A stretch of DNA of 64,000 bases from the NCBI RefSeq assembly GCF_029395675.1, contig NZ_CP115184.1, positions 1,860,001 to 1,924,000 of the forward strand. The letters are read 5' to 3'. The notes beneath the pieces were generated by a model. That model worked only from the letters and a program-made list of their open reading frames with translations. It made no database searches and was not told the origin of the DNA. The DNA comes from Janibacter cremeus. GTDB lineage: Bacteria; Actinomycetota; Actinomycetes; Actinomycetales; Dermatophilaceae. Position numbers and translations under genes: made by a program. Shown here in pieces: positions 1 to 64,000 of the stretch (the stretch's first letter is position 1; every line of letters begins with the position of its first letter).

Positions 1-113
1 TCGAGCATCTCGAGGAAGGACATGTCCGGGGAGATGTCCTTGACCTCGTAGGTGGCGAATTCGCCCTTGGCGGTGGGTCCGGCCTGTCGCCAGATCTTCA
101 GGGTCAGTTCCAT
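1..113 (-). CDS. sdhB: Succinate dehydrogenase iron-sulfur subunit, N-terminal fragment
   Basis: Only the first 37 or so residues are in the window; the rest lies beyond the left edge. The fragment begins MELTLKIWRQAG and runs through FATYEVKDISPDMSFLEMLD, which is the N-terminal beta-grasp part of the actinobacterial SdhB/FrdB family that later binds the 2Fe-2S cluster. The start codon ATG lies 2 bp beyond the sdhA stop, so the two are one transcription unit. SdhB carries electrons from the SdhA flavin to the membrane subunit. No cluster cysteines are visible in this piece, so the call rests on the N-terminus and the position after sdhA. Confidence 0.85.
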   Translation of the reverse strand, partial: MELTLKIWRQAGPTAKGEFATYEVKDISPDMSFLEML

Positions 114-115
114 GC

Positions 116-2080
<1,965 letters not shown>

Positions 2081-2099
2081 GTGTGTCAGTGCTCCAGAA

Positions 2100-2816
2100 T
2101 CAGGCGATGAGGTTGAAGAAGATCGCGAACGGCGGGATGAGGAAGCCGACGACGATGACGATCCCCACGATCGCCCCGAGCGTCTTGGCCCGCTTGCGCG
2201 AGGCTGCGGTGCTCGTCAGGCCCATCGTCTGGGACGCGCTCCAGACGCCGTGGTACAGGTGCATGCCCAGGGCGATCATGGCCAGCGTGTAGATGAGGAC
2301 CATCCACCACAGCTCGAAGCTCGCCTGGACCATCACGAAGGGGGACTCCTCGACTGCCGCAGCGGAGACCGAGTCGTTGATGGCCGGCTTGACGAGCGTG
2401 AAGTGAATCAGGTGCCAGATGACGAAGATCAGGATGGCCAGCCCGCCCCAGCGCATCGTGCGGGAGGAGAGGGTGGAGCCGAGGTTCTTCTTCACCGCGT
2501 ACTTCTGCGGACGGGCGGACCCGGCCATGGCCCACAGCTTCATCCCGGCGTAGACGTGCGCGATGATCGACGCGATCAGCAGGACGCGCACGATCCACAG
2601 CATCCCGCTGTACGGGAGCATCGGCTCCCCGAACGTGCGCAGATGGTGTGCGTACGTGTCGAACGTCTCCTGGCCACCCAGTGCCATGAGGTTGCCGTAC
2701 ATGTGCAGGAGCACGTACAGGAGGAAGATGACGCCGGAGCCCGCCATGAGGAACTTGAGCCCGATGGTGGACGACGTCACCCCCTTCTTCTTCGCGGGGA
2801 GAGTCGTAGTAGCCAC
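2100..2816 (-). CDS. sdhC: Succinate dehydrogenase cytochrome b subunit
   Basis: About 238 residues from a GTG start ([12 protein letters not shown]). An AGGAGG lies 12 nt upstream; the in-frame ATG further up at 2849 would place this Shine-Dalgarno inside the gene. Five hydrophobic segments are visible, each with a histidine in a heme-ligand-like setting (LHMYGN, AHHLR, AHVYAG, WHLIHF, MHLYHG). This matches the single-polypeptide b558-type anchor that binds two hemes and reduces menaquinone in the cytoplasmic membrane. It is the first gene of sdhCAB, and the 136-bp region upstream is shared with a divergent gene. Confidence 0.93.
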
Positions 2817-2904
2817 GGGCTCAAGGTACCTCCTCGTGACCCGCCGCACTGTGGTGCCCCCGCAGTTCGGAATGTGACATGTGCCCGGTTACCGTGACGT
2901 AATA

Positions 2905-2919
2905 GACAACACATTTGTC
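2905..2919. promoter_or_regulatory. Inverted repeat GACAA-N5-TTGTC in the sdhC upstream region
   Basis: Perfect 5-bp arms separated by 5 bp in the AT-richer divergent region between sdhC and the methyltransferase-like gene. It is a possible regulator site for either promoter. I cannot assign it to a regulator; it does not match the Rex operator spacing seen elsewhere in the window. Confidence 0.25.
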
Positions 2920-2952
2920 GCAGAAATATCCCGCGCCGACCGGAAGCAGGTC

Positions 2953-3633
2953 ATGGACAGCACCCCCGAGACGATCGCCGCCGCCGAGACACCTCGAGGT
3001 CAGATCGCCCTGCGCGAGCGTCCTGCCGCCGACGGCTCGGTGGTGCACGAGCTGGTCGTCGCCGGTGTCTTCGCGATGGACTCGGCGGACACCTCGACCG
3101 AGACGGCCCTCGCGGAGCGCTCCCTGGAGCGGGTGGAGGCGCCCACGCGGGTCCTCGTCGGCGGCCTGGGCCTGGGCTTCACCGCGTGGCAGGTGCTCAA
3201 GGACCGGCGGGTGCAGGACCTGCACGTCGTCGAGATCGAGGAGGACCTCGTCCAGTGGGCCCGGCTGGGCCTGACCCCGACGCTGGGCGTGCTCGCCCGC
3301 CACCCGCGGGTCACCCTCCACGTGCAGGACGCGGCCTCCCCCGTCACCGACGACGGTGAGCCCGTCGGCCCGTGGGACCTCGTCCTGCTCGACGTGGACA
3401 ACGGGCCGAGCTTCCTCGTGCACCGGGAGAACGAGCGGCTGTACTCCGCGCCCGCCCTGTCCTCGATCCTGGCTCAGCTGGCGCCGGGGGGTGCCCTGGC
3501 GATCTGGGCCGCCCAGCGCGAGCCCGACCTGCTTGCCACGCTGACCGGCCTGGCCACGACCGAGGAGGTCCTGCTCCCCGTCGAGCGCCAGGGCCGCTCC
3601 CTCGAGTACGCGCTCTACATCGCCCGCCCCTGA
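2953..3633 (+). CDS. Spermidine synthase-like SAM-dependent methyltransferase family protein
   Basis: 226 residues from the ATG at 2953 (MDSTPETIAAAETP). An in-frame GTG at 2881 lies in AT-rich, promoter-like sequence and is less likely. A Rossmann-fold SAM site is visible: VLVGGLGLGFTAWQVL (motif I), then an acidic residue after the next strand in LHVVEIEEDLVQWAR, and PWDLVLLDVDNGPSFLV as the catalytic-strand region. The layout resembles spermidine synthase-like proteins, but no polyamine-specific context is present. The substrate is unknown. It is divergent from sdhC, and its stop codon directly abuts the stop codon of the convergent DUF998 gene. Confidence 0.7.
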   Translation: MDSTPETIAAAETPRGQIALRERPAADGSVVHELVVAGVFAMDSADTSTETALAERSLERVEAPTRVLVGGLGLGFTAWQVLKDRRVQDLHVVEIEEDLVQWARLGLTPTLGVLARHPRVTLHVQDAASPVTDDGEPVGPWDLVLLDVDNGPSFLVHRENERLYSAPALSSILAQLAPGGALAIWAAQREPDLLATLTGLATTEEVLLPVERQGRSLEYALYIARP

Positions 3634-4203
3634 TCATGGAGGCGACTCGGGCGGTCTGCTGACCAGCTCCGACCCGAACCAGAGATAGGCCGTCCCGAAC
3701 ATCGCCCGTTGCAGGAGGCCCGCCAGCTCAGGCACCACCATCATGCCGAGCGGCAGCAGTACCGATGCGGCCACGGAGGCAACGTCGAGGGCCCGTCGCC
3801 GTCGCTGCGCCACGGCTACGGTGACGACTCCGAAGGCGAATGCGAAACCCATGACCGTGGCCGCGATCGAGTGCAGCGTGTCGAGCGTGGGGTCGAACGC
3901 GGCAGTCTTGACCCACGAGCGCGTCGGAAGGACGGCCGAGGCGACCAGACACCCGCCGAACAGGCCGTGCAGCACTCGTCCCCCGGGCCCCCAGCGGTCG
4001 GCCCACCCGGCCAGCACGAGCACGCCCGCTCCCAGGAGGGCCAGACCGACCCGGGCCACCCACGCGCCCGGCACGCCCTGCGCAGCGGCCTCACTCAGCG
4101 TGTGGGCGTTCCAGGAGTAGTCGTCGGGCAGGCCCGTCGGGGCCAGGAGCAGAGCGAGGACCGACGCGCCCAGCAGGCCTGCGGCGACCTGGCGACCGCC
4201 CAC
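3634..4203 (-). CDS. DUF998 family integral membrane protein
   Basis: 189 residues from the GTG at 4203 (VGGRQVAAGLLGA), with GGAGG about 10 nt upstream. About six hydrophobic helices are visible: AGLLGASVLALLLAP, VGLALLGAGVLVLAGWA, LFGGCLVASAVLP, ATVMGFAFAFGVVTVAVA, AASVLLPLGMMVV and a C-terminal one. The conserved-looking WNAHTLSE and DTLHSIAA segments are like DUF998 proteins. Function is unknown. It lies downstream of hemL with a 71-bp gap and is convergent with the methyltransferase-like gene. Confidence 0.6.
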   Translation of the reverse strand: MGGRQVAAGLLGASVLALLLAPTGLPDDYSWNAHTLSEAAAQGVPGAWVARVGLALLGAGVLVLAGWADRWGPGGRVLHGLFGGCLVASAVLPTRSWVKTAAFDPTLDTLHSIAATVMGFAFAFGVVTVAVAQRRRRALDVASVAASVLLPLGMMVVPELAGLLQRAMFGTAYLWFGSELVSRPPESPP

Positions 4204-4274
4204 CGGACCACCACCTCCACTCTGCCCGACACGACCCTGCGGGGAGACCACGTGTGCACGAAGGGGGAACCGGC

Positions 4275-5606
4275 TCAGCCGGCCGCGGCGGCCTTCGCAG
4301 CGGCGGGGAGGGCCGCCAGGATCGTCTCGACGGCCGTGTCGTCGTGGGCGCCGGAGACGAACCACGCCTCGAAGGCGCTCGGCGGCAGGTGCACACCACC
4401 CTCGAGCATCGCGTGGAAGAAGCGACCGTACGCCGACGTGTCCTGCTGCTGGGCATCGGCGAAGGACCGCACCTCGCCGTCACGGAAGAAGATCGAGAAC
4501 ATCGACCCGGCCCACTGGACGCGGTGCGCCACCCCCTCCGCGGACAGCGCGGCCGAGGCGGCGTCGGCGATGCGAGTGGCCGTGGCCTCGAGGCGGGGGT
4601 AGAGCTGCGGGGTGCAGGCGCGCAGCGTCGCGATCCCGGCAGCCGTCGCGACGGGGTTGCCCGAGAGGGTCCCGGCCTGGTAGACGGGCCCCTCGGGAGC
4701 GAGCTTCGCCATGAGATCGGCCCGACCGCCGAAGGCCGCGGCCGGGAAGCCACCACCCATGACCTTGCCGAAGGTGAAGAGATCGGGCGCGCCCCCCTCG
4801 TACCCTCCGGGGTGCGCGCCGTCGGGGCCGGTCTCGTGGCCGTACCAGCCCGACCGGCTGGAGCGGAAGCCGGTCATGACCTCGTCGCTGATGAGCAGCG
4901 CGCCGTGGGCGGCCGTCACCCGACGCAACCCCTCCGTGAAGCCGGGTGCGGGCGGGACGATGCCCATGTTGCCGGGTGCCGCCTCGGTGATGACCGCGGC
5001 GATCTCCTCACCCCGGGCGGCGAAGAGCTCCTCGACGGCGGCGAGATCGTTGTAGGGCAGCACGACCGTCTCGCCCGCCGCCGAGGCGGGGACGCCGGCG
5101 GAGTCGGGCAGCGCGAAGGTCGCCACCCCCGAACCGGCCTGCGCGAGAAGGGCGTCGACGTGACCGTGGTAGCAGCCGGCGAACTTCACGATGACCGAAC
5201 GACCGGTCGCTCCCCGCGCGAGGCGCAGGGCCGACATCGTCGCCTCGGTCCCGGAGGAGACGAGTCGGACCTGCTCGAGCGGCTCGACGCGGTCGACCAC
5301 CTCGGCGGCCAGCACGACCTCGTTCTCGCTCGGCGTCCCGAAGGAGAAACCACGCTGTGCGGCCTCGGTCACGGCCGCGAGGACGTCGGGGTGGGCGTGA
5401 CCGAGGATCATCGGCCCCCACGAGCAGATGAGGTCGACGTAGCGGTTGCCGTCGACATCGATCAGCCAAGCTCCCTCGGCTCGCTCGATGAACCTCGGGA
5501 CGCCACCGACCCCGCCGAAGGCGCGCACCGGGGAGTTGACTCCCCCGGGCGTCACGGCGCGGGCGCGGTCGAACAGGGCCTCGGATCGGGTCGTCGTCTG
5601 CGTCAT
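4275..5606 (-). CDS. hemL: Glutamate-1-semialdehyde 2,1-aminomutase
   Basis: 443 residues. PLP enzyme that isomerises glutamate-1-semialdehyde to 5-aminolevulinate, the second step of the C5 haem pathway begun by HemA. Visible: N-terminal [30 protein letters not shown] (phosphate-binding region), [24 protein letters not shown], and [18 protein letters not shown] containing the PLP lysine near residue 280. The ATG at 5606 is preceded by purine-rich sequence. It lies 76 bp downstream of marR, so it may share the hem operon transcript or have its own start. Confidence 0.97.
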
Positions 5607-5682
5607 GGCCCCAGTCTCCCCCACGACCCCGACCCGGCCGAGCCGAGGGAGGGGGCGGAGGCGACCGACCCCCTTCGCCCGA

Positions 5683-6168
5683 TCAGGCCTGGTCGTCCAG
5701 GCCGATCTCGTGGTGCTCGGGCGCCAGCCGGTCACGCACCGCGGCCATCGCCTCGCCCAGCGCGGTGAACTGCTCGGGGGTGAGGACGTCGACGAGGTGC
5801 TTGCGCACCGACTCCACGTGGACGCCGGCGAGCTCGTCGAGGATCGTGCGACCGGCGTCGGTGAGCACGATCTCGACACCACGCCCGTCGTCCGAGGCCC
5901 GGCAGCGCTCGACCCAGCCGCGCTTCTCCAGCCGCGCGGCGGTGTGGGTCACCCGCGAGCGCGACTGCACGATGTCGTCGGCGAGGTGGGACATGCGGGT
6001 GCGCTGCCCGGGGGACTCGGAGAGCATCGACAGCAGCTCGTACTCGGTCAGCTGCATCTTGTACGGCGCCAGGTCGTCGACCAGCGCCCGCTCGAGCAGA
6101 CGCGTGCCGCGCAGGTAGGCGCGCCAGTGCTGCTGCTGCTGCGCATCCAGCCAGTTCGTCCCGCTCAC
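5683..6168 (-). CDS. MarR-family transcriptional regulator
   Basis: 161 residues from a GTG that overlaps the hemB stop by 4 bp (GTGA), so it is probably translationally coupled to hemB. The winged-helix core is visible: [49 protein letters not shown], followed by a [15 protein letters not shown] wing and a C-terminal dimerisation helix. Its location inside a haem operon suggests a role in haem or redox homeostasis, but no operator is evident and the ligand is unknown. Class assignment is firm; the target is not. Confidence 0.88.
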
Positions 6169-7169
6169 AGTCGTCCCGCCACCTCGAGTGCGAAGTACGT
6201 GAGGATCATCTGGGCTCCGGCCCGCTTGATGTGGAGGAGCGACTCGAGCACGGCGGCGTCACGGTCGATCCAGCCGCGGTCGGCGGCGGCGACGATCTGC
6301 GCGTACTCACCGGAGATCTGGTAGGCCGCGACCGGCACGGTGGAGATCTGCGCCGTGGCGGCGAGGACGTCCAGGTGCGGCTGGGCGGGCTTGACCATGA
6401 CGATGTCGGCGCCCTCGGCGAGGTCGAGCTCGACCTCGCGCAGGGCCTCGACGGCATTGGCCGGGTCCTGCTGGTAGGTCGCCCGGTCACCGGTGAGCGA
6501 GGACTGCACGGCCTCGCGGAAGGGGCCGTACAGCGCGGAGGTGTACTTCGCGGCGTAGGCGAGCACGAGGGTGTCGGTGTACCCGGCGGCATCGAGCGCA
6601 GCGCGCACGTGGGCGACCTGCCCGTCCATCATCCCGGAGAGGCCGAGGACGTGGGCTCCGGCGGCGGCCTGGGCGAGCGCCATGTCCGCGTAGCGGGTGA
6701 GGGTGGCGTCGTTGTCCACCACCGTGCGCCCCGCCCGGTCGGTCGTGAGCACCCCGCAGTGACCGTGGTCGGTGAACTCGTCGAGGCACAGGTCGGTCAT
6801 GACGACGAGCTCGTCACCGACCGCGTCGACGACCGCCCGGGTGGCGACGTTGAGGATCCCCTCGGGGTCATCGGCACCGGAGCCGCAGTCGTCCTTGGTC
6901 TGCGGCACGCCGAAGAGCATGATCCCGCCGATACCGGCGGCCACGCACACCCGCGCCTCCTCCACGAGGGAGTCGACGGTGTGCTGCACCGTGCCCGGCA
7001 TGGAGGAGATCGGCACCGGCGCGTCGACGCCCTCACGGACGAAGACGGGCAGGACCAGGTCGGCCGGGTGCAGCCGCGTCTCCGCGACGAGACGACGAAG
7101 GGGGGCGCTGCCCCGCAGTCGCCGCGGCCGCACGACGGGTCCGTTCGGACCGCGGGACGCGGGGGTCAC
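6165..7169 (-). CDS. hemB: Delta-aminolevulinic acid dehydratase (porphobilinogen synthase)
   Basis: 334 residues, GTG start overlapping the hemD stop by 4 bp. Condenses two 5-aminolevulinates to porphobilinogen. The two Schiff-base lysine motifs are present: LAYAAKYTSALYGPFR and IVMVKPAQPHLDVL. The metal region reads DLCLDEFTDHGHCG, keeping the first and last cysteines of the three-Cys zinc motif but with Asp at the middle position. SGMMDGQVAHVRAALD is also conserved. It is the fifth gene of the rex-hemACDB operon. Confidence 0.97.
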   Translation of the reverse strand: MTPASRGPNGPVVRPRRLRGSAPLRRLVAETRLHPADLVLPVFVREGVDAPVPISSMPGTVQHTVDSLVEEARVCVAAGIGGIMLFGVPQTKDDCGSGADDPEGILNVATRAVVDAVGDELVVMTDLCLDEFTDHGHCGVLTTDRAGRTVVDNDATLTRYADMALAQAAAGAHVLGLSGMMDGQVAHVRAALDAAGYTDTLVLAYAAKYTSALYGPFREAVQSSLTGDRATYQQDPANAVEALREVELDLAEGADIVMVKPAQPHLDVLAATAQISTVPVAAYQISGEYAQIVAAADRGWIDRDAAVLESLLHIKRAGAQMILTYFALEVAGRL

Positions 7170-8809
7170 CCCTTCGCCTTCGTGCGGCGCGTCGCCGCCT
7201 TCTTGCGGCGGGCACTCGGGCGCTGGGGCTCCTCACCCGCTTCGATGGCCGCGGTGACCAGCTTGCGACCGTGCTCGGCCAGGGCCTCGACGAGGCTCGC
7301 GCCGGTGGCCTCGGGGGCCATGACGTCGACCCGCAGGCCGGCCTCCTCCGCGGTCTTGACGGTGGCCGGGCCGATGCAGGCGATGACCGTGGACGGGTGC
7401 GGCTTGCCGGCGATGCCGACGAGGTTGCGCACCGTGGAGGAGGAGGTGAAGACGACGGCGTCGAAGGCACCCTGCTTGATCGCGTCCCGCGTCGGCGCGG
7501 GCGGCGGGGTGGCACGCACCGTGCGGTACGCGGTGACGTCGTCGACCTGCCAGCCCATCTCCTGCAGGCCGGCCACGAGGGTGTCGGTCGCGATGTCGGC
7601 ACGGGGCAGGAAGACGCGGTCGATCGGGTCGAGGACCTCGTCGTAGGGCGGCCACTCCTCGAGCAGGCCGCGGGCGGACATCTCCCCGGTCGGCACGAGG
7701 TCGGGCTCGATCCCCCACTCACGCAGGGCGTCGGCCGTGACGCCGCCGACCGCGGCGATCTTCAGCCCCGAGAACGCGCGCGCGTCCAGGCCGAACTCCT
7801 CGAACTTCTCCCGGATCGCCTTCACGGCGTTGACCGAGGTGAATCCGATCCACTGGTAGCGGCCCGTGACGAGGCCGCGCACCGCGCGCTCGACGGCCTG
7901 GGGGGTGCGGGGCGGCTCGACGCTGATCGTCGGCACGACCTCACTCGTCGCCCCGTGGCCGAGCAGCTGCTTGGTCATCGGGCCGGCCTGGTCCTTCGTC
8001 CTCGGGATGAGGACGTTCCAGCCGTAGAGCGGCTTGGTCTCGAACCAGGACAGCGTGCTGCGCATGGCCACGGTCGGACCGACGATCGCCAGCGTCGGCA
8101 CCTCGAGCCCGACGACGGCATCGGCGGCCTCGGCGAGGGTCGTCCCGTGGGTGACCTGCGAGGTGGTGGTCCCACCCTGGGTCAGTGCGACGGGCGTGTC
8201 GCCGTCACGGCCGTTGGCCAGCAGGTCGGCGAAGGCCGGGACGAGGTGCTCGGGCAGACCGAGCAGCACGAGCGTGACGTCGTCGCGCACGGAGGCCGAG
8301 AGGTCCGGGCGCTTGGACCCGGAGACGCTCACGACGTGCAGGGCACCGGTCGAGCGGTTCGTCAGCGGCACGCCGGCGTAGGAGGGCACGGCGCTCACGG
8401 CGGAGACGCCGGGCACGACGTCGAAGTCGATGTCCGCCTTGGCGAGGGCGGCGGCCTCCTCGGCGAGGCCGTTGAAGGTCGCCGGGTCGCCGTCCATGAG
8501 TCTCACGACGAGGCCGCCCTTGTGCGCCTTGGCGGTCTTGACGACGAGCTTGGCGCGCGAGGCGTGGGTCAGTTGCTGGCCGTGCTCACCGTGGCTGGCG
8601 TCGACGATCTCGACGTCCTCCCCGGTCATCGAGGCGACGATCTCCTCGTTGGTCAGCTGGTCGGTGATGACGGCATCGGCGCGCGCGAGCAGCTCGACGG
8701 AGGCGACGGTCATCAGTGATGCGTCACCCGGTCCGGCGCCGACGAAGGCGACTCGGGCCGGTCGGCGTGCTGCGGTGGTGGCGTTTGCGGTCGAGCGCTG
8801 GGGGGTCAC
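7166..8809 (-). CDS. hemD: Fused uroporphyrinogen-III C-methyltransferase / uroporphyrinogen-III synthase
   Basis: 547 residues in two domains. Residues about 18-265 are a CobA/SUMT-type SAM methyltransferase ([57 protein letters not shown]). Residues about 267-515 are HemD ([48 protein letters not shown]). HemD closes hydroxymethylbilane to uroporphyrinogen III; the methyltransferase half could feed sirohaem or corrinoids. The fusion is common in actinobacteria. A Lys/Arg-rich tail ([14 protein letters not shown]) ends the protein. GTG start, 4-bp overlap with hemC. Confidence 0.93.
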
Positions 8810-9765
8810 TGGGCATGCTCCGAAGCGGTCGTGGGGTGGGTGGCTGACAGGTCGGCGAGCGCGGGCGCGCCGTCGGCGACAAGGGTCCGGGCGAGACGGC
8901 GACCGAGGTCCTCCGCCTCCCCGATGGGGCCGGTGATGGACCGGCGCAGCTCCCCGGAGCCGTCCGTCGCAGCGACGACGGCTCGCAGGGAGATGATCGG
9001 GCCGTCGATGTCCTCGACGACCTCGGCGAGTGCGCCGACGGGTGCGGCGCAGCCGGCCCCGAGCTCGGCCAGGACACCGCGCTCGGCGGTGGTGGCTGCC
9101 CGGGCGTCGGCGTCGTCGATCGGGCGAAGGGCGGCGCGCGCCTGCTCGTCCTCCTCACGGCACTCGACGGCCAGGGCTCCCTGACCGGGGGCGCAGATCA
9201 TCTGGATCGGCTCGAGCACCTCGGTGACACGGTCCTGCAGACCCGATCGCGTCAGGCCGGCGTGGGCCAAGATGACCGCGTCGAGCTGGTCCTCGCCGGA
9301 GCCGACCATGTCGAGCCGGGTACCGAGGTTGCCGCGGATGTCGCGGAACTCGAATCCCCGGCCGAGGCAGGCCAGCTGGGCGCGGCGGCGGGGGGAGCCG
9401 GTCCCGATGACCGCTCCCTCGCCGAGCTCGCCGAGGGTCAGTCCGTCGCGGGCGCACAGGGCGTCGCGGGGGTCGACCCGGGTCGGGATGGCCGCGACGA
9501 CCAGACCGGGCTCGGGCCTGGTCGGCAGGTCCTTGAGCGAGTGCACGGCGATGTCGATCTCGCCGGCGAGGAGGGCCTCGCGCAGGGCGCTGGCGAAGAC
9601 GCCGTGGCCGCCCATGCTGGCCAGCGAGGCGCGACTGGTGTCGCCCTCGGTGACGATCTCGACGATCTCGACGTCGTGGCCCTCGGCCCGCAGTGCGTCG
9701 GCGACGTGCCCGGACTGGGTCATGGCGAGCTTCGAGCGACGGGTCCCGAGACGGAGCGTGGTCAC
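8806..9765 (-). CDS. hemC: Hydroxymethylbilane synthase (porphobilinogen deaminase)
   Basis: 319 residues, GTG start with 4-bp overlap with hemA. Polymerises four porphobilinogens to hydroxymethylbilane. Visible: N-terminal [28 protein letters not shown], the arginine-containing [11 protein letters not shown] and RGNLGTRLD, and [12 protein letters not shown] holding the cysteine that carries the dipyrromethane cofactor. Length is typical. It acts between HemB and HemD. Confidence 0.97.
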
Positions 9766-11036
9766 AGGGCACCTCCTTCCGCATGCAGGTCGAACAGCTG
9801 GCGCAGGGCGTCCTCGTACTCACCGAGACGCCCGTCGACGGCGAGCTCCTTGGCCCGCACGGTCGGCTGGTGCAGCAGCTTGTCCACGATGCGGTGCACG
9901 GCCCGGCCGACCTCCTCGCGCTCGGCGGCCGACATGTCCGGGACGCGCTGGTCCATCCGGGCCAGCTCGGACTCGACGACCTGCTGCGCCGCCTCGCGCA
10001 GGGCGCGCACGGTGGGCGCGGCGATGCTCGCGGCCCTGGCCCCGAGATGACGGGTCACCGCATCGCCAACGATGGAGCGGGCCTGCGCGACCTCCGGCAT
10101 CGCCCCATCGGCACCGAGCATCTCGCCGAGCTCACCGAGACCGAGGAGCGTGACCTCGCTCAGGTCCGCGACCTCGCGGGCGATGTCGTGGGGCAGGGCC
10201 AGGTCGACGAAGGCCTGCCGGCGGCCGGAGCGCGCGATCTGCGCGTCGGCGACGTCGGCGAGGGAGATCGCCACCCCGGTCGAGCCGGTGCAGGAGATGA
10301 CGACGTCGGCGTCCGCGAGGGCGTCACCGAGCTCGTCGGTGGGCCGGGCGCTGCCCCCGAGCCGCTCCGCCAGGGCGACGCCGCGCTCGTGCGTGCGGTT
10401 GACGACGGTGAGGCGGGCGACCCCGCGGCGCACCGCGGTCGTCGCCGCCAGCGCACTCATGGACCCGGCGCCGATGACGAGGACGTGGGCGTCGGCCAGC
10501 CGGCCGACGTGCTGCTCCGCGGAGTCCAGCCCCGCGGTCACCAACGAGCGGGAGACCTCGTCGAGACCGGTCTCCGAGTGCACCTGCTTGCCGGTGCGCA
10601 GTGCCTGCTGGACGAGGGAGTTCAGGTGGGTGCCCACGTGCCCGTCGGCCTGGGCCCGGGCGAGGGCATCGCGCAGCTGGCCGAGGATCTGGGACTCCCC
10701 GACCGCCATCGAGTCCAGCCCCGCGGCGACGTTGAAGACGTGCGCGACGGCGGCATCGCCGTAGTGCAGGTCGAGGTGCTCCTTGAGGTCCTCGTGGGTG
10801 ATCGAGGTGCTCGACGTCAGGGCGTCGGTGAGGTCGGCGACCGCGCCGTGGAAGGCCGAGACCTCGGCGTAGACCTCGGTGCGGTTGCACGTGGCGATGA
10901 CGAGGAGCTCGGAGATGTCCGGGCTGGCCTGTGCCGTGGCGACGATGGCCTGGCGGCTGGACTCGTCCAGGGCGGCCCGCTCGAGGACGGAGATGGGCGT
11001 GCGGCGGTGGTTGAAGCCGAAGCTGAGCAGACTCAT
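9762..11036 (-). CDS. hemA: Glutamyl-tRNA reductase
   Basis: 424 residues from the ATG at 11036 ([16 protein letters not shown]), which overlaps the rex stop by 4 bp; longer in-frame extensions lie inside rex and are shadows. First committed step of C5 haem synthesis: reduces Glu-tRNA to glutamate-1-semialdehyde with NADPH. Visible: [12 protein letters not shown] with the catalytic Cys, [14 protein letters not shown], the Rossmann segment [12 protein letters not shown], and a C-terminal dimerisation helix. Its placement directly after rex ties haem entry flux to redox state. Confidence 0.97.
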
Positions 11037-11725
11037 CGACCAGCTCCCTCCAACAGCTCGTCGGAATCGATGCCGACGCGTTGTTGCTCGTGGAAGGCCA
11101 GGATCTGCAGCTCGGTGGAGAGATCGACCTTGCGCATGTGCACCCCTTCGGGGACCCGGATCGCGGTGGCGGCGAAGTTGAGGATGGAGCTGGCCCCGGC
11201 CGCCACGAGCAGGTCGGCGACCTGCTGGGCGGACGCGGCGGGGGTGGCGATGACGCCGATGCACGCCTCCCCCGGTGTCACGAGCGCCTCGAGCGCGGCC
11301 ATGGGCTGGATGACGAGGTCGTCGACCTTGTGGCCGACCACGGCGGGGTCCCGGTCGAGCAACGCCACGACCTGGAAACCCTTGGTCGCGAAGCCGCCGT
11401 AGGAGGCCAGGGCGCGACCGAGGTTGCCCATGCCCACGATGACCACGGGCCAGTCGTGGGTCAGGCCCAGCGCCCGGGAGATCTGGTAGCTCAGGTGGGC
11501 CACGTCGTAGCCCACGCCGCGCACCCCGTAGGAGCCCAGGTGGCTGAGGTCCTTGCGCAGCTTGGCCGAGCTGACACCCGCGCTGTGGGCGAGCTCCTCC
11601 GAGGAGACGGAGAGCACGTCGACGGCGGCGAGCTGACCCAGTGCGCGCAGATAGCCCGGGAGCCGCGCCACCGTCGCATCGGGGATGTCCCGCTTGGCGG
11701 CCTGGTCGACGGACACGTTGGGCAC
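11033..11725 (-). CDS. rex: Redox-sensing transcriptional repressor Rex
   Basis: 230 residues, GTG start with GAGAGGAG just upstream. An N-terminal winged helix (SSEELAHSAGVSSAKLRKDLSHLGSYGVRGVGYDV) precedes a Rossmann NADH-binding domain (VVIVGMGNLGRALASYGGF). Rex senses the NADH/NAD ratio and represses respiratory and fermentative genes when NADH is low. It is first in an overlapping operon with hemA-C-D-B, and a perfect-arm Rex-type operator overlaps its own promoter, so autoregulation and co-regulation of haem synthesis are likely. Confidence 0.96.
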   Translation of the reverse strand: MPNVSVDQAAKRDIPDATVARLPGYLRALGQLAAVDVLSVSSEELAHSAGVSSAKLRKDLSHLGSYGVRGVGYDVAHLSYQISRALGLTHDWPVVIVGMGNLGRALASYGGFATKGFQVVALLDRDPAVVGHKVDDLVIQPMAALEALVTPGEACIGVIATPAASAQQVADLLVAAGASSILNFAATAIRVPEGVHMRKVDLSTELQILAFHEQQRVGIDSDELLEGAGR

Positions 11726-11776
11726 GGCTCCTCTCCACGGTCTCCGGCGGGCGGCGCCGAAGAACCGAACATCTCG

Positions 11777-11805
11777 AGATTACGCTCTTGTGAACAAATG
11801 CACAA
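11777..11805 (-). promoter_or_regulatory. rex-hem operon promoter
   Basis: On the minus strand, TTGTGC (11800-11805) and TAATCT (11777-11782) are separated by 17 bp, close to a housekeeping promoter. Transcription would begin about 45 nt before the rex start. The -35 box and spacer coincide with the Rex operator. Confidence 0.6.
11788..11805. promoter_or_regulatory. Rex operator (ROP) overlapping the rex promoter
   Basis: TTGTGAACAAATGCACAA is an 18-bp site with perfect TTGTG-N8-CACAA arms, the known Rex operator architecture. It covers the -35 box and much of the spacer, so bound Rex would block polymerase. This predicts autorepression and NADH-responsive expression of hemACDB. Confidence 0.75.
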
Positions 11806-11856
11806 AGTCACGGCCCACCCGCCGGACCGCGTCGGAGCGCGCCGGGCGAGGGTGAC

Positions 11857-12102
11857 TCAGCGCCCGAGAGCAGCGCGCAACCGCCCTTCGTCCACGCGCC
11901 AGTAGTCGTGCTGGCGCCCGTCGACGAAGGTCACCGGGATCTCCTCGGCGTACCGGGCGAAGGCCGGGTCGGAGTCGAGAGTGACCTCCTCGAAGGAGTC
12001 GCCGGTCTCCGCGACGACCCGCTCGATGACCGAGCGGGCCTCCTCGCACAGATGGCAGCCGGGCTTGCCGATCATCACCACGCGAGACGTTGGGAGTGGC
12101 AC
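11857..12102 (-). CDS. Glutaredoxin-like thiol-disulfide protein (DUF836 type)
   Basis: 81 residues from a GTG at 12102 with AGGAGG 5 nt upstream. The protein begins VPLPTSRVVMIGKPGCHLCEEARSV; the CHLC motif is a thioredoxin-fold CxxC near residues 15-18, and EEIPVTFVDGRQHDYW is the cis-Pro strand region. It is the size of small glutaredoxin family proteins. It lies 8 bp after the acyltransferase gene and just upstream of rex, the same context as the small thioredoxin-like gene before hemA in mycobacteria (from memory). Partner protein unknown. Confidence 0.85.
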   Translation of the reverse strand: MPLPTSRVVMIGKPGCHLCEEARSVIERVVAETGDSFEEVTLDSDPAFARYAEEIPVTFVDGRQHDYWRVDEGRLRAALGR

Positions 12103-12110
12103 GGATCCTC

Positions 12111-13568
12111 CTAGAAGAAGACGGAGCGGCGGGTGACCAGGACGGAGTAGAGCGTCTGCTGGATCGTCTCGCGCACCTGGTCGGTCAGCTCGAAGACGAG
12201 CATCGGGTCGTCGGCCGCGGCCGGCCCCAGCGAGGCGGTGTCGACGGGCTCGCCGAACTCGATGATCCACTTGCTCGGGAGGGGGACCAGCCCCAGCGGA
12301 CCGAGCAGGGGGAAGAACGGGGTGATCGGCGCGTACGGCGCCCCGAGGAGGCGCGCCACCGTCTTCATGTTGCCGATCATCGGGTAGACCTCCTCGGCAC
12401 CGACGACCGAGCACGGGATGATCGGCACCTCCGAGCGGATCGCCGCGGAGACGAAGCCGCCCCGGCCGAAGCGCTGCAGCTTGTACCGCTCCCGGAAGGG
12501 CTTGCCGACGCCCTTGAACCCCTCGGGCCACACGCCCACGAGCTCGCCGCCACGCAGCAGCCGCTCGGCGTCGGCGTTGGAGGCGAGGGTCGCGCCGGTC
12601 TTGCGGGCGAAGTCCCCGACGACGGGCAGCTGGAAGACCAGGTCCGCACCGAGCATCCGCAGGGAGCGGGCACGCGGGTGGGCGTCATGGATCGCGAGCT
12701 GGGTGATCACCGAGTCGAGCGCGACCGTGCCCGAGTGGTTGGAGACGAGCAGCGCACCGCCCTCGTCCGGGATGTTCTCGATCCCGCGCACCTCCACGCG
12801 GAACCACTTGTCCTTCAGCAACCGCAGGACCGGGAAGACCGTGTGGGTCGTGAAGTCCTCGTCGTAGCCGAAGTCGTCGACGTCGTAGTCACCGCGCACC
12901 CGGCGCTGCAGGAACTCGATCGTGTCGGCGAAGCGCCGCTCCCACTCCTGCCCCGCTGCCGCACCCGCGGCCTGCCCGATGGTCCGGGAGGTCAGCTGAC
13001 CCGCCGACAGCAGCACGGAGAGCAGCTCGGCCAGCCCCGGCACGATGGCCTGGCCGGCGTCCGGCGTCCCGCCGGTGCCGCGGTCGCGCGCGCCGGCGGA
13101 CGGCGTCGGTGCCGCGGACACGGGCCGTGCGGCGGTCGAGGTGGAGCGACGGGCCGGGGGCTTGCGCCGGCCCGTGGAGCCGGACGTCGACGAGCGTTGG
13201 GCCGCGGGCGGGGACCCGTCGGGACCGGACACGACGCGCAGCGCGGGCTTGCGGGAGGCGAGCTTCGCCCCATTCGCCCCGGCCGTGGGTGGGGTGTCGG
13301 TGGGCGACGAGGCGCCGATCAGGGGCGTGCTGCGCCGGCGGGCACGCTCGCCACCGGCGCGGTCGGCCGCTGCGGCGACGGCGCTCGGTCGCGACGTCGT
13401 CTTCTTCTTCGTCGAGGACGTCTTCTTCGCGGCGGCCTTCTTCGCGGGTGCGGCCTTGGTCGGCGACGTGCGAGCCGTCCTCGTACCGGCGGCCTTCTTC
13501 GCGGACTTCCCGGCGGGGGCGGACGACGTCGTCTTCTTCGCGGTCGACCGTCGGGTGCTGTCGGCCAT
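12111..13568 (-). CDS. PlsC-type acyltransferase with long basic N-terminal tail
   Basis: 485 residues. Residues 1 to about 150 are low-complexity, rich in Lys, Ala, Arg, Ser and Thr (AKKAAAKKTSSTKKKTTS), histone-H1-like. The C-terminal part is a 1-acylglycerol-3-phosphate acyltransferase domain: LLVSNHSGTVALD carries the catalytic HxxxxD-like motif (HSGTVALD), GVWPEGFKGVGKPF is the substrate motif, and VPIIPCSVVGAEE the later block. Likely acts on phospholipid precursors at the membrane. It overlaps the epimerase gene by 1 bp (TGATG). The tail is longer than in ordinary PlsC and its role is unknown. Confidence 0.82.
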   Translation of the reverse strand: MADSTRRSTAKKTTSSAPAGKSAKKAAGTRTARTSPTKAAPAKKAAAKKTSSTKKKTTSRPSAVAAAADRAGGERARRRSTPLIGASSPTDTPPTAGANGAKLASRKPALRVVSGPDGSPPAAQRSSTSGSTGRRKPPARRSTSTAARPVSAAPTPSAGARDRGTGGTPDAGQAIVPGLAELLSVLLSAGQLTSRTIGQAAGAAAGQEWERRFADTIEFLQRRVRGDYDVDDFGYDEDFTTHTVFPVLRLLKDKWFRVEVRGIENIPDEGGALLVSNHSGTVALDSVITQLAIHDAHPRARSLRMLGADLVFQLPVVGDFARKTGATLASNADAERLLRGGELVGVWPEGFKGVGKPFRERYKLQRFGRGGFVSAAIRSEVPIIPCSVVGAEEVYPMIGNMKTVARLLGAPYAPITPFFPLLGPLGLVPLPSKWIIEFGEPVDTASLGPAAADDPMLVFELTDQVRETIQQTLYSVLVTRRSVFF

Positions 13569-14620
13569 CACTTCTCGCTCTCGCTGGTGGGCGTCACCGC
13601 GCGCATCGCGGCCTCGGCCGCCTGCACGGCAGTCCATCCGGGCTGGGCGAAGGGCAGGCGGTCCATGACCCGGCCCTTCGTCGCCCGGGCAAAGTCCTCG
13701 TAGGCGGCACGCGTGGAGTACACCGGCTCGAAGCCGAGGTCCTCGCGCATCCTGGTGGTGTCCAGCCCGCGGCCGAAGGTCATCATGTCCAGCTGGTCGG
13801 AGCCGATGTCCACCAGACCGAAGCGCTTGGCCAGGTCGGCGATCGCCCCGGTGGTCATCCGCGGCACGAGCACGTAGGGGCGACCGGCGATGTTGGCGGC
13901 CTGGCAGGCGGTGATGATCCCGTCACCGGCGACGTTGACCGGGCCGAGCCCGGGTGCGTGCACGGCATGGGTCATCGCTGCGACGCAGTCGTCCTCGTGC
14001 ACGAACTGCAGCCGCGCGTCGTAGCCGAAGGGGATCGGGATGACCGGCAGCGAGAAGTGGTCGGTGAAGGCGGTGCGGATCCGCGGACCGATGACGTTGG
14101 CGAAGCGCAGCGTCGTGATCTCCATGTCCGTGCGCCGCCGGGAGAGACCGCGGACGTAGCCCTCGACCTCGACGCTGTCGCGGGCCCACCCGGAGCCGGG
14201 CATCTTCTTCGCCGACATGTCCTCGGTGAACATCGCGGGGTCGCGCGGGCTGGAGCCGTAGACGCCCGCCGTCGACTTCACGACGAGCTTGGTCACCGAC
14301 TCGGCGCGCTGGCACGCAGCGAGCAGCTGCATCGTGCCGATGACGTTGATCTCCTTCTGCGTCGAGCGTCCGCCGCCGGCGCGGGGAGTCGCGATGACGC
14401 CCATGTGCACGACCGTGTCGACGTCGTTGCCGGAGATGATCCTGCTGACCAGGGGGCTGCGGATGTCCGCGCGCATGAACTCGGCGCGTCCGATGCCGTG
14501 CCGCGGGGGGACGACATCGACGCCGATGATGCGCTCGACGCTCTCGTCGCGGCTGAGGCGCCGGGCAAAGGCACCACCGAGGTGGCGGGAGACACCCACC
14601 ACGAGCACGGTCCTGGGCAC
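13568..14620 (-). CDS. NAD-dependent epimerase/dehydratase (SDR family)
   Basis: 350 residues from a GTG at 14620 (VPRTVLVVGVSRHLGGAFARRL) with AGGAGG 6 nt upstream. Extended-SDR Rossmann fold with a GxxxxxG-type nucleotide loop. VVHMGVIATPR, KSTAGVYGSSPRDPAMF and LRFANVIGPRIRTAFTDHF correspond to core SDR segments. The usual YxxxK catalytic motif is not obvious, so enzymatic activity is uncertain. Paired with the acyltransferase gene, as in mycobacteria (galE2-Rv0502, from memory). Substrate not inferred. Confidence 0.8.
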   Translation of the reverse strand: MPRTVLVVGVSRHLGGAFARRLSRDESVERIIGVDVVPPRHGIGRAEFMRADIRSPLVSRIISGNDVDTVVHMGVIATPRAGGGRSTQKEINVIGTMQLLAACQRAESVTKLVVKSTAGVYGSSPRDPAMFTEDMSAKKMPGSGWARDSVEVEGYVRGLSRRRTDMEITTLRFANVIGPRIRTAFTDHFSLPVIPIPFGYDARLQFVHEDDCVAAMTHAVHAPGLGPVNVAGDGIITACQAANIAGRPYVLVPRMTTGAIADLAKRFGLVDIGSDQLDMMTFGRGLDTTRMREDLGFEPVYSTRAAYEDFARATKGRVMDRLPFAQPGWTAVQAAEAAMRAVTPTSESEK

Positions 14621-14760
14621 GGAACACCTCCTGTCGGCAGCGGCGGGAAGCCGCATTGTCCGCAGCCTAACGAGCAGTGCGCACTCGTGGCGCCGGGAAC
14701 GGCCCCATGGAGATGGGGATCACCCGCACCCGGGGCGGGACCGGGTCCGGGGACGGCGAA

Positions 14761-14791
14761 GGGGGCCGCACCGGTCTCCGGTGCGGCCCCC
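14761..14791 (-). terminator. Strong hairpin after the bS22-like gene
   Basis: Perfect 14-bp GC-rich stem with a 3-nt loop (arms 14761-14774 and 14778-14791), 12 bp beyond the stop of the tiny ribosomal-type gene. No clear U-tract follows, as is usual for actinobacterial terminators. Confidence 0.7.
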
Positions 14792-14802
14792 CTCGCGCTG
14801 GG

Positions 14803-14901
14803 TCACTTCTTGTTGCGACGCTGGTGGCGCGTCTTGCGCAGCAGCTTGCGGTGCTTCTTCTTCGCCATGCGCTTGCGTCGCTTCTTGATGACAGAACCCA
14901 T
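14803..14901 (-). CDS. bS22-like / AURKAIP1-COX24 domain mini-protein
   Basis: 32 residues, too short for most gene callers. It reads MGSVIKKRRKRMAKKKHRK and ends LLRKTRHQRRNKK, extremely basic. This is the signature of the small actinobacterial protein found in 70S ribosome structures of mycobacteria (bS22) and related to the COX24/AURKAIP1 C-terminal domain. It sits between a BldC-like regulator and the epimerase gene, the conserved actinobacterial order. It is followed by a strong hairpin. Confidence 0.92.
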   Translation of the reverse strand: MGSVIKKRRKRMAKKKHRKLLRKTRHQRRNKK

Positions 14902-15091
14902 GCGGTCTTCCTTCGTGTCGTCTTCGGGACTTCGGTGACGGCTCGAGCGATGCCGGCCCTGCGGCAGGCCCCACCGAATGCGAGTCAGGCGGGAAGTCTA
15001 ACGCCTCGCGAGCGGTGGCTCGTACCCGCGTGCGGGATCCGCCCGGCCGCGGACAGCCGACAGGTCCATGCCTCGCGGGGTCGGGCTGTGC

Positions 15092-15289
15092 TCAGGCCGT
15101 CTCGATGAAGGAGGTCTCGAGGTACGTGTGGACCGCGTCCTCGGGGACGCGGAAGCTGCGGCCGACACGAACGGCCGGAAGATCGCCGTTGTGCACCATC
15201 CGGTACACCGTCATCTTCGAAACCCGCATGATCGACGCGACCTCAGCCACGGTGAGGAAGCGCACCTCACCCAGAAGATCGTTCGACAT
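15092..15289 (-). CDS. BldC-like small MerR-type HTH DNA-binding protein
   Basis: 65 residues from the ATG at 15289 (MSNDLLGEVRFLTVAEVASIMRVSKMTVYRMV). The excisionase/MerR-like winged helix continues HNGDLPAVRVGRSFRVPEDAVHTYLE. Size and sequence match BldC-type regulators, which bind DNA as head-to-tail oligomers and control development or stress genes in actinobacteria. It is alone between AcuC and the bS22-like gene, with over 150 bp of upstream sequence. Confidence 0.9.
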   Translation of the reverse strand: MSNDLLGEVRFLTVAEVASIMRVSKMTVYRMVHNGDLPAVRVGRSFRVPEDAVHTYLETSFIETA

Positions 15290-15459
15290 GACCACCTCGA
15301 TCTCTGCAGGATCGCACCGCCGGCCGATGTGCCAGCAGTCCTCGACGAGCCCTTGCAGATGTCCACCATAGGTGCTGATGTGGCGGCTGGGAAGACGGAA
15401 CATGAGGGCAATCACCAAAAGTCCATCCGACACGCCGCCCGGCGGGGGAAAATCGGGGC

Positions 15460-16650
15460 TCAGTCGAACCAGACGTCGAGACCGTGGAAGGGGAAGACCG
15501 CCTCGCGGGCGGCCATGATCGCCCGGTCGACACCGTGGTGGGGGTTGTACCCCATGGCCCACGGCTGCACCCAGATCGGCAGATCCTTGTCCGGCAGGTC
15601 CCCCATCGTGGCCGGGCCCTGCTGACCGGCGACGAGCTCGCAGTGGTCCCGCCACTCCTGCGGCACCTCGGTGGCCGCCGGCACGGGACGGTGGGCGGCG
15701 ATCGCGGTCAGGTGGGCCCAGGCCCGGGGGACGGCGTTGGTGAGGTCGTAGCCGCCCCCGCCCAGGGCGACCCACCGGCCCTCGGCGACCTCGTGGGCGA
15801 GGCGGTGGAGGTTGACGGCGGCCTGGCGCTGCGCGTCGAGCGAGATCGACATGTGCGCCAGTGGGTCGTCGCGGTAGGTGTCGCACCCGTGCTGGGTGAC
15901 CAGCACCTGCGGCTCGAAGGCGCGCACGAGCGGCATGGCGACCGAGGTGATGGCCCGCAACCACGGCCCGTCGACGACGCCGGGGGGCAGGGCGACGTTG
16001 ACCGCGGTCCCCTCGGCGCCGACGCCTCCGGTGTCCGCGGGCCAGCCGGTGCCGGGGAAGAGCGTGCGACCGGACTCGTGCACCGAGATGGTGAGCACGC
16101 GGGGGTCGTCGTAGAACATCGCCTCGACACCGTCGCCGTGGTGGACGTCGACGTCGACGTAGGCGACCCGCTCGGCGCCGTTGTCGAGCAGCCACTGGAT
16201 CGCGGCGCCGATGTCGTTGTAGATGCAGAAGCCGGCCGCCCGGTCCGCCATGGCGTGGTGCATGCCTCCGGTGAAGTTGACGCCGTGCTCGACCTCCCCG
16301 GTCCACACCCGGCGCGCGGCCTCGACCGAGCCGGCGACGATGCGGGCGCTCGCCTCGTGGACACCGGCGAAGGCAGGCACGTCCTCCGTCCCGATCCCCC
16401 AGCGTCCGTCGGCGACGTCCGGGTCGGCCGAGATCGCCTTGACGGCCTCGATGTACTGGGGGTCGTGGACGGTGGCCAGGACGTCGTCGCCCGCGATGTC
16501 GACGTCGATGACGTCGACGTGGTCGAAGACCCCGAGGGCTCGACAGAGACGCGCGGTGAGGTCCAGTCGCACCGGCGCCATCGGGTGGCCGACGCCGAAG
16601 TCGTACTTCGTGAAGTCCTCGCCCCAGATGGCGCACGCCTGTGTGCTCAT
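15460..16650 (-). CDS. acuC: AcuC-type deacetylase (histone deacetylase superfamily)
   Basis: 396 residues from the ATG at 16650; a TACCGT box lies 7 nt upstream (16658-16663), suggesting a leaderless transcript. Zn-dependent deacetylase motifs are in order: NFTGGMHHAMADRAAGFC, YVDVDVHHGDGVEAMFY (metal ligands), LTISVHESG, LVTQHGCDTYRDDPL and VALGGGGYDLTNAVPRAW. AcuC family members deacetylate lysines on proteins such as acetyl-CoA synthetase; the substrate here is inferred only from family. Longer in-frame upstream sequence overlaps the divergent TrkA-like gene and is not used. Confidence 0.88.
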   Translation of the reverse strand: MSTQACAIWGEDFTKYDFGVGHPMAPVRLDLTARLCRALGVFDHVDVIDVDIAGDDVLATVHDPQYIEAVKAISADPDVADGRWGIGTEDVPAFAGVHEASARIVAGSVEAARRVWTGEVEHGVNFTGGMHHAMADRAAGFCIYNDIGAAIQWLLDNGAERVAYVDVDVHHGDGVEAMFYDDPRVLTISVHESGRTLFPGTGWPADTGGVGAEGTAVNVALPPGVVDGPWLRAITSVAMPLVRAFEPQVLVTQHGCDTYRDDPLAHMSISLDAQRQAAVNLHRLAHEVAEGRWVALGGGGYDLTNAVPRAWAHLTAIAAHRPVPAATEVPQEWRDHCELVAGQQGPATMGDLPDKDLPIWVQPWAMGYNPHHGVDRAIMAAREAVFPFHGLDVWFD

Positions 16651-16714
16651 GCGAGTGACGGTACCCCGGCTAGGGTCGTGATCGGACGACGACCCGACGA
16701 CCGGAGGAGAGCTC

Positions 16715-17383
16715 GTGGCCCGCACCCGACTGCACAACGAGGACGTGCTCGTGATCGGCCTGGGCCGCTTCGGCGGCGCCGTGGCCACCGAGCTGCACCG
16801 TCTCGGCAACCGCGTCACCGCGCTGGAGCTCGATCCGATGCTCGCGGAGACCTTCCTGGGCCGGGTCGGCCGGATCGTCCAGGGCGACGCGACCTCGGTC
16901 GCGATGATCGAGGAGCTGAAGCCGCACACCTTCTCCGCGAGCGTGCTGGGGGTCGGTTCGTCCATCGAGGCATCGGTGCTCGCGGCCGTCAACCTCATCG
17001 ACAACGAGTCGCCCAAGGTGTGGGCCAAGGCCGTCTCACCGGCCCACGCCCGCATCCTCAACCGCATCGGGGTCCATCACGTCCTCTCCCCCGAGATCGA
17101 GTCGGGCCAGCGGCTGGCGCACCTCATCGGCAGCCGCCTGATGGACTACATCGAGTTCGACGACGGCTTCGCCATCGTGAAGATGACCCCGCCGCAGGAG
17201 GCCGTCGGGTTCACCCTCGAGCAGACCCAGATCCGGCAGAAGTACGGCGTGACGGTCGTCGGCGTGAAGTCCCCCGGTCAGGACTTCACCTACGCCAAGC
17301 CGGACACGAAGGTCCGCAGCGGCGACCTGATCATCGTCAGCGGCCCGACCTCGCTCATCGAGCGGATGGCCGCACGCCCCTGA
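16715..17383 (+). CDS. TrkA/KtrA-type potassium transport regulatory protein
   Basis: 222 residues, GTG start. N-terminal RCK domain with VLVIGLGRFGGAVATEL (GxGxxG, NAD/ATP-binding) and LELDPMLAETF. The C-terminal RCK_C/TrkA_C part is around VGFTLEQTQIRQKYGVTVVGVKSPG and DLIIVSGP. These cytosolic subunits gate TrkH/KtrB potassium channels. No membrane partner gene is in the window. It is divergent from acuC and followed by a pair of 30-bp direct repeats. Confidence 0.9.
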   Translation: MARTRLHNEDVLVIGLGRFGGAVATELHRLGNRVTALELDPMLAETFLGRVGRIVQGDATSVAMIEELKPHTFSASVLGVGSSIEASVLAAVNLIDNESPKVWAKAVSPAHARILNRIGVHHVLSPEIESGQRLAHLIGSRLMDYIEFDDGFAIVKMTPPQEAVGFTLEQTQIRQKYGVTVVGVKSPGQDFTYAKPDTKVRSGDLIIVSGPTSLIERMAARP

Positions 17384-17389
17384 CGCGAA

Positions 17390-17460
17390 CCAGCCCTCGC
17401 AACTGCTTAGGCTCCTGCGGAGACTCGACCCCAGCCCTCGCAACTGCTTAGGCTCCTGCG
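17390..17460. repeat. Pair of 30-bp perfect direct repeats
   Basis: Two identical 30-bp copies at 17390-17419 and 17431-17460 (period 41) between the convergent TrkA-like and acetyltransferase genes. Each contains CGCAACTGCTTAGGCTCCTG. The second copy with its flank has a CTCGCA...TGCGAG inverted repeat, so each may fold weakly. No other copies seen in the window. Confidence 0.7.
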
Positions 17461-17489
17461 AGGACCCGAGTCCAACCCCGTCGCACCGC

Positions 17490-18005
17490 TCAGGCGCGGT
17501 CCTCGCCGAGGGCGAGCACGAGCGCGATCTCCTCCTCGGGGCCGCTCTCGCCGACGACGCGCATCGGGCGACGCTCGTCGGTGGGGCGGAAGCCGAAGCT
17601 CGAGGCGAAGGCCACCGCGCGGCCGTTGTCGGAGCCGACCCAGTAGAACAGGCGGGCGAAGCCCTGCTCCTCGGCGATCCTGGCGCCCTGGCTCACGAGG
17701 TTCGCCGCGACTCCGGCGCCGCGCAGCTTCGGGTTGACCCAGAGGCCGAAGAGCTGGCCGCCGTTCTCCGACTCGCTCTCCGTCGCGTCACCGAGGCTGG
17801 CGACGCCCACGTACTCACCGTCGACCTCGGCGACGAGGCGCGCGCTGCGACGCATGCGCGCCCGCCAGAACTCCTCCGGCTGGTCGGCCTCGTCGGCGTG
17901 GTCGGCGACGAACGCCTCGGGAGATTCCTGCAACGCTTCCAGCCGAAGGGTGCGGTAGATCTCCCACTCGTCCTCGGTCAGCGCGCGCACAGTGATCTCA
18001 CTCAT
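17490..18005 (-). CDS. GNAT family N-acetyltransferase
   Basis: 171 residues. Acetyl-CoA-binding fold with GQLFGLWVNPKLRGAGVAANLVSQGARIAEEQGFARLFYWV; the LRGAGVAANL loop is the pyrophosphate-binding motif, and NGRAVAFASSFGF is the C-terminal strand-helix typical of GNATs. Starts MSEITVRALTEDEWEIYRTLR. Substrate unknown. It lies upstream of nothing obvious and is separated by 63 bp from another acetyltransferase in the same orientation, to which it is only distantly similar (shared LTEDEWE/LTEEDWE opening). Confidence 0.88.
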   Translation of the reverse strand: MSEITVRALTEDEWEIYRTLRLEALQESPEAFVADHADEADQPEEFWRARMRRSARLVAEVDGEYVGVASLGDATESESENGGQLFGLWVNPKLRGAGVAANLVSQGARIAEEQGFARLFYWVGSDNGRAVAFASSFGFRPTDERRPMRVVGESGPEEEIALVLALGEDRA

Positions 18006-18068
18006 GGCTGCACTCTCTCATCCCCGAGGGCGGATTGTGGGTCCGGTCCTCGGAATCGTGGTGACAGT

Positions 18069-18572
18069 TCATGCATTCTTCGCCTTCATGGTCGCGGAAT
18101 CGCCGCTCGGGCGCCAGTGCATGCAGGCGCACCCGTCGGCCCCACTGGCTCCCCCGTCGAAAGCGAACCCCAGGCGGGTGTAGCAGGCCACGGCGCGCGG
18201 GTTGTCGAGCATGACGTGCATCCGCACGCGCTCCGCACCCTCGGCGACGGCCCGGTCACGACAGGCGTCCACGAGCGCGTCGGCGACGCCCGTACCCCGG
18301 GCGTGGCCGGCGACCCACATCGCGACGATCTCCGGGTCGTCCCCCGGATCCAGCCGCAGCAGCGTCGCCGTGCCGAGCGGAAGCCCGTCCTCGCGCTCGG
18401 CGAGGAAGACCGCCTGCCCCGTGCGCTGGCGCCAGGTCTCCTCCGTGAAGGCCACCTCGCGGGCGTAGGTGCTGCCGTACGCGCCGGGGGCATCCAGGAG
18501 CATCGCCAGCCGCACCGCACGCAGCACCTCCCAGTCCTCCTCCGTGAGGAGGCGGACCGAGCACCGGCTCAT
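18069..18572 (-). CDS. GNAT family N-acetyltransferase
   Basis: 167 residues, ATG overlapping the proC stop by 4 bp (ATGA), so coupled to proC. Core: IVAMWVAGHARGTGVADALVDACRDRAVAEGAERVRMHVM, with HARGTGVADAL as the acetyl-CoA loop, and NPRAVACYTRLGFAF at the end. Starts MSRCSVRLLTEEDWEVLRAVRLAML. Substrate unknown. The C-terminus carries GADGCACMHWRP, unusually rich in Cys and Met. Confidence 0.87.
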   Translation of the reverse strand: MSRCSVRLLTEEDWEVLRAVRLAMLLDAPGAYGSTYAREVAFTEETWRQRTGQAVFLAEREDGLPLGTATLLRLDPGDDPEIVAMWVAGHARGTGVADALVDACRDRAVAEGAERVRMHVMLDNPRAVACYTRLGFAFDGGASGADGCACMHWRPSGDSATMKAKNA

Positions 18573-19363
18573 CGGCCGGCGGAGCGGTCCGCGCAGGCCT
18601 TCACCGCGTCGGCCACGGCATGGCGCATCCCGTGCGCCTCGAGCCGGGCGAGGGCGGCCGCCGTCGATCCCCCGGGTGAGGTGACCTGGGTGCGCAGGAT
18701 CGCGGGGTCCTCGCCGGTCTCGACGAGCATCGCGCCGGCCCCGCGCACGGCCTGGGTCGCCATCGCCAGCGCCTGCTGGCGCGTCAGGCCCTGGGCGACA
18801 CCGGCGTCCACGAGTCCCTCGACGAAGAGGTAGACGTAGGCGGGTGCGGACCCGGACATGGCCGTCGCAGCGTCCTGCTGGGACTCCGGCAGCACGAGCG
18901 TGCGCCCGGTCGGTGCGAGCAGCTCGCGCACCCGGGTGACCTGCTCGTCGGTGACGTCCTCGGCCGGGCTGAGCACGGTCATGCCCTGACCGACCTTGGC
19001 GGGGGTGTTGGGCATCGCCCGGATGGCGGCCGTCCCCGCCGGCAGGTGGGCGGCCAGGTCGGCGAGGGAGACCCCGAGCGCCATGGAGACGACGATCGCG
19101 TCCGGGCGAAGGGAGGCCGAGATCGCCTCGAGCAGGTCCGCCACACCGTAGGGCTTGATCAGGACGAGGTGGACGTCCGCCCTGCCGGCAGCCTCCGCCG
19201 CATCGACGACCTCCACTACGGGGTTGTCCGCGTACCTCTCACGCAGCTGGGCCACGCGCTCGGCGCTGCTCTCGACGGCGAGGACCTCCCCTTCGCCATC
19301 GGCCGCGAGCGCCTCGAGGACGGCCCCGCCCATCGACCCGACTCCGTAGATCGCCGTCGTCAT
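18569..19363 (-). CDS. proC: Pyrroline-5-carboxylate reductase
   Basis: 264 residues. Last step of proline synthesis, reducing P5C with NAD(P)H. N-terminal Rossmann loop IYGVGSMGGAVLEAL, then VLIKPYGVADLLEAI, IRAMPNTPAKVGQGM and the C-terminal dimer/active-site region ATAMSGSAPAYVYLFVEGLVDAGVAQGL and QVTSPGGSTAAAL. All family signatures are present. It is followed by an acetyltransferase gene overlapping 4 bp and preceded by a proline dehydrogenase-like gene 43 bp upstream, pairing synthesis and breakdown of proline. Confidence 0.96.
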   Translation of the reverse strand: MTTAIYGVGSMGGAVLEALAADGEGEVLAVESSAERVAQLRERYADNPVVEVVDAAEAAGRADVHLVLIKPYGVADLLEAISASLRPDAIVVSMALGVSLADLAAHLPAGTAAIRAMPNTPAKVGQGMTVLSPAEDVTDEQVTRVRELLAPTGRTLVLPESQQDAATAMSGSAPAYVYLFVEGLVDAGVAQGLTRQQALAMATQAVRGAGAMLVETGEDPAILRTQVTSPGGSTAAALARLEAHGMRHAVADAVKACADRSAGR

Positions 19364-19406
19364 CCGTCGTGCTCCTCGTCGTGGGGGTGTGGGTGGCCCA
19401 GCCTAG

Positions 19407-20342
19407 TCAGCCGAGGCCGGTGAGGACCGCGGCGAGACGGCGCACACCGGAGGGCCGGCGGGCCAGGTCGTGCAGGTACTCGAGCCACTGCGGCCCGTAG
19501 GGCACGAGCACGCGCACGCGGTGCCCGGCGTCGGCCGTGCGCATCTGCAGATCGGGCTGGGCCCCGAGGAAGAACTGGTACTCCAGCCCCTCGGGGCCAC
19601 GACCGGACTGGTCGGCCAGTCCGTCCGCGAGGTCGAGGAGGAGCGGTTCGTGCGTGCCCACGACGGTGTGCACGCCCGAGCCGAGGAGGTGGGCGAGACA
19701 CCGGACGAAGGCCAGATCCGTCTCGTGCGGGTCCTGCCAGCTGACGTCGGCGGGCTCACCCGCTCCCCCACGCACGAGACGCACCCGCGTGCCGGAGGCC
19801 GCCAGACGGGCGACATCGCCCTCGCTGCGGTGGCGTCGCGCGACAACCGATGCGGTGAGGCGCGGGTAGAGCGTACGCGTGGCCTCCACGAGGTCCAGGG
19901 TCGCGTCGGCGGCAGCGATCGGTCCCGAGCGCAGCGTGATGTCGACCCGGTGCGCGTCACCGGCGGCGCAGACCTCGGCAAGCGCCCGCGTGGCGCGGGC
20001 CGCGTCGGTACCGATGCCCAGCTGCTCGGGCGCCAGGTAGATCTCGGAGCGGTAGTCGCCCCCGGAGGTGACAGGCGCGAGGCGCTCGATCGCGGTGACC
20101 GCCTCGGTGACCGTCGCGTCGACCCCGGCCGCACCGTCGGCGGGCGGCAGGAGCGGATGGAGGGCCGCCAGCCGGTTGGTGCGCCGCAGTCGCTGGGCCT
20201 CCGCGACGGCGTCGTCGGTGGCCTCACCGGCGACGAAGCGCGCCCGCGCGGCGGCGACGGGACGGGAGGCCGCGACCCGGTCACGGGTACCGGGGGCGAG
20301 CAGCGCGTCGAGGGTGCGCGCCCACAGTCGGTCGGTACTCAT
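19407..20342 (-). CDS. Divergent proline dehydrogenase-like protein
   Basis: 311 residues from MSTDRLWARTLDALL. The C-terminal half follows the FAD-dependent PRODH barrel: RVRLVRGGAGEPADVSW where the family has RLVKGAY, HTVVGTHEPLLLD where it has ATHD/N, GLEYQFFLGAQPDL for EFQMLYG, and RVLVPYGPQWLEYLHDLARRP for the proline-binding VPYG-W-Y-RR segment. Several catalytic-site residues differ from the consensus, including the Lys of KGAY, so activity or substrate may differ. It sits beside proC and 5 bp from the lipid kinase gene. Confidence 0.65.
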   Translation of the reverse strand: MSTDRLWARTLDALLAPGTRDRVAASRPVAAARARFVAGEATDDAVAEAQRLRRTNRLAALHPLLPPADGAAGVDATVTEAVTAIERLAPVTSGGDYRSEIYLAPEQLGIGTDAARATRALAEVCAAGDAHRVDITLRSGPIAAADATLDLVEATRTLYPRLTASVVARRHRSEGDVARLAASGTRVRLVRGGAGEPADVSWQDPHETDLAFVRCLAHLLGSGVHTVVGTHEPLLLDLADGLADQSGRGPEGLEYQFFLGAQPDLQMRTADAGHRVRVLVPYGPQWLEYLHDLARRPSGVRRLAAVLTGLG

Positions 20343-20347
20343 GGCGC

Positions 20348-21262
20348 TCACGGGGTCCACGCCGTGGGGGCGGGGGTGTGCAGCCGGTAGGCGCCGGGCA
20401 CCACGCGCCAGGTGCGCTCGCGGCGGGGCTCGAGCTCCTCGCCGTCGGCGTTCGCGCCGAAGTCGTGGTTGACACCGGTGACGGTCACCGTCTGCGCCCG
20501 CATGGAGACGACGTCGTCGAGCCGCGTGTGGCGCCCCCGGTTGACCGTCGCCGCATAGAGCAGGCGTCGTCTCGGGGAGATCGTGCGGGAGATGACGAGC
20601 TCGGCCCGCCCGTCACCCGGTGCCGCGTCGGGCGCGATCCGGGTGCCTCCGCCGACGCTCTGGCCGATCGTCACGGCGACCTGCAGGATGTGGTGCCGGC
20701 CGTCGGCCACGACCTGGCCGTCCGCCACCACCCTCAATCGCCGCCCGGTCTGGCCGAACCCCGCGGCGAAGCCCCCGATGACGTACCCGATCGGCCCGAA
20801 CCGTTCCTTCCAGGGCGCGGCGATGCGACCGGCCTCCTCCCCGACGCCGATGTGCACGGCGTTGGCGACGATCCGGTCCTCGTCGTCGATGAGCACGTCG
20901 ATCGGTCGCGCCGGGCTGTCGATCACGACGCGGGCCGCCTCGGCCGGGTCCGTGGGCAGCTCGACGGTGCGGGCGAAATCGTTACCCGTGCCCATCGGCA
21001 GCAGCCCCACGGTCGGCGGGTCCTCGCCCAGGTGGCCTGCGCGGCAGAGGGCGGTGACGAAGGCGTTGAGCGTCCCGTCGCCACCCGCGACGATGATCTC
21101 GCGCCCGTCCTTCCGGGCGATGGCCTCGGTCAGCTCCTCGATGGTGTCGGTGGTGACGACGTCGACGTCACCGTGCTCCCGCAGCACCCCCAGGGCAGCA
21201 TCGGTGCGCTCTCGGTCGCTCGTGCCGGCGGAGGAGTTGGCGATGAAGAGGAACCGTCTCAC
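20348..21262 (-). CDS. Diacylglycerol/lipid kinase family protein
   Basis: 304 residues, GTG start; a TAGGCT box lies 6 nt upstream (21269-21274), pointing to a leaderless transcript. The DAGK catalytic fold is evident: FLFIANSSAGTSDRER, IIVAGGDGTLNAFVTAL (ATP-binding GGDGT) and LLPMGTGNDFARTVELP. Two-domain length fits DgkB/YegS-type soluble lipid kinases that phosphorylate diacylglycerol or related lipids. It precedes the proline dehydrogenase-like gene by 5 bp. Confidence 0.9.
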   Translation of the reverse strand: MRRFLFIANSSAGTSDRERTDAALGVLREHGDVDVVTTDTIEELTEAIARKDGREIIVAGGDGTLNAFVTALCRAGHLGEDPPTVGLLPMGTGNDFARTVELPTDPAEAARVVIDSPARPIDVLIDDEDRIVANAVHIGVGEEAGRIAAPWKERFGPIGYVIGGFAAGFGQTGRRLRVVADGQVVADGRHHILQVAVTIGQSVGGGTRIAPDAAPGDGRAELVISRTISPRRRLLYAATVNRGRHTRLDDVVSMRAQTVTVTGVNHDFGANADGEELEPRRERTWRVVPGAYRLHTPAPTAWTP

Positions 21263-21283
21263 GCCGTCAGCCTACGGCTGTGG

Positions 21284-22018
21284 TCATGGGGTACGACGCC
21301 GGAGGGTGAGGCTGCCGAGGACGAGGGCGACCGCGATCCAGATCGCGATGACGAGCAGCGGGAGGCCGAGGTCCTCAGCCGGCTCGGCGCTGCGCGCCAC
21401 GGCGTACGCCGCGTCGACGACGTGGGACAGCGGCAGGACGTCGGAGACGAGCTCGAGCGTGCGGGGCAGCTGGTCGCGGGGCACGAGGAGACCGCACAGC
21501 AGGAACTGCGGCAGGACCGTCGCGGGCATCAGCTGGACGGCCTGGAACTCCGTGCTGGCGAAGGCCGAGGCGAAGAGCCCCAGCACCGTCCCGAGCACCC
21601 CGCTGCCGACGACGACGAGGACGAGCCACGTCAGCGCGCCGGCGATCTCCAGCCCGAAGAGCCACACCGTGATCGCGGTGACGATCGCGCCCTGGATGAT
21701 GGCCAGGAGGCCGAAGGCGAGGGCGTAGCCGACGACGAGGTCACCCTTGCCCAGCGGCGTGGTCAGCAGCCGCTCGAGGGTGCCGCTCGTGCGCTCGCGG
21801 AGGGTGGCGACGCTCGTGACGACGAACATGATGACGAAGGGGAAGATCGCCACGAGGACCGGGCCGATGCGGTCGAAGATCGGGCTGTCGACGTAGATCC
21901 ACGCGAGCAGGCCCATCAGCACGATCGGCATGACCACCAGCAGCGCGAGCGTGCGGTGGTCCCGACGCACCTGCCGCAGCACGCGGGCCGCGGTCGCGAG
22001 CGTCAGTCGCGGAATCAT
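21284..22018 (-). CDS. ABC-2 type transporter permease
   Basis: 244 residues from MIPRLTLATAARVLRQV. Six hydrophobic helices: LALLVVMPIVLMGLLAWI, PVLVAIFPFVIMFVVTSVA, LAFGLLAIIQGAIVTAITVW, LVLVVVGSGVLGTVLGLF, the QLMPATVLPQFLLCGLLVP segment typical of ABC-2 permeases, and a C-terminal one. The TLRERTSGTLERLLTTPLGKGDLVVGY loop is diagnostic of the family. Its ATG overlaps the ATPase stop by 4 bp. Probably exports a drug or lipid. Confidence 0.93.
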   Translation of the reverse strand: MIPRLTLATAARVLRQVRRDHRTLALLVVMPIVLMGLLAWIYVDSPIFDRIGPVLVAIFPFVIMFVVTSVATLRERTSGTLERLLTTPLGKGDLVVGYALAFGLLAIIQGAIVTAITVWLFGLEIAGALTWLVLVVVGSGVLGTVLGLFASAFASTEFQAVQLMPATVLPQFLLCGLLVPRDQLPRTLELVSDVLPLSHVVDAAYAVARSAEPAEDLGLPLLVIAIWIAVALVLGSLTLRRRTP

Positions 22019-22737
22019 GCCGCCACCCCCTCGACGAGCGCGAGGAAGGCGCCCTCGGCGTCCTCGGCGCCGGTGCGCTCGAGCAGGCGGGCCGGGGTGT
22101 CGTCGGCGAGCACGACCCCTTCGCGCAGGAGGACCAATCGGTCGCACCGGCTGGCCTCGTCCATCACGTGGCTGGAGACGAGCAGCGTGACGCCGTCCTG
22201 CGCGAGCCGGCGGAAGAGCCCCCACAAGTCGCGCCGAAGCACCGGGTCGAGACCGACGGTCGGCTCGTCGAGGACGAGCAGCTCGGGGTCGCCGACGAGG
22301 GCGGCGGCGAGCGAGGCCCGGCTGCGTTGTCCGCCGGAGAGCTCGTCGGTGCGGTCGTCGGCGTGGTCGGCCAGGCCCACGCGCGCCACCACGGCCTCGG
22401 CGGTCGCCTGCGGGTCCGCGGTCCCGAGCAGCCGGGCGAAGTGGGTGACGTTCTCCCGGACGGTGAGGTCGCCGTAGACGCTCGGTGACTGGGTGACGTA
22501 CCCGACCCGCTTGCGCAGTCGTCGGTGGCCGGCCGGCAGGCCGAGGACCTCGACGTCTCCGTCGTCGATGCGCTGCACGCCGACGACGGCACGCATCACG
22601 GTCGACTTGCCTCCCCCGCTGGGTCCGAGGAGGCCGACCACCTGGCCGGCCGGGACCCGCAGGTCCAGGCCGGGGATGACCAGCCGCCCGCCCCGGGTGA
22701 CGGTCAGCCCGGCGATCTCGATCACGTAATTCCCCAT
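22015..22737 (-). CDS. ABC transporter ATP-binding protein
   Basis: 240 residues. Walker A GPSGGGKST near residue 40, Q-loop YVTQSPSVYGD, signature DELSGGQRSRASLA, Walker B LLVLDEPTVGLDPV and H-switch LLVSSHVMDEA. Belongs to the DRA/CcmA-like class paired with ABC-2 permeases. GGGAGGAG lies 10 nt before the ATG. It lies 71 bp after the tetR gene, so the exporter is likely controlled by that repressor. Confidence 0.95.
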   Translation of the reverse strand: MGNYVIEIAGLTVTRGGRLVIPGLDLRVPAGQVVGLLGPSGGGKSTVMRAVVGVQRIDDGDVEVLGLPAGHRRLRKRVGYVTQSPSVYGDLTVRENVTHFARLLGTADPQATAEAVVARVGLADHADDRTDELSGGQRSRASLAAALVGDPELLVLDEPTVGLDPVLRRDLWGLFRRLAQDGVTLLVSSHVMDEASRCDRLVLLREGVVLADDTPARLLERTGAEDAEGAFLALVEGVAA

Positions 22738-22808
22738 GTGATGAATACTCCTCCCGCTTCCGTGGTCCGCGCAACCCCCGTCGCGCCCCTGCGTCGCAGT
22801 GGGTGCGA

Positions 22809-23393
22809 TCAGGGGACGAGCAGCGCCTGGATGGGCGGGGCCAGCACCGCGACGATCTCCTCGGGGTCGGCGTCGGCCATCGGGGGGGCCTCGAGGAGGT
22901 ACCGCAGCAGCGCCATCCCCACCAGCTGCGAGCCGACGGCCGCGACCGCCAGGTCCGGCAGGACGTCCTCGTCACCGAAGATGTGCGCCAGGCTCCTGAG
23001 GACGCTGCGGGAGACGAAGTCGCGCAGCAGGTGCGCCGCCTCCTCGTGGGAGGCCACGGCACCCACGAGCGCCCGGAACCGGGCCCGCCCCTCCGGGCCG
23101 TCCCAGACGCGCAGGAAGGTGCGCACGACCCGCTCCCCCGCGCCCTCGTGCGGACCGGTCACGGCCGCCGTGATCTGCTCCTCGATACCCGCGGGCACAC
23201 CGACGACCTCGGAGAACAGGCCGGGCTTGCCGTCGAAGTAGTGGTGGACGAGCGCCGGGTCCACCCCGGCCTCGCGGGCGACACCACGGACCGAGGTGCC
23301 GTCGTACCCCTTCGCGGCGAAGAGGCCGCGGGCCACGTCGAGGATCTCGGCGCGCGTGTCCCCTCCCCCGGACCGGCGGCCGCGCGCGCTCAT
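22809..23393 (-). CDS. TetR family transcriptional regulator
   Basis: 194 residues from MSARGRRSGGGDTRAEIL. The N-terminal HTH is clear: ILDVARGLFAAKGYDGTSVRGVAREAGVDPALVHHYFDGKPGLF. The C-terminal part has the TetR_C (PaaR-like) layout, RALVGAVASHEEAAHLLRDFV. The ATG overlaps the stop of the upstream epimerase gene by 4 bp. Likely represses the exporter immediately downstream; ligand unknown. Confidence 0.93.
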   Translation of the reverse strand: MSARGRRSGGGDTRAEILDVARGLFAAKGYDGTSVRGVAREAGVDPALVHHYFDGKPGLFSEVVGVPAGIEEQITAAVTGPHEGAGERVVRTFLRVWDGPEGRARFRALVGAVASHEEAAHLLRDFVSRSVLRSLAHIFGDEDVLPDLAVAAVGSQLVGMALLRYLLEAPPMADADPEEIVAVLAPPIQALLVP

Positions 23394-24208
23394 GACGAGG
23401 CGACGTCGGTCACCGGCACGGCCTGGCCGAGGTGGTGGCGGGCGAAGTCGAGCGACTCGCGCAGGTCGAGCTCGCGCTCCTTCGGGCGCCGACGGGTGCC
23501 GACCTCCAGGACGACCGCCCCGGCGAAGCCGCTGCCGGTGATGTGGTCGAGGACCTCCGCGCACGGCTGCGTCCCCCGACCGGGGACGAGGTGGTCGTCC
23601 TTCAGCGTCGTCAGCATCCCGTCGGCGAGGTGGATGTGGGCGAGGCGCTCCGCCAGGTCCCGCACCATCTGCAGGGCATCGCTGCGCGCCGTCGCGGTGT
23701 GCGACAGGTCGACGGTCACGTGGTCGTACGGCTGGGGCACCGGGTCCCAGTGCGGCAGGTACGCCTGCACCGACTGGCCCCGGGCCGCCCACGGGAACAT
23801 GTTCTCCACCGCGAGGACGATGTCGCTGTCGTGCTCGCGCGCGGCGACGCCGTCGGCGAAGTTGCGGGCGTACTCCTTCTGCCAGCGGAAGGGCGGGTGC
23901 AGCACGACCGTCGGCGCCCCCACCGCGTGGGCCAGCTCGATCGAGCGGTCGACCTTGCCCCACGCGTCCGTCCCCAGGACGCGCTGGGTCAGCAGCAGCG
24001 TCGGCGCGTGGATGGAGACGATGTCCAGGCCGTGGTGCTCCGCGAGTGCGTTGAGAGCCTTGGCGCTCTGCGAGATCGGGTCGTTCCACACCATGACCTC
24101 GACGCCGTCGTAGCCGAGGTCGGCCGCGTACTCGAAGGCCGCCGCCGTCCCAGCCGGGTACACGGATGCCGTGGACAGGGCCACCGGGACCGGGCGTGCG
24201 TCAGCCAT
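23390..24208 (-). CDS. Sugar phosphate isomerase/epimerase (xylose isomerase-like TIM barrel)
   Basis: 272 residues from MADARPVPVALSTASVYP; a TACGCT box lies 6 nt upstream (24215-24220), so a leaderless start is likely. The AP-endonuclease-2/xylose-isomerase fold is shown by LGYDGVEVMVWND, IVSIHAPTLLL, APTVVLHPPFRWQ, IVLAVENMFPW, VTVDLSHTATAR, IHLADGMLTTLKDDHLVPGRG and GAVVLEVGTRR; His, Glu and Asp residues in these are probable metal ligands. Substrate unknown. The homologous position in mycobacteria (Rv0498, from memory) is also near ppx and proC. Confidence 0.82.
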   Translation of the reverse strand: MADARPVPVALSTASVYPAGTAAAFEYAADLGYDGVEVMVWNDPISQSAKALNALAEHHGLDIVSIHAPTLLLTQRVLGTDAWGKVDRSIELAHAVGAPTVVLHPPFRWQKEYARNFADGVAAREHDSDIVLAVENMFPWAARGQSVQAYLPHWDPVPQPYDHVTVDLSHTATARSDALQMVRDLAERLAHIHLADGMLTTLKDDHLVPGRGTQPCAEVLDHITGSGFAGAVVLEVGTRRRPKERELDLRESLDFARHHLGQAVPVTDVASS

Positions 24209-24268
24209 ACCTCGAGCGTAGACCTCTGAGTCCACGGCGCCGGCGGTGATGGGAGCCGGACACCAGCG

Positions 24269-24393
24269 GCCCGCAGAGGAAGGGCACGGCGGCCCTTGGC
24301 GCACCGCCCGGACTCGTTGGTCTTCGGCCGAACGTCGTCGTCATGGTCCGGGCGGCGGCCTGAGCCGGGCCACCATCCCCTTCCTCTGCGGGC
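24269..24393. other. Nested inverted repeat, about 125 nt, between epimerase and ppx genes
   Basis: Outer arms of 16 perfect bp at 24269-24284 and 24378-24393. Inner arms of 10 perfect bp, CCGCCCGGAC at 24304-24313 and GTCCGGGCGG at 24346-24355. TTCGGCCGAA palindrome at 24323-24332 near the centre. GGCGGCCC/GGGCCACC nearly pair in between. The element can fold into one long imperfect hairpin. It fills most of the 192-bp gap between two minus-strand genes. Could be a terminator of ppx, a structured RNA or a small mobile repeat. Confidence 0.6.
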
Positions 24394-24400
24394 TGTCGGG

Positions 24401-25327
24401 TCAGCTCATGTGGTCGAGGTAGCGCAGCAGCACGCCCTCGCGCATCGCCCAGGGGCAGATGGTCAGCTCCGTGACACCGAGCAGGTCCATCGCTGCCTCG
24501 GCGACGATCCCGCCAGCGAGGATCTGCTGCGCGCGGGCGGCACTGACCCCGGCGAGGGTGGCGCGCTCGGCGGCGGTCATCGGTGCCACCTTCGCGATCG
24601 TCTCGCGCACGTCGTCCACGTGCAGCGTGCGCAGGACGTAGGGACCCTCACCGCTCGGGGCGGCCCCGGCGATCCGGGCCAACGAGCGCATCGTCTTGCT
24701 CGTGCCGACGACGCTGTCCGGGGAGGCCGCCTTGGCGTAGGGACGAATCTCCTTGGCCAGGATCGCGCGGACCTTCCGCCGGGCAGCCGTGATGTCCTCG
24801 GGGGTCGGGGGGTCCCCCGGCAGGTGGTCCCGGGTGACGCGTCCTGCCCCGAGGAGGAGGGACTTGGCGACGTCGGGCTCCTCGTCGTCGCCGAGGGTGA
24901 GCTCGAGGGAGCCGCCACCGATGTCGATGACGAGCAGCCTCCCGGCGGACCACCCCACCCAGCGCCGGGCGGCGAGGAAGGTCAGCCGGGCCTCGTCGAC
25001 GCCCTCGAGGACCTCGAGGTCCACGCCGGTCTCATCCCGCACGCGGTCGAGGACGGCCTCCCCGTTGGGGGCCTCGCGGATGGCGCTGGTGGCGAAGGCG
25101 AGGATCTCCTCCACGCCCTGGTCCTCGGCGATCTCGAGGCACTCGTGGACGAACCGGGAGAGGTCGGCCGCCCCGGACTCGTCGATGGCCCCCTCGGCGT
25201 CGACGTGCTCGGCGAGCCGCAGCACCATCTTGTGCTTGGTGGCCGGGATCGGCGCGGCACCATGATGGGCGTCCACCACGAGGAGGTGGACGGTGTTCGA
25301 GCCGATGTCGATGACGCCAAGACGCAC
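24401..25327 (-). CDS. Ppx/GppA family exopolyphosphatase-type phosphatase
   Basis: 308 residues from a GTG at 25327; a TACTGT box lies 6 nt upstream (25334-25339), suggesting leaderless transcription. Actin-like ATPase/phosphatase fold: [74 protein letters not shown] and [15 protein letters not shown]. Short form (about 310 aa) as in actinobacterial Ppx1/Ppx2. Hydrolyses polyphosphate or (p)ppGpp. The stop is 7 bp from the nested inverted repeat. Confidence 0.92.
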
Positions 25328-25392
25328 GGGGCCACAGTAGACCCCGAAGGAGATCGAGCGGTCGCGCGACTGCGCTCCATTAGGGTGTCGCC

Positions 25393-26232
25393 GTGGAGCA
25401 GGACAACGAGCAGCACCCCGGCGAGACCGACCTGGCAACGGCACGCACCTGGGTCGAGTTCGACGACCCGGCCGAGGAGGGGCAGCGCTTCCGCTGCGAC
25501 CTGACGTGGCTGACGTCGTCGTGGACGTGCATCTTCGGCAACGGCTGCCACGGCATCAACTCCGACGAGCCGGACTTCGGGTGCTGCGTGCTCGGGGCGC
25601 ACTTCACCGACAAGGACGACGTCAAGCGGGTCAAGGCGATCGCCGACGAGCTCGGTGAGGACGAGTGGCAGCTGCACCCGGGCACCACCCGCCGGTCGGC
25701 GTGGACGGAGAAGGAGGACGGCGAGCTGAAGACGAAGGTCGTCGACGGGGCCTGCATCTTCTTCAACCGTCCCGGCTTCCCCGCAGGGGCGGGCTGCGCA
25801 CTGCACCAGCACGCGATCCTCCACGGTGTCGAGCCGCACACGACCAAGCCGGACGTGTGCTGGCAGCTGCCGATCCGCCGCACCTACCGCGACGTCGAGC
25901 TGCCCGACGGGACCACCTACCTCGAGGTGAGCATCGGCGAGTACGACCGCCGCGGCTGGGGCCCGGGCGGTCACGAGCTGGACTGGTACTGCTCGGGCAG
26001 CCCCGACGCGCACACCGCCCCCGACCCGGTCTACGTCAGCGAGCGTCCGGGGCTGATCGAGCTCATGGGCGAGCAGGGGTACGCGGAGCTCGCCGAGCGC
26101 TGCGAGGCCCACCTCGCCCTCGTGGCTGCGGCGACCGGGACGAAGGGGGCAGCGGGCCCCCCTTCGCCCGGGGGCCGGGACCTGCTGCCGCTGCTCGTCC
26201 ACCCCGCGACCCTGGCCGCCCGGGAGGGGTGA
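25393..26232 (+). CDS. Conserved cysteine-rich protein (DUF3109-like)
   Basis: 279 residues, GTG start with a TAGGGT box 6 nt upstream (25381-25386; leaderless). Cysteine clusters: [37 protein letters not shown] with [23 protein letters not shown] and DWYCSGS. These resemble the metal- or Fe-S-binding cysteine patterns of DUF3109/YkgJ-like proteins, so a metal site is inferred. No catalytic function can be assigned. Its stop overlaps the ATG of the FAD oxidase gene (TGATG), suggesting a coupled pair. Divergent from ppx. Confidence 0.6.
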
Positions 26233-27650
26233 TGGACCCGGCTGCCCTGCTCGACCTCGTCCGGGGTGAGCTCGCCCCGGAGACGGGCGACGGGGTGGTC
26301 ACCACCGAGGCCGACGTGGTCGCCGCGCACTCCCGGGACGAAGCGCTCTTCTGCCCGCACGACGGTGCCGTGGCCCTGGTGTGGGCCCGGACGGTGGCGG
26401 ACGTGCAGGCGACGATGCGCTTCGCCTCCCGGCACGGCATCCCCGTCGTCCCCCAGGGGGCCCGCACCGGCCTGTCCGGTGGCGCCAACGCCGTGCCCGG
26501 CTGCCTGCTGCTGTCCGTGGCGTCGATGACGCGGATCCTCGACCTCGACCTCGGTGAGCGCACCGTCACGGTCGAGCCGGGGATCATCAACCAGGACCTC
26601 AAGGACGCCGTCGCCCGGCACGGCCTGTCGTACCCGCCCGATCCGGGCTCGGTGGCGATCTCCTCCGTCGGCGGCAACGTCGCGACCAACGCCGGCGGCC
26701 TGTGCTGCGTGAAGTACGGCGTGACCGGCGACTACGTGCGGGCGCTGGAGGTCGTGCTCGCCGACGGCACCCTGACCACGATCGGGGCGAGGACGGCGAA
26801 GGGGGTGGCCGGGCTCGACCTGCGCGGCCTCTTCGTCGGGTCCGAGGGGACGCTCGGCGTCATCGTCGGGATCACGCTGCGCCTCGTGCCGCTCATGCCG
26901 CCGCCGCTCACGGCGGTCGCGACCTTCGCCGACGAGCGGGCCGGCGCCGCGACCGTGTCGGCCTTCATGGCCTCCGGGGCGCAGCCGTCGATGCTCGAGT
27001 CGCTGGACCGCACCAGCCTGGACATGCTCAACGCCTACGGCGACTTCGGCCTGGACGCGCACGCCGGCGCGATGCTCCTCATGCAGTCCGACGGCGGGGG
27101 CAACCGGGAGAGCGCCCTGGCGGAGGTCGAGGCCTTCACCGGGCAGGCCCGCTCGCACGGCGCGCTCGACGTCGCCTTCTCCGACGACGCCGCCGACAAC
27201 GAGGCCCTCGTGGCCGCCCGCCGCCTGGCGCAGACGGCCTACGAGCACCACGCCCGCTCCCACGGGGGCGGGCAGCTCCTCGACGACGTGTGCGTCCCGC
27301 GGGAGCAGCTGCCGACCTTCTACGAGCGCCTCGACGGCATCCGCGCCGCGACCGGCCTGACGATCGCGACCGTCGCCCACGCCGGCGACGGCAACCTGCA
27401 CCCGTCGATCTTCTTCTCCACCGCCGACCCGGACGAGGTGGACCGGGCGCACCGGGCCTTCGACGACATCATGCGGCTCGGGCTGGACCTCGGCGGCACG
27501 ATCACCGGCGAGCACGGCGTCGGCCGGCTCAAGCGGGGGTGGCTCGCCCGGGAGCTCGACGAGGGCAACCGTGGCATCCACCGTGCCGTCAAGGCCGCGC
27601 TGGACCCCCGCGGGATCCTCAACCCGGGCGCGGTGTTCGCCGACCTGTGA
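26232..27650 (+). CDS. FAD-linked oxidase, glycolate/D-lactate oxidase GlcD-like
   Basis: 472 residues. N-terminal PCMH FAD-binding domain: GIPVVPQGARTGLSGGANAVPG, VEPGIINQDLKDAVARHG, YPPDPGSVAISSVGGNVATNAGG. C-terminal FAD-oxidase domain: ATVAHAGDGNLHPSIFF with metal-binding His, GGTITGEHGVGRLKRGWL and DPRGILNPGAV. These are classic VAO-family GlcD/D-lactate dehydrogenase signatures. It oxidises a 2-hydroxy acid; exact substrate unknown. No GlcE/GlcF partner is present. Starts within the stop codon of the preceding Cys-rich gene. Confidence 0.9.
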   Translation: MDPAALLDLVRGELAPETGDGVVTTEADVVAAHSRDEALFCPHDGAVALVWARTVADVQATMRFASRHGIPVVPQGARTGLSGGANAVPGCLLLSVASMTRILDLDLGERTVTVEPGIINQDLKDAVARHGLSYPPDPGSVAISSVGGNVATNAGGLCCVKYGVTGDYVRALEVVLADGTLTTIGARTAKGVAGLDLRGLFVGSEGTLGVIVGITLRLVPLMPPPLTAVATFADERAGAATVSAFMASGAQPSMLESLDRTSLDMLNAYGDFGLDAHAGAMLLMQSDGGGNRESALAEVEAFTGQARSHGALDVAFSDDAADNEALVAARRLAQTAYEHHARSHGGGQLLDDVCVPREQLPTFYERLDGIRAATGLTIATVAHAGDGNLHPSIFFSTADPDEVDRAHRAFDDIMRLGLDLGGTITGEHGVGRLKRGWLARELDEGNRGIHRAVKAALDPRGILNPGAVFADL

Positions 27651-27706
27651 TTGCCCGGGCCGGACGCGGTCGGCCGTTGTCGCCCCCGCCGCGTAGGTTC
27701 TGAGGC

Positions 27707-29092
27707 ATGGCGAGCAAGAAGGCACCCGTCCACCGGTGCAGCGAGTGCGGTTGGACGAGCGTGAAATGGGTCGGCCGCTGCGGCGAGTGCCAGGCCTGGG
27801 GCACGGTCGAGGAGGTCGGCGGTGCGACCACCCGGACCTTCGCCGCCGCGCGCGTGGAGCGGCCGGCCGTGCCGATCCGTGAGGTCGACGGCGACCACGC
27901 CGCCCACCGCAGCTCCGGCGTCCCGGAGTTCGACCGCGTCCTCGGTGGTGGGCTCGTGCCGGGGTCGGTCGTGCTCGTCGCCGGCGAGCCGGGCATCGGC
28001 AAGTCGACGCTGCTGCTCGACGTCGCCGCACGCGTCGGCGAGGGCAGGCGCGTGCTCTACATCAGCGGCGAGGAGTCCGCGGCGCAGGTGCGCGGGCGGG
28101 CCGAGCGGATCGGCGCCGTCACCGACGGGCTCTACCTCGCCTCCGAGACCGACCTGGCGACGGTGCTGGCCCAGATCGACCAGGTGAGGCCGGACCTCGT
28201 CGTCATCGACTCGGTGCAGACCGTGGCCTCGGGCGAGGTCGACGGCGCCGCCGGCAACGTCGGCCAGGTCCGCGAGGTCGCCGGCTCGCTCATCCAGGCG
28301 GCCAAGACGGGCGGCTTCGCGATGCTCCTCGTCGGCCACGTGACCAAGGACGGGTCGATCGCCGGCCCGCGCGTGCTGGAGCACCTCGTCGACGTCGTCG
28401 TGCAGTTCGACGGCGACCGGCACTCCCGGCTGCGTCTGGTGCGGGCGGTGAAGAACCGCTACGGCCCCACCGACGAGGTCGGCTGCTTCGACCTGCACGA
28501 CACGGGCATCGTCGGGCTGAGCGACCCCAGCGGTCTCTTCCTGTCCAGCCGGCACATCACCGTCCCGGGCACCTGTGCGACCGTCACGCTCGAGGGGCGA
28601 CGGCCGCTCGTCGTCGAGATCCAGGCCCTGGTCACCCCGTCCCAGATCCCGACGCCGCGCCGGGCCAACGTCGGCCTGGACTCCGGGCGCGTGGCGATGA
28701 TCATCGCCGTGCTCGACAAGCGTGCCGGAGCCCCCATCGTCGGGGCCGACACCTACGTCTCGACCGTCGGCGGGGTGAAGATCACCGAGCCGTCGAGCGA
28801 CCTGGCCGTCGCCGTGGCCATCGCGAGCGCCGTCCTCGAGCAGCCGGTCGCCCACGACCTGCTCGCGCTCGGCGAGGTGGGTCTGAGCGGCGAGGTGCGC
28901 CCTGCCGTCGGGGTGGCCCGCCGTCTGACCGAGGCCGCCCGGCTCGGCTTCCGCACCGCGCTGGTGCCCAAGGGAGCCCTGGCGGACGCCTCCCCTCCCC
29001 CGGGCATGGACGTCGTCGAGGTCGTCGACGTCGCCTCCGCGATCGAGCAGGTACGAGCCCGCCCGCCCGCGAGCCGTTTGCGCTCCGTCTGA
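27707..29092 (+). CDS. radA: DNA repair protein RadA (Sms)
   Basis: 461 residues. N-terminal zinc finger CSECGWTSVKWVGRCGECQAW, Walker A GEPGIGKST, RadA-specific KNRYGPTDEVG motif, and a C-terminal Lon-like domain (GVKITEPSSDLAVAVAIASA). Works in branch migration and recombinational repair. A TAGGTT box lies 7 nt before the ATG (27694-27699), giving a likely leaderless mRNA. It is followed by disA at 17 bp, the conserved actinobacterial and Bacillus neighbour. Confidence 0.97.
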   Translation: MASKKAPVHRCSECGWTSVKWVGRCGECQAWGTVEEVGGATTRTFAAARVERPAVPIREVDGDHAAHRSSGVPEFDRVLGGGLVPGSVVLVAGEPGIGKSTLLLDVAARVGEGRRVLYISGEESAAQVRGRAERIGAVTDGLYLASETDLATVLAQIDQVRPDLVVIDSVQTVASGEVDGAAGNVGQVREVAGSLIQAAKTGGFAMLLVGHVTKDGSIAGPRVLEHLVDVVVQFDGDRHSRLRLVRAVKNRYGPTDEVGCFDLHDTGIVGLSDPSGLFLSSRHITVPGTCATVTLEGRRPLVVEIQALVTPSQIPTPRRANVGLDSGRVAMIIAVLDKRAGAPIVGADTYVSTVGGVKITEPSSDLAVAVAIASAVLEQPVAHDLLALGEVGLSGEVRPAVGVARRLTEAARLGFRTALVPKGALADASPPPGMDVVEVVDVASAIEQVRARPPASRLRSV

Positions 29093-29109
29093 CGACCTAG
29101 ACTCGGCTC

Positions 29110-30186
29110 GTGACCGAAGCCGACGAGGACCTCTTCCGGGCGACCCTTGCCGCGGTCGCCCCCGGCACACCGCTGCGTGACGGACTCGCCCGCATCATGC
29201 GCGGCAACACCGGCGCGCTCATCGTCATGGGCTACGACCCGCGCGTGGACGCGCTGTGCACCGGCGGCTTCGACGTGAACATCGAGTTCTCCGCGACGCG
29301 ACTGCGCGAGCTGGCGAAGATGGACGGCGCCATCATCATCGACTCCAACGTCTCGCGCATCCACAAGGCCGCCGTCCAGCTCGTGCCCGACCCCACGATC
29401 GAGACGACGGAGAGCGGTACCCGCCACCGCACCGCGGAGCGGGTCGCGCGGCAGACCGGCAACCCCGTGCTGTCGGTGAGCCAGTCCATGCACATCATCG
29501 CGCTCTACGTCGCCGGGCGCCGGCACGTGCTGCGCACCGCCTCCGAGCTGCTCTCCCAGGCCAACCAGGCGATGCAGACGCTCGAGCGCTACACGACCCG
29601 GCTGACCGAGGTCACCGGTGCGCTGTCGGCGCTGGAGATCGAGGACCTGGTCACCGTCCGCGACGTCGCAGTCGTGCTCCAGCGCCTGGAGATGGTCCGA
29701 CGCATCCACGCCGAGATCGCCGAGTACGTCCTCGAGCTCGGGATCGACGGACGGCTGCTGAGCCTGCAGCTCGAGGAGCTGACCGCCGGTCTCGACGACA
29801 ACATGCGCACGGTGATCCTCGACTACATCGAGCCCGACGGGGCGGTCCGCACCCACACCGACGTGCTGGACAACCTCGCGGTCCTCGATGCCGCCGAGCT
29901 CCTCGACCTCGGTCACGTGGCCAAGGCCCTCGGTTTCCCGATCGTCGGCGAGTCACTCGACGCGACCGTCGGTCCCCGCGGCCTGCGGATCCTGAGCAAG
30001 ATCCCGCGCCTGCCCGGCGCGATCATCGAGCGGCTGGTCGAGCACTTCGGCTCCCTGCAGCCGCTCCTGGCGGCCGGCCTCGACGACCTCATGACGGTCG
30101 ACGGCGTCGGTGAGCTGCGTGCCCGCATGGTCCGGGAGGGACTCTCCCGTCTCGCCGAGTCCTCGATCCTCGAGCGCTACGTCTAG
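29110..30186 (+). CDS. disA: DNA integrity scanning diadenylate cyclase DisA
   Basis: 358 residues, GTG start with a TAGACT box 6 nt upstream (29098-29103). N-terminal DAC domain with GALIVMGYDPRVDALCTGGF, LAKMDGAIIID and GTRHRTAERVARQTGNPVLSVS (DGA and RHR motifs for c-di-AMP synthesis). A central helical spine follows, then a C-terminal HhH DNA-binding domain (DLMTVDGVGELRARMVREGLSRL). Makes c-di-AMP and monitors DNA branches. Directly after radA. Confidence 0.97.
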   Translation: MTEADEDLFRATLAAVAPGTPLRDGLARIMRGNTGALIVMGYDPRVDALCTGGFDVNIEFSATRLRELAKMDGAIIIDSNVSRIHKAAVQLVPDPTIETTESGTRHRTAERVARQTGNPVLSVSQSMHIIALYVAGRRHVLRTASELLSQANQAMQTLERYTTRLTEVTGALSALEIEDLVTVRDVAVVLQRLEMVRRIHAEIAEYVLELGIDGRLLSLQLEELTAGLDDNMRTVILDYIEPDGAVRTHTDVLDNLAVLDAAELLDLGHVAKALGFPIVGESLDATVGPRGLRILSKIPRLPGAIIERLVEHFGSLQPLLAAGLDDLMTVDGVGELRARMVREGLSRLAESSILERYV

Positions 30187-30275
30187 ATGGGGTGCTTCGT
30201 CGGCTCCGAAATCGTGGGCAGGTTCGACACCCGATCCGGGAGGTACCGCCCCCGGCTCGACGGGAGCCCGCTGCC

Positions 30276-31163
30276 ATGACCGATGCCGCCGGACCGCGGC
30301 TCCACCATGCCGTCACCTCCTGGTACGCCGACCACGGACGCGACCTGCCCTGGCGCGAGCCCGACTGCTCCGCGTGGGGTGTCTACCTGTCCGAGGTGAT
30401 GTCCCAGCAGACCCCCATCGCCCGGGTGCTCCCCGTCTGGGAGCGCTGGATGGAGCGCTGGCCCACCCCCTTCGACCTCGCCGCGGACGCCCCCGGCGAG
30501 GCGGTGCGGATGTGGGAGCGTCTCGGCTACCCGCGCCGCGCGCTGCGCCTGTGGGAGTCGGCGACGGTGATGGTCGAGCGGCACGCCGGTGAGGTCCCGA
30601 GCGAGCACGCGGACCTCCTCGCGCTCCCGGGAGTCGGCGCCTACACGGCCGCCGCGGTCGCGTCCTTCGCCTTCGGTGACCCACGGACGGTCGTCGACAC
30701 CAATGTCCGACGGGTCCTCGCCCGGACCGTCACCGGACGCCAGCACGCCGCCGCGTCGCTGACGGCCGCCGAGACCCGACTCGCCGAGCGGTCGATGCCG
30801 CGCCAGCAGGACGAGGCGAACGCGTGGAATGCCGCGGTCATGGAGCTGGGGGCGCTCGTGTGCACGGCCCGCTCCCCCGGGTGCGACGGGTGTCCCGTCG
30901 CGCACCTGTGCGCCTGGCAGCTCGCCGGACGTCCCGAGCACGAGGGGCCGCCGAGGCGCGGCCAGGCGTGGCACGGCACCGACCGGCAGGTCCGCGGGCG
31001 CATCGTCCAGCTGCTGCGGGAGAGCGCGGACCCGGTCACGCGCACGGCGATCACGACCACGTGGCCCGATGACGAGTCCAAGGTCGAGCGGTGCCTCGCC
31101 GGTCTGCTCGAGGACGGACTGGCCGAGCAGGACGAGGACGGCCGCTACTCGCTGCCCTCCTGA
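30276..31163 (+). CDS. mutY: A/G-specific adenine glycosylase
   Basis: 295 residues from the ATG at 30276. HhH-GPD fold: LPWREPDCSAWGVYLSEVMSQQTPIARVL with the catalytic Glu, LPGVGAYTAAAVASFAFG, and VVDTNVRRVLAR with the catalytic Asp. The 4Fe-4S motif C-x6-C-x2-C-x5-C is at CTARSPGCDGCPVAHLC. Removes A opposite 8-oxoG. The C-terminal MutT-like domain of longer homologues is reduced to a short winged-helix-like tail. Convergent with the argA-type gene, with a hairpin between them. Confidence 0.95.
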   Translation: MTDAAGPRLHHAVTSWYADHGRDLPWREPDCSAWGVYLSEVMSQQTPIARVLPVWERWMERWPTPFDLAADAPGEAVRMWERLGYPRRALRLWESATVMVERHAGEVPSEHADLLALPGVGAYTAAAVASFAFGDPRTVVDTNVRRVLARTVTGRQHAAASLTAAETRLAERSMPRQQDEANAWNAAVMELGALVCTARSPGCDGCPVAHLCAWQLAGRPEHEGPPRRGQAWHGTDRQVRGRIVQLLRESADPVTRTAITTTWPDDESKVERCLAGLLEDGLAEQDEDGRYSLPS

Positions 31164-31168
31164 GCCGC

Positions 31169-31190
31169 CGACCGCACCGGCCGGCGGTCG
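31169..31190. terminator. Hairpin between convergent mutY and acetyltransferase genes
   Basis: CGACCGC and GCGGTCG arms (7 bp) flank an 8-nt loop, 6 bp past the mutY stop. Placement between convergent genes suggests a shared terminator; no U-run is seen. Confidence 0.45.
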
Positions 31191-31235
31191 ACCCCCTTCG
31201 CCGCACGCCCCCGGGGAGATGCGGCTTCGAAGCGG

Positions 31236-31733
31236 TCAGAGCTGGCGCAGCATCCGGGAGTTGCCCAGGGTGTTGGGCTTGACCCGCTCGAGGTCGAGGA
31301 ACTCCGCCACGCCCTCGTCGTAGGAGTGCAGCAGCTCGACGTAGACCTCGGGGTCGACGGCCCGCCCGTCGATCTCCTCGAACCCGTGACGGATGAAGAA
31401 CTCGGTCTCGAAGGTCAGGCAGAACAGTCGCCGGACACCCAGGGCGATGGCGTCCTCGGTCAGTGCCTGCAGCAGCCGGCCCCCGACGCCGCGGCCGAGG
31501 TGCGCGTCCGCGACCGCGAGCGTGCGGATCTCGGCGAGGTCCTCCCACATCACGTGCAGGGCGCCGCACCCGACGACCTCGCCGTCGATCTCGGCGACGT
31601 GGAACTCCTGCAGTCCCTCGAAGTAGGCGACGGTGTCCTTGCTGACGAGGACCCGCCGCTCGGCCAACGGGGCCACGAGGTCGCGGATGGCCCACACGTC
31701 CGTGGTGCGGGCTCGACGGATGGTGACGCTCAC
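31236..31733 (-). CDS. Amino-acid N-acetyltransferase (GNAT, ArgA-like)
   Basis: 165 residues from the GTG at 31733 (VSVTIRRARTTDVWAIRDLV); a TAGGTT box 7 nt upstream (31741-31746) supports this start rather than the ATG 24 nt further up, which would fall inside the box. GNAT core: EIRTLAVADAHLGRGVGGRLLQALTEDAIALGVRRLFCLTF and FFIRHGFEEIDG. Closely resembles the stand-alone actinobacterial N-acetylglutamate synthase that starts arginine synthesis, but other amino acids are possible. Divergent from arsR. Confidence 0.8.
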   Translation of the reverse strand: MSVTIRRARTTDVWAIRDLVAPLAERRVLVSKDTVAYFEGLQEFHVAEIDGEVVGCGALHVMWEDLAEIRTLAVADAHLGRGVGGRLLQALTEDAIALGVRRLFCLTFETEFFIRHGFEEIDGRAVDPEVYVELLHSYDEGVAEFLDLERVKPNTLGNSRMLRQL

Positions 31734-31802
31734 CCGGACAAACCTACGCCCCGCCACGGGGCGGGGCCGCAGGTGGGCGCGAAGGGGGCTCAGCGCCCGT
31801 TG

Positions 31803-31818
31803 TCAACCACATGGTTGA
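31803..31818. promoter_or_regulatory. Operator 1 of the arsR operon, TCAACC-N4-GGTTGA
   Basis: TCAACCACATGGTTGA has perfect 6-bp arms and overlaps the -35 box (TTGACC, 31815-31820). The same arms recur at operator 2, centred 46 bp downstream. Confidence 0.7.
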
Positions 31819-31843
31819 CCACGGCCTTCCGTCGGCGTACCGT
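31815..31843 (+). promoter_or_regulatory. arsR operon promoter
   Basis: TTGACC (31815-31820) and TACCGT (31838-31843) are separated by 17 bp. Transcription would start near 31850, inside operator 2, leaving a leader of about 34 nt before the arsR ATG. It is flanked on both sides by identical palindromes. Confidence 0.6.
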
Positions 31844-31848
31844 TGTAT

Positions 31849-31864
31849 TCAACCTTTTGGTTGA
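31849..31864. promoter_or_regulatory. Operator 2 of the arsR operon, TCAACC-N4-GGTTGA
   Basis: TCAACCTTTTGGTTGA, arms identical to operator 1 but with a different 4-bp centre, which indicates that the arms are conserved for protein binding. It covers the predicted transcription start and ends 19 bp before the arsR ATG. Confidence 0.7.
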
Positions 31865-31883
31865 TCAATGGACGGGGGACGTC

Positions 31884-32249
31884 ATGGCCCGGACCCAGGA
31901 CCAGCTGTCCCGGGCCTTCGCCGCCCTGGCCGACCCCATCAGGCGGGACATCGTCGCCCGCCTCACCGTCGGTGACGCCACCGTCTCCGACCTCGCCGCC
32001 CACTACGACGTGAGTCTGCAGGCCGTCAGCAAGCACCTGCGGGTGCTCGAGGACGCCGGCCTGGTCACTCGCAGTCGTGAGGCGCAACGCCGCCCGGTCC
32101 ACCTCGAGAGCGAGGTGCTGGCCACCCTGACCACCTGGATCGAGCGACACCACCGACGGGCCGAGGACCGCATGGTCCGGCTCGAGGAGGTGCTCGGCGA
32201 ACCCCCTTCGCCCGGCACGCACACCACTGATGCAGGAGCAGACCGATGA
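31884..32249 (+). CDS. ArsR-type HTH transcriptional regulator
   Basis: 121 residues. Winged helix with LSRAFAALADPIRRDIVARLTVGDATVSDLAAHYDVSLQAVSKHLRVLEDAGLVTRSREAQRRPVHLE. It is the ArsR subtype that lacks metal-binding cysteines and is usually paired with SRPBCC proteins. Stop overlaps the next gene by 4 bp. Two identical operator palindromes around its promoter argue for autorepression. Ligand unknown. Confidence 0.93.
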   Translation: MARTQDQLSRAFAALADPIRRDIVARLTVGDATVSDLAAHYDVSLQAVSKHLRVLEDAGLVTRSREAQRRPVHLESEVLATLTTWIERHHRRAEDRMVRLEEVLGEPPSPGTHTTDAGADR

Positions 32250-32755
32250 AGACCACATCCACCCACGTCACCACCGCCACCATCGAGGCCGACCCGGAGG
32301 TCCCCGTCCTACGCATCACCCGGGACTTCCGGGCCACGCCCGAGCAGCTGTTCCGCGCGCACACGGACCCGGACCTCTACGCCCGTTGGATCGGCCCGAA
32401 GGACCTGTCCACCCGCATCGACCACTGGGAGGCACGTACCGGCGGCAGCTGGCGGTTCACCAACATCCGGGGCGAGGGGACCGACGCCGAGGAGTTCCGG
32501 TTCCACGGGTGCTTCCACGACGTCCGACCGGACCGGATCGTGCAGACCTTCACCTGGGAGGGCTACCCCGACGGGGTGTCCCTGGACACGGTGACCTTCG
32601 AGGACCTCGGGGACGGGTGGAGCCGCCTGGTGGTCAGCTCGCTCGTCGACTCCTTCGAGGCGCGCGAGCAGATGCTCGCCTCCGGGATGGACGTCGGCAT
32701 CAACGAGGGCTACGCCACCCTCGACTCGATACTCGACGCCGGGGAGGTCACATGA
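32246..32755 (+). CDS. SRPBCC / AHSA1 domain protein
   Basis: 169 residues. Activator-of-Hsp90-ATPase-like START-fold: VLRITRDFRATPEQLFRAHTDPDLYARWIGPKDLS, ARTGGSWRFTNIRGEG, FRFHGCFHDVRPDRIVQTFTWEGYPDG and WSRLVVSSLVDSFEAREQMLASGMDVGINEGY. These bind hydrophobic ligands; the AHSA1 family is regularly encoded next to ArsR repressors. ATG overlaps the arsR stop and its own stop overlaps the next ATG, so the three are one coupled operon. Confidence 0.9.
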   Translation: MKTTSTHVTTATIEADPEVPVLRITRDFRATPEQLFRAHTDPDLYARWIGPKDLSTRIDHWEARTGGSWRFTNIRGEGTDAEEFRFHGCFHDVRPDRIVQTFTWEGYPDGVSLDTVTFEDLGDGWSRLVVSSLVDSFEAREQMLASGMDVGINEGYATLDSILDAGEVT

Positions 32756-33333
32756 CCTCGCTGACCGAGCTGTCGGTCGTCGAGCGCTATCGCTCGGCCG
32801 CCGACACCTTCACCGACCGCGTCCGAGGGACCCCCGACTGGGACGCTCCCTCCCCCGTCGCGCAGTGGCGGGCACGGGACATCGTCGGACACCTGTCCAC
32901 CTGGCTGCCGGCGCTCGTGACGTCCGGCAGCCAGGTGCAGTTCGTCCCGGTGCCGTCCGCGGAGGAGGACCCCGTCGCGGCGTGGGAGCAGACCGATGCC
33001 CAGGTGCGGGCACTGCTGGAGGACCCGGCGAGCGAGCAGGTGGTCTTCGCCCACGAGCGCATCGGCGAGCTACCACTGCCGGCGATGCTCGACCAGTACT
33101 TCACGAGCGACGTCGTCTTCCACACGTGGGACCTCGCTCGCGCGACCGGGCAGGACGACCGACTGGACGAGGAGTTCATCGCCGGCGCGCTTGAGGGAAT
33201 GAGCGCCCGGGCAGCCATGATCCGCGCGTCGGGTCAGTTCGGGGACCAGCAGCCCGTCCCCGAAGGTGCGAGCACCCAGGAGCGCTTCCTCGCCTTCATC
33301 GGCCGCGATCCGCGCTGGACCCCACCCGCCTGA
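32752..33333 (+). CDS. TIGR03086-type DinB-like protein (mycothiol-dependent isomerase N-terminal fold)
   Basis: 193 residues. Four-helix DinB/MDMPI fold: VVERYRSAADTFTDRVRGTPDWDAPSPVAQWRARDIVGHLSTWLPAL, with the His of DIVGHL a typical metal ligand, and DQYFTSDVVFHTWDLARATGQDD, with the second His in VFHTWD. These proteins are thought to use mycothiol in thiol-dependent transformations. Function here is inferred only. Third gene of the arsR operon; its stop lies at the base of a structured region before clpC. Confidence 0.8.
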   Translation: MTSLTELSVVERYRSAADTFTDRVRGTPDWDAPSPVAQWRARDIVGHLSTWLPALVTSGSQVQFVPVPSAEEDPVAAWEQTDAQVRALLEDPASEQVVFAHERIGELPLPAMLDQYFTSDVVFHTWDLARATGQDDRLDEEFIAGALEGMSARAAMIRASGQFGDQQPVPEGASTQERFLAFIGRDPRWTPPA

Positions 33334-33409
33334 CCGGGAAGGAGCGGTAGGGCCGGTAAACCTCGACATGGCCGGGCCACGAAGCGGTCATCCCGAGGTT
33401 TCCCGGTCA
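33331..33409. terminator. Interrupted hairpin after the arsR operon
   Basis: TGACCGGGA (33331-33339) pairs with TCCCGGTCA (33401-33409). AAACCTCG (33358-33365) pairs with CGAGGTTT (33394-33401). The right arm is continuous; the left is split by an 18-nt insertion. It starts at the stop codon of the DinB-like gene and probably terminates that operon. Confidence 0.45.
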
Positions 33410-33449
33410 CCTCAGGACTTCCCGGACAGTCTTCTCGGACCGGAGCACA

Positions 33450-33490
33450 ACGAAGGGGGCGACCACCTCGATGGTGGCCGCCCCCTTCGT
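33450..33490. terminator. Terminator hairpin downstream of clpC
   Basis: 18-bp stem with a single mismatch (33450-33467 with 33473-33490) and a 5-nt loop, 10 bp past the clpC stop and between convergent genes. Both arms contain the word CGAAGGGGG or its complement. Confidence 0.75.
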
Positions 33491-33499
33491 CCTGTGCGG

Positions 33500-36025
33500 T
33501 CAGTCGGAGGAGGACCCGCCGTCCCCCGCCTCGATGAGCGGGACGTCGAGCTCGCCGACGTTGGGCGTGCCGTGGAAGGTGAACTTCGCGGACTTGCCCT
33601 CGCCCTCGACGTCCACCGCGACGATCTCACCGGCGTGCAGCTCGCCGAAGAGGATCTTCTCGGAGAGCACGTCCTCGATCTCGCGCTGGATGGTCCGCTT
33701 GAGCGGACGGGCACCCAGCACCGGGTCGTAGCCACGCTTGGCCAGCAGCTCCTTCGCCGCAGACGTGAGCTCCATGCCCATGTCCTTGTCCTTGAGACGC
33801 TTGTCGAGCTTGGCGACCTCGAGGTCGACGATCTGGATCAGCTCGTCCTGGCTCAGCTGCGGGAAGACGATCGTGTCGTCGACGCGGTTGAGGAACTCCG
33901 GACGGAAGTGGTTCTTCAGCTCGTCGATGACCTTGCCCTTCATCCGCTCGTAGTCCGTGCGGTCGTCCGTGTTGGCGACGAAGCCCATCGACCCCTTGGA
34001 GATGTCCCGGGTGCCGAGGTTCGTCGTCATCAGGATGATGGTGTTCTTGAAGTCGACCATCCGACCCTGCGAGTCGGTCAGGCGACCGTCCTCGAGGACC
34101 TGGAGCAGCGAGTTGAAGATCTCCGGGTGGGCCTTCTCCACCTCGTCGAAGAGGACCACCGAGAAGGGCTTGCGGCGCACCTTCTCCGTCAGCTGGCCAC
34201 CCTCGTCGTAGCCGACGTAGCCGGGGGGCGAGCCGAAGAGACGGCTGACCGTGTGCTTCTCGGAGTACTCCGACATGTCGAGGGTGATCAGGCTGTCCTC
34301 GTCACCGAAGAGGAACTCCGCGAGCGCCTTGGCCAGCTCGGTCTTGCCGACACCGGTGGGACCGGCGAAGATGAACGAGCCGCCGGGGCGATGCGGGTCC
34401 TTCAGACCGGCTCGGGTGCGACGGATCGCCGCCGAGAGGGCGTGGATCGCGTCGTCGTTGCCGATGACCCGCTTGTGCAGCTCGCCCTCCATGTTGAGCA
34501 GTCGGCTGGACTCCTCCTCGGAGAGCTTGAAGACGGGGATGCCGGTCGAGGCGGCGAGCACCTCGGCGATCAGCTCCTCGTCGACCTCGGCCACGATGTC
34601 CATGTCGCCGGCCTTCCACTCCTCCTCGCGCTTGGCCTTGTCCGCGAGCAGGTTCTTCTCGTCGTCACGCAGGCTGGCGGCCTTCTCGAAGTCCTGGCCG
34701 TCGATGGCCGACTCCTTCTCCAGACGCACCTGCGCGATCTTGTCGTCGAACTCCTTCAGCTCCGGCGGGGCGGTCATCCGGCGGATGCGCAGGCGCGCGC
34801 CCGCCTCGTCGATGAGGTCGATCGCCTTGTCCGGCAGGAAGCGGTCGTTGACGTAGCGGTCGGCCATCGTCACCGCGGCGACGATCGCCGGGTCGGTGAT
34901 GGTCACCTTGTGGTGCGCCTCGTACCGGTCGCGCAGGCCCTTGAGCATCTCGATGGCGTGCGCCAGCGAGGGCTCGTCGACCTGGATCGGCTGGAAGCGG
35001 CGCTCGAGCGCGGAGTCCTTCTCGATGTGCTTGCGGTACTCCTCGAGCGTGGTCGCACCGATGGTCTGCAGCTCACCGCGCGCCAGCATCGGCTTGAGGA
35101 TGCTCGCGGCGTCGATGGCGCCCTCGGCCGCTCCGGCACCGACGAGGGTGTGGATCTCGTCGATGAAGAGGATGATGTCGCCGCGCGTCTTGATCTCCTT
35201 GAGCACCTTCTTCAGGCGCTCCTCGAAGTCACCGCGGTAGCGGCTGCCGGCCACGAGGGAGCCGAGGTCGAGCGTGTAGAGCTGCTTGTCCTTCAGCGTC
35301 TCCGGGACGTTCTCGTCGACGATGTCCTGGGCGAGGCCCTCGACGACGGCGGACTTGCCGACGCCGGGCTCACCGATGAGGACGGGGTTGTTCTTCGTGC
35401 GGCGCGAGAGCACCTGCATGATGCGCTCGACCTCCTTGGTCCGCCCGATGACCGGGTCGAGCTGGCCGTCCCGGGCGGCCTGGGTCAGGTTGCGACCGAA
35501 CTGGTCGAGCACGAGCGAGCCCGCGGGCTGGCCCTCCTGCGGGCCGGAGCCCGCGCCGACACCGGCGGCCTGGCCCTCCTTGCCGCCCTGGTAGCCGGAG
35601 ATCAGCTGGATGACGGTCTGGCGCACGCGGCCGAGGTCCGCGCCGAGCTTGACTAGGACCTGGGCGGCCACCCCTTCGCCCTCACGGATGAGGCCGAGGA
35701 GGATGTGCTCGGTGCCGATGTAGTTGTGGCCGAGCTGCAGCGCCTCGCGCAGGGACAGCTCGAGGACCTTCTTCGCGCGCGGGGTGAAGGGGATGTGCCC
35801 CGACGGCGCCTGCTGGCCCGGACCGATGATGTCCTGGACCTGCTCACGGACGGCATCGAGGGAGACCCCCAGGGACTCGAGCGCCTTGCTCGCCACCCCT
35901 TCGCCCTCGTGGATGAGGCCGAGCAGGATGTGCTCGGTCCCGATGTAGTTGTGGTTGAGGAGGCGCGCCTCCTCCTGGGCCAGGACCACGACCCGGCGGG
36001 CCCGGTCGGTGAACCGTTCGAACAT
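33500..36025 (-). CDS. clpC: ATP-dependent Clp protease ATP-binding subunit ClpC
   Basis: 841 residues. Two Clp_N repeats at the N-terminus ([35 protein letters not shown], repeated near residue 80), AAA1 with Walker [10 protein letters not shown], a UVR-like linker ([17 protein letters not shown]), and AAA2 with [40 protein letters not shown] and a C-terminal D2-small domain. Unfolds substrates for ClpP. A ClgR-like palindrome lies about 140 bp upstream (36161-36177). Conserved neighbour of lsr2-lysS in actinobacteria. Confidence 0.98.
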
Positions 36026-36160
36026 GGGATCTACCCCTTCATGTGTCGCTCAGGACCACGATGCTACGTGCCTACCCCGAGTGCTCGAGGTCAAGCCTTG
36101 TCATGGGTGCCAACGTCATCTTCCGCGAGGCTGTTCCACGGCGGGCGCCTGCTCGGGCGT

Positions 36161-36177
36161 GTTCGCTCTCAGCGCAC
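36161..36177. promoter_or_regulatory. Candidate ClgR box upstream of clpC
   Basis: GTTCGCTCTCAGCGCAC is GTTCGC-N5-GCGCAC, one mismatch from a perfect GTTCGC/GCGAAC palindrome. ClgR activates clp genes in actinobacteria and binds sites of this type. It lies 136 bp before the clpC start; the same region ends 14 bp from the stop of the monooxygenase gene. Confidence 0.4.
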
Positions 36178-36190
36178 AAATCAGGGCCGC

Positions 36191-36496
36191 TCAGGGCTTG
36201 GGCGAGTCGAGGACGACGTCGAAGCCCATGAGCTGGGTGCCGGTGGCGACCGGTTGCTGCTGCTGTCCCGAGTGCGCCTCGCTGGCATTGCCGTCCCGCC
36301 ACGCGGCGAAGGACTCCTCGTCGGCCCACCACGTGAGGACGAAGTAGCGCTCCTCGCCCTCCGTCGGACGCAGCAGCTGGAAACCCTCGAACCCCGGTTC
36401 CTGGTCGACGGCCCCCTTGCGGGCGGCGAAGCGACGCTCGAACTCCTCACGCGCCTGCTCGGGCACGGTGATGGCGTTGATCTTGACGATGCTCAT
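36191..36496 (-). CDS. Antibiotic biosynthesis monooxygenase-domain protein
   Basis: 101 residues from the ATG at 36496; a TACGGT box lies 6 nt upstream (36503-36508). ABM ferredoxin-like fold: MSIVKINAITVPEQAREEFERRFAARKGAVDQEPGFEGFQLLRPTEGEERYFVLTWW and FAAWRDGNASEAHSG. Members include haem-degrading HmoB/IsdG-like enzymes and quinol monooxygenases; the asparagine and histidine of haem degraders are not clearly in place, so the substrate is open. Divergent from the flavin reductase-like gene. Confidence 0.82.
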   Translation of the reverse strand: MSIVKINAITVPEQAREEFERRFAARKGAVDQEPGFEGFQLLRPTEGEERYFVLTWWADEESFAAWRDGNASEAHSGQQQQPVATGTQLMGFDVVLDSPKP

Positions 36497-36553
36497 GGAC
36501 CGACCGTATCGCCGCTCGCGCCCTGCCGATCCCGAGGCCCATACGCTGGTCCC

Positions 36554-37141
36554 ATGCGCACGGTCTTCGACACCAGCGACCCGGCCACGAATCCTTACGA
36601 CCTGCTCACGTCGATCGTCGTGCCTCGTCCCATCGCCTGGATCACGAGCGTTGCCTCCGACGGGACCGGCAACCTCGCTCCGCACTCCTTCTTCAACGTC
36701 GCCTGCGCGCGCCCACCGATCGTCAGCTTCGCATCGGTTGGACGCAAGGACACGCTGCGCAACGTCCTGGCGACGCAGCACTTCGTCATCAACCTCGTGA
36801 GCGAGGAGCTGTCGCACCTCGCCAACGCGAGCAGCGCCCCCTTCGAGCCGGACGTGGATGAGGCGAGCGCGCTGGGCATCGACCTCGAACCCAGCGCGCT
36901 CGTCACCGTCCCGCGCGTCGCGGCCTCCCCTGTCTCCATCGAGTGCCGGCTGCACTCGAGCATCAAACTGGGCAACTCGCACTTGGTGCTCGGCGACATC
37001 CTCGCAATCACCGTCGCCGACGAGGCGCTCGTCGACGGACACCCCAGCATGGAGGCTCTGCGCCCGATGTCCCGGCTCGGGCGTGACGAGTGGGGGCGCC
37101 CGCCGGAGGTCATGCACCTCACCCGGCCGGAACGGCCCTGA
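36554..37141 (+). CDS. Flavin reductase family protein (FMN-binding split barrel)
   Basis: 195 residues from the ATG at 36554, with a TACGCT box 6 nt upstream (36542-36547). Starts MRTVFDTSDPATNPYDLLTS. Characteristic IVVPRPIAWITSVASDGTGNLAPHSFFNVACARPPIVSFASVG and HFVINLVSEEL, then SIKLGNSHLVLGDILAI. Family members reduce FMN or bind it as a cofactor. The divergent ABM-domain gene may be a functional partner (reductase/monooxygenase pair), which is inference from placement. Its stop directly abuts the convergent nei2 stop. Confidence 0.86.
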   Translation: MRTVFDTSDPATNPYDLLTSIVVPRPIAWITSVASDGTGNLAPHSFFNVACARPPIVSFASVGRKDTLRNVLATQHFVINLVSEELSHLANASSAPFEPDVDEASALGIDLEPSALVTVPRVAASPVSIECRLHSSIKLGNSHLVLGDILAITVADEALVDGHPSMEALRPMSRLGRDEWGRPPEVMHLTRPERP

Positions 37142-37966
37142 TCAGCTGCGCCGCTGGCAGTTCCCGCACCAGTAGAGGGTGCGGCCGGCGACGTCCTTCG
37201 CCCTGATGACCGAGCCGCACCGACCGCAGTCCTCCCCGGTCCGCCTGTAGACCGCGCTCGTGCGCTCGTCGAGGTGCACGTCCTCCCCCTTCGCCAGGGC
37301 GGCCTCGATCTCGTCCACCTCGGCCACGTCGGTGACGATCCGCCCCGTCGCCACGCCGAGCGGCAGGAGCCGGCGCAGGTCCGCCCAGATCAGCTCCCAC
37401 GACGCCCGCTTGAGCCGCTCCCCCGGGGTCATCGGGTTGATCCGGTGCCGGTGGAGCACCTCGCAGCGGTAGACGTTGCCGACACCGGCCAGCACGTCCT
37501 GCTCCATCAGCAGGGCCGCGATCGACTTGCGCGAGCGGTGGATCCGCTCCCACGCAGGCCCACCGTCGGTGTCGCGCAAGGGATCCGGACCGAGCTTGGC
37601 GTGGACCGCCGCCTCCTCCTCGGGCGTGATGACGACGCACTTGATGGGACCACGCAGGTCGGCGGCGTGCTCCTCGGTCGCGATGCGGCAGCGCACCTGA
37701 CCGGTGACCGGACGTTCGCCCACGTACGCGGTCGAGTCGATGACGAAGGTGCCGATCAGCCCCAGGTGCACGTGCAGCACCCGCTCACCGGCGAACTCGA
37801 CGAAGAGGTGCTTACCGTGGGCCCGTGCCTCGACCACCTCGTGGCCGTCGAGGAGCGCCGCGCCGGCGGCGAAGCGCCCCTGCGGGGACGACACGGACAC
37901 GACCCGGCCGGCGAAGGCGGCGTGCAGGTCGCGGGCGATCCGGTGGAGGGTGTGGCCTTCAGGCAT
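37142..37966 (-). CDS. Fpg/Nei-type DNA glycosylase (Nei2-like)
   Basis: 274 residues. The catalytic N-terminus MPEGHTLHR has Pro1 and Glu2 after removal of Met. ALLMEQDVLAGVGNVYRCEVLHRHRI is the H2TH region, and the C-terminal zinc finger is CGRCGSVIRAKDVAGRTLYWCGNC (C2-C2). Excises oxidised pyrimidines or purines with AP-lyase activity. It follows ku by 12 bp, making a two-gene repair unit. Confidence 0.95.
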   Translation of the reverse strand: MPEGHTLHRIARDLHAAFAGRVVSVSSPQGRFAAGAALLDGHEVVEARAHGKHLFVEFAGERVLHVHLGLIGTFVIDSTAYVGERPVTGQVRCRIATEEHAADLRGPIKCVVITPEEEAAVHAKLGPDPLRDTDGGPAWERIHRSRKSIAALLMEQDVLAGVGNVYRCEVLHRHRINPMTPGERLKRASWELIWADLRRLLPLGVATGRIVTDVAEVDEIEAALAKGEDVHLDERTSAVYRRTGEDCGRCGSVIRAKDVAGRTLYWCGNCQRRS

Positions 37967-37978
37967 GGCGAAGGGTGG

Positions 37979-38986
37979 TCAGCTCGCCTTCTTCTTGGGG
38001 TCGGACTTCTTCGCCGGCGTCTTCTTGGCGGTGGACTTCTTCGCCGTGGACTTCTTGGCGGTGCTCTTCTTCGCCGGCGCCTTCTTGGCGGTGGACTTCT
38101 TCGCCGTGGACTTCTTGGCAGCGCTCTTCTTCGCCGGCGCCTTCGAGCTCGACTTCTCGGCGGTCGACGAGTCCTCCCGGCCCTCCTGCGAGGAGCCGGC
38201 GCTCTCCCCGCGGGACTTCTTGGCCTTCTCGACCGACTGGGCCAGCGCGGCCAGGAGGTCGACGACCTCGCCGCCCTCCTCCTCCTCGGTCTCCGGGGCG
38301 CGGACCTCTCCCCCCTCGATCTTGGAGCGGACGAGGTCCTGGACGGCGATGGCGTAGTCGTCCTCGAACTCGTCGGCGTCGTAGTCGCCGGCGAGCTCGT
38401 CGATGAGCAACCGGGCCATGGCCATCTCCTTCTCGGAGGCCTCACCCGCCTCGTCGACGGCAGCGAAGTCGGCGCTGCGGATCTCGTCGGGCCACATCAT
38501 CGTCTGCATGACGATGACGCCCTCGCGCACGCGCAGCACCGCCATCGTCATCCGGGTGCGGATGGCGACGGTGACGATGGCCATCCGCCCCTGCGCCTCG
38601 AGCGCCTCGCGCAGGAGGACGTAGGGCTTGGTGGCCGACTTGTCGGGCTCGAGGTAGTAGCTCTTGTCGAGGAGCATCGGGTCGATCTGGTCCTCGGGGA
38701 CGAACTTCTCGACGCTGATCTCCTTGCTCGATCGCGTCGGCAGGCCTGCCATGTCCTCGTCGGTGAGGATGACCATCTCCCCGTCCTCGGTCTCGTACCC
38801 CTTGGCGATGTCGTCGTAGGCGACCTCTTCACCGTCGATGCTGCAGAAGCGCTTGTAGCGGATGCGGCCGCCGTCGGTGCGGTGGACCTGTCGGAACTGG
38901 ACGTCGTGGTTCTCCGTCGCGGAGTACAGCCGGACCGGGACGTTGACGAGGCCGAAGGAGACGGCCCCCTTCCAGATGGCGCGCAT
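37979..38986 (-). CDS. ku: Non-homologous end joining protein Ku
   Basis: 335 residues from the ATG at 38986 (MRAIWKGAVSFGLVNVPVRLYSAT), with GGGAGG 6 nt upstream. The bacterial Ku core is followed by an acidic stretch (ETEEEEGGEVVDLL) and a long Lys-Ala-Ser-Thr tail made of AKKSTAKKS-like repeats to the end. The tail resembles histone H1 and extends bacterial Ku DNA binding. Works with the divergent ligase and polymerase genes to repair double-strand breaks. Confidence 0.97.
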   Translation of the reverse strand: MRAIWKGAVSFGLVNVPVRLYSATENHDVQFRQVHRTDGGRIRYKRFCSIDGEEVAYDDIAKGYETEDGEMVILTDEDMAGLPTRSSKEISVEKFVPEDQIDPMLLDKSYYLEPDKSATKPYVLLREALEAQGRMAIVTVAIRTRMTMAVLRVREGVIVMQTMMWPDEIRSADFAAVDEAGEASEKEMAMARLLIDELAGDYDADEFEDDYAIAVQDLVRSKIEGGEVRAPETEEEEGGEVVDLLAALAQSVEKAKKSRGESAGSSQEGREDSSTAEKSSSKAPAKKSAAKKSTAKKSTAKKAPAKKSTAKKSTAKKSTAKKTPAKKSDPKKKAS

Positions 38987-39049
38987 GCAATCCTCCCGAG
39001 GGTGAGCGTCCACCTCAGCCTACGCGGAGACAGGGGGCAGGATGGGGTC

Positions 39050-39982
39050 ATGCGACCGATGCTCGCCACGCTCACCGACACCGTGCCGCAGGGCGCCGAG
39101 TGGGTCCACGAGGTCAAGTGGGACGGCATGCGCGTCATCGTCGAGGCGAAGGGGGGCACCCTCACCGTGACGAGTCGCACCGGTCGGGACGTCACCGTCG
39201 CCTACCCCGAGCTCGCACCGCTGGCGGAGCTCTACGACGACATGGTCCTCGACGGCGAGCTCGTCGCCCTGGTCGACGGCCGTCCCTCCTTCGCCGGCCT
39301 CACCGAACGCATGCACGTGACCAACGCCCGGCGCGCGGCCACGCTCGCCGGCTCCCGCCCGGTGACGCTCATGGCCTTCGACCTGCTGCGGCTGCTCGGC
39401 CAGGACCTGACCGCACAGCCGTGGTCGGCGCGCCGGCAGCTGCTGGAGCAGCTCGACATCGACGGGCCGCGCTGGCAGGTCCCGCCGACCCACGACGACG
39501 GCCGGGGACTGCTCGCAGCGACCGCGGAGCAGGGCCTGGAGGGCATCGTCTCCAAGCGTCGCTCCGCCCCCTACGCCGCCGGTCGCCGCTCGCCCGACTG
39601 GCGCAAGCGCCCGCACCGCGACAGCGAGTCCGTCGTCGTCGGCGGCTGGCGGAGGGAGACCGGCGGCACCCTGCTCGGCTCCGTCCTCGTGGGGGTGCCG
39701 GGTCCCGAGGGGTGGGACTTCGTCGGGCGCGTCGGGGCCGGCCTCGCCGGCCGCGCGGGAGCCGCCGTGCTCGAGCGGCTCCGTCCCCTCGAGCGGGGGG
39801 GCTCCCCCTTCGCCTCCGAGGTCCCGCGCGAGGACGTGAAGGGGACGACGTGGGTCGAGCCGGAGGTCGTCATCGACGTCGCCAGCCTGGGCCGCGGCAG
39901 CGGACGCCTGCGGCAGCCGTCGTACCTGCGCACACGCACCGACCTGACCGCCGCGGACCTGTGGGAGACGACCGATGGCTGA
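39050..39982 (+). CDS. ATP-dependent DNA ligase (LigD ligase domain as a separate protein)
   Basis: 310 residues from the ATG at 39050. Ligase motif I EVKWDGMR, with Lys23 as the AMP-accepting residue, then MVLDGELVAL, MAFDLLRLLG, EGIVSKRRSAPYAAGRRSPDWRKRP, and an OB-fold end (FVGRVGAGLAGRAG, WVEPEVVIDVASL). It is equivalent to the ligase module of LigD but lacks polymerase and phosphoesterase domains. Divergent from ku with a 63-bp gap; overlaps the polymerase gene by 8 bp. Confidence 0.93.
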   Translation: MRPMLATLTDTVPQGAEWVHEVKWDGMRVIVEAKGGTLTVTSRTGRDVTVAYPELAPLAELYDDMVLDGELVALVDGRPSFAGLTERMHVTNARRAATLAGSRPVTLMAFDLLRLLGQDLTAQPWSARRQLLEQLDIDGPRWQVPPTHDDGRGLLAATAEQGLEGIVSKRRSAPYAAGRRSPDWRKRPHRDSESVVVGGWRRETGGTLLGSVLVGVPGPEGWDFVGRVGAGLAGRAGAAVLERLRPLERGGSPFASEVPREDVKGTTWVEPEVVIDVASLGRGSGRLRQPSYLRTRTDLTAADLWETTDG

Positions 39983-40859
39983 CTCCCGCGGAAGCGTCAC
40001 CCGGGTCGAGGTGGCCGGGCGCACGTTGCGCGTGTCCTCGCTGGAGAAGGTCATGTACCCCGCCACGGAGACGACGAAGGGGGAGATCCTCGCCTACTAC
40101 GCCCGGGCCGGCGAGACGATCCTCGCGCACCTCGCCCGGCGTCCCGTGACGCGGGTGCGGTGGCCGCACGGGACCGGCGGCGAGAGCTTCTTCGAGAAGA
40201 ACCTGCCCTCCGGGGCGCCGAGCTGGCTGCCGCGGGTGCAGGTGGACGACGTGACCTTCCCGCTCGTGGAGGACCTCGCCCAGCTGACCTACCTGGTCAA
40301 CCTCAACAGCATCGAGCTGCACGTCCCGCAGTGGCGGGTGGACGAGGACGGCGCACGGCTCAACCCCGACCGGCTGGTCATCGACCTCGACCCGGGCAAG
40401 CCGGCCGGGTTGCACGAGTGCGCCCGGGTCGCCCTGCTGCTGCGCGAACGCCTGGGGCGCCTGGGGCTCGACCTGTACCCGGTCACCTCCGGCAGCAAGG
40501 GGATGCAGCTCTACGCCCCGCTCGGCGGTGACCTCACGAGCAACCAGGTGCGCGACCTCGCCCAGCAGCTGGCGCAGGAGATGACCAAGAACCACCCCGA
40601 CCTGGTGCTGTGGAAGATGACCAAGTCGCTGCGCCCGGGGAAGGTCTTCCTCGACTGGAGCCAGAACGTCGCGGCCAAGACCACCGTCTGCCCGTACTCG
40701 ATGCGCGGTCGGGACGACCCGTGGGTGGCGGCGCCGCGCACGTGGGACGAGGTCGAGGCCGGGGCGGAGGACGCGGAGGCGCTGCAGCAGCTGGGCTTCG
40801 ACGAGGTCCTCGTCCGGCTCGAGGAGCACGGCGACCCGCTCGAGCCGCTGCTGCCCTGA
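39975..40859 (+). CDS. LigD-type polymerase/primase domain protein
   Basis: 294 residues, ATG inside the end of the ligase gene. Archaeo-eukaryotic primase-like domain: VSSLEKVMYPATETTKGEILAYYARAGE, WPHGTGGESFFEKNLPSGAPSW, DRLVIDLDPGKP (metal-binding DLD), VTSGSKGMQLYAPLG and GKVFLDWSQNVAAKTTVCPYSMRGRDDPWVAAPRTWDEV. Fills and extends ends during NHEJ. With the adjacent ligase it makes a split LigD; no phosphoesterase module is seen here. Confidence 0.93.
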   Translation: MADSRGSVTRVEVAGRTLRVSSLEKVMYPATETTKGEILAYYARAGETILAHLARRPVTRVRWPHGTGGESFFEKNLPSGAPSWLPRVQVDDVTFPLVEDLAQLTYLVNLNSIELHVPQWRVDEDGARLNPDRLVIDLDPGKPAGLHECARVALLLRERLGRLGLDLYPVTSGSKGMQLYAPLGGDLTSNQVRDLAQQLAQEMTKNHPDLVLWKMTKSLRPGKVFLDWSQNVAAKTTVCPYSMRGRDDPWVAAPRTWDEVEAGAEDAEALQQLGFDEVLVRLEEHGDPLEPLLP

Positions 40860-40870
40860 CCGCCCCGGCG

Positions 40871-41581
40871 TCAGGTCCGACGCGGGCAGCCGGCGCAGGC
40901 GTCCAGACCCGGCAGGGCGTACATCAGGCAGCACGACGTCCGCTCCGGTGGCGGCGCTCCGACGAGCCGGGCGAGGGCGATCTCCCACATGTCCTCGACC
41001 ATGCCGAGCCGCTGCCGGCTGCTCATCTTCGTCGGTGTCGGCAACCGGGTGGCCAGGGTGGTGCCGGTGTCGCGGTAGCCCGCCCAGGCCGTCTCCAGCC
41101 GGTCGACGTCGTCATCGACCCGCTGGTGGCCGCCGGGTCTCACTTGCACCGCGACCGGGTAGAGGTAGGACGGGTCGAGGTCGAGCGACCACAGCGCCGG
41201 GTCGGCGTCGAGGGCGAAGGGGGTGCGCACCGCCGCGGTCGCGATGACCGTCGCGAGCGGGTCGAGCAGGTACTGCAGGACGAAGGCCGAGGGCATCCCG
41301 GCCGGCGCGGTGCCGGACTGGGCGATCGTCACCTCGCGGTAGGCCTCGATCCACCGCGGTGCGACCTGCAGCGCACGGGCCAGCGGAATGCCTCGGTCCG
41401 GGTCACCGTCGTCGGCGACCCGAACCGTCAGGAAGGCGAGGTGCCGGTCGAGCTGCGCGACCGCGGCGCGCAGCTCATCGGCGCTGACCTCGCTCAGCCC
41501 GTGGCCTTCGCGTAGGCGTCGCGGACCTTCTTGCTGATCCGGCCGCGGTCGGACACCTCGTGGCCGTTGGCGCGGGCCCAC
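40871..41581 (-). CDS. FhuF-like (2Fe-2S)-binding protein
   Basis: Up to 236 residues. The C-terminus CCLMYALPGLDACAGCPR gives C-C-x10-C-x2-C, the FhuF ferric siderophore reductase cluster motif; the rest (YLLDPLATVIATAAVRTPFAL, SSRQRLGMVEDMWEIALARLVG) fits a small FhuF-like protein. The first 28 residues read through the lsr2 3' end in another frame and look like shadow. The true start may be a CTG at 41497 overlapping the lsr2 TGA, or unknown. So boundary is uncertain, family fairly sure. Confidence 0.7.
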   Translation of the reverse strand: MGPRQRPRGVRPRPDQQEGPRRLREGHGLSEVSADELRAAVAQLDRHLAFLTVRVADDGDPDRGIPLARALQVAPRWIEAYREVTIAQSGTAPAGMPSAFVLQYLLDPLATVIATAAVRTPFALDADPALWSLDLDPSYLYPVAVQVRPGGHQRVDDDVDRLETAWAGYRDTGTTLATRLPTPTKMSSRQRLGMVEDMWEIALARLVGAPPPERTSCCLMYALPGLDACAGCPRRT

Positions 41582-41823
41582 TCGCGGATCTTCGCCAGCT
41601 CGTTGCTGTTGGAGCGCGAGGAGGAGGACGACCCGCTGCTGCGACGACCGGCCACACGCCGGCCGGCGCCGACGTAGCGGGCGAGGGCGTCGCGCAGGGC
41701 GGTCGCGTTCTTCTCGTTGAGGTCGATCTCGTAGCTGACGCCGTCGAGACCGAAGGTGACGGTCTCGGTGGCCTCACCCCCGTCGATGTCGTCCTCGAGG
41801 ATGATCTGGACACGCTGGGCCAT
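41494..41823 (-). CDS. lsr2: Nucleoid-associated xenogeneic silencer Lsr2
   Basis: 109 residues. N-terminal oligomerisation domain MAQRVQIILEDDIDGGEATETVTFGLDGVSYEIDLNEKNA, a Ser/Arg linker (RRSSGSSSSSRSNSNE), and the C-terminal DNA-binding IREWARANGHEVSDRGRISKKV with the RGR AT-minor-groove motif. Silences AT-rich DNA. Its own upstream region (41824-41897) is markedly AT-rich for this genome, consistent with autoregulation. Conserved position next to lysS and clpC. Confidence 0.97.
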   Translation of the reverse strand: MAQRVQIILEDDIDGGEATETVTFGLDGVSYEIDLNEKNATALRDALARYVGAGRRVAGRRSSGSSSSSRSNSNELAKIREWARANGHEVSDRGRISKKVRDAYAKATG

Positions 41824-41897
41824 GTCGGGCTCCGTTCAATTGAAGAAAGTCTTTGGGTTGCATTCCACAATAGTCAGGAATCCGATGAATCACCCAA

Positions 41898-42110
41898 TTA
41901 GTTGTCCACAGGCCCGTCCTTCTTGGGGAGCGGCTGGTGATTTCCCTTCAGGTTGTCACCGTGCTCCGCATTCCATTTCGCAATGGCCTTTCGCTCACTG
42001 CGGTCGGCCTCGATCATGTAGCGGATGATCCAGTAGAAGAGATAACCCACCCCGACCGTCGGCAGCAGCGCGGCCAGATAGGGCCAGTACTCGGCAATGA
42101 ATGCACCCAT
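41898..42110 (-). CDS. Small single-pass membrane protein
   Basis: 70 residues, starting MGAFIAEYWPYLAALLPTVGVGYLFYWIIRYMIEADRSERKA. One hydrophobic helix (about residues 9-32) then a charged cytoplasmic tail ending KGNHQPLPKKDGPVDN. It begins 2 bp after the lysS stop, so it is co-transcribed with lysS and perhaps lsr2. The short region between it and lsr2 is AT-rich. A similar small lysS-lsr2 spacer protein occurs in related actinobacteria. Function unknown. Confidence 0.78.
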   Translation of the reverse strand: MGAFIAEYWPYLAALLPTVGVGYLFYWIIRYMIEADRSERKAIAKWNAEHGDNLKGNHQPLPKKDGPVDN

Positions 42111-42112
42111 GA

Positions 42113-43615
42113 TCAGGCCTCGGGCTTCAGGTGGGGGAAGAGGATCGTCTCGCGGATGCCGACCCCGGTGAAGAGCATGATCAGGCGATCGATACCCAGG
42201 CCGAGGCCACCCATCGGCGGCGCGCCGAACTCCAGAGCCCGCAGGAAGTCCTCGTCGAGCTGCATCGCCTCGTCGTCACCCGCAGCAGCGCGGCGGGACT
42301 GGTCCTCGAGGACCTCGCGCTGGATGACCGGGTCGATCAGCTCGGAGAACGCCGTGCCGCGCTCGACACCGCCGATGAAGAGGTCCCAGGCCTCGATGAG
42401 GCCCTCCTTCTCCCGGTGCGGGCGGGCCAGCGGCTGGGCGATCGCCGGGTAGTCGCAGATGAAGGTCGGCTGGATGCAGGTGGGCTCGACGAGCTCGGCG
42501 ACCATCTCCATGGCGGCCTTGCCGGCATCCCACGACGGGTCGAGGGAGACCCCCTTCGCCTCCGCGAGCTCGCGCAGGCGCTCGACCGGGGTGGTCACGT
42601 CGACGTCCTCACCGACGGCCTCGCTCAGGGCGGGGTAGAAGGACAGCCACCGCCACTCACCATCGAGGTCGACCTCCCCGGCGGGCGTGGTCACCCGGCG
42701 GGTTCCGGCGACGTCGGCGGCGGCGAGAATGAGCGCCTTGATCAGCTCGGCCATCGTGAACTGGTCGCCCCAGGCCTCGTAGACCTCGAGTGAGGTGAAT
42801 TCCGGGGAGTGGGTGGAGTCCACGCCCTCGTTGCGGAAAAGGCGCCCCATTTCGTAGACGCGGTCCACACCACCGACGACGGCCTTCTTCAACGGCAGCT
42901 CGAGGGCAATGCGCAGCGACATCCCCTGGTCGAAGGCATTCATGTGTGTATCGAAAGGACGCGCCGCGGCGCCACCGTGCACGAGCTGCAGCACCGGCGT
43001 CTCGATCTCGATGAATTCACGGGCGTGCAGGGTCTCGCGAATGGCCCGAACGATCCCCGCGCGCAGCCGGACCATGTCGCGGGCCTCCTGGCGCACGACG
43101 AGGTCGGCATAGCGCTGACGCACGCGCGCCTCCTCCGAGAGCTCCTTGTGCAGGACGGGAAGGGGGCGCAGCGCCTTGGAGGCCATCGTCCAGGAGGTCG
43201 CCATGACCGACAGCTCCCCGCGGCGGGAGCGGATGACGCGACCGGTGACGGCGACGTGGTCACCCAGGTCGACGTCGTGCTTCCACGAGTCGAGGGCCTC
43301 CTGGCCGACCTCGGCGAGCGAGAGCATGATCTGCAGGCGGGTGCCGACTCCCTCCTGCAGGGCGGCGAAGGCGAGCTTGCCGGTGTTGCGCACGAACATC
43401 ACGCGGCCGGCGACGGTGACGACGTCCTGGGTCTCCTCGCCGGTCTCCAGGTGGCCCCAGGTCTCGTTGACCTGCGCCAGGGAGTGGGTGCGGGCGGCGC
43501 CGACCGGGTAGGCCTGCTTGCCGTCGGCGAGGATGCGGTCGCGCTTCTCCCGCCGGATGCGCATCTGCTCCGGCAGCTCGTCGTCGGCAGGGGTCTCGAT
43601 CGGCTCGTCAGTCAC
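42113..43615 (-). CDS. lysS: Lysyl-tRNA synthetase, class II
   Basis: 500 residues, GTG start. N-terminal OB-fold anticodon domain (VAGRVMFVRNTGKLAFAALQEGVG) and class II catalytic core: motif 2 VYEMGRLFRNEGVDSTHSPEFTSLEVYEA, AFSELIDPVIQREVLEDQ, and motif 3 GAPPMGGLGLGIDRLIML. A TATCGT box lies 8 nt upstream (43624-43629). Heads lysS-small membrane protein-lsr2. Not the C-terminal extended LysX. Confidence 0.97.
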   Translation of the reverse strand: MTDEPIETPADDELPEQMRIRREKRDRILADGKQAYPVGAARTHSLAQVNETWGHLETGEETQDVVTVAGRVMFVRNTGKLAFAALQEGVGTRLQIMLSLAEVGQEALDSWKHDVDLGDHVAVTGRVIRSRRGELSVMATSWTMASKALRPLPVLHKELSEEARVRQRYADLVVRQEARDMVRLRAGIVRAIRETLHAREFIEIETPVLQLVHGGAAARPFDTHMNAFDQGMSLRIALELPLKKAVVGGVDRVYEMGRLFRNEGVDSTHSPEFTSLEVYEAWGDQFTMAELIKALILAAADVAGTRRVTTPAGEVDLDGEWRWLSFYPALSEAVGEDVDVTTPVERLRELAEAKGVSLDPSWDAGKAAMEMVAELVEPTCIQPTFICDYPAIAQPLARPHREKEGLIEAWDLFIGGVERGTAFSELIDPVIQREVLEDQSRRAAAGDDEAMQLDEDFLRALEFGAPPMGGLGLGIDRLIMLFTGVGIRETILFPHLKPEA

Positions 43616-43675
43616 GGTCCCCCACGATATCCGCGGACCGGTCGCGGCCCGAATCGCCGGGCCCGGAGAGGGGGC

Positions 43676-44560
43676 TCAGACCAGGTCGAGCGCGAGGTCG
43701 ATGATCGGCGAGGAGTGGGTGAGCCCGCCGACGCTCATGTAGTCGATCCCCGTGGCGCCGTACTCGGCGGCCACCTCGAGAGCCAGCCCACCGGTCGCCT
43801 CGATCTCGACGCTCGCACCGAGCTCGGCCGCACGGGCCCGGGCCGTGTCGACCGTCGAGCGCAGCAGGTCGACGGGCATGTTGTCGCACATGAGGAACCG
43901 TGCCCCAGCCTCCAGCGCCTCCAGTGCCTGCTCGGTGGACTCGACCTCCACCTCGATCGCGACCTCGGGGTGGAGGTCCCGGATCGCGGCGTAGGCGGCG
44001 CCCACTCCCCCGGCGGCGACGACGTGGTTGTCCTTGACCATCGCGACGTCGAAGAGGCCCATCCTCTTGTTCGTCCCGCCCCCGGCACGGACCGCGTACT
44101 TCTCCAGCTCGCGCATGCCGGGTGTGGTCTTGCGGGTGTCGAGCACGGTGCACCCGGTCCCGGCCAGCGCGTCCGCCCAGCGACGGGTGTGCGTGGCGAC
44201 GCCGGACAGGCGCGACATGACGTTGAGCAGGGTGCGCTCGGCCATGAGCGCCTGCCGGACGGGTCCGTCGAGGACGGCGATGACGTCGCCGGCCACCAGT
44301 CGGGTCCCGTCGGCGATCCGCACCTCGAGCGAAGGGGGCGTCCCTCCCGTCCGCGCGGCGACCCCCTCGAGGACGAGCGCGATGACGGGTGCGCCGGCGA
44401 GGACACCGGGCTCGCGGGCGACCACGTGGCCGGTCGCGACCTGGTCGGCCGGGATCGTGGCGGAGCTCGTGACGTCGAGACCGTCCGGACCGAGGTCCTC
44501 GGCCAGCGCGGTGTCGACGAGCCGGCGGGCGGCCTCGAGCGGGAAGTCCGGGCCGGTCAC
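43676..44560 (-). CDS. nadC: Nicotinate-nucleotide diphosphorylase (carboxylating)
   Basis: 294 residues from a GTG that overlaps the nadB stop by 4 bp (GTGA). QPRTase fold: SATIPADQVATGHVVAREPGVLAG, ERTLLNVMSRLSGVATHTRRWADAL, LDTRKTTPGMRELEKYAVRAGGGTNKRMGLFDVAMVKDNH, and EIEATGGLALEVAAEYGATGIDYMSVGGLTHS. Makes NaMN from quinolinate and PRPP in de novo NAD synthesis. Third gene of panD-nadB-nadC. Confidence 0.96.
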   Translation of the reverse strand: MTGPDFPLEAARRLVDTALAEDLGPDGLDVTSSATIPADQVATGHVVAREPGVLAGAPVIALVLEGVAARTGGTPPSLEVRIADGTRLVAGDVIAVLDGPVRQALMAERTLLNVMSRLSGVATHTRRWADALAGTGCTVLDTRKTTPGMRELEKYAVRAGGGTNKRMGLFDVAMVKDNHVVAAGGVGAAYAAIRDLHPEVAIEVEVESTEQALEALEAGARFLMCDNMPVDLLRSTVDTARARAAELGASVEIEATGGLALEVAAEYGATGIDYMSVGGLTHSSPIIDLALDLV

Positions 44561-46299
44561 TGCACGCCCTCCAGCGCTTCGGTCCCGTGTGCGGCGCGCG
44601 GCTGCGGCCAACAGAGGTCGACGTCCAGTCGGATCACGGCCAGCTCGCCGTCCGGCTCACGCACGTGGACGAGGTGCGCGGACCACTCCGCGTCGTCGGG
44701 CACCGGGTGGTCGCGCCGCACGTGGCCGCCGCGGGTCTCCTCGCGCAGGTGCGCGGCGGTGGCCAGCGCCCGGCCGAGGTGGAGCAGGTTCGTCGTCTCC
44801 CAGCTGCGCGGTCCCGGCTCGGCATCGGACGTGGCCGCGGCCAGCTCCTGCAGGGAGGCCAGCGCCGAGCGCGTGGACTCCCGGGAGCGAAGGGGGCCGA
44901 CCCCCCTCGTCATCGTCTCCTGCAGGGCGGGACGGTGAGCGGCGTCGAGGAGGCCGGTGCTCGCCTCGCCCGATGGCTCGACGAAGGGCAGCTCGCCACC
45001 GGCCAGCCGCTCCACGAGGTCCTCGGCGATCCGGTGGGCGAAGACGAGTCCCTCGAGGAGGGAGTTGCTCGCGAGGCGGTTGGCGCCGTGCACACCGGTG
45101 CACGAGACCTCCCCGCAGGCGTAGAGACCGGGCAGGCTCGTGCGGCCGCGCAGGTCGGTGCGCACGCCGCCCGAGGCGTAGTGCTGTGCCGGGGCCACCG
45201 GGATGGGTTCGGTCGCGGGGTCGATGCCCAGCTCGCGGCACCGGGCGACGATCGTCGGGAAGCGGCGCTCGAGGAACTCCCCGCCGAGGTGCCGCGCGTC
45301 GAGGAGGACGTGGTCGGTGCCGGTCGCCTCCATCCGCTCCAGGATCGCGCGCGCGACGACGTCCCGGGGGGCGAGGTCGGCGAGCGGGTGCACCCCGGCC
45401 ATGAAGGCCTCGCCGGTCGAGTCGACGAGGACGGCGCCCTCGCCGCGCACCGCCTCGGAGACGAGCGGCTGCTGACCGCTCGCGCCGGGACCGAGGTGCA
45501 TGACGGTCGGGTGGAACTGCACGAACTCCAGGTCGGCGAGCGCGGCGCCCGCGCGCAGGGCGACCGCCATGCCGTCCCCGGTGGCAACGGGAGGGTTGGT
45601 CGTCGAGGAGTAGATCTGGCCGAGCCCTCCCGTGGCGAGCACGACGGCCCGGGCGCGTGCGGCGCCCACCCCGTCGATCTCCCCCTCGCCGATGACGTGG
45701 ACGGTCGCGCCGCACACGGAGCCCTCGGCCGAGGTGAGCAGGTCGACCACGAGGGCGTTCTCGATGACCTCGATGCCGGGGTCGGCGCGCACGGCCTCGA
45801 GCTGGGCGATGAGGGCGCGCGAGATCTCCGCTCCCGTGGCGTCGCCGCCGGCGTGGGCGATCCGGTCGCGGTGGTGGCCACCCTCGCGGGTGAGCGTGAT
45901 CTCTCCGGCGTCGTCGGTGTCGAACCGCGCGCCGAGCCCGATGAGCTCGCGCACCCGGGCGGGGCCCTCGGTGACGAGGACCTCGACGGCCGACTCGTCA
46001 CACAGGCCGACGCCGGCGACCAGGGTGTCGTCGAGGTGCTCGGCAGCGGAGTCCTCCGGGGCGAGGGCGGCGGCGATCCCGCCCTGGGCCCACGTGGTCG
46101 ACCCGGCGGACAGCTCGGTCTTGGTCACGAGCAGTACCCGGTCGACGTGCTCGCGCAGGCGCAGCGCACAGGTCAGCCCGGCGATCCCGGACCCGACGAC
46201 GAGCACGTCCGCGTCGGCCGTCCAACCGGGCGGCGGCGAGGTGAGGAAGCGCGGGAGCGCGACCCCCTCGCCCGCGTCAGGCACCGGCGCTTCCGTCAC
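44557..46299 (-). CDS. nadB: L-aspartate oxidase
   Basis: 580 residues, GTG start inside the end of panD (23-bp overlap). Flavoprotein of the SdhA/FrdA family: [110 protein letters not shown]. Oxidises aspartate to iminoaspartate for quinolinate. No nadA is in the window, so quinolinate synthase must lie elsewhere. Overlaps panD upstream and nadC downstream. Confidence 0.96.
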
Positions 46300-46723
46300 C
46301 CGGGTGGTCGCGGTGGGTGACCGCCGAGGTGCTCAGGCCGAAGCCCTCCGGGACGTCGCCCGCGTCGTGGTACTGGTCGACGATCGCGTTGTCCCCGTCG
46401 ACGAAGACGACCTGGGGCTCGTAGGTCCGCGCCTCGTGGTCGTCCATCGAGGCGTAGGCGATGATGATGATCGTGTCGCCGGGCTGGACGAGACGCGCGG
46501 CGGCACCGTTGATGCAGATGATCCCGGTGCCGCGCTCACCCTCGATGGCGTAGGTGGTCAGCCGGTTGCCGTTGTCGACGTCGACGATGTCGACCTGCTG
46601 CCCGGGGAGCATGTCCGCGGCGTCCATGAGGTCGCGGTCGATCGTCAGCGACCCGACGTAGTGCAGGTCGGCCTGGGTGACCGTGGCCCGGTGGATCTTG
46701 CTGTGGAGCATGTAACGCTGCAC
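46277..46723 (-). CDS. panD: Aspartate 1-decarboxylase
   Basis: 148 residues from a GTG at 46723 ([17 protein letters not shown]) with GAAGGA 8-9 nt upstream; an alternative ATG is 12 nt later. The self-cleavage site Gly-Ser is in [11 protein letters not shown], with the pyruvoyl group made from that Ser; [31 protein letters not shown] is typical. Makes beta-alanine for pantothenate. The gene overlaps nadB by 23 bp. Both enzymes consume L-aspartate. Confidence 0.95.
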
Positions 46724-46964
46724 GACCAGTTGTCCTTCTTCTCGGCGATTGACCGTCGTCCAGTCTCGCATCAGCACGGCACCGCCGTCACGACGTGTGG
46801 AGCGAGACGTCCGGCACGCTCTGGCCTACCGGCGGGTCGCTGCGGACAAAGGGGGGCTGCGGTCGGACAGGGATGGTGGCCCGGCTCAGGGAGTGAGGAA
46901 CGAACGACCAAGGGCCGCCGTGCCTGTTCCGACCGGGACCGTGTCCGTCCCCACAACGGGACGC

Positions 46965-47873
46965 TCAGTCGTGCAGGGCGGCGTGCGGCACGTCAGAGAA
47001 GACCTCGAGCGCCCCGCCCCCCGGGCCGACGAGGACGGGGACGTTGTCGATGAGGCGGGTGGTGCCGACCCTGGCGGCGACGGCCAGCAGCGCCTCGCCG
47101 CGGTACCACTCCGGCACCTCGTCCAGGCTCGACGGGTGGACGAGCACGAGGTAGTCCACCAGCGCGAGCGGCTCGCTGATGAGGACCTCCCGAGCGGCCC
47201 GTCGGATCGCGGAGGGCCCCTCCACCGCGCGATCGGCGCCGGCCCGCAGCGCGCGGGAGAGGCTGAGGGCGGTCTCCCGGTCGCTCTCGGACAGGTAGGT
47301 GTTGCGGCTGCTCATGGCGAGGCCGTCCTCCTCGCGCACGGTGGGCACGGAGACGACCGTCGCGGGGAAGTCGATGTCGCGCACCATCCGCCGGATGAGG
47401 AGCAGCTGCTGGGCGTCCTTCTGCCCATAGTAGAAGAGGTCCCCGCGCGTGAGGTGCATCAGCTTGGCGACGACGGTGAGCATCCCGTCGAAGTGGCCGG
47501 GGCGCGACTGGCCCTCGAGGACGTCGCCCAGCGGCCCGGCGGAGATGCGCACACCCGGGTTGCCGTCCGGGTAGACCACGTCCGGGGTGGGGGCGAAGAC
47601 GAGGTCGACCCCCTCGCGGGTGCAGAGCGCCAGGTCGTCGTCGAAGGTTCGCGGATACTTCGACAGGTCCTCGCCCGCCCCGAACTGCAGCGGGTTGAGG
47701 AAGATCGTCACGAGCACGTGCCGGGCGCGCTCCCGGGCCGTGCGGATGAGCCGGGCATGCCCCTCGTGCAGGGCGCCCATGGTCATCACGACGGCCACGT
47801 CGCCGTCGGTGAGCCCGGCGCGGGCGGCAGCGAGCTCGTCCCTGCTGCGGGCGACGAGGGGGGTGGTGGTCAT
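46965..47873 (-). CDS. panC: Pantoate-beta-alanine ligase
   Basis: 302 residues, ATG overlapping the DUF2520 stop by 4 bp. Nucleotidylyltransferase fold: VVMTMGALHEGHARLIRTAR (HxGH), IFLNPLQFGAGEDLSKYPRT, DVVYPDGNPGVRI, DLFYYGQKDAQQLLLIRRMV and DGLAMSSRNTYLSESDRE (KMSKS-like). Joins pantoate to beta-alanine. A 241-bp gap separates it from panD. Confidence 0.97.
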   Translation of the reverse strand: MTTTPLVARSRDELAAARAGLTDGDVAVVMTMGALHEGHARLIRTARERARHVLVTIFLNPLQFGAGEDLSKYPRTFDDDLALCTREGVDLVFAPTPDVVYPDGNPGVRISAGPLGDVLEGQSRPGHFDGMLTVVAKLMHLTRGDLFYYGQKDAQQLLLIRRMVRDIDFPATVVSVPTVREEDGLAMSSRNTYLSESDRETALSLSRALRAGADRAVEGPSAIRRAAREVLISEPLALVDYLVLVHPSSLDEVPEWYRGEALLAVAARVGTTRLIDNVPVLVGPGGGALEVFSDVPHAALHD

Positions 47874-48763
47874 CGGGTCTCCTCGTCGAGGGTCGTCATG
47901 ATGGTCTCGGCCACGTCCGCGCGCAGCCGACCGGCGCGCGCGGCGCGCAGGGCGGTCGCCCGGGCCTGGGCGCGGTAGGCGGGACGGATGTCCTGCGGGA
48001 GGTCCGCCAGCTCGTCCAGGTGCGCGGCAACGGTACCGGCATCACCGCGCGCGACCGGCCCGGTCAGCGCGGCGTCACCGGAGGCGAGGGCGTTGTCGAG
48101 GCTCGCCTGGAGCAGGGGTCGCAGCACGCGGTCGGCGGGGTCGATGCCGGCCGTGCGCAGGATCTCCATGGCCTGCGCGACGAGGGTGACCAGGTGGTTG
48201 CTGCCGTGCGCCAGGGCCGCGTGGTACCGGCCGCGGGACTCCTCCGGCACCCACACCGGCTCGCCCCCGATCTCCACCACGAGGGTCTCGGCGACGGGTC
48301 GCATCTCCTCCGGCGCGGTGATCCCGAAGCAACACTCGTGCAGCCGGGAGAGGTCGAGGCTGGTCCCGGTGAAGGTCATCGCCGGGTGGATCGCCATCGC
48401 CAACACCTCGTCGGCGATCGGAGCGAAGGGGGCCAGCCCGTGCCGGCCCGAGGTGTGGACCACGAGCTGCCCGGGGCGCCAGGCACCGGTGGCGTGCAGG
48501 CCGGCGACGAGGTCGGTCAGGGCGTCGTCGGGCACGGCGAGGACGACGAGCTGCGCGGAGGAGACCACCTCGGGCACGGGCACGACCGGGACACCGGGCA
48601 GGAGCAGCTCAGCACGGTCCCGGCTGGCCTCGGAGACGGCGGAGACGGCGACGACCTCGTGGCCGGCGCCGCGCAGGGCGGCACCGAGGACGGCACCGAC
48701 CCGACCGGATCCGACGACCCCGACGCGCAGGGTGGGCCGCTCGGGCACGGGTGGGATGCTCAC
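47870..48763 (-). CDS. DUF2520 / Rossmann-like oxidoreductase (KPR-like)
   Basis: 297 residues from the GTG at 48763, with a TACCGT box 7 nt upstream (48771-48776; leaderless). N-terminal Rossmann RVGVVGSGRVGAVLGAALRGAGHEV, LVVLAVPDDALTDLV; the C-terminal helical domain (SRGRYHAALAHGSNHLVTLVAQAMEIL, RPLLQASLDNAL) is DUF2520. Always next to panC in actinobacteria, so a ketopantoate-reductase-like role in pantothenate synthesis is inferred, not proven. Divergent from the methyltransferase gene. Confidence 0.85.
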   Translation of the reverse strand: MSIPPVPERPTLRVGVVGSGRVGAVLGAALRGAGHEVVAVSAVSEASRDRAELLLPGVPVVPVPEVVSSAQLVVLAVPDDALTDLVAGLHATGAWRPGQLVVHTSGRHGLAPFAPIADEVLAMAIHPAMTFTGTSLDLSRLHECCFGITAPEEMRPVAETLVVEIGGEPVWVPEESRGRYHAALAHGSNHLVTLVAQAMEILRTAGIDPADRVLRPLLQASLDNALASGDAALTGPVARGDAGTVAAHLDELADLPQDIRPAYRAQARATALRAARAGRLRADVAETIMTTLDEETR

Positions 48764-48827
48764 CGGCCCGACGGTACCCGGGGGCACACCCCCTTCGCCC
48801 ACCTGCCTCCCGGGCGACAATGCGGGG

Positions 48828-49772
48828 GTGCGGACGTGGCAGCAGGCGTGGACGGAGGCCCTCTACGGCGAAGGGGGGTTCTACCGTCGCGCGGAGGGGC
48901 CGGCGGGGCACTTCGCGACCTCGACGCACGGCACGGCCGGCGAGCTCCTCGCGGATGCGCTGCTGCGGCTGGTCGAGAGGGAGGGCCTGCGGCAGGTCGT
49001 CGACGTCGGCTGCGGCCGGGGTGAGCTGCTGACCGCCCTCGCGGCCTCGTCCCGGCGCGCCGATGTCGACCTCGGCCTCCTCGGCGTCGACGTCGTGGAC
49101 CGTCCCGCCGGTCTCGACCCGCGCATCGACTGGCTGATCTCCCCCGGCGGTCCCGACCTGCCCGACCTCGGCGCGCCGACCGACGCCCTCGTCCTCGCGC
49201 ACGAGTGGCTCGACGTCGTGCCGTGCGGCATCGCCCGCGCGGACGAGCGGGGGGTGCTGCGCACGGTGTGCGTCGAGGAGGATGGCGTCGAGCACCTCGG
49301 CGGGCCGCTCGACGATGCCTCCGCCGCCTGGGTGAGGCGGTGGTGGCCGGGGCCGCACCCTCCGGGTGCCACGGTCGAGGTCGGCAGCACGCGCGACGAG
49401 GCCTTCGAGCGCCTGGTCGCGCGGACGGGATCCGGCCTCGTCGTCGCCGTCGACTACGGCCACCGGACGGGCTCCCGACCGCCCGACGGGACGCTCATCG
49501 GTTACCGCGCCGGGACGGCCTGCCCACCGCTGCCGGACGGGTCGTGCGACCTGACCGCCCACGTGGCGATGGACTCCCTTCGCGCCGACACCGTGCGCAC
49601 GCAGCGCGAGGTCCTGCGGGACCTGGGGGTCGACGGCACCCGGCCACCGACCGAGCGGGCACACACGGACCCTGCCGGCTACCTGGCTGCCCTGTCCGGG
49701 GCCTCCCACGCCGCCGCGCTCACCGGTCCGGGTCCCGGCGACTTCCTGTGGGCGACCCGTCGCGTGCCCTGA
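48828..49772 (+). CDS. MidA/NDUFAF7-type SAM-dependent methyltransferase
   Basis: 314 residues, GTG start. PF02636-like layout: QAWTEALYGEGGFYRRAEGPAGHFATST at the N-terminus, SAM motif QVVDVGCGRGELLTAL, ALVLAHEWLDVVPCGIARADERG (family: NEFLDALP-like), and GLVVAVDYGHRTGSRPPDGTLIGYR. NDUFAF7 dimethylates an arginine of complex I 49-kDa/NuoD. Here an orphan NuoD-like gene lies 1.3 kb downstream in the same orientation. Target is inferred from context. Its stop abuts the convergent SGNH gene. Confidence 0.8.
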   Translation: MRTWQQAWTEALYGEGGFYRRAEGPAGHFATSTHGTAGELLADALLRLVEREGLRQVVDVGCGRGELLTALAASSRRADVDLGLLGVDVVDRPAGLDPRIDWLISPGGPDLPDLGAPTDALVLAHEWLDVVPCGIARADERGVLRTVCVEEDGVEHLGGPLDDASAAWVRRWWPGPHPPGATVEVGSTRDEAFERLVARTGSGLVVAVDYGHRTGSRPPDGTLIGYRAGTACPPLPDGSCDLTAHVAMDSLRADTVRTQREVLRDLGVDGTRPPTERAHTDPAGYLAALSGASHAAALTGPGPGDFLWATRRVP

Positions 49773-51035
49773 TCACGGGGCCTGCGGCGCACTCGCCCCC
49801 TCGAGATCGGCCCGCGGTGCGAGCGCCTCGAGGAGGCTGTCGGCGATGAGCACCTGTCCACGTGGTCCGGGATGCAGGTCGTCCAGGTACACCCCGTCGG
49901 GGGCGACGGCCACCGGCGGCAGCACCGCCGACAGGTCGATGAAGCTGACTCCCTCGTGCTCGGTGCGATCGGCCATCTGGTCGAGGTAGAGGCTCCAGGC
50001 CGGGGCGTGCCCGCCCCAGTCGGGCACGAACCAGCCGACGAGCAGCACCGGCCCCTCGTACCCCAGCTCGCGCGTCTGCTCGATGAGCGAGTCGAGGACA
50101 CGGCCGAACTCCGCCGGACCCACACCACGCAACGCGTCGTTGAAGCCGAGCGGCACGAGCAGCAGGTCCGGGTCGAGCGAGAGGCTGTCGGCGAGGTACG
50201 TCGGCGTCTGGGAGATGACGCGCGCCGAGACACCGGAGCGGGAGGCGTCGAGGACGTGCACGCACCGGTCGCGGTCGCCGCGGTAGGGAGTCAGGTCGGT
50301 GACGGTCACCGGCGCGTCGCTCCCCGCCTCGCTGGCGTTGGTCACCGTCACCGTGTGCCTGCCCGGTCCGAGGCCCCCGGAGGACCACACCCTGCGCTCG
50401 CCCGTGCTGCGCACCTGCGTGCCGTCCGCACCCGTGGCGCCGGGGCCGGCCCTCCCCGTGCCGGTCGGGATGGCCAGGGCCGGCGTGGGGGTGACGCCGT
50501 CGACCTCGATGCGCAGGGTGCCGCCGTCGGGCCGGGTGCGGTAGCCGACGTCGACGGACCGGGCGTCGACCTGCCAGCTGATGCTGGCGGCGGGACCGAG
50601 CTGGAGCGCCCGCCCGCCGGGGCCGACCTCCGTCAGCGGCGTGACCTCCCCCGTCGTGCGCGGGTCGGGCATGCTCGAGGCCCGGTAGTCGGCGGGGACG
50701 ACGGAGGTCGTGCCGTGGTAGCCGGCGGCACCCGTCGGGCAGTCCGGCGTCCCGGCCCGCTCCCGCAGCCCGCGTTGCAGCCGGCCGACCCAGCGGTTCT
50801 CCAGGTGCTCCTCGATGCCCGAGCCCTCGCTCACCGAGTCACCGAGGACGACGATGTTGGCGGCCTCGTCGCCGGCCCCGCGCACGGCCTGCGTCCACGG
50901 CTCCAGGACGGGGTACCCGTCGAAGGTGCGGGTCGAGCTCGGTGGAGGGGACGGGAACGCGCAGCCGGCCACGCCCACGAGTGCGAGACCGACTGCGGCA
51001 GCGCACGCTGCCCTCCCACGGGTCCGGATCGACAC
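49773..51035 (-). CDS. SGNH/GDSL hydrolase lipoprotein
   Basis: 420 residues from the GTG at 51035 (VSIRTRGRAACAAAVG). A signal peptide ends VGLALVGVAGC, a lipobox-like site with Cys near residue 26, so a lipoprotein is likely. The SGNH blocks are IVVLGDSVSEGSG (Ser), LVPLGFNDALRGV (Asn of GxND) and YLDDLHPGPRGQ (Asp-His). An inserted beta-rich domain (about residues 100-260) has carbohydrate-esterase-like features. Probably an extracellular ester hydrolase. It lies between the methyltransferase and NuoD-like genes, on the opposite strand. Confidence 0.82.
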   Translation of the reverse strand: MSIRTRGRAACAAAVGLALVGVAGCAFPSPPPSSTRTFDGYPVLEPWTQAVRGAGDEAANIVVLGDSVSEGSGIEEHLENRWVGRLQRGLRERAGTPDCPTGAAGYHGTTSVVPADYRASSMPDPRTTGEVTPLTEVGPGGRALQLGPAASISWQVDARSVDVGYRTRPDGGTLRIEVDGVTPTPALAIPTGTGRAGPGATGADGTQVRSTGERRVWSSGGLGPGRHTVTVTNASEAGSDAPVTVTDLTPYRGDRDRCVHVLDASRSGVSARVISQTPTYLADSLSLDPDLLLVPLGFNDALRGVGPAEFGRVLDSLIEQTRELGYEGPVLLVGWFVPDWGGHAPAWSLYLDQMADRTEHEGVSFIDLSAVLPPVAVAPDGVYLDDLHPGPRGQVLIADSLLEALAPRADLEGASAPQAP

Positions 51036-51067
51036 CGTCCCATGGTGCCTGACGCATACTGGCGGGC

Positions 51068-52246
51068 ATGACGAGCACACCGGGACCCGGCACCCGGACG
51101 CTGGACGTCGGCGTCGGGGACGCCACCCTCGCGAGCGCGGACATGGTGCTCAACATCGGCCCGCAGCACCCCGCGACCCACGGCGTCCTGCGCCTGCGGG
51201 TCGTGCTCGACGGCGAGCGGGTGGTCTCGGCGGACCCGGTCGTCGGTTACATGCACCGTGGGGCGGAGAAGCTCTTCGAGGTCCGCGACTACCGGCAGAT
51301 CACGATGCTGGCCAACCGCCACGACTGGTTGTCGGCCTTCAGCAACGAGCTGGGGGTCGTCCTCGGGGTCGAGGCGATGCTCGGTATGGAGGTCCCGGAG
51401 CGGGCCACGTGGGCTCGCACCCTCCTCGCGGAGCTCAACCGCGTGCTCAACCACCTGATGTTCCTGGGGTCCTACCCGCTCGAGCTCGGTGCGATCACGC
51501 CGATCTTCTACTCCTTCCGCGAGCGCGAGGACCTCCAGGCGGTGATGGAGGAGATCTCCGGCGGCCGGATGCACTTCATGTTCAACCGCGTCGGCGGCCT
51601 CAAGGAGGACCTGCCGGCGGGGTGGCTGGACCGGGTCTCCGCCGTCGTGGCGCTGGTCCGGGCCCGGATGCCGCAGCTCGAGGTCCTGATCGTCGGCAAC
51701 GAGATCCTCGAGGCGAGGACGAAGGGGGTCGGTCCCCTCTCCCACGACCTCGCCTGCGCCTACGGCGTCTCCGGGCCGATCGCCCGGGCCTCGGGCGTCG
51801 ACGTGGACCTGCGGCGCGACGACCCCTACCTCGCGTACGGGGAACTCTTCGGCGAAGGGGGCCCCGGCAGGGTCGTCACCCGCACCGCCGGCGACAGCCT
51901 GGCGCGGCTCGAGGTGCTCCTGGAGCAGACCCACGTCAGCCTCGACCTCGCCGACGCGTGCGTGGAGCGGATGCGCTCGCTCGAGCGCGGTCCGGTGAAC
52001 CAGCGCCTCCCCAAGGTGCTCAAGGTGCCCGAGGGCGACCGGTACACCGCGACGGAGAACCCGCTGGGCCTCAACGGATACCACCTGGTCTCGCGCGGCG
52101 ACAAGACACCGTGGCGGCTGAAGCTGCGGTCCGCGTCCTTCGGGAACGTGCAGGTGCTCTCGCAGGTCCTGCCCGGCTGCCTCGTCTCCGACCTCGTTGC
52201 CGTGCTCGGCTCGATGTTCTTCGTCGTGGGGGACGTCGACAAGTAG
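51068..52246 (+). CDS. Orphan NuoD-like (complex I 49-kDa) subunit
   Basis: 392 residues from the ATG at 51068. A CATACT box lies 7 nt upstream (51055-51060). Clear NuoD family: [84 protein letters not shown] and [12 protein letters not shown]. His34 and His38 (quinone-site histidine region) and Arg64 (NDUFAF7 target in HRG) are kept. The Tyr equivalent to bovine Tyr108 is Trp87 in RHDW. No other nuo genes are nearby. Probably not part of ordinary complex I. Confidence 0.88.
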
Positions 52247-52298
52247 CGGTGTGGGTCCGTCCCTGCGACCGGTCTCATGACCGACGGGTAGTAAAAGT

Positions 52299-52325
52299 CT
52301 GGGAAAACCTTGTGAGTTCTCCCAG
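52299..52325. terminator. Weak hairpin in the leader between nuoD-like and surface protein genes
   Basis: CTGGGA and TCCCAG arms (6 bp) with an A-rich 15-nt loop, 53 bp past the nuoD-like stop. Could terminate that transcript or be a leader structure of the surface protein gene. Confidence 0.3.
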
Positions 52326-52395
52326 CCATCTGTAAGTTGCCGGATCAGATGCCTACTCAGTGGTAGGTACATAACTCTGACCTCAGGGGAGATCC

Positions 52396-53457
52396 ATGAG
52401 CAAGCGCGTCACCACCCGTCTGTCTGCGAGTGCCGCACTCGTCACCGGCCTCGGCTTGATGGGCATCGCCTCCGCGGCCCCGGCCCAGGCCGCTTCGGCC
52501 ACGCTTGACTACAGCTGCACCTACACCGTGCTCAACATGGGTGTGATCGAGGGTGACAACGCCGTCAGTGTCGACCTCGACGTCGCGCTGCCGGAGACCG
52601 CGCAGGTCGGCGATGTGATCGACCCCGACGTGACGGCCACCGTCACCATCCCGGAGTCCCGGCGTGACTCGTTGTACGGCTTGCTCAACGTGCGCAGCAT
52701 CGATGGGCCGGGAGAAGCCGAGGCAGCCGCCGAGGACGGTGGACTCAACGCGCAAAATGCGCGAAACCAGGCGGACTTCACGCTCAGCGACGGCACCACC
52801 ACCCTCGATGGCACCATCCCGCTCCAGATCCCCATGACCGAGGTCCCGGCTGCCGGTGAGCTCGTCGTCACCGCCACCGGCGCGACGGAGCCCGTGACCC
52901 TCGAGCAGGCGGGCACCTACACCATCGCCGCGGGCGACTTCCAGAGCTACATCCGGGCGTACGACGCGAGTGGTGGCTACTCCACCAACGTCACGCTCGA
53001 CTGCACCCTGGTCTCGTCGGACGCGACGATCGGCGCGGTCGTTGTCGAGCCCGGCACCGGGGATGACGGCACGGGCGGCACCGATGGGACCGACGGCACG
53101 GACGGGACTGACGGCACGGACGGGACCGATGGGACCGACGGGACCGACGGCACGGATGGCACCGACGGCACCGACGGCACCGATGGGACCGACGGCACGG
53201 ATGGGACCGACGGCACGGATGGCACCGACGGCACCGATGGGGCCGACGGCACGGATGGCACCGACGGCACTGACGGCACTGACGGCACGGACGCCGGCAC
53301 TCCGCAGATCCCCGCGGTCGTCCAGACCGACGGTCTCACCCCGGCCATGACCTCCCAGGAGGACAACACCGCCGCGCTCGCACTCGGTGGTCTGCTCCTC
53401 GCGGGTGCAGGCGCCGGCACCGTGCTGGTCGCACGTCGCCGCGCGCAGCAGCACTGA
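52396..53457 (+). CDS. Secreted surface protein with GTD repeats and C-terminal anchoring tail
   Basis: 353 residues; AGGGGAG lies 5 nt before the ATG. Signal peptide ends AAPAQA near residue 32. A beta-rich domain begins SATLDYSCTYTVL (Cys41) and ends VTLDCTLV, so its two cysteines probably form a disulfide; it resembles DUF6801-type domains. Then 24 Gly-x-Asp triplets (23 GTD, one GAD), then a tail VVQTDGLTP, a hydrophobic helix and ARRRAQQH. No LPxTG. The tail is near-identical to that of the next gene, and a sortase follows, so cell-surface anchoring is inferred. Confidence 0.82.
   Translation: MSKRVTTRLSASAALVTGLGLMGIASAAPAQAASATLDYSCTYTVLNMGVIEGDNAVSVDLDVALPETAQVGDVIDPDVTATVTIPESRRDSLYGLLNVRSIDGPGEAEAAAEDGGLNAQNARNQADFTLSDGTTTLDGTIPLQIPMTEVPAAGELVVTATGATEPVTLEQAGTYTIAAGDFQSYIRAYDASGGYSTNVTLDCTLVSSDATIGAVVVEPGTGDDGTGGTDGTDGTDGTDGTDGTDGTDGTDGTDGTDGTDGTDGTDGTDGTDGTDGTDGTDGADGTDGTDGTDGTDGTDAGTPQIPAVVQTDGLTPAMTSQEDNTAALALGGLLLAGAGAGTVLVARRRAQQH
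53077..53292 (+). repeat. Coding 9-bp repeat array, (Gly-Thr-Asp)n
   Basis: 24 tandem 9-bp units of the form GGn-ACn-GAy encode 23 GTD and one GAD triplet. Third positions vary (GGC/GGG, ACC/ACG/ACT, GAC/GAT), so the array is not freshly expanded. Encodes an acidic, flexible stalk between the exported domain and the C-terminal tail. Confidence 0.95.
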
Positions 53458-53495
53458 TGTAGGAAGCCACCGACCCCGGGTCGGTGAGCACGGCC

Positions 53496-53526
53496 ACGGG
53501 CCGCCGACCAGAGGTCGGCGGCCCGT
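53496..53526 (+). terminator. Terminator after surface protein 1
   Basis: Perfect 14-bp stem (53496-53509 with 53513-53526), 3-nt loop, 39 bp after the stop, followed by CGTCGTTCTC. It shows surface protein 1 ends its own transcript. Confidence 0.75.
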
Positions 53527-53610
53527 CGTCGTTCTCCCGTGGCCAGCGCATCAGGGTCCGATGCCTCCGGGACGAGCACGTGACGATTCGGTCCCGACGA
53601 GCCCCTCGCG

Positions 53611-53639
53611 TTGAGAGTGGCCCAACTCACCGCTATCTT
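53611..53639 (+). promoter_or_regulatory. Promoter of surface protein 2
   Basis: TTGAGA (53611-53616) and TATCTT (53634-53639) are separated by 17 bp, the best -35/-10 match in this region. The start would be about 47 nt upstream of the ATG at 53693. Confidence 0.6.
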
Positions 53640-53692
53640 CCTCGAAGGGCACCCGCGCCCAGCGGTTGCCGTCGAGAACTGGGGAGACCAGC

Positions 53693-54526
53693 ATGGCTGC
53701 ACGCCTGAAGACCCGCCTGTCGGCGGGTGCCGCACTCGTCACGGGCCTCGGCATGATGGGCGTCGCCACCGCCCTGCCGGCTCACGCCGCAGCGACCGCC
53801 ACGTACACCTGCACGGTTGAGGGCCCCGACGGCCCCGTCGAGGAGGACATCAGCGTCACCTTCGAAACCAATGCCCCGGCGACCGTCGCCCCCGGCAACA
53901 CCGTGACCGTCGACTCCGTCACGGCCACTGCGACGATCCCGCTGGCGGGCGCGTCGTCACCAGCCGAGGGGGCCGAGGTCACCGTCCCCGTCACCGCCCC
54001 CGTGACCGTCGACGGTGAGCCCATCGGCACCGTCGATGCGGAACTCACGTCCGAGGCCATCACCGTCGACGCGACCGAGGTGCAGGTTCAGCTGGCGGAC
54101 CACCAGTCGCGATCCATCGAGGTTCCCCTCGAGGCCGCCGGCCGGATCTTCCAGGTGCTGGTACCGGAATCCTTCGACGCGACCTTCAGCGGCTTCGCGG
54201 AGGTGCCGATCATCGCGTCGTGCGAGACGGAGGAGTCGGCCCAGGTCATCGACACGGTCGTCGTCACCTCACCGGAGATGGAGGAGGAGCCCGAGGACGC
54301 CGAGGACATCGCCGAGGTCCACGAGCCGGCCGACGAGCAGCCGCCCGGCGGGGATGCGTCGGCGGACGAGCCCGCTGTCCCGCAGGTCGTGCAGACCGAC
54401 GGCCTGACCCCCCGGATGCTGCCCCAAGAGGACGACACCCTCGGGTACGTCCTGGGTGGCCTGCTCCTCGCCGGCGCCGGCGCCGGGACCGTCCTCGTGG
54501 CCCGTCGCCGGTCCACCCAGCACTGA
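53693..54526 (+). CDS. Secreted surface protein 2 with the same C-terminal anchoring tail
   Basis: 277 residues from MAARLKTRLSAGAALVTG, GGGGAG upstream. The signal region matches surface protein 1 closely (TRLSA-AALVTGLG-MG), cleaved near ALPAHA at residue 32. The domain starts ATATYTCTVEG (Cys40) and ends VPIIASCETEE; it is followed by an acidic stretch (EMEEEPEDAEDIAEVHEPADEQ) and the tail PQVVQTDGLTPRM, then GGLLLAGAGAGTVLVARRR. No GTD repeats. Paralogue of the preceding protein; both are likely sorted by the downstream sortase. Confidence 0.82.
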   Translation: MAARLKTRLSAGAALVTGLGMMGVATALPAHAAATATYTCTVEGPDGPVEEDISVTFETNAPATVAPGNTVTVDSVTATATIPLAGASSPAEGAEVTVPVTAPVTVDGEPIGTVDAELTSEAITVDATEVQVQLADHQSRSIEVPLEAAGRIFQVLVPESFDATFSGFAEVPIIASCETEESAQVIDTVVVTSPEMEEEPEDAEDIAEVHEPADEQPPGGDASADEPAVPQVVQTDGLTPRMLPQEDDTLGYVLGGLLLAGAGAGTVLVARRRSTQH

Positions 54527-54548
54527 GGCCGAGCGCCACCACCACGGC

Positions 54549-54592
54549 ACGGGCCGTCGGCATCCGGGAGCATCCCGGCGCCGACGGCCCGT
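54549..54592 (+). terminator. Terminator after surface protein 2
   Basis: 12-bp stem (54549-54560 with 54581-54592) enclosing a second small stem, CCGGG/CCCGG, 22 bp after the stop codon. The sortase gene starts 74 bp later, so read-through or another promoter would be needed to express it. Confidence 0.6.
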
Positions 54593-54666
54593 ATCGTTAC
54601 CCGCAGGGAACTCCACGACGAGGACGCCCGTTCTGCCAGTGACGCCGAGATGACGAAGGGGGGCAC

Positions 54667-55425
54667 GTGACGACACCGCACACACGCCGGGAGAAGCGCC
54701 GAGGGGACAAGCGCTACCGGCGCACGACCGTGCTCATGGCCGCCTCCGTCGCGCTCCTCGTGGGCGCCGGCGCCATGGGTCTCTGGTGGACGCAGCGGGA
54801 CCAGCCGGTGATGAACGTCGACGTGGACGCCTACGTGCCGCCGACCGAGATCATGCCGCCCTCGCCGAGCTCGTCGTCGCCGAGCACCTCGAGCAAGACC
54901 TCCTCGTCCTCCTCCAGCACGTCGTCGTCCTCAGCCAACGGCAACGTCGTCCAGGGAGCCCCCACCGGCAACCCGACTCGCGTCCAGGTCACCTCCGGCG
55001 GCCGCTCCATCGTCGACGCCACGCTCCAGGCGACGCTGCTCGACTCCGAGAACGTCCTGGCCCCTCCCTTCGGCACCGCCGGCTGGTACGCCGAGCCCGG
55101 CTGGCCCAAGCCAGGCTTCGACGGTGCGAGCATCCTCGTCGGACACATCAACCACGGCAGCAACCCGGACGTTTTCTGGAACCTGCCGCGGGTCAACATC
55201 GGCGACGTCGTCACGGTCTCCTACAGCTCCGGCGAGCAGGTGAAGTTCGAGATCACCAGGTCCGAGCCGGCGACCAAGCAGGGCGTCCCCCAGGACGACT
55301 CGATCTGGGACCACGACAACCCGGACCCGGTGCTGCGCCTGATCACGTGCGATCCGCAGACGTCCTTCAGCAACGGGCACTACGACGGCAACTGGGTCGT
55401 GTGGGCCAAGCGGCTGACGACCTGA
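54667..55425 (+). CDS. Class E/F-like sortase with Ser-rich stalk
   Basis: 252 residues, GTG start with GAAGGGGGG upstream. Basic N-terminus, one membrane helix (about residues 21-40), then a long Pro/Ser/Thr linker (PPSPSSSSPSTSSKTSSSSS) and the sortase barrel from about residue 103: FDGASILVGHINHGSNPDVFWNLPRVNIGDVVTV, with His160 as the catalytic candidate, and VLRLITCDP with Cys228. The stretch after the Cys (DPQTSFSNGHYDGNWVVWA) contains no Arg, although sortases normally need one there. Probably anchors the two preceding proteins. Confidence 0.8.
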   Translation: MTTPHTRREKRRGDKRYRRTTVLMAASVALLVGAGAMGLWWTQRDQPVMNVDVDAYVPPTEIMPPSPSSSSPSTSSKTSSSSSSTSSSSANGNVVQGAPTGNPTRVQVTSGGRSIVDATLQATLLDSENVLAPPFGTAGWYAEPGWPKPGFDGASILVGHINHGSNPDVFWNLPRVNIGDVVTVSYSSGEQVKFEITRSEPATKQGVPQDDSIWDHDNPDPVLRLITCDPQTSFSNGHYDGNWVVWAKRLTT

Positions 55426-55439
55426 CCCGGCAGGTCGTC
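55416..55439. terminator. Hairpin shared by sortase and DUF3180 gene ends
   Basis: GACGACCTG and CAGGTCGTC form a perfect 9-bp stem with a 6-nt loop. It overlaps both stop codons, TGA at 55423-55425 and the complement at 55438-55440, so the convergent genes use one bidirectional terminator. Confidence 0.65.
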
Positions 55440-55905
55440 AGGCGGGATCGCGGTCCTCGTCCTCGTCGTCGTCATCGATGCGGCACCAGGACTGGACGAG
55501 GAGCCCGGCGACGGCCATGAGCAGCCCCCCGAGCGCTGCGAGCCCGTGCTGGACCGCGAGGACCCCTCGCCCACCGAAGTCGTGGTCCGGCAGCAGCGCG
55601 AGCGCCTGCCCGAGGTAGAGACCCCCGGTGATCGCGCCGGTGAGCGCGCTGGCCTGGGCCAGACCGAGCAGACGGGCGGCGACCACGGGCTCGACGTGCG
55701 TGCGGCCGCGCCGCATCCGCCACATCCGTGAGCCGGCCACCACGACCACGACGGCCATGCCCACGAGCAGGACACCGGCCACCCAACCGATCCGTAGACC
55801 GGCGTGGCCGCCCGTGATCCACCAGCGCCCGAAGCCCCAGCTGAAGACGGTCACGACGACGGCGACGAGCACCGTCGTCGAGATCTTCAGGCCCGTCCTC
55901 AGCAC
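55438..55905 (-). CDS. DUF3180 family membrane protein
   Basis: 155 residues from the GTG at 55905 (VLRTGLKISTTVLVAVVV), which overlaps the folK end by 7 bp. Four hydrophobic helices: TVLVAVVVTVFSWGF, LRIGWVAGVLLVGMAVVVVVAG, ARLLGLAQASALTGAITGGLYLGQALALL and HGLAALGGLLMAVAGLLV, with an acidic tail. DUF3180 proteins follow folK in most actinobacteria (Rv3605c position, from memory), but their function is not known. Confidence 0.86.
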   Translation of the reverse strand: MLRTGLKISTTVLVAVVVTVFSWGFGRWWITGGHAGLRIGWVAGVLLVGMAVVVVVAGSRMWRMRRGRTHVEPVVAARLLGLAQASALTGAITGGLYLGQALALLPDHDFGGRGVLAVQHGLAALGGLLMAVAGLLVQSWCRIDDDDEDEDRDPA

Positions 55906-56777
55906 GGGCCGGCCTCGCTGTCGCGCATGTCGGAGGTGTCGACCGCCGCGAGCAGCTCGCTCACGGCGATGACCGAGCCGCCGACGCGCAGGACGGCCTC
56001 CGGGTCGATGCGGGCCCACGGCGCGAGCACGAAACCGCGCTCGTGCGCCCGCGGGTGCGGCAGCGTGAGCTGCGGCTCGTCGCTGACGACATCGGTCCCG
56101 GTGGCGGGGTCGCCGTACTGGATGAGGTCGAGGTCGAGGCTGCGCGCCCCCCAGCGCACCTCCCGCACCCGACCGTGCCGGGCCTCGACGGCGTGCAGCC
56201 GCGCGAGCAGCGCAGCGGGCGCGAGGGCCGTCGTCGCCAGCAGGACGGTGTTGGTGTAGCGCGGCTGGTCGGGACCGCCGACCGGGTCCGTGGTGACGAA
56301 GGGAGCCCGACGCACCGCGTCGAGGTCACCGGCGAGGTCGTCGATCGCGGCGTCCAGGCGCCGCTCGGGGTCCCCGAGGTTGGCACCGAGCGCGATCACC
56401 ACGGGGACGGCGCGACGACGCTCGACGGCCACGGTCACGTCCCCGAAGGGCACCCCGACGGGTGCGGAGGGCTTGTGGACGGTCACCTCGACGGTGTGCA
56501 CCCCGGGGCGGGCCAGCGCGTCCCCGGCGATCTGCTCGGCGAGGGACTCGATGAGGTCGAGCGAGGGTCCCTCGACGCGGGCGACGACGTCCGCGCCGAC
56601 CTCGGCGTAGTTGACCGTACGGGCCAGGTCGTCGCTCGTCCCGGCGGGTGCCAGGTCGAGGTTCAGGACGACGTCGACGACGAACTCCTGCCCCTCGCGC
56701 TTCTCCTGCGCCAGCACCCCGTGGTGGCCGAAGGCACGCACCCCCAGCAGGCTGATCCGGTCGCGCGGCACGGTCAT
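55899..56777 (-). CDS. Bifunctional dihydroneopterin aldolase / HPPK (FolB-FolK fusion)
   Basis: 292 residues. Residues 1 to about 120 are FolB (ISLLGVRAFGHHGVLAQEKREGQEFVVDVVL, LIESLAEQIAGDAL); about 124-292 are FolK (VPVVIALGANLGDPERRLDAAID, GGPDQPRYTNTVLLATTAL, RWGARSLDLDLIQYGD, LPHPRAHERGFVLAPWA). They convert dihydroneopterin to 6-hydroxymethyl-dihydropterin and pyrophosphorylate it. These are separate genes in many actinobacteria. ATG overlaps the folP stop by 4 bp. Confidence 0.94.
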   Translation of the reverse strand: MTVPRDRISLLGVRAFGHHGVLAQEKREGQEFVVDVVLNLDLAPAGTSDDLARTVNYAEVGADVVARVEGPSLDLIESLAEQIAGDALARPGVHTVEVTVHKPSAPVGVPFGDVTVAVERRRAVPVVIALGANLGDPERRLDAAIDDLAGDLDAVRRAPFVTTDPVGGPDQPRYTNTVLLATTALAPAALLARLHAVEARHGRVREVRWGARSLDLDLIQYGDPATGTDVVSDEPQLTLPHPRAHERGFVLAPWARIDPEAVLRVGGSVIAVSELLAAVDTSDMRDSEAGPC

Positions 56778-57631
56778 GCCGGTAGCTCCCCCATCGCCGC
56801 GGTCACGTCGATCGCGTCGATCGTCGCGGTGACGTCGTGCACGCGCACGCACCACACCCCGGCGCGAGCCGCGCGGGCGCTGGTGGTGGCCGTGGCCACG
56901 GCCCGGGCGTCGAGGGGACGCTCGTCCCCCTCCCTTCGCCCGACCCGACCGAGGAATCCCTTGCGGGAGGTGCCGAGCAGGACGGGGTAGCCGAGGTCGA
57001 CGACCTCCTCCAGGCCGGCGAGCAGCTCCCAGTTGTGCTCGGCGGTCTTGCTGAAGCCGATGCCCGGGTCGAGGATCAGCTGCTCGGGCACCGCGCCGGC
57101 GTCGCGCAGCGCGGTGACGCGCTCCTCGAGCTCGGCGCACACCTCAGCGACGACGTCCTCGTAGCTCGCCTTGGACTGCATGTCGTGCGAGTGCCCGCGC
57201 CAGTGCATCACGACGAAGGGGGCGCCGCTCTCGGCGACGAGGGCCGGCATCTGCGGGTCGGCCAGTCCCCCGCTCACGTCGTTGATGATCGCGCCACCGA
57301 CCTCGAGCGACGGGCGGGCCACCTCGGCCCGCATCGTGTCGATCGAGACGACGACGTCCTCCCGGGCGAGGGCCTCGACGACGGGCACGACCCGGCGCCG
57401 CTCCTCCTCCGCCGACGGACGCTGCGCCCCGGGGCGCGTGGACTCACCGCCGACGTCGATGACGTCGGCGCCGGCCGCGACGAGCTCGCGACCGTGGGCG
57501 ATCGCCGCATCGGTCTCGATCCACCGGCCGCCGTCGCTGAAGGAGTCGGGCGTGACGTTGACGACGCCCATGACCACCGGCCCGGGCCTGGTCGCCCGGG
57601 CCGCAAGCTGCTCGAGGACGGCGTGCGTCAC
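56774..57631 (-). CDS. folP: Dihydropteroate synthase
   Basis: 285 residues from the GTG at 57631, overlapping the folE stop by 4 bp. TIM barrel with [79 protein letters not shown] and the C-terminal WCVRVHDV. Joins pABA to the pterin pyrophosphate; the sulfonamide target. Part of folE-folP-folB/K. Confidence 0.97.
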
Positions 57632-58206
57632 CGAGCGGCCCCGGAGAGCAGCGCCATGGCCTCGGCCCGGGTGGTCGCATCTCGCAGCTGACCGCGCACG
57701 GCGGACGTGATGGTCTTGGCGCCCGGCTTGCGCACCCCGCGCATCGACATGCACAGGTGCTCGGCCTCGACGACGACGATGACGCCGGCCACGTCGAGGT
57801 ACTCGACGAGGGCGTCGGCGATCTGGCTGGTCAGGCGCTCCTGGACCTGCGGGCGCCGGGCGAACATGTCGACGAGACGGGCGAGCTTCGACAGGCCGGT
57901 GACCTTGCCGCTCTTGCCGGGCACGTAGCCGACGTGGGCGACCCCGTGGAAGGGGACGAGGTGGTGCTCGCACGTGGAGTACAGCTCGATGTCACGCACG
58001 ATCACCAGCTCGTCGTGCGCGATGTCGAAGGTCGTCGCGAGCAGCTCCGCCGGATCGGAGTGCAACCCGGCGAAAACCTCCTCGTACGAGCGGGCAACCC
58101 GCCCGGGGGTCTCGACGAGGCCGTCGCGGTCGGGGTCCTCCCCGATCGCGACGAGGATCTCGCGCACGGCCGCCTCGATGCGAGCCAGGTCGACGCTGCG
58201 GACCAT
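57628..58206 (-). CDS. folE: GTP cyclohydrolase I
   Basis: 192 residues. Signatures: [25 protein letters not shown] with the zinc Cys and His, [30 protein letters not shown], and [19 protein letters not shown]. First step of folate synthesis, GTP to dihydroneopterin triphosphate. The ATG lies 3 bp after the ftsH stop, giving ftsH-folE-folP-folBK order as in mycobacteria. Confidence 0.97.
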
Positions 58207-58209
58207 GGA

Positions 58210-60336
58210 TCAGACGCGTCCGTCGCCGTCGACGCGCTCGCCCGGCGGGACCTCTCGGACCTCGCTCGGCGGGTTCTCCGACGGGAGGGTCGCCCCCTCC
58301 TCGGCCGCCCGGTCGATCTGCTCGGCGACCGTCGGCTCGTGCTGCCCCTCCGGGGTGGCGGACGACGGGGTGTGCTCCTGGGAGCGGGCCGTCTCCTCGC
58401 GCCGCTGCTGCGCGGCCTCCTCGGCCGGGGTGAGGACCGGCGGGATCTGCGAGATCGGGCGGTCCTCGCTGCTCAGCCACGTCGGACGGACCGGACGACG
58501 CCGGACGTCGGCGAAGAGGTCCGCGAGCTCCTTGGCGTTGAGCGTCTCGTGCTCGAGCAGCTCCAGGACCAGTCGGTCGAGAATCTCACGGTTGTCGTTG
58601 AGGGCGTACCAGGCCTCGTCGTGCGCAGCCTCGATGAAGCGGCGGACCTCCTGGTCGACGATGCCGGCAATCCGCTCCGAGTAGTCCCGCTGGTGGCCCA
58701 TGTCGCGCCCGAGGAAGGGCTCGCCCTGGGACTGGCCGAGCTTGACCGCACCGATCTTCTCGCTCATGCCGTACTCGGTGACCATCTTGCGGGCCATCGC
58801 GGAGGCCTTCTCGATGTCGTTGGCGGCACCGGTGGAGGGGTCGTGGAAGATGATCTCCTCCGCGACACGACCGCCGAGGGCGTACGCGAGCTGGTCGAGG
58901 ATCTCGTTGCGCGTGGTCGAGTACCTGTCGTCGGTCGGCATGACCATCGTGTACCCGAGGGCGCGCCCTCGCGGCAGGATCGTGATCTTGGTGACCGGGT
59001 CGGTGTGGTTCATCGCCGCGGCGACGAGCGCGTGCCCACCCTCGTGGTACGCGGTGATCTTGCGCTCCTGCGCGCTCATGATCCGGGTGCGCTTCTGCGG
59101 CCCGGCGATGACGCGGTCGATGGCCTCGTCGAGGATCGAGTCGTCGATGAACTGCTGGTTCAGGCGGGCGGTCAGCAGCGCCGCCTCGTTGAGCACGTTG
59201 GCCAGGTCGGCACCGGTCATGCCGGGGGTGCGCCGGGCGACGGCGAGCAGGTCGACGCCGGGAGCCATGGGCTTGCCGGCGGCGTGCACCTCGAGGATGC
59301 GGTGGCGGCCGATCATGTCGGGGTTCTCGACGGAGATCTGCCGGTCGAAGCGTCCCGGGCGCAGCAGCGCCGGGTCGAGGATGTCGGGGCGGTTGGTCGC
59401 CGCGATGAGGATGACGTTGGTCTTGACGTCGAAGCCGTCCATCTCGACGAGCAGCTGGTTGAGCGTCTGCTCGCGCTCGTCGTGGCCGCCGCCCATGCCG
59501 GCGCCGCGGTGGCGACCGACCGCGTCGATCTCGTCGACGAAGACGATGGCCGGCGCGTTGGTCTTGGCCTGCTCGAAGAGGTCACGCACACGGGAGGCAC
59601 CGACACCGACGAACATCTCGACGAAGTCCGAGCCCGAGATGGAGAAGAAGGGCACTCCCGCCTCGCCGGCGACGGCGCGGGCGAGCAGGGTCTTACCGGT
59701 ACCGGGCTGGCCGTAGAGCAGCACGCCCTTGGGGATCTTGGCGCCGACCGCGAGGAACTTGCTCGGCTCGCGCAGGAAGTCGACGATCTCGTGGAGCTCC
59801 TCCACGGCCTCGTCCGCTCCGGCCACGTCGGCGAAGGTGACCTTCGGGGTGTCCGTCGAGGCGAGCTTCGCCTTGGACTTGCCGAACTTCATCACCTGGG
59901 AGCCGCCGCCCTGGGCGCGGCTGAGGATGAACCAGAAGAGGGCGACGAGCAGCAGCAGCGGCAGCAGCGAGAGCAGGATGTTGCTCCACACGCTGGGGCG
60001 CTCGACCGTGTCGTTCTGCACGCCGTCGACGTTCTCGTCGACGATCGTGAGCAGCTCGTCGGCGCGGGCGTCGATGAACTCGGTCTCGACCTTGTCCGCG
60101 TCCTTGACCGCCTCGCCGTCGGAGTAGGTCTCCCCCTCCTTCAGCTCGAGCTGGAGCACGTTGTCGGTCGTGAAGTGGGCGTTCTCGACCTTGCCGTCGG
60201 TGATCAGCTCCTCGGCGGCCGAGGTGTCCACCCGGGCGTACTCCTCGTCGCCCTGCGTGAGGAACATCAGTCCAAAGACGGTGATCATCAGCAGCGCCCA
60301 GAAGGCTGGGGAGCGGAAAAACTTCTTCGCGTTCAT
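58210..60336 (-). CDS. ftsH: ATP-dependent zinc metalloprotease FtsH
   Basis: 708 residues. TM1 about residues 10-27, periplasmic part to 115, TM2 about 117-138, AAA domain with Walker A GQPGTGKT at 209-216 and [12 protein letters not shown], then the HEXXH zinc site in [16 protein letters not shown] near residue 435. The extended Gln/Glu/Pro-rich C-terminus ([22 protein letters not shown]) is an actinobacterial feature. Degrades misfolded and regulatory membrane proteins. A 325-bp non-coding stretch precedes it. Confidence 0.98.
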
Positions 60337-60661
60337 ACGGGTACGGGGCTTCCCGGACTTCCTGACTCGACGACGTGGCGGCCTCCGGGGCGACCCGGGG
60401 CGAACAGGACGAAACTACCTGAACGCGGGACAACCACGGCTATGAGGCCAACGAGCATCCTGTCACGGGTGTTCCCACCACCAGCAATCCCCGGCCCGAC
60501 GAATCGCACTGAGGACGGGCCGAAGGTGTGGTGGTCCGGCTCAGGCCCCGGGCCGGCCTTGCTCACCAAGGTGGACGGACAGACCGATTTCGGCCGGTCC
60601 GGGCGCCAAGGACCGCCGCTCCTCTCGGCCCGTCCGGCGCGAGCGGCCCGTCCGGGAGCTC
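60337..60661. other. 325-bp intergenic region between hpt and ftsH
   Basis: No gene found on either strand that resembles a protein family; long open frames here are extensions of shadows. It contains a twofold CGGCCCGTCCGG direct repeat near 60635-60660. It must hold the hpt terminator and the ftsH promoter, but no convincing -10/-35 pair or hairpin was found. Confidence 0.5.
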
Positions 60662-61213
60662 TCAGCTGTAGACGTGCGGCGCCAGCGTCGCGACGTCGCG
60701 CAGGTTGCGGTACTGCTCGGCGAAGTCCAGGCCGTAGCCGACGACGAACTCGTTGGGGATGTCGAAGCCCACCCAGCGGGTGTGGATGTCGACCTTGGCC
60801 GCCTCGGGCTTGCGCAGCAGGGTGAGGATCTCGACGGAGGCCGGCGAGCGGGACTCGAGGTTGGCCCTGATCCACGACAACGTCAGTCCGGAGTCGATGA
60901 TGTCCTCGACGATCAGCACGTGCCGGTCGGTGATGTCGCCGTCGAGGTCCTTGAGGATGCGCACGACGCCCGAGGACTTGGTGCCGGAGCCGTAGGAGCT
61001 GACCGCCATCCAGTCCATGGGGGCGGAGCCGGGCAGGTGGCGCATGAAGTCGGCCATGACCATGACCGCGCCCTTGAGGACACCGACGAGGAGCAGGTCC
61101 TTGCCCTCGTAGTGCCTCCAGACCTCGTCCGCGAGCTCGGCGAGACGCGTCTGGATCTGGTCGTCGGTGACGAGCACCTCGACGAGATCATCCTGCATGT
61201 GCGTGGTGTCCAC
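60662..61213 (-). CDS. hpt: Hypoxanthine phosphoribosyltransferase
   Basis: 183 residues, GTG start with GGAG upstream (MDTTHMQDDLVEVLV). Phosphoribosyltransferase fold: LLLVGVLKGAVMVMADFMRHL, VSSYGSGTKSSGVVRILKDLD, HVLIVEDIIDSGLTLSWI (PRPP-binding EDIIDSG) and FVVGYGLDFAEQYRNL. Salvages hypoxanthine and guanine. It follows tilS by 24 bp, the widespread tilS-hpt-ftsH order. Confidence 0.97.
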   Translation of the reverse strand: MDTTHMQDDLVEVLVTDDQIQTRLAELADEVWRHYEGKDLLLVGVLKGAVMVMADFMRHLPGSAPMDWMAVSSYGSGTKSSGVVRILKDLDGDITDRHVLIVEDIIDSGLTLSWIRANLESRSPASVEILTLLRKPEAAKVDIHTRWVGFDIPNEFVVGYGLDFAEQYRNLRDVATLAPHVYS

Positions 61214-61237
61214 GGCTCTCCTTCAGGTCGGCGGTTG

Positions 61238-62254
61238 TCATTGTCCACCAACCGCGGGGGTGATGTGCACCCGACCGTCGGCACGGCTCACGCGCAGGTC
61301 ACCGGGCAGGTGCAGCGGTCCCTGCCCGTGCCAGTCGGTGACGAGTCGGTCGCAGGCGGCGACGTGCCCGGCGGCCAGGGAGCCGGCGGGTGCCCCGGCG
61401 GCCAGGAGCAGTCGGCGCCACACCCGGGAGCGGAGGGCACCGGGCAGCTCGCCCAGGTCCCCGACCGCCACGCCGTCGGGGCCGTGGTCCGGGACCGCGG
61501 CGTCGGCGAGCTCGTCGAGGAGGTCGGCGTCCTCGCGCAGGAGGTCCGCGGTGCGGGCGAGCGCCTCGTCGATGCCGGGCCCGAGCGCCCTCTCCAGCTC
61601 GGCCAGCGCGGCGCGCGCCCGCACCCGGGTGAAGGCGGCGTCGTCGTTCATCGGGTCGGTCCACGGCACGAGTCCCCACGCCGAGCAGGCATCGTGCGTG
61701 GTCTGCCGCGGCAGGTGGAGGAGCGGTCGGGCGAAGGGGGTGCCCTCCCGGACGGTGAGCACCGGCATCCCGGAGAGGGACCGGGCCCCGGAGCCGCGGG
61801 TGAGCCCGAGGAGGACCTGCTCGGCCTGGTCGTCCCGGGTGTGCCCGAGCAGGACCACAAAGGCCGGGTGGGCAACGTCCTTCGAGGTGCCCATCGCCGC
61901 TGCCGTCTCGGCGAGTGCGGTGTAGCGGGCGTCGCGCGCTGCCGCCTCGAGCCCCTCCCCCGTCGCGACGACCTCGACGGGGACGACCGCCACCGGGGCG
62001 AGACCGACGTCCGCGCACTGCTGGGCGGCGAGCAGGGCGACGTCCGTCGACTCCTCCTGCAGGCCGTGGTCGACGACGATCGCGCCGGCGGTGATCTCGT
62101 GGTTGGCCGCCTCGGCCGCCAGTGCGGCCGCGAGCGCGAGGGAGTCCCCGCCACCGCTGACCGCGGCGAGCGCCAGCGAGCCGGCAGGCAGGCCCTCGAG
62201 GGCGGCACGGACCCCCCTTCGGCAGTCTGCCTGTGCCGGGTGACCGGCTCCCAT
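61238..62254 (-). CDS. tilS: tRNA(Ile)-lysidine synthase
   Basis: 338 residues from the ATG at 62254, whose A is in the TGATG overlap with the metalloprotease stop. N-type ATP pyrophosphatase: LALAAVSGGGDSLALAAALA (SGGxDS loop), LGHTRDDQAEQVLLGLTRGSG, LSGMPV and RARAALAELERALGPGI. Makes lysidine at position 34 of tRNA-Ile(CAU). The C-terminal domain is short, as in other actinobacterial TilS. Confidence 0.95.
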   Translation of the reverse strand: MGAGHPAQADCRRGVRAALEGLPAGSLALAAVSGGGDSLALAAALAAEAANHEITAGAIVVDHGLQEESTDVALLAAQQCADVGLAPVAVVPVEVVATGEGLEAAARDARYTALAETAAAMGTSKDVAHPAFVVLLGHTRDDQAEQVLLGLTRGSGARSLSGMPVLTVREGTPFARPLLHLPRQTTHDACSAWGLVPWTDPMNDDAAFTRVRARAALAELERALGPGIDEALARTADLLREDADLLDELADAAVPDHGPDGVAVGDLGELPGALRSRVWRRLLLAAGAPAGSLAAGHVAACDRLVTDWHGQGPLHLPGDLRVSRADGRVHITPAVGGQ

Positions 62255-63297
62255 CAGCCGTGCACCCGCCGCACCCACGCGGCCGGGTCGGTGATCTCGA
62301 GCGGGGTGGGCAGGGTCTCCGGTGAGGTCCACACGGCGTTGAAGCCGTCGACGCCGACGCTCTCCTGGACGGTGCGCACGAAGACGGCACCGTCGCGGTA
62401 CTGGCGCATCTTCGCCTCGAGACCGAGGAGCCGGCGCAGGAGACGGTCGACGGCACCGGCCCCCTTCCGCCGCTCGGTGAAGCGGCGCCGGATCGAGCGG
62501 ACGGTGGGGACGTACGCGGGGCCCACGTCGTCCATGACGACGTCGGCGTGCCCCTCGAGGAGGGACATGACCGCGGTGACCTTGGCCATCTGCTCCCGCT
62601 GCTCCGGCGTGATGACGAGCTCGGCGAGGCCCTGGCTCTCGCCGCTGAAGACCTTGGGCAGCTGGGTGGCGATCTGCTCGACCCGATCACGCAGGTCGGA
62701 GGTGTCGGGCACGAGGTCCACGGCGAGGGTGCGGGCGGAGTCGATGACGTGGTCGCGCAGCCACGGCACGGCGGTGAACTGCACGCGGTGGGTCTCCTCG
62801 TGCAGGCACACCCACAGGCGGAAGTCGCGCGGGACGGCCTTGATCTCGCGCTCGGTGTGCACGATGTTCGGCGCGACGAGGAGCAGCGCCGGGGTGCCGC
62901 CGGGGGCGATGTCGTACTGGCCGAGGACCTTGGTGGACAGGAAGGCGAGCATCCCGCCGGCCTCGGTGCCGGTGATCTTGCTGCCGATGGCCTGGGCCAG
63001 GCCCGAGGGCTCCTTGTCCCGGCGCTTGGCGACCGCCTCGAGCGCCGGGTCGAGCATCGCGGCCATCGAGTCGGCGTTGACGTCGATCCAGGTGGGGCGG
63101 TCGATGACCAGGGGTGGCGGCGCGTCGCCGGGCGCGCTCAGGCGGGCGGTGGCCGCGACGGGATCGACGGCGAAGGCCGCCAGCTCGCGGATCTCCTCGA
63201 CGATCCGGGTGGCCTCCTCGGGCGACACGTCGGGTCCGGGGGGCACGAGGCGGGCCCCGGCGCTCTTGGCGAATGTCCAGTCGACGTAGTTCGGCAC
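62254..63297 (-). CDS. Zinc-dependent metalloprotease, DUF2342-type
   Basis: 347 residues from a GTG at 63297 (VPNYVDWTFAKSAGARLV). WVCLHEETHRVQFTAVPW holds a HEETH zinc motif and SLLEGHADVVMDDVG the third-ligand Glu region, the zincin-like hydrolase layout of this actinobacterial family (also called coenzyme F420 biosynthesis-associated). An in-frame start at 63339 would add residues encoded by the 31-bp tandem duplication and is rejected. Substrate unknown. Sits between dacB and tilS, as in mycobacteria. Confidence 0.88.
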   Translation of the reverse strand: MPNYVDWTFAKSAGARLVPPGPDVSPEEATRIVEEIRELAAFAVDPVAATARLSAPGDAPPPLVIDRPTWIDVNADSMAAMLDPALEAVAKRRDKEPSGLAQAIGSKITGTEAGGMLAFLSTKVLGQYDIAPGGTPALLLVAPNIVHTEREIKAVPRDFRLWVCLHEETHRVQFTAVPWLRDHVIDSARTLAVDLVPDTSDLRDRVEQIATQLPKVFSGESQGLAELVITPEQREQMAKVTAVMSLLEGHADVVMDDVGPAYVPTVRSIRRRFTERRKGAGAVDRLLRRLLGLEAKMRQYRDGAVFVRTVQESVGVDGFNAVWTSPETLPTPLEITDPAAWVRRVHG

Positions 63298-63302
63298 GCA
63301 CC

Positions 63303-63364
63303 CACCATACGAAGTGCGGCGTCCCACCACCGTCACCATACGAAGTGCGGCGTCCCACCACCGT
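63303..63364. repeat. Perfect tandem duplication, 2 x 31 bp
   Basis: Units at 63303-63333 and 63334-63364 are identical, both containing CCATACGAAGTGCGGCGTCC. They fill the gap between the metalloprotease start and the dacB stop, with the dacB TGA beginning at the end of unit 2. Length 31 is not a multiple of 3, so the extra copy does not extend any protein. Confidence 0.9.
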
Positions 63365-64000
63365 CAGCGGCAGCCGCAGTCCGTGATGTCGGCGACCATC
63401 CGGTCGAGCACGGCGCGGGCCCCGAGGGTGCCGGTGGTCGAGGGCACCCGGTCGGCGAGCAGCACGTAGGTGAGCAGTCGACCGTCGGCGGTCGTGGTCG
63501 TCCCCGCGAGCGCCGAGGTGCCCGTCAGGGTGCCCGTCTTGGCCCGGGCGAGGCCGGCGGCGCTGCGGGTGTCGTCGGTGTCGAAGCGCTCGTGCAGCGT
63601 GCCGGTCAGCCCGGCGACGGGCAGCTCGGCCAGGATCGAGGTCATCTCCTGCGCCGAGCCGGTGATGCCCAGCTGCATGACGTCGGAGATCACCCGCGCC
63701 GGCACCTTCTGTCCCGAGCTGAGCCCGCTGCTGTCCTTGAGCGTGACGCCGGTGAGGTCGATGCCGGCGTCCGCCAGGGTCTGCTCGACCCAGCCGGAGA
63801 CCTCCGCGGTCGAGGTGCCGACACCGTGCGCGGCGGCGACCTGGCGGGCGACGTTCTCCGTCAGTGCGTTGTCGCTGTCGTCGAGGGCCAGGGCGAGCAC
63901 GTCCCCGAGCGGGGCCGAGTCCACGGCACCGAGCACCTCTGCGTCCTCCGGGGCGGGGGTCTGCCACTGCTTCGTCGAGGTGTCCGCCTCGACGGCGACC
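63364..64000 (-). CDS. dacB: D-alanyl-D-alanine carboxypeptidase/endopeptidase (PBP4 family), C-terminal part
   Basis: About 212 residues visible; the N-terminal part, including the SxxK motif, lies off the right edge. The SxN motif (SDNALTEN) and the KTG motif (ARAKTGTLTGTSALAG) of class C penicillin-binding proteins are present, with VLKDSSGLSSGQKVPARVISDVMQLG between. Trims peptidoglycan stem peptides outside the membrane. First gene of the dacB-metalloprotease-tilS-hpt group. Confidence 0.93.
   Translation of the reverse strand, partial: VAVEADTSTKQWQTPAPEDAEVLGAVDSAPLGDVLALALDDSDNALTENVARQVAAAHGVGTSTAEVSGWVEQTLADAGIDLTGVTLKDSSGLSSGQKVPARVISDVMQLGITGSAQEMTSILAELPVAGLTGTLHERFDTDDTRSAAGLARAKTGTLTGTSALAGTTTTADGRLLTYVLLADRVPSTTGTLGARAVLDRMVADITDCGCR

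Follow-up and report, generated by a model that had tools for sequence, protein, structure and literature searches.

The sortases most comparable to the one described here belong to classes E and F. A 2026 paper on Actinoplanes (PMC13251363) states that what class F sortases do physiologically is still unknown, reports no phenotypic change upon deletion of all four class F sortases, and presents a substrate list built on the pentapeptides LPXTG, NPXTG, SPXTG, PPXTG, LPXTA, and LAXTG. Class E sortases, associated with LAxTG signals, are represented by Streptomyces SrtE1, in which the Arg of the last strand is R329 (PMC5148588). The LVXTG of a Gardnerella Cna-like protein, called a nontypical signal in PMC12095359, was the only relevant mention retrieved when sortase was combined with VXTG, VXTD, GVXTG, or VQTDG. 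In the open-access journal literature searched, we found no description of VQTD or VQTDG, VQTG, GVDTG, or GVETG as sortase tags and no papers on DUF6801. Among family models, GVDTG_CTERM (NF058571) likewise describes a sorting tail at the C-terminus, whose V-x-T core is implied by the model name.

Within the window (the whole stretch of 64,000 nucleotides analysed), two secreted proteins with C-terminal tails precede a sortase on the + strand, in agreement with the preliminary description of this locus:

51068..52246, + strand: flanking gene of the NuoD-like respiratory-chain 49 kDa subunit family (PF00346); context, outside the system
52396-53457, + strand: candidate substrate 1, 353 aa; Sec signal peptide, DUF6801 domain, (Gly-Thr-Asp)n stalk, tail AVVQTDGLTP..hydrophobic..RRR
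53065..53293, + strand: tandem repeat (TRF; unit of 18 or 54 bases), the Gly-Thr-Asp stalk of substrate 1
53320..53333, + strand: coding core of V-Q-T-D-G in tail 1 (DNA pattern match, G000:C1:1913320-1913333; window offset 1860000)
53693-54526, + strand: candidate substrate 2, 277 aa, ATG start; signal peptide, divergent DUF6801-like domain, acidic linker, tail QVVQTDGLTP..hydrophobic..RRR
54389..54402, + strand: coding core of V-Q-T-D-G in tail 2 (DNA pattern match, G000:C1:1914389-1914402)
54667-55425, + strand: class-F-like sortase (P0003), GTG start, 252 aa; N-terminal membrane anchor, Ser/Thr-rich linker, catalytic domain (His160, Cys228, Asn242)
55438..56019, - strand: flanking gene for a DUF3180 membrane protein (PF11377) adjoining folate genes; context, outside the system

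We consider, with a probability of roughly 80%, that the sorting signal of this sortase is V-V-Q-T-D rather than LPxTG, that both neighbours are its local substrates, and that at least one distant protein carries the same tag. Both tails contain V-V-Q-T-D-G ahead of a hydrophobic stretch followed by RRR, and comply with the general plan of cell-wall sorting signals (short motif, hydrophobic stretch, basic end) that class E substrates also share. The LPxTG pentapeptide is literally absent from both, as the preliminary description said, but it overlooked that V-V-Q-T-D-G aligns in register with L-P-x-T-G, placing Val at P3 and Asp at P1'. Val replaces Pro at P3 also in the Gardnerella LVXTG, which differs from VVQTD at P4 (Leu) and P1' (Gly). 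The LPXTG anchor domain model (TIGR01167) gave 13.0 and 10.6 bits for the two proteins, below its cut-off of 15.9, and GVDTG_CTERM reached 18.3 bits for substrate 2 (cut-off 29) and was unlisted for substrate 1; this weak match falls on the hydrophobic part, and in tail 2 the Thr is followed by Asp instead of Gly. Between the two tails, 46 residues align at 78% identity (E 9.6e-18, own-genome search), which excludes chance; the signal regions, described earlier as almost identical, are clearly related but less alike than that (BLASTP, E 6e-9, 45% identity across the first 87 residues). Tails 1 and 2 were the only strong tail-homology matches in the own genome, a search that missed a third tagged protein caught by the DNA pattern (see below). 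As to the proposed paralogy, DUF6801 (PF20611) is found in substrate 1 with 74.5 bits (cut-off 26) once the repeat is removed, the full-length protein with its repeat going unreported by the Pfam search; substrate 2 stayed below the cut-off (16.1 and 13.3 bits), yet its homologue P0130, 65% identical, is annotated as PF20611.

The sortase matches PF04203 (62.7 bits, cut-off 26.6) and is one of only two such sortases in its genome. It had been described as class E/F-like, of which the F part stands, class F (NF033748) being its best NCBIfam model, though with 86.8 bits it lies under the cut-off of 166 that two canonical class F members exceed (186.2 and 170.9 bits). The class E assignment was rejected, as NF033747 gave no match to this protein up to E 1 and the tree placement also speaks against it, with a deep split from the three class E rows; the own genome likewise lacks a class E match with an E limit of 1e-10. 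All 121 aligned sequences, query included, keep His160 and Cys228. By sequence alignment alone, the catalytic Arg looked for in PF04203 members, which opens the last strand in class E, is missing and Asn242 occupies its position; Asn stands there in 75 of 76 class-F-like sequences (Asp in the other one), canonical class F included, while Arg aligns in all three class E rows readable out of 12 fetched. With Asn at this position, the activity of the sortase cannot be taken for granted. Sequence comparison against the PDB gave no relative for it or for a canonical class F sortase treated in the same way, and profile searches yielded weak matches only, the best of them to a class C sortase (E 0.0031); 5UUS, a class F structure named in PMC8361268, was absent from these results.

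This sortase falls in a class-F-like clade of 36 sequences (SH-aLRT 98), separate from the likewise supported canonical class F. Surroundings could be read for 33 members, and a gene with a V-x-T-[D/G] tail lies upstream on the same strand in 30 of them, downstream in one, and fused to the sortase in another, only L078 having no tailed neighbour. The fusion (L092) is a single ORF joining a signal peptide and secreted domain, VVQTD, and the sortase domain, known from one metagenome bin (coverage of 6.9 in the contig title). The clade tags comprise 26 VQTD, two VQTG, and one each of VHTD, VNTG, and VRTD. The conserved tag is this V-x-T-[D/G] core with a hydrophobic stretch and a basic end after it, as is usual, and not the whole 46-residue tail formerly taken for it. 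Among tailed frames of these loci, [VI]xT[DG] appears in 64/72 of those lying no more than 2 kb from a sortase and in 2/33 of the others. The VQTD[GA] pattern alone is unspecific (matches in 57/59 genomes), hence it was not used for co-occurrence counts; its seven matches in the own genome include three C-terminal tails and four internal or other-frame sites (L212-L215). Canonical class F resembles this clade in its sortase domain, the Asn at the aligned Arg position, and the adjacent tailed gene, whose tag shares the Val at P3 (17/18) and the Thr at P1 with VQTD. It differs in that this tag is mostly GGVxTG (a VxTG tail adjoins 17 of 18 rows, 16 of them GGVxTG, and GGMDTG the remaining one) and in the CHRD domain of the one neighbour scanned.

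The third VVQTDG-tailed protein of this genome, of the SCO2321 type, lies 0.43 Mb away next to ECF transporter genes, is unrelated to the two neighbours, and ends in PEVVQTDG..hydrophobic..RRR. The sortase thus has no fewer than three candidate substrates, and the self-contained three-gene system initially proposed does not hold. Among SCO2321-type homologues, LAxTG and V/I-x-T-D occupy the same place: where the genome has a class E sortase, 26 of 29 rows carry LAxTG (the three exceptions, G038, G101, and G106, have V/I-x-T-D), and where it has none, 22/22 rows (21 genomes) carry V/I-x-T-D, a count that leaves out the 17 of 68 rows carrying neither motif. The association has a Fisher p of 1.5e-11 over rows that are related by descent. 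The SCO2321 tree implies at least three tag changes and at least five class E changes, hence few independent ones, and an independent-pairs test gave two for and none against (median of four pairs), numbers that are unable to reach significance. In G025, G038, and G073, all with this sortase clade, the tag is VVTD and not VQTD. As at least one distant SCO2321-type protein bears the same tag, the sortase probably does in this genome the job of the class E sortases of relatives. Co-conservation over genera, the natural fusion, the unrelated protein with the same tag, and the exchange with LAxTG together lend good support to the earlier proposal that the sortase reads a non-canonical tag common to both neighbours.

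The tails might instead be plain membrane anchors, the sortase acting on something else and the neighbourhood being inherited synteny. Cleavage is indeed deduced from sequence, and the locus has a NuoD-like gene on one side and DUF3180/fol genes on the other, an arrangement also met in some relatives, which makes linkage alone a weak argument. We nevertheless regard this as improbable, since the tag occupies the LAxTG place of homologues, recurs in an unrelated protein of the same genome, is replaced by other tags beside other sortase clades, and is missing from 31/33 background tailed frames. The preliminary description would have taken tails without a nearby sortase as counterevidence, and such cases exist in part, for related tags: they occur in 11 of 23 frames from 20 unlinked DUF6801 loci, where no sortase lies in the fetched flanks, and the genomes concerned have class-F-like sortases elsewhere.

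Slightly less improbable, although still unlikely, is a broadly specific sortase of the usual class F kind that tolerates VQTD and prefers VxTG or an LPxTG-type signal. Three clade members with VQTG or VNTG neighbours (L086, L087, L084) and the NCBI name "class F sortase" of several homologues are compatible with it, and a Cutibacterium class F sortase reportedly takes LPxTG. However, P1' is Asp in 28/31 clade tags and Gly in 18/18 canonical class F tags, the residue after the catalytic Cys is Asp in 36/36 clade rows and in 0/18 canonical ones (TC-D versus TC-G/S/A), and the class F score lies under its cut-off (86.8 against 166 bits). Least credible by a wide distance is a polymerisation of both tailed proteins into a fibre, in the manner of pilus sortases: two tailed proteins, one of them with a long repetitive stalk, adjoin a single sortase, but many clade members have only one tailed neighbour, and class C is absent among the NCBIfam matches of the sortase, even if its best PDB profile match, a weak one, is of class C.

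With V-V-Q-T-D as the sorting signal, the sortase would be a membrane-anchored cysteine transpeptidase, and the substrates would be held after Sec export by their hydrophobic tail and basic end. Cys228 would attack the Thr carbonyl of VQT, the T|D bond being the predicted cut site by analogy, and the acyl-enzyme would be handed to a cell-wall precursor, leaving the DUF6801 head displayed on a flexible stalk; recognition by the sortase and a covalent wall link are both presumed. More tentatively, and at somewhat less than even odds, the class-F-like sortases of this actinobacterial family could form a set of pathways with a [V/I]-x-T-[D/G] code cut after Thr and Asn in place of the catalytic Arg, each clade with its own variant (VQTD; GGVxTG; PPVETG, PVVETD, or PPIITD), the VQTD pathway having replaced in Janibacter a lost or absent class E/LAxTG one, with individual substrates re-tagged. 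That class F substrates are missing from LPxTG-type lists could be due to a V-x-T-[D/G] code, which also supplies named enzyme-substrate pairs. As far as our searches reached, a specificity for Val at P3 and for Asp after the scissile Thr would be new, and in protein ligation it might be orthogonal to LPxTG.

A simple scan of the locus, which did not establish the three genes as an operon, detected no terminator-like sites between the three genes on the + strand, one terminator-like site on the - strand (52325-52299), and one promoter-like site at 53611 (+); an upstream TTG at 53666 is a possible alternative start of substrate 2.

The locus contains, where the preliminary description had placed them, two exported proteins and a class-F-like sortase, in the following setting of the window:

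51068-52246, NuoD-like gene upstream of the locus
52396-53457 (+), protein 1, exported candidate substrate
53065-53293, Gly-Thr-Asp stalk of protein 1, an imperfect 18/54-base tandem array with 12.7 copies of the 18-base unit
53693-54526 (+), protein 2, exported candidate substrate
54667-55425 (+), the sortase
55438-56019, DUF3180/folate genes downstream

The tails of protein 1 (AVVQTDGLTPAMTSQEDNTAALALGGLLLAGAGAGTVLVARRRAQQH) and protein 2 (QVVQTDGLTPRMLPQEDDTLGYVLGGLLLAGAGAGTVLVARRRSTQH) are nearly identical, as had been claimed, and both contain VVQTDG; their Sec-type signal peptides, described as almost identical too, are clearly related in sequence but less alike than that. A tail search of the own genome (a single contig of 3.5 Mb, its proteins having Janibacter as closest named relatives) gave strong matches to these two proteins only. 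Protein 1 consists of a DUF6801 domain (74.5 bits once the repeat is removed; at full length only a Collagen-repeat match appears), the stalk and then the tail. Relatives carry different low-complexity stalks (SEPTT, TEPTTTD, SPT) at the same place, so that neither the length nor the make-up of the stalk seems to be constrained. For protein 2 the DUF6801 match falls under the cut-off, but the annotation of a homologue with 65% identity does include this domain.

The surroundings of sortases were studied in 74 stretches, picked from sortase matches in the own genome, the genus, the family and an order sample, together with a tree of 76 class-F-like and three class E sequences (short search, no bootstrap; truncated sortases L053, L094 and L134 excluded). 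The window's sortase falls in a clade of 36 (SH-aLRT 98), three of which lie at contig ends (L048, L050, L051), neighbour counts resting on the other 33. A V-x-T-[D/G]-tailed protein is encoded upstream on the same strand in 30 of these 33 loci and downstream in one (L090), with tags VQTD (26), VQTG (2), VHTD, VNTG and VRTD (one each); the remaining two are a fusion (L092) and a locus without tagged neighbour (L078), whose sortase is immediately preceded by a NuoD-like frame. Within the same loci, [VI]xT[DG] was present in 64 of 72 tailed frames at most 2 kb from a sortase versus 2 of 33 elsewhere. The pairing of sortase and tag is real and conserved, with tagged neighbours in 31 of 33 loci plus one fusion, and the proposal of a non-canonical tag tied to this sortase is well supported. 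By analogy with sortases in general, the T-D bond would be cut and the protein then transferred to the wall.

The fusion comes from a Phycicoccus metagenome bin (L092:5492-6751, - strand; coverage 6.9 according to the contig title). Its single frame begins with a signal peptide and secreted domain, continues with a VVQTD segment that no clear hydrophobic stretch accompanies, and also encodes a sortase domain (PF04203, 59.1 bits); a profile search did not detect DUF6801 in it. It supports a functional tie between sortase and tag, although it may be an assembly error.

The canonical class F sortases form a separate clade (18 rows, SH-aLRT 99), with VxTG tags beside 17 (GGVxTG in 16 of these) and GGMDTG beside one. 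Such sortases with their tailed proteins, mostly with GGVxTG ends, were seen at L054:7851-9748, L099-L105, L116-L118, L122-L124, L126, L130 and L132, the one tailed neighbour scanned having a CHRD domain; for class F they provide a further candidate pair of enzyme and substrate. Among the remaining 22 class-F-like rows, nine adjoin PVVETD, PKVETD, PPVETG, PPVQTG or PPVITD and 13 have no tagged neighbour. Class-F-like sortase genes occur in close pairs in L107, L108, L110 and L113; in all of these loci except L110 a single VxT[D/G]-tailed gene lies next to the pair or between its members. A tailed frame ending GPPVVTDG..RRRR (L112:2-1462, +), non-adjacent to the class-F-like sortase of its locus, is likely another substrate.

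The idea of a self-contained three-gene system did not survive. The VQTD[GA] coding pattern has seven matches in the own genome, two being the tails of proteins 1 and 2, and just one of the other five is a C-terminal tail, in the following locus:

L211:7287-13136 (own genome, contig C1, about 1485286-1491136), SCO2321-type locus

This secreted SCO2321-type protein of 449 residues (NF053823 120.4 bits, below the cut-off of 300) ends PEVVQTDG..hydrophobic..RRR and thereby adds at least one candidate substrate that is of another type and not linked to the sortase gene. After it come another tailed secreted protein, which ends DDSSALVPALVGGG..ARRRED and has no VxTD tag, and then genes of CbiQ-like, ABC and ECF S-like type; the domain scores for CbiQ and ABC exceed their cut-offs, that of the S component is just below. 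The whole looks like a surface capture and uptake locus, the ligand being perhaps, as a guess, a corrinoid. Another match (L212:418-1338, +) is an internal SGVQTDG in a linker with no hydrophobic stretch after it, probably a chance occurrence. Also, 20 DUF6801 loci away from those of this sortase clade contain 23 matching frames, of which 11 have a [VI]xT[DG] tail, one VQAD, 10 no such tail and one is incomplete; the flanks that were retrieved showed no sortase. All nine genomes with the 11 tagged or the VQAD frames have class-F-like matches elsewhere. Such unlinked tags speak against a system confined to one locus but leave the case for the tag itself untouched.

Tags of the SCO2321-type homologues vary with the presence of class E sortases (NF033747 above cut-off, 66 of 149 genomes). 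A rough sorting of 120 of the 166 homologues, by loose patterns with some cross-sorting, gave 47 V[QHNRE]T[DG], 25 other [VI]xT[DG], 31 LPxTG-like (mostly LAxTG) and 17 with none. Reading genome by genome covered 68 of 70 match places, 51 with one of two tags and 17 with neither, which were excluded. Rows with class E had LAxTG in 26 cases and V/I-x-T-D in three, versus none and 22 (21 genomes, all with a class-F-like match) in rows without it (Fisher p 1.5e-11, though the rows share descent). On a tree of the tail-free domain the tag changes at least three times and class E at least five, with independent pairs two for, none against and two undecided (median). Without class E, Janibacter and one other genus (g1, g38; n = 10) have VQTD in nine rows and VRTD in one, the remaining 12 rows having IITD, IVTD, VVTD, VETD, IETD or VNTD. 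Class E occurs together with this sortase clade in seven genomes that also have an SCO2321-type row, which bears LAxTG in six (G079, G118, G139, G148, G153, G154) and VVTD in G038. The sortase's tailed neighbour has VQTD in five of those six, all but G118, where the sortase is truncated and a search for a tagged neighbour found none. In an eighth genome, G092, LAxTG and class E are accompanied by no more than a fragment of this clade's type of sortase.

His160 and Cys228 are invariant in all 121 aligned sequences. The Arg position of the three class E rows that were readable, out of 12, is Asn in 75 of 76 class-F-like rows, canonical class F included, and Asp in one; the profile match to sortase A chain 2mlm ends one residue short of it. 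At Cys-4, Arg is retained by 34 of 36 members of the clade and by 18 of 18 canonical rows but not by the remaining 22. The residue that follows Cys (Cys+1) is Asp in all 36 clade rows, whereas the canonical 18 have Gly, Ser or Ala. In class A sortases the loop after Cys is reported to influence substrate selectivity, P1' having been examined (PMC8361268), which makes it plausible that Cys+1 and the P1' residue of the tag are linked. Such a link would not be strict, since Asp also occupies Cys+1 in the 22 rows of neither clade, beside both D and G tags.

The window's sortase carries a PF04203 domain and has class F as its top NCBIfam model at 86.8 bits, far below the cut-off of 166, although several homologues are named 'class F sortase' at NCBI. 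A PF04203 search of the own genome found two sortases and no more, the other scoring 186.2 bits on the class F model. The sortase is present in 16 of 16 genomes searched within the genus (some copies cut by contig ends), and matches occur in 73 of 149 family genomes (E <= 1e-15), a count that takes in other class-F-like sortases, in 13 of 396 of the order sample (E <= 1e-24; 10 from the same family) and in 1 of 396 of the phylum sample, the own genome. Titled clade members (26 loci) are Janibacter, Knoellia, Phycicoccus, Segeticoccus and Marihabitans, with a few bins under other or broader labels. Fragments of the NuoD-like and DUF3180/folate flanks were spotted by eye in some relatives (e.g., L078, L079, L082), and their recurrence suggests an old chromosomal position of the locus.
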